DNA of 45,375 bases from a virus, in IMG/VR virus record IMGVR_UViG_3300045747_000259, positions 1 to 45,375 of that record; one strand, given 5' to 3'. The notes beneath the pieces were generated by a model, which ran no database searches, was not told where the DNA came from, and saw nothing but the letters and a program-made list of their open reading frames with translations. Position 1 is the first letter of the stretch. Every line of letters begins with the position of its first letter. Below, in pieces: positions 1 through 45,375 of the stretch. The translations under genes and the position numbers were made by a program.

Positions 1-78
1 TATATCAACTACGGCGACTACAACCCTACACTTTGCGACTATATCAACAGCGTACAGTGGATAGACTCAGACGAGTAG
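1..78 (+). CDS. 3' end of the junction-spanning gene at 45029 (fragment)
   Basis: Position 1 falls in frame with the gene at 45029-45304. These bases encode its last 25 residues, ending in SDE and a TAG stop at 76-78. It is a duplicate of sequence at the other end of the window, not a separate gene. Confidence 0.9.
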   Translation, partial: YINYGDYNPTLCDYINSVQWIDSDE

Positions 79-149
79 ACCCCACGGCCGGCGACTCGAG
101 AAGCGCAACAGCGCACAACCTCGAGGCGCTACCCGTGTGACCTAACCAT
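1..149. repeat. Terminal overlap, left copy (matches 45227-45375)
   Basis: The first 149 bases match the last 149 with one difference: C at 127 against A at 45353. The overlap starts inside a coding region, which argues for a circular or circularly permuted molecule rather than a packaged end. The mismatch may be population variation or a read error. Confidence 0.95.
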
Positions 150-164
150 CACACCTATAACAAA
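79..164 (+). promoter_or_regulatory. Early leader element A (86 bp, hairpin before ATG)
   Basis: An 86 bp gap before the gene at 165. It contains the perfect dyad GTGTGA (135-140), loop CCTAACCA, TCACAC (149-154), ending 10 bases before the ATG. Two other early gaps have almost the same length (88 and 86 bp) and a dyad at the same place (815-834 and 1748-1764), with loops sharing TAAYCA. No Shine-Dalgarno is present; the start is preceded by CTATAACAAA. Confidence 0.5.
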
Positions 165-755
165 ATGACAACAACTAACAACAAGATACAGGTGGAGCAA
201 CTCAACCAAGCGCACCGCAACCTCGAGGACCTCGATTTCAGAATTGCGAAGATTGCGCTCATCCTCGAGCCAATGGCAACAGACACGGCCACAGTTATAA
301 ACAAGAAGTTTTGGGATAAGTATTTCCTTGTTAAACCAGCACAAAAGAACGACGGCGACGACTGGAGCCGGAAGCCTTACCACGAGTTCGAGCTACTAGC
401 TCCCCGCTACTCATTCGAGAAAGGACAAAAGCGAATCAACCTCGGACGCACTGAGCATCCTACACGCTACGACGGCACAGAAAACGACTGGGGCGCACGA
501 TACGGCGACTACTACGACGTACTAGTACCAAGTGACAAGCGCGTGGAGATAGTGGAGGCATTACAGAAAGAGATAGAGAAGCTCATAACGTGGAGAGTGG
601 AGAAGCTCGAAGAGATTGAAAAGCTCGGACAGGTGGACGAGGTGCAACTCAGAGCGGACCTCATAGCGGTATACGAGAAGCACGGACGACCAGCCGGCGT
701 GTGGGACAAAATGTTAGACAGTCGCGACCTCTCAAGCTACAACTTGAACGACTAG
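165..755 (+). CDS. Hypothetical early protein, 196 aa
   Basis: No family recognised. The protein is soluble-looking and charged: a helical N-terminus, a Tyr/Asp-rich middle (around residues 95-125) and a Glu/Lys-rich probable coiled coil (about 128-165). The ATG at 165 follows A/C-rich sequence (CTATAACAAA) and the hairpin of leader A. It is the largest of the tiny early genes between the hub and the SSB-like gene. Its place right after the divergent control region suggests early expression, perhaps in host takeover, but nothing in the sequence shows a function. Confidence 0.8.
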   Translation: MTTTNNKIQVEQLNQAHRNLEDLDFRIAKIALILEPMATDTATVINKKFWDKYFLVKPAQKNDGDDWSRKPYHEFELLAPRYSFEKGQKRINLGRTEHPTRYDGTENDWGARYGDYYDVLVPSDKRVEIVEALQKEIEKLITWRVEKLEEIEKLGQVDEVQLRADLIAVYEKHGRPAGVWDKMLDSRDLSSYNLND

Positions 756-843
756 CGCAATTATGCACAGCCGGAGCGCTGGAGGACCTACACGGGCAAC
801 CTCGAGCGCTTGCGGGTGGATATAATCAACCACCGAACAACAC
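756..843 (+). promoter_or_regulatory. Early leader element B (dyad around TATAAT)
   Basis: An 88 bp gap holding the dyad GGTGG (815-819), ATATAATCAA (820-829), CCACC (830-834). The loop contains a perfect -10 consensus, TATAAT, at 821-826, 17 bases before the ATG at 844. It could be an operator centred on a -10 box, an RNA hairpin, or both. No convincing -35 is visible. Confidence 0.5.
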
Positions 844-1053
844 ATGGATACAATTAAAAATATAAAAATAAACGAAATAAAAGAGGGCGATACTATTTTA
901 TATTACGCCTCATTTATTCGTAGATGCAAGATGTTAGATGATACTTACAGGGACAACTTATGGCTATCAAACGTATATAAAACACGCTCGAGAGCTCAAA
1001 AAACGCTAGACAAAAAACTAGAACAATTAAAACCTTATACAACTATAATCTAA
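844..1053 (+). CDS. Hypothetical small basic protein, 69 aa
   Basis: Not recognised. It is short, Lys/Arg-rich and AT-rich in codons compared with the more GC-rich gene at 165. The start follows CGAACAACAC with no Shine-Dalgarno. It belongs to the run of tiny early genes. Confidence 0.7.
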   Translation: MDTIKNIKINEIKEGDTILYYASFIRRCKMLDDTYRDNLWLSNVYKTRSRAQKTLDKKLEQLKPYTTII

Positions 1054-1059
1054 AAAAAT

Positions 1060-1149
1060 ATGGAAACAAAAAACACATATCTTTCACATGGCTACACCGT
1101 CATGGACAAGTCAACACTTATCAATAGAGTGCTAGGGCTCAAAAAATAG
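1060..1149 (+). CDS. Hypothetical 29-aa peptide
   Basis: An ATG-TAG frame six bases after the previous stop, ending in GLKK. It fits head-to-tail between two other small genes, the main reason to list it. No motif seen. Confidence 0.4.
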   Translation: METKNTYLSHGYTVMDKSTLINRVLGLKK

Positions 1150-1151
1150 CT

Positions 1152-1286
1152 ATGACCAAAAAGCAACTTTTAAAAATTATTGACCACTTAGTAACTACTA
1201 ACATAGAAGAGTGCACTTGTATACACTGCGACCTACAATTAAACGGCACTTATCTACAGGGAATACTACTAGCATATAACAACTAA
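1152..1286 (+). CDS. Hypothetical 44-aa Cys-rich peptide
   Basis: Starts two bases after the previous stop. Residues 22-27 are CTCIHC, a possible metal-binding cluster. It ends with TAA in the AACAACTAACAAA string that precedes the next ATG, so the genes are tightly packed. Confidence 0.5.
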   Translation: MTKKQLLKIIDHLVTTNIEECTCIHCDLQLNGTYLQGILLAYNN

Positions 1287-1290
1287 CAAA

Positions 1291-1689
1291 ATGACAACAA
1301 AAAAATATAACGAGGCAACCTATACAGACAACAAGGGGCGAGTATTTAACACTTACTTAAAAGTAAAGGGCAAGCGCTACGACCGTGAGTATACCGTGAG
1401 TATACAACCATATGAGCAGGAGCAGGGCAGTCCGTTCGAGTCAATGATGATGTTTTCAGGCGTGAGTGTACGACTACACACGCCGGCACGCTGGAGCGAT
1501 AAGAAAGTCGCGCTATATGATGCACTGGTAGATGAGTACACGGACCGGCTAGCGGAGAGCTTCACAGCCGGAGCGCAGGCGCAGAAGGATGCGGTACCGG
1601 AAGGCAACAACTACGTCTACTACTCGGACCGCGACCCATCCACGCTTGCACTACTACGCGAGCTACACGCCAGAAGCGCCACGCTATAG
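1291..1689 (+). CDS. Hypothetical early protein, 132 aa
   Basis: No family recognised. Mixed alpha/beta composition, with no membrane segment or Cys cluster. The ATG is preceded by AACTAACAAA, a motif repeated before several early starts (for example 2986 and 45029), and there is no Shine-Dalgarno. GC content rises in the second half, like the gene at 165. Confidence 0.75.
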   Translation: MTTKKYNEATYTDNKGRVFNTYLKVKGKRYDREYTVSIQPYEQEQGSPFESMMMFSGVSVRLHTPARWSDKKVALYDALVDEYTDRLAESFTAGAQAQKDAVPEGNNYVYYSDRDPSTLALLRELHARSATL

Positions 1690-1775
1690 CATTGTAATCC
1701 CCTAGTGCATCGAGTGGACCAGAGGAGGCACACACGGTGTACTATGGGGCGTATAATCAACGCCACACTATAACA
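1690..1775 (+). promoter_or_regulatory. Early leader element C (dyad around TATAAT)
   Basis: An 86 bp gap before the ATG at 1776. The dyad GGCG (1748-1751), TATAATCAA (1752-1760), CGCC (1761-1764) keeps the same loop as leader B, but the stem is different and still complementary. TATAAT lies at 1752-1757. The bases after the stem, ACACTATAACA, resemble those of leader A. Confidence 0.5.
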
Positions 1776-2093
1776 ATGACAAAAGAAGACATAACAACAG
1801 CAGAGAGTCGACTATATGAGAAGTTCTACAGTCTCGAAAAAAGCACACAGGATAAAATACTACAATGGTATGGCATCCACAGTGTACGAGGACTATACCA
1901 AAATATATTGGAGCAAGCTAAACAAAACAAGCGACACGCGGACCGCCACGACTATGGAGCCGGAGAAATGGGGTACACTTCGCGAGAGATACGCGAGGAG
2001 GCGGAGGAGCAGGAGTCAACAAAACATATTGCTTCAGAGCTTGCACACCTTTACAGAGTCATACTCGACTACTTGTTCGAGTCAGAGATATAG
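1776..2093 (+). CDS. Hypothetical early protein, 105 aa
   Basis: Not recognised. Mostly helical and charged, with a Glu/Arg-rich stretch near residues 65-80. I chose the ATG at 1776 because it follows the CACTATAACA motif and the leader C dyad; an in-frame GTG at 1737 would add 13 residues and run through the dyad. Confidence 0.7.
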   Translation: MTKEDITTAESRLYEKFYSLEKSTQDKILQWYGIHSVRGLYQNILEQAKQNKRHADRHDYGAGEMGYTSREIREEAEEQESTKHIASELAHLYRVILDYLFESEI

Positions 2094-2096
2094 CTT

Positions 2097-2228
2097 ATGA
2101 CAACATACTACATAACATCAAGCGTGGACAGTGAGAGCTATGTCAGGGACTTTGCAACCTACGAGGAGGCATATAGCTGGGTAGTGAATCACTTGGACTT
2201 ATCAAAAAATTGGACTATAACAGTATAA
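2097..2228 (+). CDS. Hypothetical 43-aa peptide
   Basis: Starts four bases after the previous stop and ends two bases before the next ATG. Aromatic-rich (Y, W). No motif recognised; tight packing supports it. Confidence 0.55.
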   Translation: MTTYYITSSVDSESYVRDFATYEEAYSWVVNHLDLSKNWTITV

Positions 2229-2230
2229 TT

Positions 2231-2575
2231 ATGCAAAAAGAATATATACCTACAACAAGCAGGATGAAAGTGTATACAACGAAATACGAGCCGAACAAGG
2301 GCTATATACCGAGCGACAAGCTACGGATAGGCAACGACTCTTTCGAGAGCTTCAGCTTCACGCATCTACCGGAGATACAGAAGGTGTGGAAGCGCGTGGA
2401 GATGAGTTACAAGAAAGACATATACATCAATAAGCCTATTATGTATACCGATACAATTGAAACGGTTATTGATATGTTTTTAAAAAGGGAGGGACTGACA
2501 ATGAAAAAGATGAAGTATTTTTACTTCAACTTCAATCACGATGGGGTGGACATTTTTATCAATCTCAACATCTAA
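2231..2575 (+). CDS. Hypothetical protein, 114 aa
   Basis: Not recognised. Lys- and Tyr-rich, with a C-terminus alternating aromatic and hydrophobic residues (probable beta strands). The ATG at 2231 follows TATAATT; an upstream in-frame TTG at 2210 would overlap the preceding gene. Confidence 0.7.
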   Translation: MQKEYIPTTSRMKVYTTKYEPNKGYIPSDKLRIGNDSFESFSFTHLPEIQKVWKRVEMSYKKDIYINKPIMYTDTIETVIDMFLKREGLTMKKMKYFYFNFNHDGVDIFINLNI

Positions 2576-2579
2576 CACT

Positions 2580-2753
2580 ATGCAACAATACACACTAGTA
2601 CAACAGCGGATATGGGACAATGATGACACTGTCTATTTTTGCATCAGGGGCGACTTTTTCGAGTGTATAGCGTGGATACACCGGAACACGGGCTACAGTA
2701 TGCACCACGCAACGACTCAGGAGGGATATAAACTATTAAACTATAAACTATAA
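2580..2753 (+). CDS. Hypothetical protein, 57 aa
   Basis: Begins four bases after the previous stop, preceded by CATCTAACACT. Contains YFCIRGDFFECIAWIHRNTG, a compact alpha/beta-looking stretch with two Cys. No family recognised. Confidence 0.6.
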   Translation: MQQYTLVQQRIWDNDDTVYFCIRGDFFECIAWIHRNTGYSMHHATTQEGYKLLNYKL

Positions 2754-2758
2754 CAATT

Positions 2759-2980
2759 ATGCAATCATATAAAATTGAAATCAGTGAGGTAAAGAAGTAC
2801 ATTTTTGATGTACAGGCAGAGAACGAGGATGAAGCTCGAACAAAGGGCTATGAAGCTTGGCATGAAGCAGTGGAGAATGGGATGGTACATTATAACGCGA
2901 TAGGCGATGCAGATACAGATATATCTATGGTATACGACGTTACAGGGTCAGATGATGATGCTTTTAATAATAACAACTAA
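2759..2980 (+). CDS. Small protein resembling the DpnD/PcfM type, 73 aa
   Basis: The N-terminus shows a beta strand followed by VQAENEDEARTKGYEAW (about residues 19-35), a pattern I associate with small DpnD/PcfM-like proteins of phages and plasmids, whose role is unknown. The C-terminus is acidic, then Asn-rich. The start follows TAACAATT. Confidence 0.55.
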   Translation: MQSYKIEISEVKKYIFDVQAENEDEARTKGYEAWHEAVENGMVHYNAIGDADTDISMVYDVTGSDDDAFNNNN

Positions 2981-2985
2981 CAACT

Positions 2986-3285
2986 ATGAAAAAGAAAACA
3001 GAAGTATGCTACTGCACAGACAGCGAGCTATCAATACCACACTACATGGACGACCATGAATCAACACTCGAGCAGGATACTGACAAGTTAGTAGCTAAGT
3101 ACGGCTTCGACCGGAACGAACAGCACTATGGAGCGCTGAGTGAGGTGGAGGATGATGATGAGTTGAATGACATGAGAGAAACACTCTTAGACTTCTTAGA
3201 GAAGGGGATGAAGGAGGAGTATATTAACAAGTTGCATCTACTGCTCGAGGTGGAGTATCAATTATCAAGTAGAGAAGGACAATAA
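2986..3285 (+). CDS. Hypothetical acidic protein, 99 aa
   Basis: Strongly acidic (runs of D and E around residues 50-60), with an early Cys pair (CYC, residues 8-10). Such acidic early proteins can be DNA mimics, but this is only an analogy. The ATG follows AACAACTAACAACT. Confidence 0.7.
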   Translation: MKKKTEVCYCTDSELSIPHYMDDHESTLEQDTDKLVAKYGFDRNEQHYGALSEVEDDDELNDMRETLLDFLEKGMKEEYINKLHLLLEVEYQLSSREGQ

Positions 3286-3291
3286 ATACAT

Positions 3292-3432
3292 ATGAACAAC
3301 AATTATAAAACACGGTTAACTGTAGCGCTTAATAACATGGCTAGTAACTATCAATTTAGACCTAATGCAACAAAGGAACAGAAAAGAGAAGACTATGATA
3401 TTTTATTGGACTTTATAACAACAAGAATATAA
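3292..3432 (+). CDS. Hypothetical 46-aa peptide
   Basis: ATG-TAA frame fitting between neighbours with a six-base gap before it and one base after. Basic N-terminus, amphipathic C-terminus. No motif recognised. Confidence 0.5.
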   Translation: MNNNYKTRLTVALNNMASNYQFRPNATKEQKREDYDILLDFITTRI

Positions 3433-3433
3433 T

Positions 3434-3505
3434 ATGATGACATTTTTAGCGGTATTGTTTGTTATACTTATAGTATGCACTCTTATAAGTTTCTTCTTGT
3501 CATAG
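3434..3505 (+). CDS. 23-aa membrane peptide
   Basis: A nearly uninterrupted hydrophobic segment (MMTFLAVLFVILIVCTLI) ending in FFLS. It overlaps the next membrane peptide by 31 bases in another frame. Confidence 0.4.
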   Translation: MMTFLAVLFVILIVCTLISFFLS

Positions 3506-3621
3506 CTCTTGGAGCTATATCAGGATGGGCGGTTTCAAATTATCAACCTAACATACTAGCGTTATGTACAGAACAGAATGTGATAAAGAGTCCTACTCAA
3601 AACACGGAGCGGAAGCAGTAA
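3475..3621 (+). CDS. 48-aa peptide with N-terminal membrane or signal segment
   Basis: Starts inside the preceding membrane peptide. Residues 5-20 (KFLLVIALGAISGWAV) form a membrane anchor or signal, followed by a polar tail. It overlaps the zinc-finger gene at 3564 by 58 bases. The nesting of two membrane peptides recalls small lysis or spanin genes, but no lipobox is visible. Confidence 0.4.
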   Translation: MHSYKFLLVIALGAISGWAVSNYQPNILALCTEQNVIKSPTQNTERKQ

Positions 3622-3719
3622 GAAAAAATCTATATGGTAAGCGTAAGATTAAGTTGCGCATCTACCAGTGCGATAAGTGCCACCAGTTTCATTTTACAAG
3701 TAGAATAGACACTCTATGA
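3564..3719 (+). CDS. Small zinc-finger-like protein, 51 aa
   Basis: Basic protein with YQCDKCHQFHF at residues 34-44, giving a C-x2-C-x-H arrangement, plus Cys6. Many phages encode such short zinc-ribbon proteins of unknown function. The stop overlaps the next start as ATGA (3716-3719), a sign of translational coupling. Confidence 0.65.
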   Translation: MYRTECDKESYSKHGAEAVRKNLYGKRKIKLRIYQCDKCHQFHFTSRIDTL

Positions 3720-3898
3720 ATCAATCAATACAAGGTAAACGTGCCGGATATAACTCAAGGCAATCGTCCGAGAGTAAAGAGTGGGTACTGTATTGGAAGA
3801 TAAAGTTTAATGAGGTACCTCTAACAAAAGAGAATCATCAACTTTATAAAAGGTTAGAAAAAACATTAAAAACAGAACGTTTCTTTATAAAAAGATAA
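3716..3898 (+). CDS. Hypothetical basic protein, 60 aa
   Basis: ATGA overlap with the zinc-finger gene upstream. Rich in Lys, Arg and Ser; probably nucleic-acid binding by charge only. Not recognised. Confidence 0.65.
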   Translation: MNQSIQGKRAGYNSRQSSESKEWVLYWKIKFNEVPLTKENHQLYKRLEKTLKTERFFIKR

Positions 3899-3902
3899 AA
3901 TT

Positions 3903-4130
3903 ATGACAGAAAAAAATGGAGCCGGATATACTCCGGAGGTGGAAGACGTACCAGCTGGACTCTACGATGTGGATGTAGAGCAGGAGAATGAAACAATATC
4001 AGTGACTTTCTCTGAGAATGAGGTGCAGGAATTGATGATGGGTGAGGAGATGAGGTGGACTGTAACTCTTAAAAATGGAAAGAATGTAGACATTATTTTT
4101 AAACAGGAGCAACCATCGGACTATGAATAG
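3903..4130 (+). CDS. Hypothetical acidic protein, 75 aa
   Basis: Acidic, predicted mostly beta strands (for example ETISVTFSENEV and WTVTLKNGKNVDIIF). Not recognised. The start follows AAAATT; the end overlaps the next gene by eight bases. Confidence 0.65.
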   Translation: MTEKNGAGYTPEVEDVPAGLYDVDVEQENETISVTFSENEVQELMMGEEMRWTVTLKNGKNVDIIFKQEQPSDYE

Positions 4131-4344
4131 AATACAAGCATCAAAAGTTGGAATCGAGAAGGAGCCTCATGTTATTAAAAGTAACATCATGGAATGTGTA
4201 GAACAGGGCAGATATTGTCAAGGGAAGTTTATTGCAACTCGAGAAGGACAGACTGATACTTGTATGAAATGTATGGAGATGCTCGACGGAGAAATGCCAA
4301 AACGTATTGAAATAGAAGGAGGGTATAAGATGAAATGGTCGTAA
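4123..4344 (+). CDS. Small Cys-rich, possibly zinc-binding protein, 73 aa
   Basis: Cys at 24, 32, 47 and 50; the last two form CMKC, so a C...C...C-x2-C metal site is plausible. Overlaps the preceding gene by eight bases. It is the last of the first early cluster; the palindrome and promoter of the SSB-like gene follow. Confidence 0.65.
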   Translation: MNRIQASKVGIEKEPHVIKSNIMECVEQGRYCQGKFIATREGQTDTCMKCMEMLDGEMPKRIEIEGGYKMKWS

Positions 4345-4351
4345 AATACTC

Positions 4352-4367
4352 GCTACATACATGTAGC
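4352..4367. promoter_or_regulatory. Palindrome abutting the SSB promoter
   Basis: GCTACAT-AC-ATGTAGC is a perfect 7+2+7 inverted repeat that ends exactly one base before the -35 TTGACA. A variant with compensating changes, GCTACTT-AC-AAGTAGC, sits in the identical position at 11808-11823. Probably an operator or activator site; it has no U-tract, so it is not a normal terminator. Confidence 0.65.
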
Positions 4368-4397
4368 TTGACACCGACATAACAATCGTGCTATACC
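4368..4397 (+). promoter_or_regulatory. Sigma70-type promoter with extended -10 (SSB gene)
   Basis: TTGACA at 4368-4373, 18-base spacer, TATACC at 4392-4397 preceded by TGC (extended -10). The -35 continues as TTGACACCGACA, shared with promoters at 9003 and 11824 and nearly so at 37378. Transcription from about 4404 gives a leader of roughly 25 bases before the ATG at 4429. Confidence 0.75.
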
Positions 4398-4428
4398 TGA
4401 ATCGTGCAGGTAACTTAACAGCTAAAAA

Positions 4429-5094
4429 ATGATAGTAAACTATCAAACAAAACATATGGGATTAGACAATCGCGCAGAGGGGAATTTTATTACAATACTA
4501 GGTGGGAAGTTCTGCCAGAAAGTTCCGGAAGGGACACAGGGGGCGGTGACTCGAACAAACAAGCTCGGTAAGACTGTTACAGAAAAGTTCTATGACAGTT
4601 TCACTGGTAAGCTCGTCGGTATCAAGACACAGGAAGGGACTTATGGTAAGAGTTGGATATTTTCTTTCAAAGATAATGCCGACGTATACCACCTACAATT
4701 AAGTTACAGCAACAGTTTCGCAACAGCATTGTTAAAGATGCTACCGAACGTTGACCTTACAAAAGAAATGAAGGTCCAGCCGAGTGTTAAGGAAGTTGAT
4801 GGAAAGAATAAGTCATCACTCTTTATCAATCAGGATGGACAATCAGTGAAGCATGCCTACACTAAGGATAATCCTAACGGACTACCTCAGATGACTCAGG
4901 TGACTGTTAAGGGAGAAAAGATATGGGATGATACAGACCGCATCGAGTTCCTTTATCAGATGGTGATGAACACAATCGTTCCGAAGCTCGAAGGCTTTAC
5001 CGGAGCTACTAATAGCCATGATGATGACCTAGCAGTTGATACAGGTACAGTAGTAGGTAAAGGAATGGACTTGGAAGAGGAGCCTCCATTTTAA
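4429..5094 (+). CDS. ssb: Probable single-stranded DNA-binding protein, 221 aa
   Basis: Beta-rich N-terminal two thirds consistent with an OB-like fold, a variable linker, and an acidic C-terminus ending DLEEEPPF. An acidic tail closing with PF is the hallmark by which SSB proteins recruit replication partners. It stands alone behind its own promoter and directly upstream of the primase/helicase gene, which fits a replication role. The start could also be the ATG at 4456, nine codons later. Sequence identity to known SSBs was not tested; the call rests on tail and context. Confidence 0.65.
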   Translation: MIVNYQTKHMGLDNRAEGNFITILGGKFCQKVPEGTQGAVTRTNKLGKTVTEKFYDSFTGKLVGIKTQEGTYGKSWIFSFKDNADVYHLQLSYSNSFATALLKMLPNVDLTKEMKVQPSVKEVDGKNKSSLFINQDGQSVKHAYTKDNPNGLPQMTQVTVKGEKIWDDTDRIEFLYQMVMNTIVPKLEGFTGATNSHDDDLAVDTGTVVGKGMDLEEEPPF

Positions 5095-5102
5095 GTAATA
5101 AT

Positions 5103-5173
5103 CAAACACTTCGGTGTTTGAAGGCCCGTCAGTTTAACAGGGGTTTGCCATCTTTTCTGTACTGTTAGGCGGG
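5103..5173 (+). ncRNA. Two stable hairpins after the SSB gene (UUCG hairpin plus bulged stem)
   Basis: The first is CAAACAC-TTCG-GTGTTTG (5103-5120), a perfect 7 bp stem capped by a C(UUCG)G tetraloop. The second pairs CCCGTC (5125-5130) with GGCGGG (5168-5173) and TAACAG (5135-5140) with CTGTTA (5162-5167), leaving a four-base bulge. There is no U-tract after the first. They may end or stabilise the SSB transcript, or form part of a leader for the primase operon. Confidence 0.5.
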
Positions 5174-5189
5174 GTTTCAAGCACCAAAG

Positions 5190-5217
5190 TTGATTAAAAA
5201 AAGTTTAGGTGTACACT
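5190..5217 (+). promoter_or_regulatory. Possible promoter for the primase/helicase operon
   Basis: TTGATT (5190-5195), 16-base spacer, TACACT (5212-5217). Without a TGn extension or the CCGACA box it is weaker than the other promoters. It would place a transcript start near 5224, upstream of the attenuator-like hairpin at 5268-5334. Confidence 0.35.
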
Positions 5218-5267
5218 AGGTATTGAATAAAACAAACATGCTACAAACAACTAACAACCTCACAACC

Positions 5268-5334
5268 AAAAACCTCTTAATAACATCCACCTTTTTCTGT
5301 AGCAGGTTTGGGGTATTGTTGTTAGGGGGTTTTT
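5268..5334 (+). terminator. Long attenuator-like hairpin before the primase gene
   Basis: AAAAACCTCTTAATAAC (5268-5284) pairs with GTTGTTAGGGGGTTTTT (5318-5334) over 17 bp if G-U pairs are allowed. The right arm ends in G5-T5, like an intrinsic terminator, 26 bases before the primase ATG. A 39-codon frame (5238-5357) with a Thr/Asn-rich start overlaps it, so classical leader-peptide attenuation is imaginable but unproven. Confidence 0.45.
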
Positions 5335-5360
5335 GCTTGCGAGATAATTTGAAATAATCT

Positions 5361-7727
5361 ATGGCTAAAACGTATCAATTTTTAGATTTTTTTCCGAATC
5401 ACGTTTATCGTTATATTGACCAAACAGGAGCAGGACGACCGCCGGTTACATCAGAAGAGAAGAAGAGTGAACTCAATTTAGCAGGATATGAGTCCTACTA
5501 CACAGTGAACGGTTTCAAGGGAGGAGCTGATGCTAAGAAAGAGAGCTGTACTAACCTCAACGCCTTTTTTATAGACATCGACGGGAGAAAGGACAAGGAG
5601 GAGTTGGAAGCAATTAAGAAGAAGCTCGACCCGACTTTCATTATCGAGACAGGCCGTGGACATCACATCTACTGGTGTTTGGATGAGGGGCTATACAAAG
5701 AGGACTGTACACCGGAGGAGTGGGCTAAGGTTATGGCTCGCTGGGAGCGAATACAACAAGCTATTGTTACAGAGTTAAAAGCTGACCCTGTAGTAAAGGA
5801 TATACCTCGAATCCTACGCGTTCCGGATACATACTACTGGAAGAAGTCAGGGGATGCTCACACAAGAGGTACTGAGGGGATTTTTAAGATTAAGGGAATC
5901 TATAAAGTACCAGCTAACGTATACTCTATGGACAAGATGGAGGAAACGTTCCCTACAGTAGAGTCAGTAGCGGATAAGAAAAGGGAGGAGCGTGCTAAGT
6001 CATATTCCGAATCAGAGCGCAACGACTTCTTTGAACGAGTGAATAGTAAGTATCCTATAGCTAACCGTGATAGTTTCAAAAGACTTATATCCGGAGAGGA
6101 GGGGACACTGCCTCCTAACATTCCATCTCGAAATGGAGCGCTACTTGTTGTTGCATCACTAGCAAGACAAGCTGGGTGGACTGTACAACAAGCTCAGGAA
6201 CACTTTGTTAAGGTGGGGTGGCACGGTATAGAGAAGGAGCGAGGTGGACTCACTGAGATATATAACACTGTTAATTCTGCTTTCGGAGGAGGTTATACGT
6301 TCTCACATAAGAATGAAATTATTATTTATAACATGTCATCCGAGGAAGAGATAGCACTTCAGACAACATATACTGATGTTCTCAAGGATAGAAAAGAGAA
6401 GGACCGAGTACGTTTTTCAAACTACGAGAATGAGTTATTGGTTAAGCATCCGAATCTCAAGAAGAATGAAGCTGGAATTATATTCGACTATGATGGAGGT
6501 GTATATAAAATGCTCTCTGATGTTGAAATATCAAGTATAATCCTACGCGACTTGTACGACGATATGCTCTGGGGATACAGAACAGGGAAGTGTGTATCAG
6601 ACAAGCTAAAGTGTCTACTCTCTATTATTCCTTACTTAGTTCTTAATGATGATAGAGATGCTTCAACGCTTAACCTCAAGAATGGACTTCTTAATATCAA
6701 TACCCGTGTATTGCGACCTCATACACCGGAGTATGTATCACTTATACAGTCACCTGTATCATATGACCCTGAAGCTACTGCACCAACGTGGAATGAATGT
6801 ATCAAAAGCTGGATGGAGGGGGATGAAGCTGAATCAAAAGCGCTGATGCTCCAGCAGTTCTCAGGTTACACACTCACACCTACAATGTCCTACGATAAAG
6901 CATTATTCCTAGTAGGGGACGGAGGTAATGGTAAGTCAACGTTTGTAGATACAATCGCTATGGTAGTTGGGGATATGGCAACCTCTCATATTGACCTCGA
7001 GGACCTATACGGTATGTTCGGTATGCAAGCGCTCATAGGAAAAAGACTGAATGTTATCGAAGAAGTACACGGCAACTACTACCAGAGTAATAAGTTGAAG
7101 AAGCTCATCTCAGGAGAATCTGTAACAGTTAATATGAAATTCAAAAATGCTTTCTATTTTAAACCTCAAGCGAAGTTCGTTTTTGCTGTGAACATTATGC
7201 CTCGAGTGGATGATACATCTGCCGGAATGGAGCGACGTACCTGTGCTATTGTATTTAAGAATAACTTCAGGAATCATCCTAATACAGCACTTCGTAACTC
7301 GGGGGGTGTACTTGCTCAGGAGCTATCAGGGATATTGAACTGGATGCTCGATGGGGTTAAGTCACTTCACGAGACTCATAAGTTTGTAGTCACTAAGGAA
7401 CAAGAGGAACTACTCCGTGAGTACCGTCAGGAGAACTCTGCTGTTGAAGGATTTATTGCTGAGTGTTTGGACTTCGCTGAAGGAGCTACTGCTGGGACCC
7501 GTGAACTCTATGACAACTACAAGGAGTATTGTGTTAAGGATGGACGAAAGTTTAAGAGTAACATCGGGTTTACTAAGGAGATGAAGGCGCATGCAAAGAG
7601 ATACGGGAAGTTTACTTTTGTAGACCGAAGCTTCGGAGGAGATGGCTCAAAGTTCGAAGGGGTTCGTGTGTCCGGTGGATGGGGAAGGGAATCGAATGTA
7701 AATGTTAGTCATTATCTAAACTCATAA
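5361..7727 (+). CDS. AEP-type primase / SF3 (D5-like) helicase fusion, 788 aa
   Basis: The N-terminal domain looks like an archaeo-eukaryotic primase: FFIDIDG near residues 69-75 supplies the acidic DxD pair and TGRGHHIYW near 97-105 the conserved His motif, with KDIPRILRVPDTYYW after it. The C-terminal half is a superfamily 3 helicase: a Walker A GDGGNGKST near residue 518, an acidic Walker B VIEEVHG near 565, and an FVFAVNIMPRVDD sensor-type motif about 50 residues on. Such fusions prime and unwind at phage and plasmid origins. It follows the SSB-like gene and is separated from the SF2 helicase by one base, forming the replication core. The start at 5361 follows AATAATCT without a Shine-Dalgarno. 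Confidence 0.88.
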   Translation: MAKTYQFLDFFPNHVYRYIDQTGAGRPPVTSEEKKSELNLAGYESYYTVNGFKGGADAKKESCTNLNAFFIDIDGRKDKEELEAIKKKLDPTFIIETGRGHHIYWCLDEGLYKEDCTPEEWAKVMARWERIQQAIVTELKADPVVKDIPRILRVPDTYYWKKSGDAHTRGTEGIFKIKGIYKVPANVYSMDKMEETFPTVESVADKKREERAKSYSESERNDFFERVNSKYPIANRDSFKRLISGEEGTLPPNIPSRNGALLVVASLARQAGWTVQQAQEHFVKVGWHGIEKERGGLTEIYNTVNSAFGGGYTFSHKNEIIIYNMSSEEEIALQTTYTDVLKDRKEKDRVRFSNYENELLVKHPNLKKNEAGIIFDYDGGVYKMLSDVEISSIILRDLYDDMLWGYRTGKCVSDKLKCLLSIIPYLVLNDDRDASTLNLKNGLLNINTRVLRPHTPEYVSLIQSPVSYDPEATAPTWNECIKSWMEGDEAESKALMLQQFSGYTLTPTMSYDKALFLVGDGGNGKSTFVDTIAMVVGDMATSHIDLEDLYGMFGMQALIGKRLNVIEEVHGNYYQSNKLKKLISGESVTVNMKFKNAFYFKPQAKFVFAVNIMPRVDDTSAGMERRTCAIVFKNNFRNHPNTALRNSGGVLAQELSGILNWMLDGVKSLHETHKFVVTKEQEELLREYRQENSAVEGFIAECLDFAEGATAGTRELYDNYKEYCVKDGRKFKSNIGFTKEMKAHAKRYGKFTFVDRSFGGDGSKFEGVRVSGGWGRESNVNVSHYLNS

Positions 7728-7728
7728 T

Positions 7729-9000
7729 ATGATACCTCCATTATATGAACATCAACAGAAAATTATCAACGAGAACAAGAAGAGATGTGGTCTATTTCTC
7801 GGAACAGGCAGTGCTAAAACCCGAACAGCTCTCGAGCTTGCTGAAGGAGCCGTTCTCGTCATTTGTCCAAAGCAACAGCGTGAAGACAGAACATGGGAGC
7901 GTAACGCTGATAAATTCGGAATCATTGTCAATCTTACAGTCATCTCTAAAGAGGACCTAAGAAGAGACTGGGAAACATTACCCAGATACGACACAGTCAT
8001 AATCGATGAGTGCCACAACAATTTAGGTGTGACTCCGGAGACAAGACAGCGTAAAGGGGTACAGATACCAAAAACATCACAGATTTTTGAAGCTACTTTT
8101 ATGTACTTATCAAAGTGCCAACCAAGTAGGTTATACCTCTGTTCCGCTACTCCTGTTAGTAAACCTATGAACATGTGGGCTCTATCAAAGCTGTTCGGAC
8201 ATAACTGGAACTTCTTTGAATTTAGAAGTAAATACTATGCCGAGATACGAATGGGACAACGGCGCATCTGGATGGAGAGAAAGGACGATGCGACTAAAGC
8301 GAGAATGGCCGAGATTATTAAGAAGTACGGCTATACCGGAGGACTCTCGGATTTCTTTGATGTACCGGAACAGACTCATAAGGAAGTGATGATTGATATG
8401 ACTCCACAACAGACTAAGGCTGTTAAGGACTTGATGCTCGCTGAAGCCGACCCGCTGGTGCGTAATGCGAAGATTAGAACAATACAGAATGGAGTTATGT
8501 ACACGAAGAGAGTGGAGAAGATAGGAGACAGAACTGAAGTGATGCGCGACCATACTGAGATATTCCCGTCGAATAAAATAGAGTACATCCTCGAGCGAGC
8601 GATAGAGTTCCCGAAGCTCTTGATATTCGCAAACTACACGGCTCAGATTATTCAGATTGAAAAAGCTCTCAAAGCTGAGGGATATACTGTATCAACACTT
8701 ACCGGACAGACTAAGGATAGGTCTAACTTGATACTAGATGCCGAAAATTCGAAAGCACACATCGTAATTGCTCAAAGTAGTATAAGTGCCGGTTATGAAC
8801 TTCCGAGCTTCCCTTGTGTCATTTTTGCCTCAAAGAGCTGGCAAGCGGTGAACTACTCTCAAGCCCTCGGGAGAGTTCTCAGGAGTAATGCCCTGAAGAA
8901 GAATCTTTACATCCACTTAGTAGTAAAAGGTAAAGATGAGGACTGTCATAAGGCGGTAATGGCAGGAGAGGATTTCTATGAAAAGGTGCTAGAACAGTAA
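7729..9000 (+). CDS. SF2 (SNF2/DEAD-like) helicase, 423 aa
   Basis: Superfamily 2 motifs appear in order: LFLGTGSAKT (about residues 22-31, Walker A, with Ala where Gly is usual), IIDECH (91-96, a DExH-type motif II), LCSATP near 138 (motif III), LLIFANYTAQI near 300 (motif IV), SAGYELP near 350 and QALGRVLRS near 380 (motif VI). Phage proteins of this size usually act in replication, recombination or fork remodelling. It begins one base after the primase stop (TAATATG). The promoter of the next gene starts within two bases of its end. Confidence 0.85.
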   Translation: MIPPLYEHQQKIINENKKRCGLFLGTGSAKTRTALELAEGAVLVICPKQQREDRTWERNADKFGIIVNLTVISKEDLRRDWETLPRYDTVIIDECHNNLGVTPETRQRKGVQIPKTSQIFEATFMYLSKCQPSRLYLCSATPVSKPMNMWALSKLFGHNWNFFEFRSKYYAEIRMGQRRIWMERKDDATKARMAEIIKKYGYTGGLSDFFDVPEQTHKEVMIDMTPQQTKAVKDLMLAEADPLVRNAKIRTIQNGVMYTKRVEKIGDRTEVMRDHTEIFPSNKIEYILERAIEFPKLLIFANYTAQIIQIEKALKAEGYTVSTLTGQTKDRSNLILDAENSKAHIVIAQSSISAGYELPSFPCVIFASKSWQAVNYSQALGRVLRSNALKKNLYIHLVVKGKDEDCHKAVMAGEDFYEKVLEQ

Positions 9001-9002
9001 TG

Positions 9003-9031
9003 TTGACACCGACATCTAATCATGCTACACT
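9003..9031 (+). promoter_or_regulatory. Sigma70-type promoter giving a leaderless mRNA
   Basis: TTGACA (9003-9008), 17-base spacer, TACACT (9026-9031) preceded by TGC. The -35 is extended as TTGACACCGACA. Only seven bases lie between the -10 box and the ATG at 9039, so transcription should begin at or next to the start codon. Confidence 0.8.
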
Positions 9032-9038
9032 CAACTTT

Positions 9039-9236
9039 ATGATAGTAGAACATTATGGAATAAAAGTAGATATACCAGCACCAAAATTTGGTAACGAAAG
9101 GGATATATATATCCGTGATGCGATGGAGGAACTTTATAAAGCTATCAAGAATAAAGCTAAAATGCCGGAGGAGAAGAAGAAAGAGAAAGTGAAAACGATT
9201 ATGCTTTTACTAAAACAATTATCACAACAACTATGA
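9039..9236 (+). CDS. Small basic protein on a predicted leaderless mRNA, 65 aa
   Basis: The ATG at 9039 is chosen because it lies seven bases downstream of a strong promoter; an upstream in-frame start at 9000 would run through the promoter. The protein is helical and Lys-rich in its second half (AKMPEEKKKEKVKTI). No family recognised. Its TGA stop overlaps the next ATG (9233-9236). Confidence 0.7.
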   Translation: MIVEHYGIKVDIPAPKFGNERDIYIRDAMEELYKAIKNKAKMPEEKKKEKVKTIMLLLKQLSQQL

Positions 9237-9340
9237 AAGAAATTATACAAACAATGGCGTTAACGTTAGCTTTAACAACGGGGGTGATAATAGCTTTTAT
9301 ACTTTGTTTAAAATTGTTTATTAACTTAATTGCAGAATAA
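9233..9340 (+). CDS. 35-aa single-pass membrane peptide
   Basis: ATGA overlap with the gene before. Residues 8-34 are almost entirely hydrophobic (for example TGVIIAFILCLKLFINLI). Same operon as the leaderless gene; function unknown. Confidence 0.5.
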   Translation: MKEIIQTMALTLALTTGVIIAFILCLKLFINLIAE

Positions 9341-9341
9341 T

Positions 9342-9413
9342 ATGAACTGGGATTTTTTAGCAGGATACTTAACAGCAATATTACTTATGTGGATACAAGG
9401 TAGATTTAAGTAG
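9342..9413 (+). CDS. 23-aa membrane peptide
   Basis: Starts one base after the previous stop (TAATATG). Hydrophobic core AGYLTAILLMWI followed by a basic end (QGRFK). Likely a tiny membrane protein; could be fortuitous because of its length. Confidence 0.35.
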   Translation: MNWDFLAGYLTAILLMWIQGRFK

Positions 9414-9440
9414 AACATTTATCAACGAGGTGCATCTAAA

Positions 9441-9526
9441 AGTAGATTGAAGGAGCGTGCCGACTAATAAGGCACTTCTAATCTTTAAAAAGAAAGGTAA
9501 AGTGATTTTACTCCAGTCAATCTACT
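9441..9526 (+). ncRNA. Candidate structured RNA flanked by direct repeats
   Basis: AGTAGATTGA (9441-9450) is perfectly complementary to TCAATCTACT (9517-9526), and inside it GGAG (9452-9455) pairs with CTCC (9511-9514). Enclosed hairpins are GTGCC/GGCAC (9457-9461 with 9471-9475) and GTAAA/TTTAC (9497-9501 with 9507-9511, the last base competing with CTCC). The result is a multi-branched fold in a stretch with no gene. It is bracketed by AGGTGCATCT (9428-9437 and 9530-9539) and by CAACGAGG (9423-9430 and 9542-9549). No known RNA family recognised. Confidence 0.5.
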
Positions 9527-9607
9527 ACTAGGTGCATCTCACAACGAGGGGGTAATAATAAATTATATGCGAATAAAAATAAACGCAATAGAGTTAAAAG
9601 AAATACA

Positions 9608-9727
9608 ATGAAACAATCAGAAATGCTTAAAAAAATAACGTCACGTTTATCAACAGGAGAAGTTGTCATTGATGGCAATAAAATAGCCCAAGTTCTTGCT
9701 GAAATGGACGAAATTATACACAGATAA
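9608..9727 (+). CDS. Hypothetical 39-aa peptide
   Basis: Helical, charged. Its ATG overlaps the stop of a 14-codon frame (9567-9611) that may act as a translational lead-in. No function suggested. Confidence 0.45.
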   Translation: MKQSEMLKKITSRLSTGEVVIDGNKIAQVLAEMDEIIHR

Positions 9728-9748
9728 AACATACTAACTTATAAAGAA

Positions 9749-10012
9749 ATGAAAGAAAAATGCAAAATATGTATGGGAATAGGAATATTTGAATGTGAGC
9801 ATTCCCCACAACCAGAAGATTGGGAGAGTAGGTTTGAAGAAGAAAAGAATAACTTTCTTGTGTATAACTCACAAAGTGGAAGTAGGTTCTTGGATGAAGA
9901 TAAAATCAAATCCTTCATCAAAACCGAGATTCGTAAGGCAGAGGAGATGGGGTATAGAAAGCACAGAGAGAAAATGCTAAAAGAAATGGGATTAGAGGAA
10001 GTTAAGAAGTAG
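9749..10012 (+). CDS. Small zinc-binding-like protein, 87 aa
   Basis: CKICMGIGIFECEH near residues 5-18 offers a C-x2-C-x6-C-x-H metal site. The rest is charged and helical, probably a coiled coil toward the C-terminus. The start follows TATAAAGAA. Base composition is more AT-rich than the genes near position 1. Confidence 0.65.
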   Translation: MKEKCKICMGIGIFECEHSPQPEDWESRFEEEKNNFLVYNSQSGSRFLDEDKIKSFIKTEIRKAEEMGYRKHREKMLKEMGLEEVKK

Positions 10013-10177
10013 ATGTATATGAAAATAATAAAAGACATAGAGTCCACAATAGATATAAGATTCCATTTATGGGAAATTAGTAGATTAGTGATAATGCTTC
10101 AAAATAGTTCTAAAGCAAAAGTTGATGAAGATATGCTTAAAAAACTTAAAAAAGTATTAGAAGTTTTTGAAGTCTAA
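10013..10177 (+). CDS. Hypothetical helical protein, 54 aa
   Basis: Begins directly after the preceding stop; an ATG two codons later (10019) is equally possible. Amphipathic helices rich in Lys and Ile/Leu. Not recognised. Confidence 0.5.
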   Translation: MYMKIIKDIESTIDIRFHLWEISRLVIMLQNSSKAKVDEDMLKKLKKVLEVFEV

Positions 10178-10190
10178 TCCCCCACACACC

Positions 10191-10535
10191 ATGCAAGAAA
10201 AGACATTAGAAAAAGAATTAGAAGACCTAACCTGTATAAATGGAGCAATGTATTTTGGGTCAGTTGAAACTCCATGCTCAGGTAGAGAAACAGGTGAGTG
10301 TTGCCAGTATGAGCAGACATACGAAGAAGCTATGAAAGAGCTAGTTTCTTTCATCTCTTCCCGAGAGAAGAAATTACAAGATACAAAATCTAACCGTAGA
10401 ATGTACCAACTAGGATACGCAGATGCAGAAAAACACTATAGACAAGAGATAGAAGCTATCATAACTGCTTACTGTGATATAGATGATTATAACGTGGACA
10501 AGGTAATGGAGGACTTAACTAAACTAATGAAATGA
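10191..10535 (+). CDS. Hypothetical protein with Cys cluster, 114 aa
   Basis: Cys at about 15, 29, 37 and 38 (TPCSGRETGECCQYEQ) could bind metal or disulphide-link. The second half is helical. I chose the ATG at 10191; an in-frame TTG at 10167 overlaps the previous gene. The stop overlaps the next ATG (10532-10535). Confidence 0.65.
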   Translation: MQEKTLEKELEDLTCINGAMYFGSVETPCSGRETGECCQYEQTYEEAMKELVSFISSREKKLQDTKSNRRMYQLGYADAEKHYRQEIEAIITAYCDIDDYNVDKVMEDLTKLMK

Positions 10536-10699
10536 AATGTACACAAACAAAAGAAAAAGTAGATTATTTAACAGGGTATTCATTAGGAATAGATAGGTGT
10601 AATGGAGAAATGATAGAGATAGGACTAATTGATTCTAATGAAAACGGAGATATAAAACTTTACCAATGTGAGTCATGTAAAAGTATTAAACTAATTTAA
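10532..10699 (+). CDS. Small zinc-ribbon-like protein, 55 aa
   Basis: Two Cys sites, C3 and C23, and a C-terminal YQCESCKS (44-51) with C-x2-C, as in the zinc-finger peptide at 3564. Coupled to its neighbour by an ATGA overlap. Role unknown. Confidence 0.55.
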   Translation: MKCTQTKEKVDYLTGYSLGIDRCNGEMIEIGLIDSNENGDIKLYQCESCKSIKLI

Positions 10700-10703
10700 T
10701 GAT

Positions 10704-10787
10704 ATGGCTACAGAATCAGGAATTACAGAAGATGAATTTAATAGACGTATGTTTTGGAGAAAAATTAAAAAGATATTTAACGTATGA
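10704..10787 (+). CDS. 27-aa peptide
   Basis: Short ATG-TGA frame, basic C-terminal half (RRMFWRKIKKIF). Overlaps the next ATG by four bases (10784-10787), which supports translation. Confidence 0.4.
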   Translation: MATESGITEDEFNRRMFWRKIKKIFNV

Positions 10788-10975
10788 AAATACCCTTCCC
10801 AGTAGAGTTTCTATGTGGCTGTGCATGTAAAGAGTGTTGCGATAGATTTATAAAGACAGGAGTAATAATTAAAGACTATGAAGACAAACCAATTCAAAAA
10901 GGGAATATTTTATGGGATTCTTTATTCAAAGGAAAGAAAAAAAATAAAAGAACTTCTAGTAGAACATTTTGGTAA
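10784..10975 (+). CDS. Cys-rich N-terminal part of a split HNH-type protein, 63 aa
   Basis: CGCACKECC near residues 11-19 is a dense Cys cluster. The frame runs into A8 (10937-10944) and then ends after an unrelated-looking tail (RTSSRTFW). Removing one A from the run would join it to the HNH frame at 10878, giving a continuous protein of about 130 aa. Could be a real short protein overlapping the HNH gene, a frameshift mutation, a read error, or a slippage site. Confidence 0.5.
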   Translation: MKIPFPVEFLCGCACKECCDRFIKTGVIIKDYEDKPIQKGNILWDSLFKGKKKNKRTSSRTFW

Positions 10976-11174
10976 GTGCTTCTGGTGTAAAATACCTGTA
11001 ATTATATATCCACATGGAACATATATTTTTCCACCTGACGATTTAGCAACATTCGACCACCTTAAAAGTAAAGGTAGAGGTAGAAAATTAGGTGAGAACA
11101 CACCAAAAGTATTATCTTGTCGTAAGTGTAATATGGCAAGAGAATATAAAAAACCCATCAATAAAGATGAGTAA
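10878..11174 (+). CDS. HNH endonuclease-like protein, 98 aa
   Basis: Pattern of an HNH/zinc-finger nuclease: GKCFWCK (about residues 32-38, first Cys pair), FDHLKSKGRGRKL (about 59-71, the catalytic His after Asp) and LSCRKCNMAR (about 79-88, second Cys pair and Asn). Small HNH enzymes in phages serve as homing nucleases or packaging factors. It overlaps the Cys-rich gene upstream by 98 bases; the natural N-terminus may be in that frame. Confidence 0.7.
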   Translation: MKTNQFKKGIFYGILYSKERKKIKELLVEHFGKCFWCKIPVIIYPHGTYIFPPDDLATFDHLKSKGRGRKLGENTPKVLSCRKCNMAREYKKPINKDE

Positions 11175-11260
11175 TTTACGCCTAAGGATGCCCTACTAAG
11201 TTCCTAACTAATTATAACATAAAAACCTGCCTGCTAAAAGGTAGTATAACATAAAGGATT

Positions 11261-11404
11261 ATGAAAAAAGTAATATCAATAATAGCAAATAGTAGTGAAG
11301 GAGTACCGGACGAAGCAGTGTATCTCTGTACAAGAGAATTAGCTCGAGGAATTGGTACAGGAAGTGTAAATGTACACTACTTTTTAGTAGACGTTCGTTT
11401 TTAA
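11261..11404 (+). CDS. Hypothetical 47-aa protein
   Basis: Hydrophobic N-terminus (KKVISIIA), then polar sequence ending in beta-like VNVHYFLVDVRF. Preceded by an 86 bp gap with repeated ATAACATAAA and by AAAGGATT before the ATG, one of the few purine-rich starts. Not recognised. Confidence 0.55.
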   Translation: MKKVISIIANSSEGVPDEAVYLCTRELARGIGTGSVNVHYFLVDVRF

Positions 11405-11409
11405 ATACT

Positions 11410-11787
11410 ATGGCGATAAAACACGAAGCAAAGGCTCAGATAATATTCAACCAGTACCTACGAGAGAAAAAACCTTACGGGTACTTTGAGCTGAAGCATA
11501 CTGATAAAGCTTACTTCCCTTTCTCGAAGATAGAACAGGTACAGTACGATGGTCTACAGGCCACAGAGAAAGAGGGATTCGTGTGGAAATTATCCGACAT
11601 GGATTCACGACCGAAGCCGTGTGACTGTCTCTCTATGCCACCACTACCATCTTACGTTGTTGTATCTTTTGTGAGGACATTCTACTTTATTCGTATCAGG
11701 GATATTGTAAAAATGAAGGAGGATGGGAAGCTCTCAGTTACGCTAGAAGAGGCGAAAACTATAGCTGAAAAGATAGTCGATTACTAG
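11410..11787 (+). CDS. Holliday-junction-resolvase/PD-(D/E)XK-like nuclease, 125 aa
   Basis: Contains YFELKH near residues 25-30 (the E-x-K catalytic pair), an early Glu in the N-terminal helix, FSKIEQVQYDGLQA (about 38-51) and a PSYVVVSFVRTFYFIRIRDI strand region (about 79-98). This order matches small phage resolvase-like proteins of the PD-(D/E)XK fold that cut branched DNA. It lies in the replication/recombination block, and the promoter of the next operon follows. Confidence 0.65.
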   Translation: MAIKHEAKAQIIFNQYLREKKPYGYFELKHTDKAYFPFSKIEQVQYDGLQATEKEGFVWKLSDMDSRPKPCDCLSMPPLPSYVVVSFVRTFYFIRIRDIVKMKEDGKLSVTLEEAKTIAEKIVDY

Positions 11788-11807
11788 GGAATATAGATTA
11801 GAAATTG

Positions 11808-11823
11808 GCTACTTACAAGTAGC
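11808..11823. promoter_or_regulatory. Palindrome abutting the RHH-gene promoter
   Basis: GCTACTT-AC-AAGTAGC, a perfect 7+2+7 inverted repeat directly against the -35 TTGACA. It differs from the site at 4352-4367 by two symmetric changes that preserve the dyad. Confidence 0.65.
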
Positions 11824-11853
11824 TTGACACCGACACCTCTCTTATGCTACACT
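11824..11853 (+). promoter_or_regulatory. Sigma70-type promoter, near-leaderless
   Basis: TTGACA (11824-11829), 18-base spacer, TACACT (11848-11853) preceded by TGC; -35 extended as TTGACACCGACA. The ATG at 11863 is nine bases beyond the -10 box, so at most two or three untranslated bases are expected. Confidence 0.78.
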
Positions 11854-11862
11854 GAGCTAGTT

Positions 11863-12015
11863 ATGAAAAAGAAAACACCGACATTCGTCCGAATTAACTC
11901 TCGAGTAAGACAGGACCAGCATACATTTATTAAAAAGTTAGCAAAGAAGAATAATGTGACTGAAGGAGAAATCCACCGTGACATTATAGACTCTTACATA
12001 AATAACTCATTCTAA
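11863..12015 (+). CDS. Ribbon-helix-helix (Arc/CopG/MetJ-like) DNA-binding protein, 50 aa
   Basis: A short beta strand (TFVRINSRV) is followed by two helices, RQDQHTFIKKLAKKNN and TEGEIHRDIIDSYINN, which is the plan of RHH regulators. These dimerise to bind palindromic operators. The palindrome at 11808-11823 next to its own promoter, and its twin at 4352, are natural candidate targets. First gene of the recombination operon; near-leaderless start. Confidence 0.65.
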   Translation: MKKKTPTFVRINSRVRQDQHTFIKKLAKKNNVTEGEIHRDIIDSYINNSF

Positions 12016-12016
12016 T

Positions 12017-12304
12017 ATGAACTACGAAGCATACGCATTACTTGATACTCAAATCAAAGAACTCATAGCTAAAAAAGATGCCATGAGAGACGAGATGATT
12101 GCAGATTTTAAGTCACAGGGGATAGATAAAATTGAAACACCATACGGAAAGTTCTCAGTGACTCCACTCAAGTCATGGACGTATCCTGAGACAGTTCTAT
12201 CACTAGGTGAGGAGTTTAAGGCCGCAAAAGCCAAAGCTGAGTCAACCGGTGAAGCTACATATGTAGAAAAGCCATCACTCAGATTTACTGAAGTAAAAAT
12301 TTAA
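12017..12304 (+). CDS. Hypothetical conserved-type coiled-coil protein, 95 aa
   Basis: An N-terminal helix (LDTQIKELIAKKDAMRDEMIADF), a short strand pair (IETPYGKFSVTPLKSWTYP), then another helix. I know similar proteins next to phage nuclease genes, but their role is not established. Starts one base after the RHH stop (TAATATG). Confidence 0.65.
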   Translation: MNYEAYALLDTQIKELIAKKDAMRDEMIADFKSQGIDKIETPYGKFSVTPLKSWTYPETVLSLGEEFKAAKAKAESTGEATYVEKPSLRFTEVKI

Positions 12305-12308
12305 AACC

Positions 12309-12857
12309 ATGTCCAAAAAAACAACAACCAAAACAGAAGTAGCAACAGCTACACCAACAGTTACTCTTATGAACTACACCATCAAAGCAGTTATCCCAAC
12401 CGGACCATATGCTAATGTACAGCCAGAAATTACTGTACAAGCTAGTTCTCTTGCAGATGCTCAGGATTATGTATTACCTCACATTGATGCACTCTTTGAG
12501 AAGTATCTTAACCTCAGTGACCGTCCTAAGCCACGAGTAGTTGATACCACTCCCATAAAGCCACCTACTCCAGCTCCTGTTGAGAAGAAAGAAGGTGTAG
12601 CTTTTGTAAAAGCAGATGGACCTCACCCTACAGTTGAACAATTTACTCCAGCTCCAGAGGTTGTAGAACCAAAGAAGTTCGAAGCTGAACAGCCAGCATC
12701 AACAGCATTTGATAAGGCTAAAATGGCCGTAGAATCATGTAGAAGTATTGAGGCTCTTAATATGATAGCTGAGAAGATTGAACAGTCTGTAAAGCTCGAT
12801 GCGCTCGATAAGGCGGACCTAAGTGTACTAGTTGAAGTTAAGAGAAAAGAGTTCTAG
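12309..12857 (+). CDS. Hypothetical two-domain protein with Pro-rich linker, 182 aa
   Basis: Residues about 17-60 form a small alpha/beta domain (YTIKAVIPTGPYANVQPEITV), residues 75-120 are a Pro/Glu-rich linker, and the last 45 residues are a helical bundle-like segment. Lies between the coiled-coil protein and the PD-(D/E)XK nuclease, so it may be part of the same recombination complex. Not assigned. Confidence 0.65.
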   Translation: MSKKTTTKTEVATATPTVTLMNYTIKAVIPTGPYANVQPEITVQASSLADAQDYVLPHIDALFEKYLNLSDRPKPRVVDTTPIKPPTPAPVEKKEGVAFVKADGPHPTVEQFTPAPEVVEPKKFEAEQPASTAFDKAKMAVESCRSIEALNMIAEKIEQSVKLDALDKADLSVLVEVKRKEF

Positions 12858-12858
12858 T

Positions 12859-13476
12859 ATGATTGAGAAGATTATTCTTCCCAAGGTCCACCTTAGTTGG
12901 ACCGCTATGAGTACATGGAACTCCAATCCGGAACGCTATAAGCGTGAAGTGTTCGAGGGAGGTCCGAAGCTCGAGACAAAGTTCTTGGACTTCGGTAAGA
13001 AGATAGCGGAACTGATTGAGCTCGGACAACATACAGAATTACTTCCTGACTTACCGGTTTATGATACTCCGGAACATAAGATTGAATGTACAGTTGCGGG
13101 GATTCCGATATTATCATTTATCGACTCCTACGACTCAAAAACAAACAACTTCCTTGAGTATAAAACCGGTAAGATTCCGTGGACACTTAGTAAAGTGCAG
13201 AAACATGACCAGCTCGTATTCTATGCCACGGCACTGAAATGGAGCACCGGCCGTATGCCGGAGTGTTGTGACCTAGTGTGGATTGAGACGATTGAAAGAA
13301 AGCCGGAACAAGTAGACTTCTGGAGAGATGAAAAAAAGACTCTCGAGGTTACAGGTAGACTTAAATCGTTTCATCGTGAGTTTGATGAAAGGGAGATAGC
13401 TCGAATGGAGCAACTTATTATTAGAACAGCGACTGAAATATCAGAAGCATATAAGCAGTATATAGACACGTTATGA
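12859..13476 (+). CDS. PD-(D/E)XK (RecB/Cas4-like) nuclease, 205 aa
   Basis: Shows the RecB-family layout: HLSWTAMSTWNSNPERYK near the N-terminus (the Y-x-x-C-like helix without Cys), an Asp in FIDSYDS near residue 87, EYKTGK near 100 (E-x-K), and a following QKHDQLVFYA helix (Q-x3-Y type). Lacks the four Cys of a Cas4 iron-sulphur cluster, so it is closer to phage exonucleases. I chose ATG 12859 (CTAGTATG) over an upstream in-frame ATG at 12832 that lies inside the previous gene. Probably processes DNA ends for recombination or packaging. Confidence 0.75.
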   Translation: MIEKIILPKVHLSWTAMSTWNSNPERYKREVFEGGPKLETKFLDFGKKIAELIELGQHTELLPDLPVYDTPEHKIECTVAGIPILSFIDSYDSKTNNFLEYKTGKIPWTLSKVQKHDQLVFYATALKWSTGRMPECCDLVWIETIERKPEQVDFWRDEKKTLEVTGRLKSFHREFDEREIARMEQLIIRTATEISEAYKQYIDTL

Positions 13477-13742
13477 AACCATTAAACAAGTTTGAACTTT
13501 GGGTTATAAGTATTATTACAAATGATAGATATTATCTAGTCATGGCAGATGATGAGGAAGTTCTTGAGAATGCTAGACACATGAGAGCTGATGATATGAT
13601 TTCTATTTTTTCATCAGTAAAAAGTTCAATTGAGAAAGCTCTTAATGTTAAGATTAGTACAAGTATTGACAGAGTTCAGGACGATAAACCTAAGAAAAAA
13701 TCTCGAAAAACAGTTAAGAAGGTAGCAAAGAAACATGAATAA
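13473..13742 (+). CDS. Hypothetical protein with basic tail, 89 aa
   Basis: Overlaps the nuclease stop by four bases (ATGA). Alpha/beta N-terminus; the last 20 residues are Lys/Arg-rich, as in nucleic-acid-binding tails. Not recognised. Confidence 0.65.
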   Translation: MKPLNKFELWVISIITNDRYYLVMADDEEVLENARHMRADDMISIFSSVKSSIEKALNVKISTSIDRVQDDKPKKKSRKTVKKVAKKHE

Positions 13743-13914
13743 TTTCTCAAAAGAGGACTTAAAAAATATCCTCGCACTTCTCAATAGACTTAATAATATA
13801 AAAGGCGATGAGGCAACAACTGTAGCAATACTACAGCAGAAACTCAACAACGCTATAGCACAAGAACCAAATGTTGAACCTACCACTGTACAGCAACCAG
13901 AAGCTACTCCTTAG
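13735..13914 (+). CDS. Hypothetical protein, 59 aa
   Basis: Overlaps the previous stop by eight bases. A helical N-terminal half (SKEDLKNILALLNRLNNI) and a Pro/Gln/Thr tail. No function seen. Confidence 0.55.
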   Translation: MNNFSKEDLKNILALLNRLNNIKGDEATTVAILQQKLNNAIAQEPNVEPTTVQQPEATP

Positions 13915-14089
13915 TTTTGAATATGGAGTAATCCTCGCCAAGACAGCGCAGGAGCTCGGATTTGAAATTACAAAAGACATGATGATAAGAGCTGAAGAAA
14001 TTATAATAGCAGAGTTTAAAAAGAATAGCCCCATGAAGTTATCCACCGAAATGGTGACTAACATACTTGCTATGACTGAACCTTCATAG
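13871..14089 (+). CDS. Hypothetical helical protein, 72 aa
   Basis: Overlaps the preceding gene by 44 bases, so the true start may be later (no good ATG is in frame further in). Helical, with KDMMIRAEEIIIAEFKK in the middle. It is the last gene of the rightward block before the terminator. Confidence 0.55.
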   Translation: MLNLPLYSNQKLLLSFEYGVILAKTAQELGFEITKDMMIRAEEIIIAEFKKNSPMKLSTEMVTNILAMTEPS

Positions 14090-14194
14090 TATTATTTAAT
14101 TGTACTTCTGTGGTACTCGTAAGGGCAAAATGTTATATAGAGAAATTCCTACTATAGACACTGTACCGACGATATTCTGGATTTATATTGTGTC

Positions 14195-14254
14195 AAAAAA
14201 ACCACCGGTCCGTAATTATCTCTTCTCGATAACATATGACCTGGCGGTTTTTTT
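14195..14254. terminator. Bidirectional terminator between convergent blocks
   Basis: A7CC-rich left arm (14195-14210, with CCACCGGTC) pairs with GACC...GGCGGT7 (14238-14254), with an inner TTATC/GATAA hairpin (14216-14220 with 14228-14232). A-run and T-run on opposite sides allow it to act on both strands, matching the converging gene order. Confidence 0.75.
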
Positions 14255-14257
14255 GTT

Positions 14258-16861
14258 TTAAAATTCGTATAAGTCTTTCAACTTGGTAAACTTCTTTCCT
14301 TCTTTGTGAGCTTTGATTTTTTCCTTAATATATTTAAGAGCATCTTTAGCATCCTTCACCTCTTGTTTTTGTCTGTAATACTTATCAGCCATGTCTTCTG
14401 CATACTTTGTTGTTTTACCACTCTGGTCGCCATAAAGCTCATCTAGGTATGTCTCATTAAACTTACCTTTACCTGAACTTTTATTAAGATTCAATTCACC
14501 TTTAAATTCACCTCTTTTACCTTCAAATTTTCTAAGTGATTTTACATTGAATACAGCGTTCTGGCTAATAAGTCTATCTAGGTTGTCTTCAGCAAAACTA
14601 AGCTCATCTTGTAAATCTTGGGGGATACTTACCTCGTCTTTAGGTTTTGGAGAGGCCTTAGATTCGATTTTAGTGGCTGGTTTTTCATACTTTTTTGCTA
14701 TTTCTACTTTTTTTTTGGTATCACCAGTAAAAAGCTTTTTTTTATTTTCTTCTGGGCCTCTGTCTATTCTCTGTCTCATTCCTCCAACTTCACCTACATC
14801 TTTTGGTGAATATGGTTTACCTGTAGGGTTAGGTGTACCTTGACGATTAGGTGTAACAATTCTATTAGCAGGAGCTGGAAGTTGTTTTGTTACTCCTGAA
14901 GCACGCATATTCTGAGTGAAGTCATTCGCAATCTTTTCACCTTCAGTGAGTGGTTTGTAATACTGGTTAAGAGGTATTGCACCTTTTTCATTCTGTTGTT
15001 TCTGAAGTATTGCACTTACTTTATTCTTAGTAGCAGTATCAGCTTTTGCTTTAGGTCGTAGTGTAGAATTTCCATCACCAAGAAGGAGGCGCGCCTCACG
15101 AGCATCTCTTGAAGCTTTAACATATAATTCAAATTCCTTGAAAACTTCCGGCTCATTTATTTTCATCTCACGAAGAGCTTTCATCTTAATAGGATTAGAC
15201 ATACCTTCGAACAAGTCGATAGCACCTGAACTTAAATGAGAACCTCCAAGACCTGCTAGGTACCCACCTCCGAATGAACTACCTGCGATAAATCCACCAA
15301 CACGACCAGTCTGTCTCAAGAACTTTTTAGCCATTCCTTCAGTAACCTTTTTACCATCAATAGCATCGAGATAGTTAGCGAGAGTAAATCGAGCTTGAAT
15401 TTCCTTATTGAATTGTTTGATATTGAGTCTTGGAGGAGCTCTTTCTTCAAGAAGTGTTTTGAATACTGAAGCTTGATGTTCTGCATCCTTAGCAGATACA
15501 GCATCAGAAGAAGAGCCTAATGGGTTGTATTTAGCTTCACCACTCTTGGTTATTTTGTTGTTATGTAAATCAGTAAGAGAATATCCATCCTTATACTTTT
15601 TAGCAGCGGGGCTACCTTCTCCATACAATCTTTCAATCTTTGCAATTCTGTCAGCTCGAGCTTCAGTTGAGATTCGATTATCGGGGATAGCATTTGCCTC
15701 AGCAATCATCCTGTCTTTAATATCACTAACAGCAATACGAGGAGTCTCCTTATCAGCCTCTTCCAGAGCAAGCCTCATTCGAGCTGAACTTTCTTTAGCC
15801 GCGGCCTCTCTTTCTACTTTCGCAGCATCCTTACTAGCATAATGTCCACCTGAGATAATATCGTCAGTGAAAATCTTTGACTTAATAGCCGTATCAGCAA
15901 TATCAATTCCTTTATCTTGAGCATTAGCATGAATCTCTTGAGCATCAGAAAATCTCTTACCTGCTGGTCCAACTTCAGTAGCGGGGTTGAGCATATCTTT
16001 ACTTTCTTTAGCAACCCAGTGTTTTGTTTGATTTTCTTTAGAGAGTCCCGGTTGCCATGTTGTAATAGCTTTACCTGTCATATTTTTAGCTCCAGAGAAG
16101 AGTTTATTCGTACCTGTATCAAATGCTTCAGCTCCTTTTGTCACAGCTTCTGAGGCTGGTTTTGAGAACTTTGAAACAAGTGGGAGTTCTGTCTTCTCCA
16201 TATAGTTACCTACCTTACCAGATACTTTTCCGGCAACGTTAGATACTGCTTTAGATACTGCTGGACCTGCTACTTTACTTGCAACAGTACCAACTTTATT
16301 TAGTATAGGAGCTCCAAACTTATCTAAAAGTTTACCTCCAGCCATACCGAGAGCTGTATCTGTAACAAGCTCAGTAGCTCCTTCAGGAGTTGTAAAAGCT
16401 TTATTGCCCTGATTCTCAAAAGCTGTTCCAGCCCCCATAAGAGCTCCACTGGCGAGTATTGTTCCAGGCCCAGCTAAACCGAAAGAAACCGTCTGAGCGG
16501 CTCGTCCAACTTCTTTAGTGAAGTCATCCATATTTCTAACAACCGGAGCAACATATCCTCCGATTTTATCTTTTGAGAATTTATCGAGTGTATCCTCATC
16601 AGCACCAGCTATTGCCGCCGCAAGCTGTACTGGTCGCGCTACCATTGTAGCTACTGGTCGTACTATTGATTTTACGATACCATCACCTTCTGGTTGAACA
16701 GGAGCTGTATAAGACGTTGAAGCTTTACCAAACTTATTGAAATCAATTTTACCTGTAGATGGTGTTGGTGTAGCTACTGCTGTTGAAGTAGACCCAGTAT
16801 ATTGCGGAGTCTGTGTTGTTGCACTGGTTGATTTTCCGAACTTATTGAAGTCTACTGCCAT
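14258..16861 (-). CDS. Probable internal/ejection protein, 867 aa
   Basis: The largest protein in the window. It starts with two copies of DFNKFGK (about residues 4-10 and 39-45) in Thr/Ser-rich sequence, followed by Gly/Ala-rich amphipathic and near-hydrophobic segments (about 70-225), long helical stretches and a Lys-rich C-terminus. Large, helical, Gly/Ala-rich proteins at the distal end of a podovirus late operon are typically stored in the capsid and ejected to form a channel for the DNA. No lysozyme motif recognised. Assignment is from position, size and composition. Confidence 0.55.
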   Translation of the reverse strand: MAVDFNKFGKSTSATTQTPQYTGSTSTAVATPTPSTGKIDFNKFGKASTSYTAPVQPEGDGIVKSIVRPVATMVARPVQLAAAIAGADEDTLDKFSKDKIGGYVAPVVRNMDDFTKEVGRAAQTVSFGLAGPGTILASGALMGAGTAFENQGNKAFTTPEGATELVTDTALGMAGGKLLDKFGAPILNKVGTVASKVAGPAVSKAVSNVAGKVSGKVGNYMEKTELPLVSKFSKPASEAVTKGAEAFDTGTNKLFSGAKNMTGKAITTWQPGLSKENQTKHWVAKESKDMLNPATEVGPAGKRFSDAQEIHANAQDKGIDIADTAIKSKIFTDDIISGGHYASKDAAKVEREAAAKESSARMRLALEEADKETPRIAVSDIKDRMIAEANAIPDNRISTEARADRIAKIERLYGEGSPAAKKYKDGYSLTDLHNNKITKSGEAKYNPLGSSSDAVSAKDAEHQASVFKTLLEERAPPRLNIKQFNKEIQARFTLANYLDAIDGKKVTEGMAKKFLRQTGRVGGFIAGSSFGGGYLAGLGGSHLSSGAIDLFEGMSNPIKMKALREMKINEPEVFKEFELYVKASRDAREARLLLGDGNSTLRPKAKADTATKNKVSAILQKQQNEKGAIPLNQYYKPLTEGEKIANDFTQNMRASGVTKQLPAPANRIVTPNRQGTPNPTGKPYSPKDVGEVGGMRQRIDRGPEENKKKLFTGDTKKKVEIAKKYEKPATKIESKASPKPKDEVSIPQDLQDELSFAEDNLDRLISQNAVFNVKSLRKFEGKRGEFKGELNLNKSSGKGKFNETYLDELYGDQSGKTTKYAEDMADKYYRQKQEVKDAKDALKYIKEKIKAHKEGKKFTKLKDLYEF

Positions 16862-16864
16862 ATA

Positions 16865-18163
16865 TTATTCTGAGTATTCTACTATTGCTCCATCTCTTAT
16901 AAAGTCCTCAATCTCGTGTGTACTTAATTGCTGAACCTGACTCTCACCAGTTGTAGGGTCTGTAACCTTTACAGGAGCTTCAAGTCCTGATGCTGTCATA
17001 AATGCACCTCGCATTTGAACAAGTCCTTTTCTAAAGTCTTCGTCGGACTGCCCTCTCTTGAGATATGTTGAAGCTTTCTCAAGGATTCTACGTTCATTAT
17101 CAGAGATAGAACCTTGTCCTTTGAGAAGCTGAGAAGCTCCGAGTTCAAGTTTAGCAACTTGCTGGTCATACATATCTTTAGCTTTTTTAGCATCACCCCA
17201 CATACCACCAGTGAACTGGTCCATAGCACCTGAAATGTTTTCAAGTTCTGGATTAGCTAGGAGTTGAGTTATGGCGTTTACAGACTGGAGTCTTTCACCA
17301 GTTGCTGGATTATTGAACTTTGAAGCATTTAAACCGAGCATAACTTTATTTCTGAGTCCTTGATTAGCAACACCTGGAATAGCTGTCTCAATTTTTTCAC
17401 CAGTTCTGTTAAGTCTTTCAACCCAACCATCAACCGTAGGGTCTTCTCCTACTACATACTGTGTACCATTTGAACTTGTTCCAGAACTAGCTTTTACAGT
17501 AGCTTCTTGAAGTCTATATTGATGTTCCTGTGCAAGCTTCTCGAGGTCATACTTACGAGTTGCTGCGAGCTCATCTGCTTGCTTTTTAGCATCGAGTTTT
17601 GAGAATACGTCAGAGAGAGCTGGGTCATAGATACCGGCATAAGCTTTCTCAATAGCTTTTAGCTCAGCTGGACTGTAAGCAATACCTGATTTAGAACCTA
17701 CTTTGTAAGGGTCAGTTGTTCCTGTAGCAATATCGTTACGAGCGTTATTCATTCCATAAGCTTCTTGATTCATTTGTTCAACAGTCTGATTAGGATTAGC
17801 TACAGCATTCCCAGCGTATGTTGGAACATCTGGTCTACCTGTCTTCATCTTTGCTACACGGTTATTCACAACTTCTTGAGCTGTATAATATGTTCCGTCT
17901 GGTTTAATAAATTCTGGATTAACTCCCTGATTTTGAGGAGTTGCTGGAGCCGGAGCTGTAGTACCATGTTTAAAAATAGGTTTAGGTGTAGCAACAGGAG
18001 CTGGAGCAATAGGAGCAGGTACTACTGGAGCTGGAGAAGTAGAAGTATTATTATAACTACCAGCGCTGTAAGGCAACTGATAATTATTACCAGGCATCAT
18101 AGGGGTTGTATGAGCTGTTGGAGATACGTTTATTCCTTTTAAGAGGTCCGATAATTGTGACAT
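16865..18163 (-). CDS. Probable internal virion protein, 432 aa
   Basis: N-terminal Pro/Ala-rich low-complexity region (about residues 40-90), then mostly helical sequence, including a Lys/Ala/Glu-rich coiled coil near residues 170-210. Lies between two other candidate ejection proteins with gaps of only 3-4 bases, so they are likely co-translated. No enzymatic motif recognised. Confidence 0.5.
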   Translation of the reverse strand: MSQLSDLLKGINVSPTAHTTPMMPGNNYQLPYSAGSYNNTSTSPAPVVPAPIAPAPVATPKPIFKHGTTAPAPATPQNQGVNPEFIKPDGTYYTAQEVVNNRVAKMKTGRPDVPTYAGNAVANPNQTVEQMNQEAYGMNNARNDIATGTTDPYKVGSKSGIAYSPAELKAIEKAYAGIYDPALSDVFSKLDAKKQADELAATRKYDLEKLAQEHQYRLQEATVKASSGTSSNGTQYVVGEDPTVDGWVERLNRTGEKIETAIPGVANQGLRNKVMLGLNASKFNNPATGERLQSVNAITQLLANPELENISGAMDQFTGGMWGDAKKAKDMYDQQVAKLELGASQLLKGQGSISDNERRILEKASTYLKRGQSDEDFRKGLVQMRGAFMTASGLEAPVKVTDPTTGESQVQQLSTHEIEDFIRDGAIVEYSE

Positions 18164-18167
18164 ATGT

Positions 18168-19163
18168 TTAATATTGATTTTTATAACCAGTCGACACTAG
18201 CTTATTTCCCTTATTCCAAAGTAAGCCAGCAGCACGAGACTGCTTAGCAGCATTAGCCGCGTTAATGTTCGTACCTTGATAATTTGAAGCCCCGACATTG
18301 TATATACTCGATAAACCTGAAGAACCAACTCCACCAGTTGCGACATTGGGATTGTAAGTATTTGTACCAGCTGTAAAATACTTTGATAGATTGTTTGCGT
18401 TATTGTTGCCATACTTATATTGATAGTCACGAGCAGTATTACCTACATTTGAAGTAAGTGTTGCTAGTTTATTAGCGCCTTCAGTCTGATAAGCATTTTG
18501 AAGATTCTGTTCTTTTTGCTTTCTACCACCGGAGAATAACACACCTTGGTCAGCTGAGTTCTGGTCTAATTTAGTTTTATCTTCTTGAAAAGATTGTCCA
18601 GCTGTTTGTAGATATGTCTGGTAGTCATTCTGACTCTTCGCCATAGCTGATTCAGCATCCTGAGTATCCTTCTGTGTTTCAGCTGCGTAGTATGGGTCAA
18701 GAGCTGATGAAGCTTCTGCCATAGCTTGTTGCTGGTCAGCTTGTGAGAATGGAGTCCCATAAGAATTTTCCATCTTAGTAATATCACCTCCAGCTGCGTT
18801 ATATGAGTCTGTGAAAGTTTTATATACTTGTGGGTTAGCTTGAACATCAGGATGAGTTGCTTCAACTGCTGCGATTTCTGCTGGTGTAGGAGGTTTTGCT
18901 CCTGGTTTAGAAGCTGTCATTTGAGAGCCTCCTCCAGCTGGTTGTGATGCTACTGCAATAGAACGAGGACCCCAGTACCCGTCATTACCTTGAGTATCAA
19001 CTCCCATAGCTTTCTGCCACTGAGCAACAGCATTTTTAGTTTGGTCACCGTAGTAGCCGGTAGCTCCTGCTGGTATTTGAAAACCTTGATTCATTAAGAA
19101 CTGTTGAAGAGCTGTTACGTCAGCACTTGTTGTCCCCGGTGTTAATGTTTTATTAGGATACAT
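18168..19163 (-). CDS. Internal virion protein with N-terminal peptidoglycan-binding domain, 331 aa
   Basis: Residues about 5-55 match the PG_binding_1 pattern: LTPGTTSADVTALQQFL, then GYYGDQTKNAVAQWQKAMG. The rest is Gln/Ala/Asn-rich and helical, with a flexible Gly/Asn/Tyr-rich C-terminus. A virion protein with a wall-binding module fits local wall contact during ejection. The phrase ADVTALQQFL is very close to modules I know from Parcubacterial proteins, which bears on the host. Confidence 0.65.
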   Translation of the reverse strand: MYPNKTLTPGTTSADVTALQQFLMNQGFQIPAGATGYYGDQTKNAVAQWQKAMGVDTQGNDGYWGPRSIAVASQPAGGGSQMTASKPGAKPPTPAEIAAVEATHPDVQANPQVYKTFTDSYNAAGGDITKMENSYGTPFSQADQQQAMAEASSALDPYYAAETQKDTQDAESAMAKSQNDYQTYLQTAGQSFQEDKTKLDQNSADQGVLFSGGRKQKEQNLQNAYQTEGANKLATLTSNVGNTARDYQYKYGNNNANNLSKYFTAGTNTYNPNVATGGVGSSGLSSIYNVGASNYQGTNINAANAAKQSRAAGLLWNKGNKLVSTGYKNQY

Positions 19164-19184
19164 GTTATTATAATTTTATCATTA

Positions 19185-19457
19185 TTACTTATGGCCGTCT
19201 ACTTTGTATTCGTTAATTTTTAAATCCTTTTTCTCTTTTTTGTAATTAGGATGCTCATATATAATTTCTGTTACACCTGTTTTTATATGAGTCCTTGTAA
19301 ATTCTTTTATATTTTCTCTATCCTTAGTTCCATCAGGTTTATATCCTCCGACTATCCCATACACATATTCAGTTTGCCCTCTTCCTGTAAAAGGTTGAGA
19401 TTCTTTTGTTAATCCTATTTTTACAGCTTCTTCTTTTGTTATTATTTTTGCTTCCAT
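19185..19457 (-). CDS. Hypothetical virion-associated protein, 90 aa
   Basis: Short, Lys-rich, beta-leaning (for example TEYVYGIVGGYKPDG). Sits between the fibre genes and the ejection genes. Not recognised. Confidence 0.6.
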   Translation of the reverse strand: MEAKIITKEEAVKIGLTKESQPFTGRGQTEYVYGIVGGYKPDGTKDRENIKEFTRTHIKTGVTEIIYEHPNYKKEKKDLKINEYKVDGHK

Positions 19458-19460
19458 ATT

Positions 19461-20372
19461 TTATGCATAAGGATAATTACCAGCTCCTATTAAATACTTA
19501 TAACCATCATATCCAATATATGCTATATGACTAAAACCGAATTGACTATCAGCCCATATATATCCAGCTTTGTCAGTCCCAGCATATACTTCTCCGGTAG
19601 CTCCATTACTATAAAATGATGCAAATTGTTTTATTTTCCATGGAGCCTTATAATCATCCCCCGTTGAAGTTACCCAATGAAGTTCATTAGATGTATCAAT
19701 CCATATGCTACCAGCTTTAGAAACTCCTGGTGTTGAGTTTACATAAGTCCCTGTTATACTATGTTTCCATTGATTTGCTACTATATAAGCAAGACTACTA
19801 CCTTCAACCCATATATATCCTTCAACACTTGAACCTAATAGAGTTGTTGAAGGACAATTTGTTATAGTTATATCTAAATTAGTTGTTGCTATACTTGGAG
19901 TACCAGATGCTTCGGCAGTCAATCTATAATTTGTATTATTTGTTATTTCCCAGCCAGCAACTCCTATATTGTAACCAAACCACCTCTCTGTCCATGAAAA
20001 AGCTGGTAGTGTATAAGTAAAATTATAACCATTAAGAGCTTGTAAAGGTGGTGAAAAATTAGAACCATCAGTATTACACCACCTTGCATAAAGTAATGTA
20101 TTCACATTATCAGAGCTTGCTGTATTATTATCGAAATCAAAAATAAAGTGGCCTACACACACTTCCATTCCTGGTAAAAAACCAGACAAATTATAAGATG
20201 TCGTTTCTGTTAAATAGCTCCATGCTCCATTATATCTTGTTACAGATGTAGTATTAGCCATATAATCAGGTACTGGCATATTAAATGGTGTTTTATACCA
20301 AGTCATTTTCTTTGTTGAATCTGTAAGGTTTTGAACTCCTTGAGATGTATGAAGTGTTACTGTTGCTATCAT
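19461..20372 (-). CDS. Probable tail fibre or receptor-binding protein, 303 aa
   Basis: Beta-rich and aromatic-rich, with repeated Trp/Tyr motifs such as YIWVEGSS, SIWIDTSNELHW and GYIWADSQF in the last third, about 35-45 residues apart. This looks like tandem beta modules for surface recognition. Lies between a fibre-like gene and small late genes. Specific receptor not predictable. Confidence 0.5.
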   Translation of the reverse strand: MIATVTLHTSQGVQNLTDSTKKMTWYKTPFNMPVPDYMANTTSVTRYNGAWSYLTETTSYNLSGFLPGMEVCVGHFIFDFDNNTASSDNVNTLLYARWCNTDGSNFSPPLQALNGYNFTYTLPAFSWTERWFGYNIGVAGWEITNNTNYRLTAEASGTPSIATTNLDITITNCPSTTLLGSSVEGYIWVEGSSLAYIVANQWKHSITGTYVNSTPGVSKAGSIWIDTSNELHWVTSTGDDYKAPWKIKQFASFYSNGATGEVYAGTDKAGYIWADSQFGFSHIAYIGYDGYKYLIGAGNYPYA

Positions 20373-20373
20373 A

Positions 20374-21744
20374 TTAGTATAGATTTGTTCCTACAGGTAG
20401 TTTAAACTTACCAAAATCAAAATTAGAATTATAGCAAGGGAAATAATATACAGTAGTACCAACCATAATTCTTATCATCTTATCTAAAGAACTAGTAACA
20501 ACCTCACTTCCAACGAATCTAAAAGCATGTTCAAGACCTACTCCAGAATTATTTAAGTCGAAAGTTATTCCATAAGTAGGATTTGCACTATTTGCTGTTG
20601 AATTAAGTTCTATGTTTGTACCATATCCACTTTTTGTTATATACAGCGCGGCATTATTTGTAGTTGTACTTGAATTTGTTAGAGATATACTAGGTTGTGT
20701 TCCAGAATTGTTTATAGCAATTGCAGGATTAGAACCTGAAGCAAAGGAAGATATATTTAAAACTTTACCAGCACCTCCTTGTGTAATAGATATAGTGTCT
20801 CCAGAACCTGCATTATTCAAATCAAAAATACTACCAGATGTCCCTGAAGTTGATGTTACATAAATAGATGGTCCTACTGCTCCACTTGTTCTTTCAAGGA
20901 GTATTCCTTTAGCTGAAGCACTTGTTGTACTTTGAGTTATATATATACCTTCATATGTCGTTGAGTTTGGAGTGATTCTCAATATTGAATTACCTGTAGG
21001 AGCTCCGATGCTCATAATAAGAGCTGTAGCATCATATGCTTTAAATAAATTAGTAGAACCATCCATTTCAAGTCGTGCTCCGGTAGCCGCTGTTCTAATT
21101 AAAGCGCCTGTAATAGTCATAGCATCAATAGCTGTAGCTGAAAGCTGAGCCGTTGTAATAGACCCAGCTATAATCTTATTAGCGTTGATTGAGTTTGCGA
21201 GGATATTGTCGGCTGTAATTTGAGAAGCTTGTACGAGATTAAATGTTGCTCCGGTAGATACAACATTCGCTGACTGACACACAGCAATAAGAACTTTTCC
21301 TATACCTGTACAAGTGTTGACACTTGTAGTTATTTGGTATGCAGTAAGTGATACGTTGATGTCGAGATATACATATGTCTTTGCTGGGTAAGCACCCATG
21401 TTACCAGTATCTCCTCCGACTATAGAATAAGCAGTACCATCAGCAGAAATGAAAGAACCTCCTACCCATCCAATAGTATTATCATCAGTGACTGAAAAGT
21501 TACATGTTTGATTCCATCCCCAGTTAGCAATATCGAGAGTCGTTGTTGGATATGTTCCAGGTTCAAGTTGCGCTCCGTTTATAAGTTGAGCGTTGGTATT
21601 AAGGTCCTGAACAGTATTCCCTGAAGCAACTGCACTTGATGGCATTGGCGCAACATTAGAAGCGAGCTGGTCTGCCCCCTGAGTAGATATATCCTGTAAG
21701 GTCTTATAGAGATTCCTGTTAAGAGATAAGTCTGTTAATTGCAT
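20374..21744 (-). CDS. Tail fibre-like protein, 456 aa
   Basis: After an N-terminal region, residues about 180-215 contain ITADNILANSINANKIIAGS and TTAQLSATAIDAM, the repeating Asn-Ala-x-x-Ile pattern common in tail-fibre and central-fibre proteins. A Ser/Thr/Gly-rich beta-repeat region follows (about 240-410). Three bases separate it from the nozzle gene upstream, fitting attachment to the tail hub. Confidence 0.6.
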   Translation of the reverse strand: MQLTDLSLNRNLYKTLQDISTQGADQLASNVAPMPSSAVASGNTVQDLNTNAQLINGAQLEPGTYPTTTLDIANWGWNQTCNFSVTDDNTIGWVGGSFISADGTAYSIVGGDTGNMGAYPAKTYVYLDINVSLTAYQITTSVNTCTGIGKVLIAVCQSANVVSTGATFNLVQASQITADNILANSINANKIIAGSITTAQLSATAIDAMTITGALIRTAATGARLEMDGSTNLFKAYDATALIMSIGAPTGNSILRITPNSTTYEGIYITQSTTSASAKGILLERTSGAVGPSIYVTSTSGTSGSIFDLNNAGSGDTISITQGGAGKVLNISSFASGSNPAIAINNSGTQPSISLTNSSTTTNNAALYITKSGYGTNIELNSTANSANPTYGITFDLNNSGVGLEHAFRFVGSEVVTSSLDKMIRIMVGTTVYYFPCYNSNFDFGKFKLPVGTNLY

Positions 21745-21746
21745 AA

Positions 21747-23195
21747 TTAGTTTTCTTCAAATCCTTTATCCTGAATTGATAAGATTTCAATTCCATGTAT
21801 TGAGATAGGTGTACCTTTAGAATTACCAACGAGGCGTAATCGTATACTTGCAAAGTCTTCTGTATTAGCGTTCGGCATAAGTGAGTCGTAATCACCATTT
21901 ACGGTATCAATGTATTCCCACACATTAGCTGTATTCTTTTTATGTTGATACATCAATTTTAAACCACCGGCATTTTGAGATACTACAGTAACACCAGAAA
22001 TATTTTTTGATTTAGAATACATCTCAGTAAAAGACCTCCATCTATCAATATAATCTACAAAAATATCTGCACCAAAATCATCTGTTCCTGAGTTCATTTT
22101 TCCTACCTTACCAGCTGAAGTACCCATAAGAGATTCAATAGTTGTTCCATCATCGTAACGAATCATTGAGGTAATAATATTACCTGTGTAGTCATAGATT
22201 GTCCATACTTGAGTTGAAATACTATAACGCATAACACAACTTCCGTAAGTAACTCCTTCAACTGTTACAGAACCAACAGACCATTCGATGTTATCAAATC
22301 CATCATATACACCGGTAACATCAGCGTAACCACTTCGTGGAATTGCTTTAACAAAATCTATAATACGACGAGATATTTCAACAGGTTGTCCATCATATGC
22401 AAACTTATAAAAACCAGATGAGTGATGGAAGTATAAACCATCTTTAGCTTGAACAATTGATTCCTGTGAGAAAGTTCCTACGTTATATGCAGGGTATGGG
22501 TCGACATTAGTTGCACTATAAATACGATAGATATGATTCTCTTTGAATAGTAGAAGTGCTCGTGGTACACGGAATAGTCCTGTTATTGATTCACCGTCTT
22601 GAGGTGAGAAATTCTTAATGAAGTTTACAGCTAAGTCAAAAGTAAGTGAGTACGTTGAAGGTGGTGTAAATTGAACTATATCAGTGTAGTAAATAACATC
22701 GGTACTCTTATCAGCAATCCACACACGCCCATCGAAACCCGCTTGAATGAAATCACCTTTAGGAAGAGTTGCTGGAACGTTTGTTGTATCAAATGTTGAA
22801 CCTCCAGATGTCTTTGGTACATCTCCGGCATTACCATTAACCATCCATGTTCTATTAAGGAATTGACTGAAACGAGCCTTACCTGTACCTGTGAGTGTTC
22901 TTACTGAAGTCCATGTTGAACCATTCCATACTGATACATCAGTACCAACTTGAGCAAAGAGTCTTTTGATACCTCCTTGAATGTTAAGAAAACCGAAAGC
23001 TTTTACACTTCCGGATAATGTTGTTGCATAAGTAGCAACTCCTCCTCGAGAAGTAATAGCTCCCACACAATCAAAGTTAAAATTAAGCGCGAGTTGAGCT
23101 GAGTTCTCAGGAGCTACAGTATCATTTAATTGAGCTGAACGGATTGTACCTTCTGTCGGGTACGGTATTTTAATGTTTTTGAGCGTAGTAGACAT
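21747..23195 (-). CDS. Tail nozzle / DNA-stabilisation protein (P22 gp10/T7 gp12-like), 482 aa
   Basis: Beta-propeller-like protein with WNGSTW, FLNRTWMVNG, FDGRVWIAD and FKENHIYRIY strands at regular intervals. The order and style fit podovirus tail-hub proteins that plug the DNA exit channel and carry the fibres. The fibre-like gene downstream and the adaptor-like gene upstream support this. Similarity inferred by eye, not by search. Confidence 0.6.
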   Translation of the reverse strand: MSTTLKNIKIPYPTEGTIRSAQLNDTVAPENSAQLALNFNFDCVGAITSRGGVATYATTLSGSVKAFGFLNIQGGIKRLFAQVGTDVSVWNGSTWTSVRTLTGTGKARFSQFLNRTWMVNGNAGDVPKTSGGSTFDTTNVPATLPKGDFIQAGFDGRVWIADKSTDVIYYTDIVQFTPPSTYSLTFDLAVNFIKNFSPQDGESITGLFRVPRALLLFKENHIYRIYSATNVDPYPAYNVGTFSQESIVQAKDGLYFHHSSGFYKFAYDGQPVEISRRIIDFVKAIPRSGYADVTGVYDGFDNIEWSVGSVTVEGVTYGSCVMRYSISTQVWTIYDYTGNIITSMIRYDDGTTIESLMGTSAGKVGKMNSGTDDFGADIFVDYIDRWRSFTEMYSKSKNISGVTVVSQNAGGLKLMYQHKKNTANVWEYIDTVNGDYDSLMPNANTEDFASIRLRLVGNSKGTPISIHGIEILSIQDKGFEEN

Positions 23196-23256
23196 AATTT
23201 ATTTTCCCTAATCCAGACCACCACCCTCTGGTAAGATGATGAGCTGAATAGAGCGA

Positions 23257-23718
23257 TTAAGCAGCTCTTAGAACCTGGTAGGAAATAACAGCGTTGTTTG
23301 AGGTATTAGCTGCAGAAAGTACGAGAGTAACTGTGTTAGTCGTAGGCGCTGCTGAAACTAAGTAAGCTGCCTGTGTCGGAGCTGTCTGGATTGACGCTAC
23401 AACAATATCTGTTGCGGCTACACCTGTTACAGTCGTTGCTAGTGAAACTCCTGACCCTGACCAAGTAATCTTTCCTGCATATTTCACATAGTGAGAGTTG
23501 GCTCCTATAAGCTTCCATGCTGGGACAGCTACAGTACCATTTTGGAGGTAAACTCCAGTTCCGTCAAGGTCCTGGATAAGAGCTCCTATAGCAAAGATAC
23601 TTGGATAAGTTGAACCTGATGGTGGTACACCGTGACATGTCCCGAGAGTAACATAACCAGTTGTGGCTTCTACTTCTAGGATGTCGATTGTTGGGATGTT
23701 TGGATTAAATTTTGACAT
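23257..23718 (-). CDS. Virion decoration or appendage protein, 153 aa
   Basis: Beta-rich and Thr/Val/Ala-rich (VTLVLSAANTSNNAVISYQVL at the end), with a turn-rich N-terminus. Resembles small capsid-fibre or decoration proteins. Between the adaptor-like and nozzle-like genes; no family confirmed. Confidence 0.5.
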   Translation of the reverse strand: MSKFNPNIPTIDILEVEATTGYVTLGTCHGVPPSGSTYPSIFAIGALIQDLDGTGVYLQNGTVAVPAWKLIGANSHYVKYAGKITWSGSGVSLATTVTGVAATDIVVASIQTAPTQAAYLVSAAPTTNTVTLVLSAANTSNNAVISYQVLRAA

Positions 23719-23728
23719 ATATGTTTAA

Positions 23729-25120
23729 TTAACCGGTAATAATTGTGCTGTCTTGGCCTGTATATAAGTTGTTGAACAATGCTTGTACAAGGTCCTCGAA
23801 CTTTTTAAGGTCTGGGTCATCACTACCCAACGCTATATCTTTACGATATTTAATGGCATAGCGTAAATACCATTTATAGATTTCTCTATAATGCTCTGGG
23901 AGCACTTGATAAAGACTTGTAACATCTGGAAGGAGTGTGTAGTAATCAATATATACGTTATTCCCTTGCATCGAATCTGGTATTATTCTATCGAAGAATA
24001 ATTTACCATCCATTATGGTGTAGTAGATAGGTTGTGAGATTGTAGGTCTTGACCAGATACGAGTCCCAGCTGGAATGTTATGAGTGATACCTGTTACTCC
24101 TGTGAGAGTGTTTGTTACAAGGTCTACACCAGTATAAGCAATTTGCATTATGGTCTGGTTGTAAGCTGTTGTGGCAACATATGCAACACCTGAAGCTACT
24201 GATGGAAAGTCGGAAACACTATCAAAAGTAAGTGTTGTGCTTATTGTTGTAGCATCGACCGTTGTATATCCACCCATCACAGAGAAAGCGATTTGATTCC
24301 ATGAACGTTTGTCGATATAACGAAGGTTGTAAGGAGTGAGTACATTACCAATTAAGAAACGTGCAGCGAGAACTGAACGGTCTGTATCAGTAAAATCAAT
24401 ATCAGTTGGAAGGGGTACAAAGTTACTACCTGCAAGACACTTAATAGGGTGTTCGAAGTTCTGTAGCCACGCGTGACGGATACCGTACAGTTTAGCCTCA
24501 GTGAACTTACGAGCATCATCAATAGCTGATAGACAGAACTCAACGTTTATTTTAGGGTCATTCTCTGATACCCCCATAGCTTTAAGAACTGGGTAGATAA
24601 CACGAGCAACTGAGTTGGTTGGGTATGTTGATGTACTTACTGGGTCTGAGAAGTCAGAGAGTAATCCTGATACGGAGTTTTTCCACTGAACCTTATAAAA
24701 GTCAGTTGAGAGTCCTGACATGTCGTATATAACAGTGTTTTGCTGTGTAACCTGAAAGGTCATTGTTGCAAATGTTGTATATGTACCAGCGATAGTTGAA
24801 CTCTTTGAAACAACTACTTGGTCGTACTTCAATTCAGAGATTGAGTCACCTCTATTGTGAATTGTTGTAGTAGCTGAAGTAGTAATTGCTGTATTTGTAT
24901 GAGCTGTTGAAGTAACAATTTCAGCTGTTTCAGAACCCATAGAAGAAACAAGAAGAGGTATTGTTGAACCTGTAGTGAAGTCAGCGGCGTTATCTACAGA
25001 TATTGAAGTAACTCCTACTGCTTTATTATCACTTAGATATGTAGACACTTTAACATCCAGTTGATTCGGGATGTCAATTGTATTTCCGATATTGTGTTTT
25101 ACAGTGATTTGAGGATACAT
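23729..25120 (-). CDS. Probable head-to-tail adaptor / tail tubular protein, 463 aa
   Basis: N-terminal beta-domain resembling Ig-like or decoration repeats (residues 1-160), then a helical/beta core with AWLQNFEHPIKC in the middle, ending in a helical region LPEHYREIYKWYLRYAIKY...DPDLKKFEDLVQALF. The C-terminal helical part resembles adaptor proteins that sit below the portal in podoviruses. Placed just upstream of the nozzle-like gene on the transcript. Confidence 0.5.
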   Translation of the reverse strand: MYPQITVKHNIGNTIDIPNQLDVKVSTYLSDNKAVGVTSISVDNAADFTTGSTIPLLVSSMGSETAEIVTSTAHTNTAITTSATTTIHNRGDSISELKYDQVVVSKSSTIAGTYTTFATMTFQVTQQNTVIYDMSGLSTDFYKVQWKNSVSGLLSDFSDPVSTSTYPTNSVARVIYPVLKAMGVSENDPKINVEFCLSAIDDARKFTEAKLYGIRHAWLQNFEHPIKCLAGSNFVPLPTDIDFTDTDRSVLAARFLIGNVLTPYNLRYIDKRSWNQIAFSVMGGYTTVDATTISTTLTFDSVSDFPSVASGVAYVATTAYNQTIMQIAYTGVDLVTNTLTGVTGITHNIPAGTRIWSRPTISQPIYYTIMDGKLFFDRIIPDSMQGNNVYIDYYTLLPDVTSLYQVLPEHYREIYKWYLRYAIKYRKDIALGSDDPDLKKFEDLVQALFNNLYTGQDSTIITG

Positions 25121-25123
25121 TGA

Positions 25124-25357
25124 CTATTTACTAATTATAGTCTTTTTATATCCAGAGTACAAGCCTGATGCTGTCAAACCAGAGATAATACCAGCTGACA
25201 TTTCAACCCAACTTGTACCACCTAATACAATGCTACCAAGAATACCAAGAAGTATTGAAATAATAGGAATCCATTTAGTTGGTACTCCTGCATATTTTAT
25301 ACCTTGACATAAAGCTACAATAATAAGAACAAGCCCTGATATATTTGTTAGTGTCAT
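25124..25357 (-). CDS. Probable holin, 77 aa
   Basis: Three hydrophobic segments in 77 residues: LVLIIVALCQGI, WIPIISILLGILGSIVLGG and IISGLTASGLYSGY, with a Lys-rich end (KKTIISK). Size and topology match small phage holins that time lysis. The wall hydrolase gene is two genes upstream (27205-28185), with the glycosyltransferase between. Confidence 0.7.
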   Translation of the reverse strand: MTLTNISGLVLIIVALCQGIKYAGVPTKWIPIISILLGILGSIVLGGTSWVEMSAGIISGLTASGLYSGYKKTIISK

Positions 25358-25393
25358 AGTTTTATGGTTATTATTAAAAGCTTTTTAACGGAG

Positions 25394-27166
25394 CTATAAC
25401 CGTGCCTCAAATCCTAATTTTTTAGCACGTTCATATAGCAGGTCTATGTCAGCTTGATGTTTGTAAGTATAGTAAGAGTCTTGATAAATCTCATCTACTT
25501 CCTCCTTCCATCTATTATTTACTGGATGGTCGTGAAATATCTTTGCCATCTCAGCCCACTTGTATTTACCTATCTTCTCACATATACCTTGAAGTTCATT
25601 ATCGCAACCAACATGGAAGTAATCTGTATTAAAAAACTCACCACCGAGATATGGTAAAAGCTTCTTTGAGGCGAGCCAATGAGTTGCAACATAACCTTCC
25701 GGCCAGTGCTGGTCATTGAGTCCAATCATACCGTCGAGATTCGGGAACGCTCGAGCCATAGCAAATACCGCTTCCTTGAGAAAATCCTTCTCAGCAATAC
25801 AGTCATTACCTAAGAACATAACTAACTGCCCTGTACTATCTTCAACACACTTCTTGAGCATTTTTGGGGCTCCTATGTTAGCTGGAATAGGTCTATCCTC
25901 TCTTACTATTATCTCATAATTATCGTATCCAGCGTTAGCATGGATAGAGTCAATAAGTCTCTGTAACTTCTCTGGTCGTCCAAGAGTAGGAATACAGATT
26001 GATACCTTTAGATAGTAGTGAAGTTCGTATAAGTAGATGTGATAGCCTGGGAGGTACTCAAGACATTTTGAAATATGTTTAAGAGCATTAGGAATATCAC
26101 CGAGCCATCCATAAGCCCAGTAGAGTAGCTCATGAGGTTCTTGCTCGTACATAGAACGGTCATTTGCATAGTAATCAGTCCAACCTATATTGAGAGCCAT
26201 CTCAGCATATATTTTAACGAGAAGATGTTGATTATTTAGTTTATAGAATCGTGCTATTTTAATAATTGCTTCACGACGATTTGGGTCATGGTAAAAAGCT
26301 TTATGATACATAGCTACTTGTTTTTCAGGTTCGTTTATTTGTCCATAGCAATCTCCCATAAATATAATAGACTGAGCACGTTCTGCTGGCCATCCATTCA
26401 TTTCAATGTGCCTTTCAAATTCTGCTAATGCTGAATGAGGTCTATTCGTCCACATCAACTCTCTTGCGAAGTAGTGACTCTGACGGTCCTTATCCTGATT
26501 CTCATAGCAGTCCAATGCTAAACCGACAAGATAATTACCTCGATGCTCTCCACCTGGAATTTGATAATGTTCAAGTAAAATTGTCTCTTCTGGTAAGAGT
26601 AGTCTCTTACCTGTCCCTGAAAGAACCTCATGGACAACTCCTACCCAGTGAATTTTACGACGGTCAAAAAACTTGCTTTGTATAAACTTGATAGCTGGTT
26701 TTCCATACATGTCGTGTGAGAATACGAAGTTGTACTCGAACTGTTCGTACCCATCATCAATAAGTTGATTGAGTTTATCTATATCAAAGTTAGTATATGC
26801 CTCATCAGCATCGAGAGAGCATATCATATTGTTACTTGCTAGAAACGTTGCATAGTTACGAGCAGCAGCAAAGTCGAATAATCTATTCCCTTCTTTTACA
26901 ATAGGAGCTTCACCATTACGAATAAAAACCTTATTGATATTCTCAGCAAGGTCTTTATCTATTATCTTTATGAATTTCTCACCAACCTCTGTAACATTAC
27001 AACCTAATGAACGAGCTAGTTCAGCTGTGCCATCAGTAGAACCTGTATCGAGTAAAATAACCTCACCTCCACGCTTAGTAAATTCCTCTAAACTCTTCAT
27101 AGCTTTAGGAAGTGTTTTTGCTTCGTTTTTTGCTATAAGAACAATCGAAAATTTTGGTGTTTGCAT
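25394..27166 (-). CDS. Two-domain family 2 glycosyltransferase with TPR-like middle, 590 aa
   Basis: First GT2 domain: FSIVLIAKNEAKTL at the N-terminus, LLDTGSTDGT near 40-49 and SLDADEAY near 120 (acidic metal-binding motif). Residues about 220-370 look like TPR-type helices. Second GT2-like domain starts at VSICIPTLGRPEKL near 388 with FLGNDC near 452. It may modify virion or host-surface glycans. I chose the ATG at 27166, one codon after an in-frame TTG, because it lies six bases from the -10 box of its own promoter. Unusual to find one inside a late operon between the hydrolase and holin. Confidence 0.78.
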   Translation of the reverse strand: MQTPKFSIVLIAKNEAKTLPKAMKSLEEFTKRGGEVILLDTGSTDGTAELARSLGCNVTEVGEKFIKIIDKDLAENINKVFIRNGEAPIVKEGNRLFDFAAARNYATFLASNNMICSLDADEAYTNFDIDKLNQLIDDGYEQFEYNFVFSHDMYGKPAIKFIQSKFFDRRKIHWVGVVHEVLSGTGKRLLLPEETILLEHYQIPGGEHRGNYLVGLALDCYENQDKDRQSHYFARELMWTNRPHSALAEFERHIEMNGWPAERAQSIIFMGDCYGQINEPEKQVAMYHKAFYHDPNRREAIIKIARFYKLNNQHLLVKIYAEMALNIGWTDYYANDRSMYEQEPHELLYWAYGWLGDIPNALKHISKCLEYLPGYHIYLYELHYYLKVSICIPTLGRPEKLQRLIDSIHANAGYDNYEIIVREDRPIPANIGAPKMLKKCVEDSTGQLVMFLGNDCIAEKDFLKEAVFAMARAFPNLDGMIGLNDQHWPEGYVATHWLASKKLLPYLGGEFFNTDYFHVGCDNELQGICEKIGKYKWAEMAKIFHDHPVNNRWKEEVDEIYQDSYYTYKHQADIDLLYERAKKLGFEARL

Positions 27167-27172
27167 CAACTT

Positions 27173-27201
27173 AGCGTAGCATATTTTTAAGTTAATGTCG
27201 A
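27173..27201 (-). promoter_or_regulatory. Internal promoter for the glycosyltransferase, leaderless
   Basis: On the minus strand TCGACA (27196-27201), 17-base spacer, TACGCT (27173-27178) preceded by TGC. Six bases separate the -10 from the ATG at 27166. It lacks the CCGACA extension. Confidence 0.6.
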
Positions 27202-27204
27202 CAG

Positions 27205-28185
27205 TTACTTATTCAATTCTGCGCGAGTAAGTTCACCTACATATCCAACAGCTGGTTTAATACCTTTTGCTTTCTGATATTTAATCACTGAAGCTAATGT
27301 AGATACACCAAAGTAACCAGTAGGGGTATAGTTTGCAAATCCTTCTGCTACAAGTTTTGTCTGTAGGTGAAGAACATCACCATTTCTCATTCCAAATCTA
27401 AGGTCTTTATTAAAAGTAAACTTAATTGGTTTGTTTTTGAAGATAAGAGTACGAACCTCATAGATATAACCATTGTTAAAGAAGTCTTCAGAAATATACT
27501 GATAACCTCTATCTCCTACCTCCCCCCATGAGTTTTTTACCTTAATATATTTCTTACCACCTATCATCTCAGCACCACAACAGTAAAGGAAGTGACCCCA
27601 CTGGCCAGCTCCTGTAGTTACTTTAGGGAAAGATGTATGCCACGTTCCATTATTCTCTCCACGAATAAGAATGATAGCTCCATAGTTGTTAGCTATAGCC
27701 TGAGCCACAGCATCAATACTCTTATTATCTACTATAGCATAGGATAAAGCCTGACTTTGAGAAGCGTTAAGTCTAACTGCATCTGTTATATCTTCCTTAC
27801 TTCTTATAAAAGCTTCATTAGGAGGCAAACCATTATCATATGATGGAAGTACATCTTCAGTAGCCCATCCTTGTTCTATGGCAATTTTACAGTTATCACG
27901 AAGGTATGACCCACCATCGCCTAGCCCTGTTTGAGCATAAATAAATTTGGCACTTCTTTCTTCTCTAGTTTTTGTAGAAATAGCTTCAAGAACTTCTCCG
28001 TAGTAAGCCATAGCTTGACCCCCACAAGAACCACTACCATTCTGGTCTTTGAGTGAAATAGGCATGTTAATATCATAACCAAGACTCCAATTAAATGGGA
28101 TAGTTCCCATTCCTAATTCTTCCCATTTATAATCTCTATCGTCGACTGGTGATAAGATACCACCTTTACCAAAGTGTTCTGACAT
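27205..28185 (-). CDS. Papain-fold (C1A) peptidase with peptidoglycan-binding domain, probable endolysin, 326 aa
   Basis: Papain catalytic order: KDQNGSGSCGG near residues 46-56 (oxyanion Gln and nucleophile Cys), WGHFLYCCG near 196-204 (His) and VKNSWGEVGDRGYQYI near 213-228 (Asn). The C-terminal 60 residues are a PG_binding_1 module (DVLHLQTKLVAEGF...TGYFGVSTLASVIKYQ...VGYVGELTRAELN). No signal peptide. No other lysozyme or amidase was found in the window, so this is the best endolysin candidate, cutting wall peptides after holin opening. A virion-borne role is the alternative. Confidence 0.78.
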   Translation of the reverse strand: MSEHFGKGGILSPVDDRDYKWEELGMGTIPFNWSLGYDINMPISLKDQNGSGSCGGQAMAYYGEVLEAISTKTREERSAKFIYAQTGLGDGGSYLRDNCKIAIEQGWATEDVLPSYDNGLPPNEAFIRSKEDITDAVRLNASQSQALSYAIVDNKSIDAVAQAIANNYGAIILIRGENNGTWHTSFPKVTTGAGQWGHFLYCCGAEMIGGKKYIKVKNSWGEVGDRGYQYISEDFFNNGYIYEVRTLIFKNKPIKFTFNKDLRFGMRNGDVLHLQTKLVAEGFANYTPTGYFGVSTLASVIKYQKAKGIKPAVGYVGELTRAELNK

Positions 28186-28198
28186 ATATTTTAAATAA

Positions 28199-29815
28199 TT
28201 ACATTATTAGTTCTGCATGCACAAGCTGAATAGTATGTGCTGCAGCAGTTCCTCCGTTATAACTAGCTCCTATACCCAAAGAAGCAACTGTACTATCAAA
28301 ACCAGCTGATGTTACTGAGACAGATTTTTTAGCATTAGATAGACCTGTGGTAGTAAGGTTTGTTGTAAGTCTTGAAATTCCTTGTAAAACTGCTGTTGTA
28401 GTCCCTCCAACTGTTCTAAATGTACAAATTACTTGATATAAACCAACGTCAGCTGCAGCTGTACCTGCACCAAAAGTAAATGCACACCTAGAAGTATCTG
28501 CTATTGTTCCTGCTGTACCAAGTCGTACTGTTACAATTGGTGTAGCTGTACCTGCTGCTGTTTTTGTTACATCAAACCATAATTTATAAGTAGTTCCAAC
28601 AGCAGGTGTAGATGAGAATACTATAAATGAACCAGCTAGATATGTGTCAGCGGCAAAACCAGTTTGAGAAGTTGTACTACTAATATCTAATATAGAACTT
28701 GCTCCAGCTGGACCTGTATAACCAGTATAACCAGTAGCTCCTGAACCAGCTGGTCCAGTGTATCCTGTATAACCTGTTGGACCAGTTACTGTTGAAGCTG
28801 AACCTCCTGGACCTGTGTATCCGGTATATCCTGTTGGTCCCGTAACAGTTGAAGCTGCTCCACCTGGACCTGTATAGCCGGTATAACCTGTTGGGCCTAC
28901 TCCTCCTGGACCTGTATAACCAGTATAGCCAGTTGGACCTGTGACTGTTGAGGCTGTACCGTTAGGACCGGTATATCCGGTATAACCAGTATACCCAGTA
29001 GCTCCTGCACCAGCTGGTCCTGTATAACCAGTGTAACCAGTTGGTCCTGTAACTGTTGAAGCTGTGCCGTTAGGTCCGGTATAACCAGTATAACCAGTAG
29101 CTCCTATTGGTCCTGTGTATCCGGTGTATCCTGTAGCTCCAGCTCCAGCTGGACCTGTATAACCAGTGTATCCGGTATAACCTGTAGCTCCCGCTCCTGT
29201 TGGTCCTGTATAACCAGTGTATCCGGTATATCCTGTGAAGTTACCTGGACCTGTATAACCAGTATATCCAGTAGGCCCGGTTACCGTTGATGCTGTACCA
29301 TTAGGTCCGGTATAACCAGTGTATCCGGTATAACCTGTTGCACCTGCTCCTGCTGGTCCTGTATAACCAGTTGGTCCTGTAACTGTTGAAGCCGCACCAC
29401 CAGGACCTGTATAACCGGTATAACCAGTTGGGCCTGTAACTGTTGAAGCTGCACCTCCGGGTCCAGTATAACCGGTATAACCTGTTGGACCATTGGCACC
29501 AGTGTATCCGGTATATCCTGTTGAACCAGCCCCAGTTGGACCTGTATAACCAGTGTAACCTGTATAACCAGTTGACCCTGCTCCTGCTGGGCCTGTATAA
29601 CCAGTGTATCCTGTATAACCTGTTGACCCTGCTCCTGCTGGTCCTGTATAACCAGTTGGGCCTTGTGTACCTAACTCATAACCGCCTACTGTAACTCCAT
29701 CACCTATGAATATTTTACCTAGTGTAGTATCAAAAAGAATATCCCTACTAAGAGGAGTTACAGCCATTCTCTGAGCTGTCGTCATGTATGGTAATTGAAA
29801 TCGTTCAAGTGACAT
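28199..29815 (-). CDS. Collagen-like virion appendage protein, 538 aa
   Basis: The N-terminus (residues 1-50) resembles virion-attachment domains of fibre/tropism proteins ([25 protein letters not shown]). Residues about 52-372 are a long Gly-x-y tract dominated by GYTGYTGP units with ASTVTGPT interruptions. The C-terminal 165 residues form a beta-rich trimerisation or binding domain. Such collagen-like fibres probably form triple helices protruding from the capsid or neck. The repeat is Tyr-Thr rather than Pro-rich. Confidence 0.7.
28702..29662 (-). repeat. Collagen-like DNA repeat tract 1
   Basis: Tandem degenerate units coding GYTGYTGP/GPxGAASTVT, with many near-identical 18 and 57 base blocks, which can misalign and change length. 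All lie inside the gene at 28199-29815. Confidence 0.85.
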
Positions 29816-29819
29816 ATTT

Positions 29820-30059
29820 TTATACTGTTGAGTATTGAGAACTTAATAAAATTCCTCCTACCGCACTTACATTATACACCGAAGCTGTAAGAATATCTCC
29901 TCCACCTCCAGGCCCACCTGATTGATTTACATAATAAAGTCCTGTTCCGGATGGGTCTACAGCTAATACTTGTCCAGGTGTACCAAGAGCCATTATCTCT
30001 GCTAAGATAAGTTCTTCTTCTGGTGTTAGTGGTATCGAAGCATTACCTAGATATGTCAT
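29820..30059 (-). CDS. Small virion-associated protein, 79 aa
   Basis: N-terminus [11 protein letters not shown] resembles [11 protein letters not shown] of the collagen-like protein at 31592-32662, so they may share an attachment element. Gly-rich middle (SGGPGGGGD), beta-like end. Next to both appendage genes. Confidence 0.55.
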
Positions 30060-30067
30060 AGATAGTA

Positions 30068-30571
30068 TTATCTAGCGACAGTAGTTTTCATTGTCTCAAT
30101 CATCGCTAAGTACCTGTTAATTTTATCCTCCTTTAATGAAAGCGCATTTGCATAGACGTTGAGAGCTGATTCTTTATCTCCGAGTGAAGTGTATCTAGCC
30201 TCAATATCTTTATTCTTTTGGTATAGCTCCTCATCAACTGTTGAAAGCTTATCATAAGCATTTTTAAGTGTAATATTTACACCAGCTAACTCTTCTTGTC
30301 TTTTTGCTATTTCATCATCAAGCTCGAGCATACTTGTTTTTTTTACAATAATCTCATCATCAACCATTCTTAAAATACTTCTACCAACTTCAAGCTCAGC
30401 ATTTGCTTTATATTGTAAAGCTTCACACTGTTTTATATATTTCTCATTCTCTCCTTTAATACGCAAAGTCTCAGCATTTACTGCTGTCATAGTATCGTTA
30501 GCTGCTCTAATAGCATCTTCGATATTATCTGGTAAGTTTGTGGTTACTGAACCTGGTGACATTCCGCTCAT
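30068..30571 (-). CDS. Coiled-coil protein, 167 aa
   Basis: Almost fully helical, Glu/Lys/Leu-rich heptad-like sequence from about residue 25 to the end. Similar in character to the coiled-coil protein at 32666. Possibly a structural fibre or chaperone for the collagen-like appendages. A TATAAT box lies eight bases before its ATG. Confidence 0.55.
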   Translation of the reverse strand: MSGMSPGSVTTNLPDNIEDAIRAANDTMTAVNAETLRIKGENEKYIKQCEALQYKANAELEVGRSILRMVDDEIIVKKTSMLELDDEIAKRQEELAGVNITLKNAYDKLSTVDEELYQKNKDIEARYTSLGDKESALNVYANALSLKEDKINRYLAMIETMKTTVAR

Positions 30572-30579
30572 ATAGTTAT

Positions 30580-30608
30580 ATTATATCTTATTTAGTAAAA
30601 GGGAACAA
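30580..30608 (-). promoter_or_regulatory. Possible internal late promoter, leaderless
   Basis: Minus strand TTGTTC (30603-30608), 17-base spacer, TATAAT (30580-30585), eight bases before the ATG at 30571. No TGn extension. Confidence 0.35.
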
Positions 30609-30869
30609 TTCTTTAAATAACAACCATGCTATTCCTATCCCAGCTACAATTATTCCTATTTTTGCAGTCATTGTTTCTTTCCATATTTCTAGCTTAGAAA
30701 CACGCCCGTTTGTCTTAATAGTCTGCTGTTCTATTCTATCAAGTGTTACTTTTAATTCACCAAAATAGTGTTCAAGTTCTCTATTAGAGAGAGAATTAGT
30801 TAGGTGCTCTTTTAAGATTTCTGTTAATTCATCTATTTTTTTGTCATTTTGTCTCATGCGTTCTTCCAT
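30588..30869 (-). CDS. Coiled-coil plus C-terminal membrane protein (XhlA-like), 93 aa
   Basis: Residues 1-65 form a charged coiled coil (with RVSKLEIWKETM near the end), followed by a single membrane segment AKIGIIVAGIGIAWLLF and a short tail. The layout matches XhlA-like lysis or tail-associated proteins. Confidence 0.6.
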   Translation of the reverse strand: MEERMRQNDKKIDELTEILKEHLTNSLSNRELEHYFGELKVTLDRIEQQTIKTNGRVSKLEIWKETMTAKIGIIVAGIGIAWLLFKELFPFTK

Positions 30870-30870
30870 A

Positions 30871-31590
30871 TTAAATCATTCTAAAGAGAAATGAACCACC
30901 TGGAACTAGTGTGCTAAGAAATGGATATTGTAAACCTGCACCTCCATTATAAAGTGTTGCTATTTCTCCTGCTGTTAAAGCACGATTCCAAATACCAAAT
31001 TCATCTTGTTTAGTTGATGAATGATTTGTTGCCGCATTAACACCGTCCCAACCTAAACCTGCCCAAGAAGTAACTCCAGAAGCACCATTACCAGAAGTTG
31101 CTAATGTAGATGAAGCCACATTATCAACATATCCATATACGTTTGTTCCATCATATACATACACAAGATGATGGTAATTGGTTGTGCCTAATGCACCGTT
31201 TATATTTACTGCATTGTTACTTAAATTTTGCTTTTGTCTATTAAAACCAACTCTAATTGTACCTGCATTATACTCATACCATATTAAATTATTTACATTA
31301 GTTGATGAATCACCACACCCAGCAATAAAGTAAGTACCTGTAGTTATTTCTGCATTTAACTTAACCCAAGTAGATATAGTGATTGGTCCACCAGTGATAC
31401 CTAAATTACTAGCTACGTTTAGATGTTTATTATTTGCATATAATGCTAAATCTACACCATTGTTTATTAGACCTGCTGAGTATGTTGCTGTACCAGTATT
31501 TATAAGTGTATTACTTCCTATTGAATCAGCAGCGTTACCACTAATGTCATCAAGCTTATAGTAAGCTACAAGATTTGTTGATAATGACAT
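30871..31590 (-). CDS. LamG/concanavalin-like lectin domain protein, 239 aa
   Basis: Typical LamG features: LVAYYKLDD near the start, ITISTWVKLN near residues 73-82, YHHLVYVYDGTNVYGYVDN near 140-158, and DEFGIWNRALTAGEIATLYN near 199-218. Probably binds surface glycans as a virion appendage. I chose ATG 31590 (TAATATG) over an in-frame TTG at 31608 inside the previous gene. Confidence 0.75.
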   Translation of the reverse strand: MSLSTNLVAYYKLDDISGNAADSIGSNTLINTGTATYSAGLINNGVDLALYANNKHLNVASNLGITGGPITISTWVKLNAEITTGTYFIAGCGDSSTNVNNLIWYEYNAGTIRVGFNRQKQNLSNNAVNINGALGTTNYHHLVYVYDGTNVYGYVDNVASSTLATSGNGASGVTSWAGLGWDGVNAATNHSSTKQDEFGIWNRALTAGEIATLYNGGAGLQYPFLSTLVPGGSFLFRMI

Positions 31591-31591
31591 A

Positions 31592-32662
31592 TTAACAGTT
31601 TTGTCCAACTATAAAACCATCGTAGGTATTAGCACCTGTACGAATGAATCCGAAAGTATCTCTTTTACTTACTGTAGCAGTAAGAGTTGGCGCAACTCCA
31701 CCTGCCCATCGTACTGTAGCGAACCATGCTGTTATCGTTGAAATAACAGCTCCTTGAAGTATTGAAATGATAAAAGGTTGGTTATTTGTAGCTCCTGTAA
31801 TAGCAAAGGTAATAGCTGTACCAGAAGCGTGTCCTGTTACTATGTGCATATTTTGTGTACTACAGTCGATTGTAACTGTTTGAGCTCCAGTAGCTGGAGT
31901 ATATGTCGCACCTGTCGGAGCTACAGGGAAAGAGCCAGTATAACCGGTGTAACCAGTTGGACCTTGAGTACCTGTTGGTCCTGTATATCCTGTGTAACCG
32001 GTATAACCAGTTGGTCCTGTAACTGTTGAAGCTACACCGTTAGGTCCTGTATAGCCAGTGTAACCTGTTGGTCCTGTAACTGTTGAAGCTGCACCGTTAG
32101 GTCCTGTATAGCCAGTGTAACCTGTTGGTCCTGTAACTGTTGAAGCTGCACCGTTAGGTCCTGTATAGCCAGTATATCCAGTAGCACCGATTGGACCTGT
32201 ATAACCAGTATATCCAGTAGCTCCTATTGTTCCATTTGGTCCTGTATATCCAGTATAGCCAGTTGGTCCTGTAACTGTTGAAGCTGCACCTCCTGGTCCA
32301 GTGTAACCTGTATATCCAGTAGGTCCGGTTACTGTTGAAGCTGTACCGTTAGGTCCTGTATATCCTGTGTATCCTGTATAACCAGTATATCCAGTAAAGT
32401 TACCTGGACCTGTATAGCCGGTGTAACCAGTAGCACCAGCTGGACCTGTGTATCCGGTGTATCCTGTAGGACCAGCTGGAGCAGAAGAGCCTGAGTTTAC
32501 CCAAGCGTGAGTTGTCCCATCCCATACCCAGAAAGTATCTGTACTTCCAACAAGAGCATAAGCACCTTCAATACCCGTAGGATATGCTGCGTTAAGAGCG
32601 GCTGGAGTTGCAAAGAATCCTAGGTTATTTGTGTCTACACTTTTATTGGATAGATATGTCAT
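31592..32662 (-). CDS. Second collagen-like virion appendage protein, 356 aa
   Basis: N-terminal 60 residues ([12 protein letters not shown]...[15 protein letters not shown]) look like an attachment/fibre-tip fold; residues about 65-245 are GYTGYTGP and ASTVTGPT repeats like those at 28199-29815; the last 110 residues are beta-rich. Lies between coiled-coil and lectin genes. Confidence 0.7.
31930..32470 (-). repeat. Collagen-like DNA repeat tract 2
   Basis: Includes near-perfect 57-base units (19 codons) around 32030-32170, the most conserved DNA repeats in the window. Inside the gene at 31592-32662. Confidence 0.85.
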
Positions 32663-32665
32663 ATG

Positions 32666-33262
32666 TTACATTATTTTTTTAATAGGAGATGTCTTTTGAG
32701 CTACAAAAAAAATCTTTGATAACTCATTGATGTAGTAATTAGCTTTTTCAACATTTGCCTCATTAGTATTATATAACTTTTGAACACTATTATTAAGTTC
32801 AATCATTAAGTTGTTCATCTTTGCAACGTTCTCATCGTTTACTTGAGTAGCACGAGAAAAAATACCATCAAGTATTTGAGTTCTTTCAAAAACACCTTCG
32901 TATGTTCTTACAGCAAAATCAGTAGTTTCAATAATTTGATTTTTAGTATTTTCAAGAGATTCTATTTCTTTTTTTACAGAAGACACCTCAGACTGAAGCT
33001 TTGTTTTTATTTTTTCTAACTCAGCTACTTCTAAAGAAATAAGACTAGCTAAATCTTTCTCATGGTTATTGAGTTCTTTTATTCTACCTTCTGATACTAA
33101 AATCCTATTAGATAGGTCTGTATTTGACTCGACTAGCGCAGAGTTACTCTTTTTTAATGACTCATTCTCTTCCCTTTTAGAAGCAATTTCAGATGTTAAA
33201 GAATCTCTTTCACTGGCCCAGGTCTTGATTTGTTTATTCTGGTCTGGAGTGAAATCGTTCAT
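32666..33262 (-). CDS. Coiled-coil protein, 198 aa
   Basis: Long helical coiled coil through most of its length, ending in a Lys-rich tail (SPIKKIM). The ATG at 33262 (TAATATG, one base after the neighbour's stop) is preferred to an in-frame TTG at 33295. Likely structural, near the head appendages. Confidence 0.6.
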   Translation of the reverse strand: MNDFTPDQNKQIKTWASERDSLTSEIASKREENESLKKSNSALVESNTDLSNRILVSEGRIKELNNHEKDLASLISLEVAELEKIKTKLQSEVSSVKKEIESLENTKNQIIETTDFAVRTYEGVFERTQILDGIFSRATQVNDENVAKMNNLMIELNNSVQKLYNTNEANVEKANYYINELSKIFFVAQKTSPIKKIM

Positions 33263-33263
33263 A

Positions 33264-33590
33264 TTAGTATCTGTAAGAGTAATCAACTGTTCCAATAAAT
33301 GTTCCTGATACGCAGGTTAGTATAAAAGCTTCACCTGGTTTGCATTGGAATCGAGCAACTCCATCATTTCCTGGTTCATCACTTTCTGTAAGTCCTTGTC
33401 CGGCATCGAGAGCAAAAGTTGCAAGTGTACGACTACCAGCTTTTATAGCAATAGTTCCGGCTACACTTAAATCTCCCATTATTTCATGTATATAAATCCA
33501 AGCATCTGGGTTTGCTGCAACTACTGTTGTATCTCCTGGAGCTGCTGTTACTCCAATTGATGTTTTAGCTGTATGTACATCTTGTATCAT
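33264..33590 (-). CDS. Head decoration/fibre-like protein, 108 aa
   Basis: Beta-rich small protein (ARFQCKPGEAFILTCVSGTFIGTVDYSYRY at the end, in two strands). First gene after the major capsid gene; decoration-like by position. Confidence 0.55.
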   Translation of the reverse strand: MIQDVHTAKTSIGVTAAPGDTTVVAANPDAWIYIHEIMGDLSVAGTIAIKAGSRTLATFALDAGQGLTESDEPGNDGVARFQCKPGEAFILTCVSGTFIGTVDYSYRY

Positions 33591-33624
33591 AATTGTTTGT
33601 TTATTTTATAATTTCCCCAACCCC

Positions 33625-33640
33625 ACTCCTATAAAGGAGC
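33625..33640 (-). other. Hairpin downstream of the capsid gene
   Basis: CTCCT-ATAA-AGGAG, extended by one wobble pair, 16 bases beyond the capsid stop. No U-tract; could be a partial terminator or processing site reducing expression of the following genes. Confidence 0.3.
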
Positions 33641-33655
33641 AGAATGGATAAACTA

Positions 33656-34690
33656 TTAGATAGTTGAACCGTCACCAGCTGACCACATCCAACCACGAAG
33701 GTCTGATGCACCCATAACTGCTAGTGAGTTGAAGTTTAGCACGAGGTCCTGGTTACCGAGGAGGTCTACAACCGCAGGTTCTGCGCGTGTAGGGAGAGCC
33801 TCAATATACTTGAATCCGAAGTCCTCATTCATCATGTTTGAGTCAAACATACCCCAAGCGAGTCCTGTAAGTCCAAGGTTTTCGTAAGCTGAAAGCTCTA
33901 CAACCTTGAAAGTATCAGTAGCTGGAGCGTTATTGAAGAGGTTTGATTGCTGTGGAGCAAGACCTTTATCAATAGTACCCTTAATTGTCTTAGCATACTG
34001 AGCTGTTGCTGAGCCTGAACGACATACAAGAGTATCGAGCTGAGAAATCAATGGATTTCCACGACCATCCTTCTTGAGTGAGTGCTGACGACGAGCTGCA
34101 AGGAGTGCTGAGTAAGTGAACTGTGGTGAGTTAAGTCCATCAACGATAACGTTTGACCATGTAGGTCCTCCGTCCTCACGAGGGTGAACTGCTGACCAGA
34201 ACTCTACTGCATCTGCTCCAAGTGTTGAGATTGGAGTATTTACACCAACGTTGTTGATTGGAGTCCATGTGAAAGATGTATTGAATCCTTGTGCAAGGAG
34301 AGACTGTGCGAGGTAGTTCTTTGCATGCTCAATAGCATTCTTTCCTTCGATAACCTTTGACTTTACAGAAGACTTGATTTTAGCTGCTGCTGATTCAAAG
34401 AGGAAGAAGTTTGACTGGAATGTAAGACGAACTTTCTTTGTGAAGTGCATCTGTACATAGTTCTTTGTAAATCCTTGGATTGGTGCATCTGATGCTCCAA
34501 TACCTCCATCTGGAATAATTTCGGCCATTCCAAGACCTGTAACTCCAATGTCTGTATAAATACGTTCATTGTTGTCCACTTTGAACATGAAGTCTAGGTA
34601 TTCAGCTTTAACTGAAGGTGATACCTTTGGAGCCACATGCTTGAGCACATTGTTTACGATTACTGCGTAATCATTGATTGTTCCTGTCAT
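33656..34690 (-). CDS. Major capsid protein (HK97-fold candidate), 344 aa
   Basis: Follows the scaffold and decoration genes in the order typical of head modules. Helical N-terminal part (FLFESAAAKIKSSVKSKVIEGKNAIEH), long central mixed region and a beta-rich C-terminus ending SAGDGSTI are consistent with an HK97-type fold. Starts at ATG in ACTATCATG with no Shine-Dalgarno. I did not identify a specific family motif; the call rests on size and neighbours. Confidence 0.7.
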   Translation of the reverse strand: MTGTINDYAVIVNNVLKHVAPKVSPSVKAEYLDFMFKVDNNERIYTDIGVTGLGMAEIIPDGGIGASDAPIQGFTKNYVQMHFTKKVRLTFQSNFFLFESAAAKIKSSVKSKVIEGKNAIEHAKNYLAQSLLAQGFNTSFTWTPINNVGVNTPISTLGADAVEFWSAVHPREDGGPTWSNVIVDGLNSPQFTYSALLAARRQHSLKKDGRGNPLISQLDTLVCRSGSATAQYAKTIKGTIDKGLAPQQSNLFNNAPATDTFKVVELSAYENLGLTGLAWGMFDSNMMNEDFGFKYIEALPTRAEPAVVDLLGNQDLVLNFNSLAVMGASDLRGWMWSAGDGSTI

Positions 34691-34717
34691 GATAGTTTAT
34701 TTATGATATTAGTAAAA

Positions 34718-35134
34718 TTATACAACGAGGAATCTAACAAGAATTTTCTTGTCAGCCGCAACTCCGAATGTACCGACCTGTTTAACAATACCTACAGCAC
34801 TTGTAGTACCAGTATTGTTTACTGTATACGCGTTAGCTCCAAGAATCATATCCTGGCCGTTGTGAGTCTCATCTGAGTTATTAGTTGAGTCTACGAGGTA
34901 AACATCACCTTCATGGATAGCGAGAACCGGAACCTGAGTAAGAGCATCAGCTGATACTGTTGTCTGATTAGCAACACCTGCGATTGTAGCGCGAGTAGAA
35001 CTTGAAGTTGCTGCAACAAGAAGACCACCTACGAGGTCGTAGAGGTAATTCTGTGTAGTTGCCGTAGCTGAAGCTTTATTAGCATTTACAATTTCACGGG
35101 TATTCTTAATCTTTGATTGAATGAATCCTGTCAT
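34718..35134 (-). CDS. Head decoration protein candidate, 138 aa
   Basis: Beta-rich, Ala/Thr-rich with Val-Leu strands (VPVLAIHEGDVYLVD), directly before the capsid gene, like lambda gpD-type decoration proteins. Its start ATGACAGG is the same eight bases as the capsid start. Confidence 0.6.
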   Translation of the reverse strand: MTGFIQSKIKNTREIVNANKASATATTQNYLYDLVGGLLVAATSSSTRATIAGVANQTTVSADALTQVPVLAIHEGDVYLVDSTNNSDETHNGQDMILGANAYTVNNTGTTSAVGIVKQVGTFGVAADKKILVRFLVV

Positions 35135-35158
35135 GTATGTGTGAATTAAAGTCTGGCT

Positions 35159-36037
35159 TTAATCCGATAGGAGTTCGAGTGCTTTAGCTTCTGACATACC
35201 TGTTGCCATAAGTTCTGAGACTGACTGCTTCATTTCACCTGACATAGCAGCTTTGGTTATTACTGTTCCGCCTGGGAATTGCATAGCATTCACTTTCTCT
35301 TGAACATTTGCTCCAGCTAGTACACGCTCTGAGATAGTTTCAGATGGTTTGAACATGCTTTCACGAGCTAGTTCGAGGACTGTCATCAATTCTTTACCAC
35401 TCTTGTTTTGCCAATTGTAGTTAGAATCAACGAAGTCAAAGAATACTTCTCGTGTATCATCATCTTTAAGTTCACCATATCTATCAACGAACGATTTTAG
35501 AGTTGATTGTACTTCAGCTGCGGCTCGCTCCTGTTTCAACACCTCAAGGATGTCTTCTTTAGTTGCTCCACCTAACTGCTGTAATCTTTCTCTGTCTGCT
35601 TTTAGCGATTCGTCCTCTTCTTGGACTACTGCCTCACTCTCAACGAGTGGGTTAGTAAATCTATCTTTTCCATTAAGAGTCTTTATTTGATTCTTAGTGG
35701 TCTGAATCTGTTCAGAAATGTTTTGTTTTTGGTCTTCGGTTTTTGCGAGCTTACGCTTCTTCACAAGGTCCATGAGTTCAATTCGTTTCTCGTAAGATTC
35801 GTCTGACTCAAACTTTCCTTTGTTTGGAACTCTAAACTCGTATTCGTCCTTTTTGACTTCAGGAGGGGTACTGGTATCCTCCGCCTTAGCTTCAGCTGGT
35901 GCTGCTGCTTCGGCTTTGACCTCTACTTCAGGAGCATGAGGTTCATTTCCAGTTTTTATAGCTGATAACGTTGCTTCGAGCTCTGCATCAAGCGCGGCAT
36001 CTTCATTAACAACTACTTCATTTGTGAGTGGGTCCAT
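35159..36037 (-). CDS. Scaffolding-like protein, 292 aa
   Basis: Acidic Glu/Ala/Pro-rich N-terminus (about residues 1-70), a long helical coiled-coil centre and a Met/Ala-rich helical C-terminus. This composition, just before the decoration and capsid genes, is typical of scaffolds. Confidence 0.65.
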   Translation of the reverse strand: MDPLTNEVVVNEDAALDAELEATLSAIKTGNEPHAPEVEVKAEAAAPAEAKAEDTSTPPEVKKDEYEFRVPNKGKFESDESYEKRIELMDLVKKRKLAKTEDQKQNISEQIQTTKNQIKTLNGKDRFTNPLVESEAVVQEEDESLKADRERLQQLGGATKEDILEVLKQERAAAEVQSTLKSFVDRYGELKDDDTREVFFDFVDSNYNWQNKSGKELMTVLELARESMFKPSETISERVLAGANVQEKVNAMQFPGGTVITKAAMSGEMKQSVSELMATGMSEAKALELLSD

Positions 36038-36096
36038 ATGATTTCCGCTCGTATCGTGAGGGTGACGATGGTAACTTAATTATATAATGTAAAAAA

Positions 36097-36579
36097 CTAT
36101 CTTGCAACAAAATTAACAAACGGCAAGATTCTTTTTAGCTTAGCTTGGAAGGTTACAAGGTTCACTGAACCTTCTGCTATGAAAGAAATTGCATGCTTCT
36201 GAAAATCTCCGTTGATTGACTCGTGCATGCGACCTACTGTTGTTGAATACTTGATAGGAATAATAATTATATAAACTTCTTTATCAACTGTTTTGTAGAA
36301 GAGTACATTGTCTTCTGGTTTGAATACGTTATTGAAAGTTTCGATAAGGTCTTCACGAGTTACCGGTAGTCCTACAACGTCATTGAATGATACTGGAGTA
36401 ACAGCTTTTGAATCACCTTCTGCATAGAAGTAATCCTCTGGCTTCATATCCTTACCTTCAACGTTTTTTAAAATAGGTTGCTTCTTTGCTTTTTTATCAG
36501 CAACTGGTGCTGGAGCTTTATTAGCAACTTTTGTAAGGTCTACTTCAAACTCATTGTCTTCTTTTTTGATTTCTGTCAT
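36097..36579 (-). CDS. Hypothetical head-module protein, 160 aa
   Basis: Charged, Lys/Pro-rich N-terminus, then an alpha/beta region (VLFYKTVDKEVYIIIIPIKY). Unrecognised; located between the scaffold and the genes behind the late promoter. Confidence 0.6.
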   Translation of the reverse strand: MTEIKKEDNEFEVDLTKVANKAPAPVADKKAKKQPILKNVEGKDMKPEDYFYAEGDSKAVTPVSFNDVVGLPVTREDLIETFNNVFKPEDNVLFYKTVDKEVYIIIIPIKYSTTVGRMHESINGDFQKHAISFIAEGSVNLVTFQAKLKRILPFVNFVAR

Positions 36580-36623
36580 AAAAAATGGTTATCCTACCAC
36601 TAAAGGTTTTAAAATAATAATGT

Positions 36624-37109
36624 TCAATTTGTTCCATTGAACGAACCGAGGTTTTTAAACGAGGAGTAGAATTTTTTCATAAAGTTTTCTTGGACAGGTT
36701 TAATTCTATCGCGTACACTTTCAAGGTATTCAACAGTGAGTGTTGTTATAGGTACATCCATATTTATCTTGGCAATCTTCATAGCTTCTTCTATGAGAGC
36801 AAACTCTACCGGATAAGGATGTTTGTAGTTAAGTCTAATCTTTTGTCCAGCTTTCATATCTTCTGTAAGCTCACATTCTAACTGTCTCGCTACTTCTACT
36901 ACGTTGATACGGTCCATTTCTACGAAAGCTGGGGTAAGTGTATCCTGGTTTACCTGTTCCATCATAATACGAATCATCTCATCTGATGATATTTCAAAAA
37001 AGTCTCCGGATGGAGTGATGAATTTCATAAGCTTCTTTTCAGTTGCTTCTTCTGAATATTTTAACTGTATTGTATATGTTGGTGTTTTGAGTTCTACTGA
37101 TTTTGACAT
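36624..37109 (-). CDS. Hypothetical head-module protein, 161 aa
   Basis: Helical second half (FALIEEAMKIAKINMDVPI), N-terminal strands. No family recognised. Two bases separate it from the gene at 37112. Confidence 0.6.
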   Translation of the reverse strand: MSKSVELKTPTYTIQLKYSEEATEKKLMKFITPSGDFFEISSDEMIRIMMEQVNQDTLTPAFVEMDRINVVEVARQLECELTEDMKAGQKIRLNYKHPYPVEFALIEEAMKIAKINMDVPITTLTVEYLESVRDRIKPVQENFMKKFYSSFKNLGSFNGTN

Positions 37110-37111
37110 AA

Positions 37112-37342
37112 TTAGTCTGGTATAGGTTCTCCTTGTCTTATATTATCTATAGCTACGACAAGTCTTTGAATAAGATTAGATTCAACTTCAAGTGTTATTG
37201 CATTTACAAGAGTAAGATACTCTGTTCCTGATATAACTGTTGTAAGTTGAGTGCGACATTTTTTTAATAATTCTATTGCTCCTGGAGCGTTATCACTCGT
37301 AGCAAATGTAATCATTTTGTGTTTTATTGTTTGGTCTTCCAT
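37112..37342 (-). CDS. Small protein on a predicted leaderless late mRNA, 76 aa
   Basis: Starts at ATG 37342, seven bases from the -10 box of a strong promoter; an in-frame ATG at 37354 overlaps the box and is rejected. Helical and hydrophobic/charged mixture. First gene of the head/tail transcript. Confidence 0.65.
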   Translation of the reverse strand: MEDQTIKHKMITFATSDNAPGAIELLKKCRTQLTTVISGTEYLTLVNAITLEVESNLIQRLVVAIDNIRQGEPIPD

Positions 37343-37349
37343 ATAAAAA

Positions 37350-37378
37350 AGCATAGCACATAACGGTGTCGGTGTAAA
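37350..37378 (-). promoter_or_regulatory. Late sigma70-type promoter, leaderless
   Basis: Minus strand TTTACA (37373-37378) continuing CCGACA, 17-base spacer, TATGCT (37350-37355) preceded by TGC. Matches the box of the early promoters with one change. Seven bases then the ATG at 37342. Confidence 0.75.
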
Positions 37379-37382
37379 ATAA

Positions 37383-37406
37383 AAGCACTTATTTTATTAA
37401 GTGCTT
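37383..37406 (-). terminator. Terminator upstream of the late promoter
   Basis: AAGCACTTA-TTTTAT-TAAGTGCTT (9 bp stem, 37383-37406), followed on the minus strand by TTTTATTTT that runs into the -35 box. It should end transcripts from the HNH/zinc-finger cassette, leaving the next promoter to restart. Confidence 0.7.
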
Positions 37407-37478
37407 AAAAAATTTATTTTCTTTTTGTTATGTTGAGTTTAACAGCAGGGTCTATCCATGTGCTATTTATTAGCTCAA

Positions 37479-37745
37479 CTATTTCTTTGGTACTTTTTTT
37501 TTGAAGATACTGTGCCAAGCTTTATGATGTTGTACTGGTACTTCTTCTTGCTTTACTTCTTCCTCTTTCTGTAGATAGTAAATATAAGCTTCTACATACT
37601 CAGGAATAACAGCAAGTCGTTTGTATTTAAAAACATCAATTACACAGTCTTTTATTTCATTGTACTTCCAAAAGTAAGCAGTTTGAAATAGTAGTTGTTC
37701 ATCACCATCTGTTTCTTTTAGTAGTTGAATTATATATAAGAACAT
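37479..37745 (-). CDS. HNH-related protein interrupted at an A9 tract, 88 aa
   Basis: The frame ends KAWHSIFKKK then VPKK. A -1 shift at the A9 run (37494-37502) continues as STKEIVELINSTWIDPAVKLNITKRK to a stop at 37414, and this aligns with the C-terminus of the neighbour at 38183 (AWHNLF...EQIVKIINDIWLDPDFK). So the gene is frameshifted, slipped or mis-sequenced. GAGGTG precedes its start, one of the few Shine-Dalgarno sites. Confidence 0.6.
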   Translation of the reverse strand: MFLYIIQLLKETDGDEQLLFQTAYFWKYNEIKDCVIDVFKYKRLAVIPEYVEAYIYYLQKEEEVKQEEVPVQHHKAWHSIFKKKVPKK

Positions 37746-37748
37746 AAT

Positions 37749-37871
37749 TCACCTCAAGTTATAGAAAAAGTTTGGTTTGCAATTGATGTGAAAGAAATAC
37801 TTAACTCTTGCTATTACACAAATAAAATATCCCTCACTTCCAATCTCTTTTTCACAGTGATTACAAATCAT
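37749..37871 (-). CDS. Small zinc-finger peptide, 40 aa
   Basis: ICNHCEKEI at the start and FFHINC later suggest C-x2-C...H-x2-C binding. AGGAG lies at the usual distance before its ATG. Part of the Shine-Dalgarno-bearing cassette. Confidence 0.55.
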   Translation of the reverse strand: MICNHCEKEIGSEGYFICVIARVKYFFHINCKPNFFYNLR

Positions 37872-37968
37872 TTTTATCTCCTAGTAAGTAGATTGTATAT
37901 ACACCTTGCTCATCAATTATGACAAGAAAGACCAAGTCTTTATGTCTAACAATGAGAATGGTATTCAT
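37861..37968 (-). CDS. Hypothetical 35-aa peptide
   Basis: Overlaps the preceding stop as ATGA (37965-37968) and the next gene by 11 bases. Beta-like, hydrophobic (LVFLVIIDEQGVYTIYLL). Possibly translated by coupling. Confidence 0.4.
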   Translation of the reverse strand: MNTILIVRHKDLVFLVIIDEQGVYTIYLLGDKNDL

Positions 37969-38180
37969 TTAGTTTCTCCAAAGTCTAGTGGTTTTTGAGC
38001 TTGTTCACTCTCACACTTTTTGGAGCAAGTCCCGCTATCTGCATACCTTCCATAGTACCCGTAGAGTATTGTCTTACCACAAGTGATACATGGAGTAAAA
38101 AGTAGAGTTACCTCCTTCTTACCCTCTTTATCACTTTTTGGTGTATAGTCGATAGGTTTGTTATATCTGTTGCTTCCCAT
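37965..38180 (-). CDS. Zinc-finger-like protein, 71 aa
   Basis: C-x2-C (CITCGK, about 31-36) and C-x3-C (GTCSKKCES, about 50-58) as in treble-clef fingers. Strong AAAGGAGGT five bases from the ATG, overlapping the previous stop. Confidence 0.65.
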   Translation of the reverse strand: MGSNRYNKPIDYTPKSDKEGKKEVTLLFTPCITCGKTILYGYYGRYADSGTCSKKCESEQAQKPLDFGETK

Positions 38181-38182
38181 GA

Positions 38183-38401
38183 TTACCTCCTTTGTAAAAC
38201 AAATTTAAAGTCTGGGTCTAACCAGATGTCATTGATAATCTTTACAATCTGTTCAGCAGAATAATTCCTAAAAAGATTGTGCCATGCTCTATGTTTTGAA
38301 ACAGAAACATGACTCATATTTTCATCAATATTCTTACCTCCGAGAGAACGAGGTTTTCGATGGTGCCAATCATGGTGTACTTTCTTCTCACGTTTAGCCA
38401 T
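38183..38401 (-). CDS. HNH endonuclease-like protein, 72 aa
   Basis: Carries HHDWHHRKPRSLGGKN followed by a His-rich helix (SKHRAWHNLF), a Cys-free HNH-type arrangement I associate with CPR and phage genomes. The ATG at 38401 has GGGAGGTT in front; an in-frame ATG 21 bases upstream covers that site and is rejected. Confidence 0.65.
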   Translation of the reverse strand: MAKREKKVHHDWHHRKPRSLGGKNIDENMSHVSVSKHRAWHNLFRNYSAEQIVKIINDIWLDPDFKFVLQRR

Positions 38402-38459
38402 ATTAACCTCCCTTATTTTCAATTAAAAAGAACTGGTCTTGGTGGAGAGCATCTCACTC

Positions 38460-39086
38460 TCACTTAGATACCAAGCTTTTAAAGTATGCGAGCGTTCGTG
38501 CAAAGTTTTCTTTAGTATAGTTAGGTGAACCTTTGGTAACATAATTATCCATATAGTCTTGTGTAATAGTCTCAGGTGTCCAGTCTGTACTTGATGCTTT
38601 TTTAAGCATAAAAAAATCACGAGCTAATTCTCCGGCTCCTTCTGGTGTTTTTAATTTTTGTTGTATCTCGTTAACATCTCTTCCTGGAAGTAATGGTAAT
38701 CCGTGCTTTGTTGATGATGCGGCTGGTGCATTTCTATCTGGAATAGATTTGGCAAGTTCTCCTAAAGCTACTGGAGTAAGACCATACTCACCTCCACTTC
38801 CAACCATATACTTCTGTATTCTACTTTTCTCATTCCCATTTACCGCAGGTATTATATATCTTCTCTGAACATTTGGGGGAGTATTAGGACTTGTTCCACC
38901 ACTTGATTCAAGCTCTCTTAAATAAGAAGCTATCCCAGATTGAGGTACCATCTTAGGGGCTTCTGGTTCTCTTGTATAAACTTCAGGTTTTGAAGAGAAA
39001 AGTCTACTTAAAAAACTTCTTTTAGGAGCTTTAGTAGAACTGGATTCATCGTACTGCCCTGGGTTGTACAAGTCAGATAGTGGCAT
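38460..39086 (-). CDS. Virion-associated protein, 208 aa
   Basis: Starts one base after the portal stop (TAATATG). Ser/Pro-rich and low-complexity in the first 75 residues, helical after about 110. Probably a small virion protein coupled to the portal. An in-frame TTG further upstream would read through the portal gene. Confidence 0.55.
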   Translation of the reverse strand: MPLSDLYNPGQYDESSSTKAPKRSFLSRLFSSKPEVYTREPEAPKMVPQSGIASYLRELESSGGTSPNTPPNVQRRYIIPAVNGNEKSRIQKYMVGSGGEYGLTPVALGELAKSIPDRNAPAASSTKHGLPLLPGRDVNEIQQKLKTPEGAGELARDFFMLKKASSTDWTPETITQDYMDNYVTKGSPNYTKENFARTLAYFKSLVSK

Positions 39087-39087
39087 A

Positions 39088-41232
39088 TTATTGTCCTGGG
39101 AAGAAAGGAAGGTTAGCAGCCCTACCCATAGAAGCATCAACAGCTGAGCCCATTGGTGATTGAGGTCGTGGTACTTCATTTGGATTTTGTGGTTGCATTG
39201 GGTTTGTTCCATCTTGAGTCATTGAAGAACCTTTACTGAGAGCCATAGGTCCAGCTGATTCACCTCCAGCCATTGTCTGCATAGCAGTATGCTGTGCATC
39301 CTGTTGCATCTGTTGCTGTTGCATCTGTTGCTGTAGTTGTGAAGGTTGCTTGTTCAAGATAGCATCGTACTCAGCTTTACTAATATAGTCATAAATATCC
39401 TGTCCTTGAATATCAAGAAGTTTCTCAAGAGCCATGAGCTGTGAAGCCGCGGCCTCGGGGTCCTGATTTCTCATAGAATAGATAAGAGTAATTTGATTTG
39501 TAATAACAGGGAAGAGCGCCATAAATGTTTGCTTCTGTATTTCAATAGAAGGTAGAAGCATTGAATCTGGGTCTATAATGAAATCAACATAGTCGCTCAT
39601 GTGGCCGTGAGCCTTCATCTCATCGAATAACTTCTTTGAAGAAATTGTTCTCGTTGGTACATTCTCGAGGAGTTCTCCTTCTGGAGTAAAGTCAAAACCG
39701 AGGCGTAGGTTCTTTGAAGCTGCTACTGCATGCTTACCTGTACCCATTCCTTCATCATCAACAATCTCTTGTGATTCCATGAAGTAGTCCGGATTCTGCT
39801 TTGTAAACTCAGCGAGCTGGTCCTGAGAGTCAATCATAAATACCTTATCAACAGAGTATGTCTGCATAATCCAAGTATTAGCAATATGCGCATCTTTCTG
39901 TAGACCTGTAACAACTGAGTTCTTTGGAGGAGTAAGACGATTATACGCAGCTTCCTTGAGAATAACTGTAGAACCGAGAGTTGTCTCAGACTGAGCTCCG
40001 GCTACAATGTTATTAACACCTGTGTTCTCCTCGATATTCTGCTTCTGCTTATCTCCAAAGAGCATACCTTGCTGTACGTTTCCAGAAGTCTTCACAACAT
40101 CAATATCTGTACCAGGATGCTTAGGGTTTACGATGTTTGGACCACGTTTATATGTAGCTGTACCGTTCTGTACTTGAGCCCCGAAAAGAAGAGGGAATAT
40201 TTCTGCTTCCACCTGCTGAGCATTAAGAGAGTTGATATATGTATAGATAGCAGTATTACCTCGCATCATTTCATAGAGTCCAACTCCGTGTGGGTCGTTA
40301 GGATTCTTTACAAAACAACGAGCTGTAACAATAGAACCATGTGAGCCATCGTTTGGAAGTTCACCGTCATAAATAACCATCTTTCCGCAAACAATAACGT
40401 ATCGGTTTAGAAGTTCATTCTCGTAGTATCCAATAGTTACGGATGTATGTAGCTTCTCACGGTTTTCATCTTTAGCTTCTTCCGATACAGAACAATACTC
40501 GAGATTTTTCTTATTCTTTTCAGCATCCGGATACATCGCATAGAACTCATCCTTTAGCATATCTTTTTCGTAGTATGCTTCTCCCCATGACCAATAGTCT
40601 CCGTGGTTGAATCCGACTCCGAGCCATGTTCTTTTAACATCCATAGGCTCACGGTAAATATCATCGTATAGAATCTTATCAACTCCTTTACGTTTTACTT
40701 GTACTCGACGAGGGTAGACACGCCAAGCAGCCCATCCGTATGTGAATAGGTTTTGATACACCATCATAAGAGTATTCTCTCCGTTACCACCTGTCATACT
40801 CCAACTTCTCTTCCAAAGCTCATAAGCAGCTTTCGCGTAGATTTTATCATCAGCCACAACTGTAGCATCCGGCAACTTCCCCGCGAGTACACTTGTAGCA
40901 ATCATAATCTTTGAGAAAGCTATCGGCTCTTGAGATACAGGTACACCGGAACGATTCTGGTCACGGTCCGTTAATTTCTGTGGATATACGTTAATATCGT
41001 ACGCACCGTTGGCCATTTTATTGTAGAACACCATTGAACCCCATCCAGATTTCTCGTAGAGCTTCTGTCCATAGGTTACGTTCGTATTTACGAGATTTAT
41101 TTCAACTTCTGCGGCTAGAGCATCGAATTTTTCGCGATATTGCGACTTCTTCATCTCTTTTTTCTTATTTTCGATAAATTCTATCGTTTTTTTGTCGTCT
41201 TTTTTAACTTTCGCAGAGGAAGTTGGATTCAT
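39088..41232 (-). CDS. Portal protein (P22-like), 714 aa
   Basis: Large portal with a helical C-terminus that ends in a Gln/Met-rich tail (from about residue 610). The N-terminus is Lys-rich. Central parts such as TYGWAAWRVYPRRV and LNAQQVEAEIFPLLF are portal-like. Position directly after the large terminase agrees. Portals form the 12-mer that threads DNA into the head. Confidence 0.8.
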   Translation of the reverse strand: MNPTSSAKVKKDDKKTIEFIENKKKEMKKSQYREKFDALAAEVEINLVNTNVTYGQKLYEKSGWGSMVFYNKMANGAYDINVYPQKLTDRDQNRSGVPVSQEPIAFSKIMIATSVLAGKLPDATVVADDKIYAKAAYELWKRSWSMTGGNGENTLMMVYQNLFTYGWAAWRVYPRRVQVKRKGVDKILYDDIYREPMDVKRTWLGVGFNHGDYWSWGEAYYEKDMLKDEFYAMYPDAEKNKKNLEYCSVSEEAKDENREKLHTSVTIGYYENELLNRYVIVCGKMVIYDGELPNDGSHGSIVTARCFVKNPNDPHGVGLYEMMRGNTAIYTYINSLNAQQVEAEIFPLLFGAQVQNGTATYKRGPNIVNPKHPGTDIDVVKTSGNVQQGMLFGDKQKQNIEENTGVNNIVAGAQSETTLGSTVILKEAAYNRLTPPKNSVVTGLQKDAHIANTWIMQTYSVDKVFMIDSQDQLAEFTKQNPDYFMESQEIVDDEGMGTGKHAVAASKNLRLGFDFTPEGELLENVPTRTISSKKLFDEMKAHGHMSDYVDFIIDPDSMLLPSIEIQKQTFMALFPVITNQITLIYSMRNQDPEAAASQLMALEKLLDIQGQDIYDYISKAEYDAILNKQPSQLQQQMQQQQMQQDAQHTAMQTMAGGESAGPMALSKGSSMTQDGTNPMQPQNPNEVPRPQSPMGSAVDASMGRAANLPFFPGQ

Positions 41233-41267
41233 AATATAATAATAACGTTTATTTTAATAAAGTGCAA

Positions 41268-42983
41268 TTAGTTATCGTTCCACATCGCATTAAAATGTGA
41301 AAGTGAATCCTTCTGCTGAGTTTCTTCGATATATTTTCCCTGTTCTTGAAGTACAGCGTATCCAATTGAGGCCGCCATGACGATGTCATCGTGCTTTCCG
41401 AGCATCGCTTCCGCTTTTCCTTTCGCATTTCGCACGAAGGTGAACATCTCACCTAATAGCGGAGCTGGGAATCCTTTATCTTTTCTAATAAAGACCGCCT
41501 TTAGCGAAGCCAGTGAGAATGGGCGTGTAGCACTCGTCGTTTTCCACCCGAAGTATTTCGTAACCTTCTGTGTAATATCATCAAAAGCTTTTCTGTAGTA
41601 CAGATTGAGATATCCCATCTTCTCGAGAGCATCATTCACCCAGAGTCCGTCCTTGTTCACCTCAATCCCGAGCAGCGCCCAGTTGTAGAACTTCCCGAGT
41701 TTATACGCGTCAGTCGCCAATTCATCCGGTGGTACTTGGGACCTGTATAACCCCGCGCACTCCTCCGTCTTATGGTTAATCACATAGAGTACTTGTGCAT
41801 CTCCGTGCGCGAGTCCCTCCGCCGTATCTCCACCTATGACGTACTTCACGTTCGGTTGCGGAGCTTCGAACATCTCAAAGGACCCCGAAGTCACCGGTTG
41901 GAATTGTATTTTCCCATCTCCGGTATCAATCAGTTCACCTTTCACTCCCGGTTTCACTTGAGATAGTAGAGACGACACTTTCGCAATAGGGAAGTAACTC
42001 TGACCCGTCGAAAGAAACGCCTCCTCCGCCGTCGTAGGGTATTCCTGTTTGAGCTTCTTTATAGCATCCGTCCCGGACTTCCCTCCCAACTGCAACCACT
42101 TCATGTAATAGTAAGTAATTTCAATATCGTCGAGATTATGCTCCTGCTGGTACTCCGCCCACGGTATTTCACACTCTTCCATCTGTGATACCGGCACTGG
42201 CGCCGTAATCTTTTTCATTTCCATGTCGTCGTACTGCCAGTTATAAAAATGCGGCATGAACTGCACACGAGAAAGCGTATGGTTTATTTTATTCCTACTG
42301 AGCCAGTTCTCATTGAACATCTCATAAAAATATCCGGCCATACCTTCCGCTGTGGACTCAATAAAAACGTACCCATCAAATGGTACCGCTGGGAATGTTC
42401 CAGTAATAACTTCTTCCGCACGCTTCGGCACAGTCGCGCATAGTTTAGCGAACTCCGAAATGTGAACGAGGTGGTATGTTCCTGAACGTCCGGAAGTTGA
42501 TACTAGAATCGAAGATGTAGACCCCACATCCTTTCCGTAATCAATAGTCACCTGAATCTTTCTTGATGAGTTTCGGTTAAGTCTAAAGAACGCCCCTTTC
42601 ACATCCTCGGCCATATTCCTGAGAGCAAAATCAATCTTTTTGTCGAAAATAGTTACCGCATCCTCGAGCTTGTGCGCAATAATTATTCCTTCCTTGTTGG
42701 TAGTGAAGAGTATCTCATCGAGAATATAGAGGTCGATAAACGTAGTGAACCCCAACTGCCGACTCTTGAGAATTATATGTCGATGATACGGGTCCGGAAC
42801 GTTCAAGTAAGTATCATAAAAATGCTGTTGTGCTCTGTTCATAGAGAACACACTCTTCTTTCCGTCTTTATCAATTATCCAATATAAATTCTTGAGTCTC
42901 CACTCTTTACTTTTGATGAGACTCGGATTCTCCGTAAGAAGTTGAACAATCCTCTCATTGTGTTCGTTTACAGGATTTGCCAT
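41268..42983 (-). CDS. terL: Large terminase subunit, 571 aa
   Basis: ATPase motifs: ILKSRQLGFTTF near residues 66-77 (Walker A with the Lys before RQLG), VFIESTAEG near 202-210 (Walker B then motif III). Nuclease motifs: VIGGDTAEG near 380-388, GIEVNKDG near 431 and KHDDIVMAAS near 530. Powers DNA packaging and cuts the genome. Base composition is more GC-rich than the downstream structural genes. Two bases after the small-terminase candidate. Confidence 0.92.
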   Translation of the reverse strand: MANPVNEHNERIVQLLTENPSLIKSKEWRLKNLYWIIDKDGKKSVFSMNRAQQHFYDTYLNVPDPYHRHIILKSRQLGFTTFIDLYILDEILFTTNKEGIIIAHKLEDAVTIFDKKIDFALRNMAEDVKGAFFRLNRNSSRKIQVTIDYGKDVGSTSSILVSTSGRSGTYHLVHISEFAKLCATVPKRAEEVITGTFPAVPFDGYVFIESTAEGMAGYFYEMFNENWLSRNKINHTLSRVQFMPHFYNWQYDDMEMKKITAPVPVSQMEECEIPWAEYQQEHNLDDIEITYYYMKWLQLGGKSGTDAIKKLKQEYPTTAEEAFLSTGQSYFPIAKVSSLLSQVKPGVKGELIDTGDGKIQFQPVTSGSFEMFEAPQPNVKYVIGGDTAEGLAHGDAQVLYVINHKTEECAGLYRSQVPPDELATDAYKLGKFYNWALLGIEVNKDGLWVNDALEKMGYLNLYYRKAFDDITQKVTKYFGWKTTSATRPFSLASLKAVFIRKDKGFPAPLLGEMFTFVRNAKGKAEAMLGKHDDIVMAASIGYAVLQEQGKYIEETQQKDSLSHFNAMWNDN

Positions 42984-42985
42984 GC

Positions 42986-43504
42986 TTAAAAGTCCGTGTC
43001 GATATTATACAACGGGTCATCTTCCGGGTCCTTGTATTTCACATTCCTGTACTTTTTCGGTACGAGTTCCGCTACATTATCAACAATCTGTGGTGCGGTG
43101 TTAATCGTCTGGTTCTCCACCTGTTGGAGTATCACCGACCTCAGTCTATTATTGTCCTTCCCCTTCTTTGTTTCGTACTCGTCCTTCGGATTAAATTTCG
43201 CCCACGCTCCTCCTATAGCATTAAGCGCCCCAATCAGGTCTTTATTTGAGAAGTCTTTCACACCTCGTGATTTGAACTCGTGCATTATGGACAGCGCGAG
43301 GCTGTTCGATTCCTGTGCGAGCATGTTCATCGCATTATTGTACCCCTTCGTCTTCTCAATTTTATCTTTTGGAGAAGCTGCTACTGTAGCCGAATACCCG
43401 AGGTCCCGAGCAATTCCTGAGCGGTTTTCACCTTTAGCACCCCAAACACGACGAGCATACGCCATCTGTCGGAGAGTAGAACCGTTTTTTGGTATCTGTG
43501 GCAT
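42986..43504 (-). CDS. terS: Small terminase subunit candidate, 172 aa
   Basis: N-terminal ARRVWGAKGENRSGIARDLGYS resembles a helix-turn-helix DNA-binding segment, then helical sequence for oligomerisation. Immediately upstream of terL, as usual. TATAAT six bases before its ATG suggests a leaderless start of its own. Confidence 0.7.
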   Translation of the reverse strand: MPQIPKNGSTLRQMAYARRVWGAKGENRSGIARDLGYSATVAASPKDKIEKTKGYNNAMNMLAQESNSLALSIMHEFKSRGVKDFSNKDLIGALNAIGGAWAKFNPKDEYETKKGKDNNRLRSVILQQVENQTINTAPQIVDNVAELVPKKYRNVKYKDPEDDPLYNIDTDF

Positions 43505-43510
43505 AGATAT

Positions 43511-43516
43511 ATTATA
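43511..43516 (-). promoter_or_regulatory. Extended -10 box for the terminase operon
   Basis: TATAAT preceded by TGA on the minus strand, six bases before the ATG at 43504. No good -35; extended -10 promoters can do without. Confidence 0.45.
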
Positions 43517-43519
43517 TCA

Positions 43520-43774
43520 TTAGAAATATCCTTCAGGGAAGTTACCAGGAGGTAGTGGTACACCGTTATCATCAACATATACATTGGCTGGGTACATAGC
43601 GATATTTCTCTTTCTTGTCTCATTCTCCTCTTCTTTCTTTTCAATATCTTTCACATACTCCTCAATAAGAGTAATCATAACTTTATTCATAGACTTGCCA
43701 CTGTAAGCCGCTTTACCTTTAAACTTGTTTCTCAAGTCTTCGCTTATCTTTAATATAATTTGTTTGTTATTCAT
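43520..43774 (-). CDS. Ribbon-helix-helix regulator, 84 aa
   Basis: QIILKISEDLRNKFKGKAAY (strand then helix) and SMNKVMITLIEEYVKDIEK (second helix) fit Arc/CopG-type repressors. The C-terminal half is Pro/Gly-rich. It faces the repeat-rich hub and its own -35 overlaps a repeat, so autoregulation and control of the hub are likely. A partition-protein role (ParR-like) is an alternative, though no ATPase partner is seen. Confidence 0.65.
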   Translation of the reverse strand: MNNKQIILKISEDLRNKFKGKAAYSGKSMNKVMITLIEEYVKDIEKKEEENETRKRNIAMYPANVYVDDNGVPLPPGNFPEGYF

Positions 43775-43782
43775 ATATTGTA

Positions 43783-43811
43783 ACTATAACATATATTCAT
43801 ATTAAATACAA
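43783..43811 (-). promoter_or_regulatory. RHH promoter overlapping a hub repeat
   Basis: Minus strand TTGTAT (43806-43811), 17-base spacer, TATAGT (43783-43788) preceded by TGT. Eight bases to the ATG at 43774. The -35 touches the CCAACACAACG repeat starting at 43812. Confidence 0.55.
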
Positions 43812-44167
43812 CCAACACAACGAAGTTTCTTATGTTGGTTTACAAAACCTATATGTATCAATAGTAAAAGTGATGTTGGTGTCGCAAAACCAACACAACG
43901 CAAGCAAAAAGCAGTTAGGTCGCATAAATAAAAAAAGTATATATATATACATCTTTTTAGTATATATTTATATTATCTTTTTTATTATCTTAATTATTTT
44001 AAAAAAATACAATCTTATGTTGGTTTTAGAGAGAAAACCCTTATAAATCAAGGGCTTTTGATACCAACATAAAGAATTGCGTTGTGTTGGCTTATGTTGG
44101 TTTGCTAAAAAACCTTTATAAATCAATGGTCCTACGACAACATAAGAAAAGCGACATATGTTGGTTT
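43810..44167. repeat. Inverted and direct TGTTGG repeats (iteron-like)
   Basis: About ten copies of TGTTGG or CCAACA in both orientations, often as TTATGTTGGTTT or ACCAACACAACG (near 43811, 43833, 43873, 43889, 44016, 44063, 44083, 44093, a degenerate one at 44136, and 44157). They sit next to the RHH gene and around an AT-rich tract. Probably regulator-binding sites or origin iterons. Confidence 0.7.
43920..44010. other. AT-rich tract, possible unwinding element
   Basis: Almost entirely A and T (repeated TATATA, runs of T and A), between repeat copies. With the DnaA-box match at 44666 it could mark a replication origin. Confidence 0.45.
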
Positions 44168-44362
44168 TGATATAAATTTAATTTTATTGTGGAAATTTTT
44201 TTTAGAAATTTTTTTAGGTAAAAAAGATACAGAAAAGGGAGGTGGTGTTCTTATTCACACGCAAGGCGAGAGAGGACATGCACGCACTGCGGGAGGTACA
44301 GGATTCTTTTCCATAAAAACATACCCACCCCTATGGAAAGGGGTCACCCCCCGACCCGTCCG

Positions 44363-44385
44363 GCCTTATTCTACAAGGCTTTTTT
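44363..44385 (+). terminator. Intrinsic terminator 1 in the hub
   Basis: GCCTT (44363-44367), loop, AAGGC (44375-44379), then T6. One of a family of similar hairpins; others lie near 44038, 44108 (degenerate), 44497 and 44643. Confidence 0.55.
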
Positions 44386-44438
44386 AAAGCGCAACAGAAA
44401 AAGAAGCGTGTCAATGACATAGGTATATAGTACAGTCA

Positions 44439-44491
44439 ATAGAACAGGCGTTCTATATATAGTGTCATAACAATATTATTGTACGACATTG
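44439..44491. promoter_or_regulatory. Dyad cluster in the hub
   Basis: ATAGAAC-AGGC-GTTCTAT (44439-44456) is a perfect 7 bp stem with a 4-base loop. ACAATA-T-TATTGT (44470-44482) is a 13-base palindrome, flanked by GTGTCAT and CGACATT, which extends it as an imperfect dyad of about 28 bases. Likely operator sites for a regulator. Confidence 0.5.
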
Positions 44492-44496
44492 AAAGT

Positions 44497-44519
44497 AGCC
44501 TGTGTTTAAAGGCTTTTTT
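44497..44519 (+). terminator. Intrinsic terminator 2 in the hub
   Basis: AGCCT (44497-44501), loop GTGTTTAA, AGGCT (44510-44514), followed by a run of T to 44519. Confidence 0.5.
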
Positions 44520-44665
44520 AGATAATCGCCAGAAAAGCTATATTTTACGTTATTATTTTACGACACTGCACCCATTGACAACTACCCCCACGCGTGGCAA
44601 GACGCAAAAAACCTAACCCCCCAGAAACCGGTCCAGAATAACCCTTATACAACAAGGCTTTTCCG

Positions 44666-44674
44666 TTATCCACA
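44666..44674 (+). promoter_or_regulatory. DnaA-box match
   Basis: TTATCCACA, the bacterial consensus, in the hub 20 bases before the early promoter. A single copy could occur by chance. Confidence 0.45.
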
Positions 44675-44693
44675 ACTTTCTTTTACATACCAC

Positions 44694-44722
44694 TTGCAAT
44701 AGCACCGGCACCGTGCTACTAT
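44694..44722 (+). promoter_or_regulatory. Early promoter P1
   Basis: TTGCAA (44694-44699), 17-base spacer, TACTAT (44717-44722) preceded by TGC. A leader of about 38 bases with a GC-rich dyad (GTACC...GGTAC-like ends) precedes the ATG at 44767. This would drive the first early cluster through the junction. Confidence 0.6.
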
Positions 44723-44766
44723 GTACCTACAGGCCGGCAATAACCCCCGCGCCTTGTACCTTTAAA

Positions 44767-45027
44767 ATGAACAATATAGAATTTTCAAAAATACTAACAG
44801 ACACAACTAACGCGCTAGCACACGCGGACAACGTGAAAGACTACCGCGCACGCTTCTACAAGTTATACCAAGAAGCCAAGGCGGATGGCGTAGCGGTAGA
44901 GTATCGTGTACACGAGCGAAGTATAGAAGACAATGACAAGGCCAGTAACCTGCTAGGCGACCCACTAACCACAGAGCTAGAGCATCAACCTAGTAGAATG
45001 CCAGAGAGTCCACTATTGAACAACTAA
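44767..45027 (+). CDS. First early protein, hypothetical, 86 aa
   Basis: Helical and charged; acidic C-terminal part. Start at 44767 (TTTAAAATG) preferred to an upstream in-frame start at 44713 that lies in the promoter. Not recognised. Confidence 0.65.
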   Translation: MNNIEFSKILTDTTNALAHADNVKDYRARFYKLYQEAKADGVAVEYRVHERSIEDNDKASNLLGDPLTTELEHQPSRMPESPLLNN

Positions 45028-45028
45028 C

Positions 45029-45304
45029 ATGATAGTAGACCTCATCTTAAACCGAAAAGAAGGACGCAACCTATCAACCAACGGCAACGGCAACTTGCGC
45101 GCATCCTCACATTACGATGCTAAAACGTTCTATAACGACGTGACAAGCTACGGCGAGATAGGCCACGCGATAGCCGAAGCGTTGGACAACGGCGAAGAAG
45201 TGGACGTTAAGCGCACACTTTGCGACTATATCAACTACGGCGACTACAACCCTACACTTTGCGACTATATCAACAGCGTACAGTGGATAGACTCAGACGA
45301 GTAG
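45029..45304 (+). CDS. Early protein with internal 13-residue repeat, 91 aa
   Basis: The C-terminus carries TLCDYINYGDYNP then TLCDYINSVQW, a 13-residue tandem repeat reflecting a 39-base period in the DNA. Start one base after the previous stop in AACAACTAACATG. Its last 78 bases are duplicated at 1-78. Not recognised. Confidence 0.7.
   Translation: MIVDLILNRKEGRNLSTNGNGNLRASSHYDAKTFYNDVTSYGEIGHAIAEALDNGEEVDVKRTLCDYINYGDYNPTLCDYINSVQWIDSDE
45215..45274 (+). repeat. 39-base-period tandem repeat
   Basis: ACACTTTGCGACTATATCAA plus one more base occurs identically at 45215-45235 and 45254-45274 (21 bases). In frame with the gene. Confidence 0.85.
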
Positions 45305-45375
45305 ACCCCACGGCCGGCGACTCGAGAAGCGCAACAGCGCACAACCTCGAGGAGCTACCCGTGTGACCTAACCAT
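45227..45375. repeat. Terminal overlap, right copy (matches 1-149)
   Basis: Second copy of the overlap; includes the end of the gene at 45029 and the start of leader A. Differs from the left copy at 45353 (A for C). Confidence 0.95.

Follow-up and report, generated by a model that had tools for sequence, protein, structure and literature searches.

Sigma70-type promoters adjacent to start codons predict leaderless or near-leaderless genes in a family of uncultivated phages

The window, the whole 45,375-bp stretch of DNA analysed here, is the record of an uncultivated phage with terminal repeats of 149 bp. On its plus strand, a promoter at 9003–9031 has the form TTGACACCGACA-N8-TGCTACACT and comprises a -35 element TTGACA (9003–9008), a CCGACA hexamer within the spacer (9009–9014) and an extended -10 element, TGC-TACACT (9023–9031). 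It conforms to a sigma70-type promoter, taken as a TTGACA -35 and a TATAAT-like -10 lying 17 ± 1 nt apart. The elements named in the original prediction, which are the TTGACA, a 17-nt spacer, TGC before TACACT at 9026–9031 and 7 nt between the -10 and the ATG at 9039, are all present, and this promoter is almost certainly real. The ATG opens a small ORF of 65 aa (9039–9236, plus strand) that is predicted to be leaderless. When a -10 element ends 6 nt before an ATG, the canonical transcription start is the A of that ATG; at 9039 the gap is 7 nt, which makes the purine A the eighth base, a position that RNA polymerase commonly selects. A leaderless start at ATG 9039 is plausible from this geometry.

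The same frame also contains an ATG at 9000, overlooked by the original prediction, which shares a TAATG with the stop codon of the helicase gene. Being in frame with 9039 and overlapping that stop, it is a possible start for the ORF. The product would then be 78 aa long with its translation coupled to the helicase stop, the 9003 motif would be intragenic or serve only downstream genes, and the gene would not be leaderless; such an arrangement would be in keeping with the frequent contact or overlap between neighbouring genes of this genome. However, the 13 extra codons spell a promoter motif that recurs at the non-coding positions 4368, 11824 and 37378, which favours ATG 9039 as the start. 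Several relatives whose downstream genes are unrelated also carry a TTGAC-type promoter just past the helicase stop, often with an ATG 4–10 nt away. The start at 9000 is considered unlikely. A search of viral contigs detected no relatives of the ORF product.

The motif in question is the 12-mer TTGACACCGACA, which is found in three exact copies (4368, 9003 and 11824) and one copy with a single mismatch (37378, minus strand), against a chance mean of 0.17; none of 100 shuffles reached four copies. All four are followed 8–9 nt downstream by a -10 of the form TGCTA[TC][AG]C[TC]. The gap from the -10 to the ATG is 7 nt at 9039, 9 nt at 11863 and 7 nt at 37342. The promoter at 4368–4397 (plus strand, TTGACACCGACA-N9-TGCTATACC), absent from the original prediction, lies 31 nt from ATG 4429 and is leadered, so the promoter does not in itself dictate leaderlessness. 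The copy before ATG 11863 occupies 11824–11853 (plus strand, TTGACACCGACA-N9-TGCTACACT, or TTGACA-N18-TGCTACACT) and has a hairpin, GCTACTTACAAGTAGC, upstream. That before ATG 37342 occupies 37350–37378 (minus strand, TTTACACCGACA-N8-TGCTATGCT, or TTTACA-N17-TGCTATGCT) and has a terminator-like hairpin upstream. A hairpin GCTAC...GTAGC directly abuts TTGACA at 4352–4367 and 11808–11823, and a similar stretch precedes a promoter of the related contig G011 (16815).

The claim that the same arrangement occurs at seven sites holds in part. A -35 together with an extended -10 is found at 9003, before 11863 and 37342, and also before the glycosyltransferase start at 27166 (TCGACA-N17-TGCTACGCT, 27173–27201, minus strand, 6 nt from the ATG). 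The remaining sites, all on the minus strand, are looser: TTGTAT-N17-TGTTATAGT at 43783–43811, 8 nt from ATG 43774, has a weak -35; the extended -10 TGATATAAT at 43511–43519, 6 nt from ATG 43504, lacks a good -35; and a weak TATAAT at 30580–30585, 8 nt from ATG 30571, has neither TG nor -35 and precedes a gene with a single weak relative.

Related phages bear on several of these genes. The gene at 11863–12015 (plus strand) encodes a small ribbon-helix-helix (RHH)-like protein conserved in 15 relatives; the assignment is based on its sequence pattern, and a Pfam comparison of the product gave no RHH match above the cut-off. Four relatives hold the promoter (TTGACASCGACA) at this gene but with leaders of 27–42 nt. 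The original prediction had itself named shifted promoter-ATG spacing in related phages as grounds for rejection, and at 11863 this is what the relatives show. Orthologs of the 27166 and 37342 genes have no such promoter in relatives, and ortholog starts favour 27166 over TTG 27169 and 37342 over ATG 37354. The gene starting at 43774 encodes an Arc-like RHH protein and begins the late operon; a protein search of viral contigs found no relatives, and orthologs located by synteny in L079, L081 and L082 have the -10 at 9, 6 and 6 nt from the ATG. Gene callers that choose the longest ORF may misplace starts in such phages, as with 9000 for 9039, 37354 for 37342 and 27169 for 27166.

The most informative gene is the one starting at ATG 43504 (42986–43504, minus strand), a small-terminase-like gene (terS) that is the first of the packaging genes, directly upstream of the large terminase gene (terL), and is predicted to be leaderless. 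It was assigned from a family alignment (A2) and its position next to terL, and has no PHROG match of its own. Eighty loci and the window yielded 56 non-redundant upstream regions, in which the terS ATG was picked from the protein alignment, independently of any promoter. The motif TGnTAnnnT ends 6, 7, 8 and 9 nt before the ATG in 13, 7, 6 and 2 of the 56 loci, whereas any single distance between 10 and 39 nt has 0–1 loci. Counting any -10, 52 of 56 have one at 6–9 nt, 50 at 6–8 nt and 29 at exactly 6 nt, although these sequences are related and not independent, so that the counts carry no formal probability. A -35 matching at least five of six positions accompanies 30/56 loci at a spacing of 16–18 nt. 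By comparison, none of the 56 neighbouring terL starts in the same phages has TGnTAnnnT at 6–9 nt. The close relatives L079 and L080 carry a different gene upstream of terS with TGATATAATATATCTATG unchanged, and in the terS upstream regions listed the -10 occupies the usual Shine-Dalgarno position. The promoters and their spacing can be read directly in the DNA, and at this late gene the spacing is conserved; leaderless or near-leaderless initiation of terS is strongly supported as a prediction. A spacing at one late gene has been held across dozens of diverged phages, apparently by selection. Conservation of the -10-to-ATG distance, which the original prediction had proposed to survey, is therefore found at terS and, in the three closest relatives holding the gene, at 43774, but not at 11863, 27166 and 37342. 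A conserved TAGCAC[CAT] sequence is also seen near the terS -35 in 29/56 loci (L083–L140), usually just upstream of TTGACA and sometimes in the spacer.

The wider family shows the same preference. A helicase search retrieved 19 related viral contigs. Of the 21 family records, 10 contain TTGACASCGACA and none contains the reversed control pattern. In a set of 720 non-redundant gene starts drawn from 19 genomes, the distance of TGnTAnnnT from the ATG has its peak at precisely 6 nt (14 versus 1.05 per position, P=8e-12), and 23 starts have it at 6–9 nt (P=1.4e-10). Among 31 strong intergenic promoters, collected without use of ATG position, an ORF ATG follows at 4–11 nt in 14 and at 20–93 nt in 16. 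With this peak at 6 nt, leaderless starts gain support as a style that recurs in the family, as had been proposed under the term "house style"; the style is not uniform, with about half of the strong intergenic promoters leadered. The statement that almost all genes lack Shine-Dalgarno sites is borne out, as matches of at least five of six positions are not enriched among family genes (47/720 versus 79/720 in a shifted control). Strong Shine-Dalgarno sequences are present in three adjacent small minus-strand genes, at 37479–37745 (GAGGTG), 37965–38180 (AGGAGGT) and 38183–38401 (GGGAGGT); this trio, with starts at 37745, 38180 and 38401, was possibly imported from a host that uses such sites.

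Two other readings of the ATG-proximal motifs need to be weighed. One is that TGnTAnnnT near start codons arises by chance from AT-rich sequence and from stop codons that precede starts. Plain TAnnnT is indeed also elevated at 0–3 nt through stop codons, and generic TTGACA-N15–19-TAnnnT arrangements are not above chance in the window (4 seen versus 4.1 expected). Such an origin is highly improbable, however, and already disfavoured for terS, since TGnTAnnnT is elevated at no other distance, the terL starts used as a control gave a negative result and -35 boxes stand 16–18 nt from the -10 at 30 of the 56 terS sites. The other is that the promoters are real and their leaderlessness incidental: short leaders would vary in length, translation would proceed mainly from longer upstream transcripts, and the ATG-proximal promoters would be minor. 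Dense same-strand operons hold most of the genes, in the window terS follows the RHH gene at a distance of 15 nt, so that an upstream message can also carry it, and spacing does vary, from 6 to 9 nt at terS and between 9 and 27–42 nt in the 11863 family. A drifting distance would nevertheless not yield the sharp terS spacing at 6 nt with its near-empty interval from 10 to 39 nt, and this alternative appears quite unlikely.

A further group of promoters appears to serve early genes. At 44666–44722 (plus strand), a DnaA box, TTATCCACA (44666–44674), precedes a putative promoter TTGCAA-N17-TGCTACTAT (44694–44722), a probable leadered early promoter, and seven relatives share the layout (G001, G005, G007, G012, G014, G015 and G019). 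The DnaA box TTATCCACA lies 17–19 bp, or one helical turn more at 27–28 bp, upstream of the putative early-promoter -35. There are eight non-redundant cases of this layout against almost none with permuted boxes, and the box occurs about five times as often as expected. A spacer hexamer follows TTGACA at 9009–9014, 11830–11835 and 4374–4379, as well as in G005 (15023) and G014 (about 21775). Early-promoter spacers often contain 6-bp tandem repeats, such as CCGACA CCGACA, GTGACA GTGACA and ACCAAC ACCAAC, or alternatively the palindrome TGTCGGCACCGACA (L009, L011 and L022). These repeats and the palindrome suggest an operator; the CCGACA spacer hexamer of early promoters is probably one, and the 11863 RHH protein is possibly its binder.

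Searches directed at the host did not identify one. Alignment of the helicase to GTDB genomes gave a Cytophagaceae MAG as the sole match (23%), which was judged no relative. Among isolates, the helicase matched only a Thermus phage at 22%, and the terminase matched at most at about 33%, mainly to Vibrio phages. The host search with the proteins at 33659–34690 and 39091–41232 gave no matches, and Rfam and tRNA scans were empty. Patescibacteria were also considered as a host, and no evidence for them was found. Collagen-like repeats are present in two proteins, at 28199–29815 and 31592–32662.

The reading that best accommodates the promoter data, to which we assign a probability of about 0.72, is that sigma70-type promoters, ATG-adjacent at a subset of genes, give leaderless or near-leaderless mRNAs. 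Host sigma70-type RNA polymerase would act at (TTGACA)-N17-TGnTAnnnT promoters, and at the genes concerned the -10 would be placed 6–9 nt before the ATG, so that RNA is expected to start at the A of the ATG or no more than about three bases from it. The 5'-terminal AUG itself would then recruit ribosomes. Both the transcription starts and the leader-free translation are what we infer from the DNA. Because the same promoters also serve leadered genes, leaderlessness would be a property of particular genes and not of a promoter class. A broader scenario is more speculative and rather doubtful, namely that a family-wide leaderless small-terminase mRNA turns on the late packaging operon in a host group that is routinely leaderless, with early promoters built from a DnaA box, TTGACA and a hexamer operator.

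The classical leaderless phage mRNA is that of lambda cI, transcribed from PRM, a host sigma70 promoter, with its start at the AUG. Both cI and the genes described here are phage genes with host sigma70-type promoters that start, or are predicted to start, at the AUG; cI encodes a lysogenic repressor, whereas the best case here is a late packaging gene conserved family-wide. In the Thermus phage P23-45, middle and late transcripts are reportedly leaderless (a finding attributed to Berdygulova et al. 2011), and the later promoters are said to depend on phage factors that remodel the host RNA polymerase. The two phages are alike in the leaderless transcripts of later genes, predicted in the present case. 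Unlike P23-45, no polymerase-remodelling factor was identified here, and the promoters resemble ordinary sigma70 promoters with a -35.

Little was found in the literature on leaderless late genes of phages, although phage transcripts have been described as often leaderless (PMC5312081) and lambda is named in general terms with regard to leaderless mRNA (PMC3160421). In bacteria, leaderless genes have an accepted sequence mark, a -10 lying about 12 bp upstream of the start codon (Zheng et al. 2011, PMC3160421), and this ATG-adjacent -10 signature has been tested in Deinococcus (Deinococcus-Thermus 2025, PMC12340547). The bacterial genes in these studies (PMC3160421, PMC12340547) resemble those predicted here in a -10 that ends ~6 nt before the ATG, in little or no Shine-Dalgarno sequence and in an extended TG in AT-rich genomes. 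They differ in being host chromosomal genes, whereas the present ones belong to a phage family, have many good -35 elements and are predicted from sequence. This phage adds a well-supported example to a leaderless layout already known, and the family-wide conservation of that layout at a late packaging gene is unusual. Leaderless phage genes have been known singly; here the layout is surveyed across dozens of phages and predicts concrete 5' ends.
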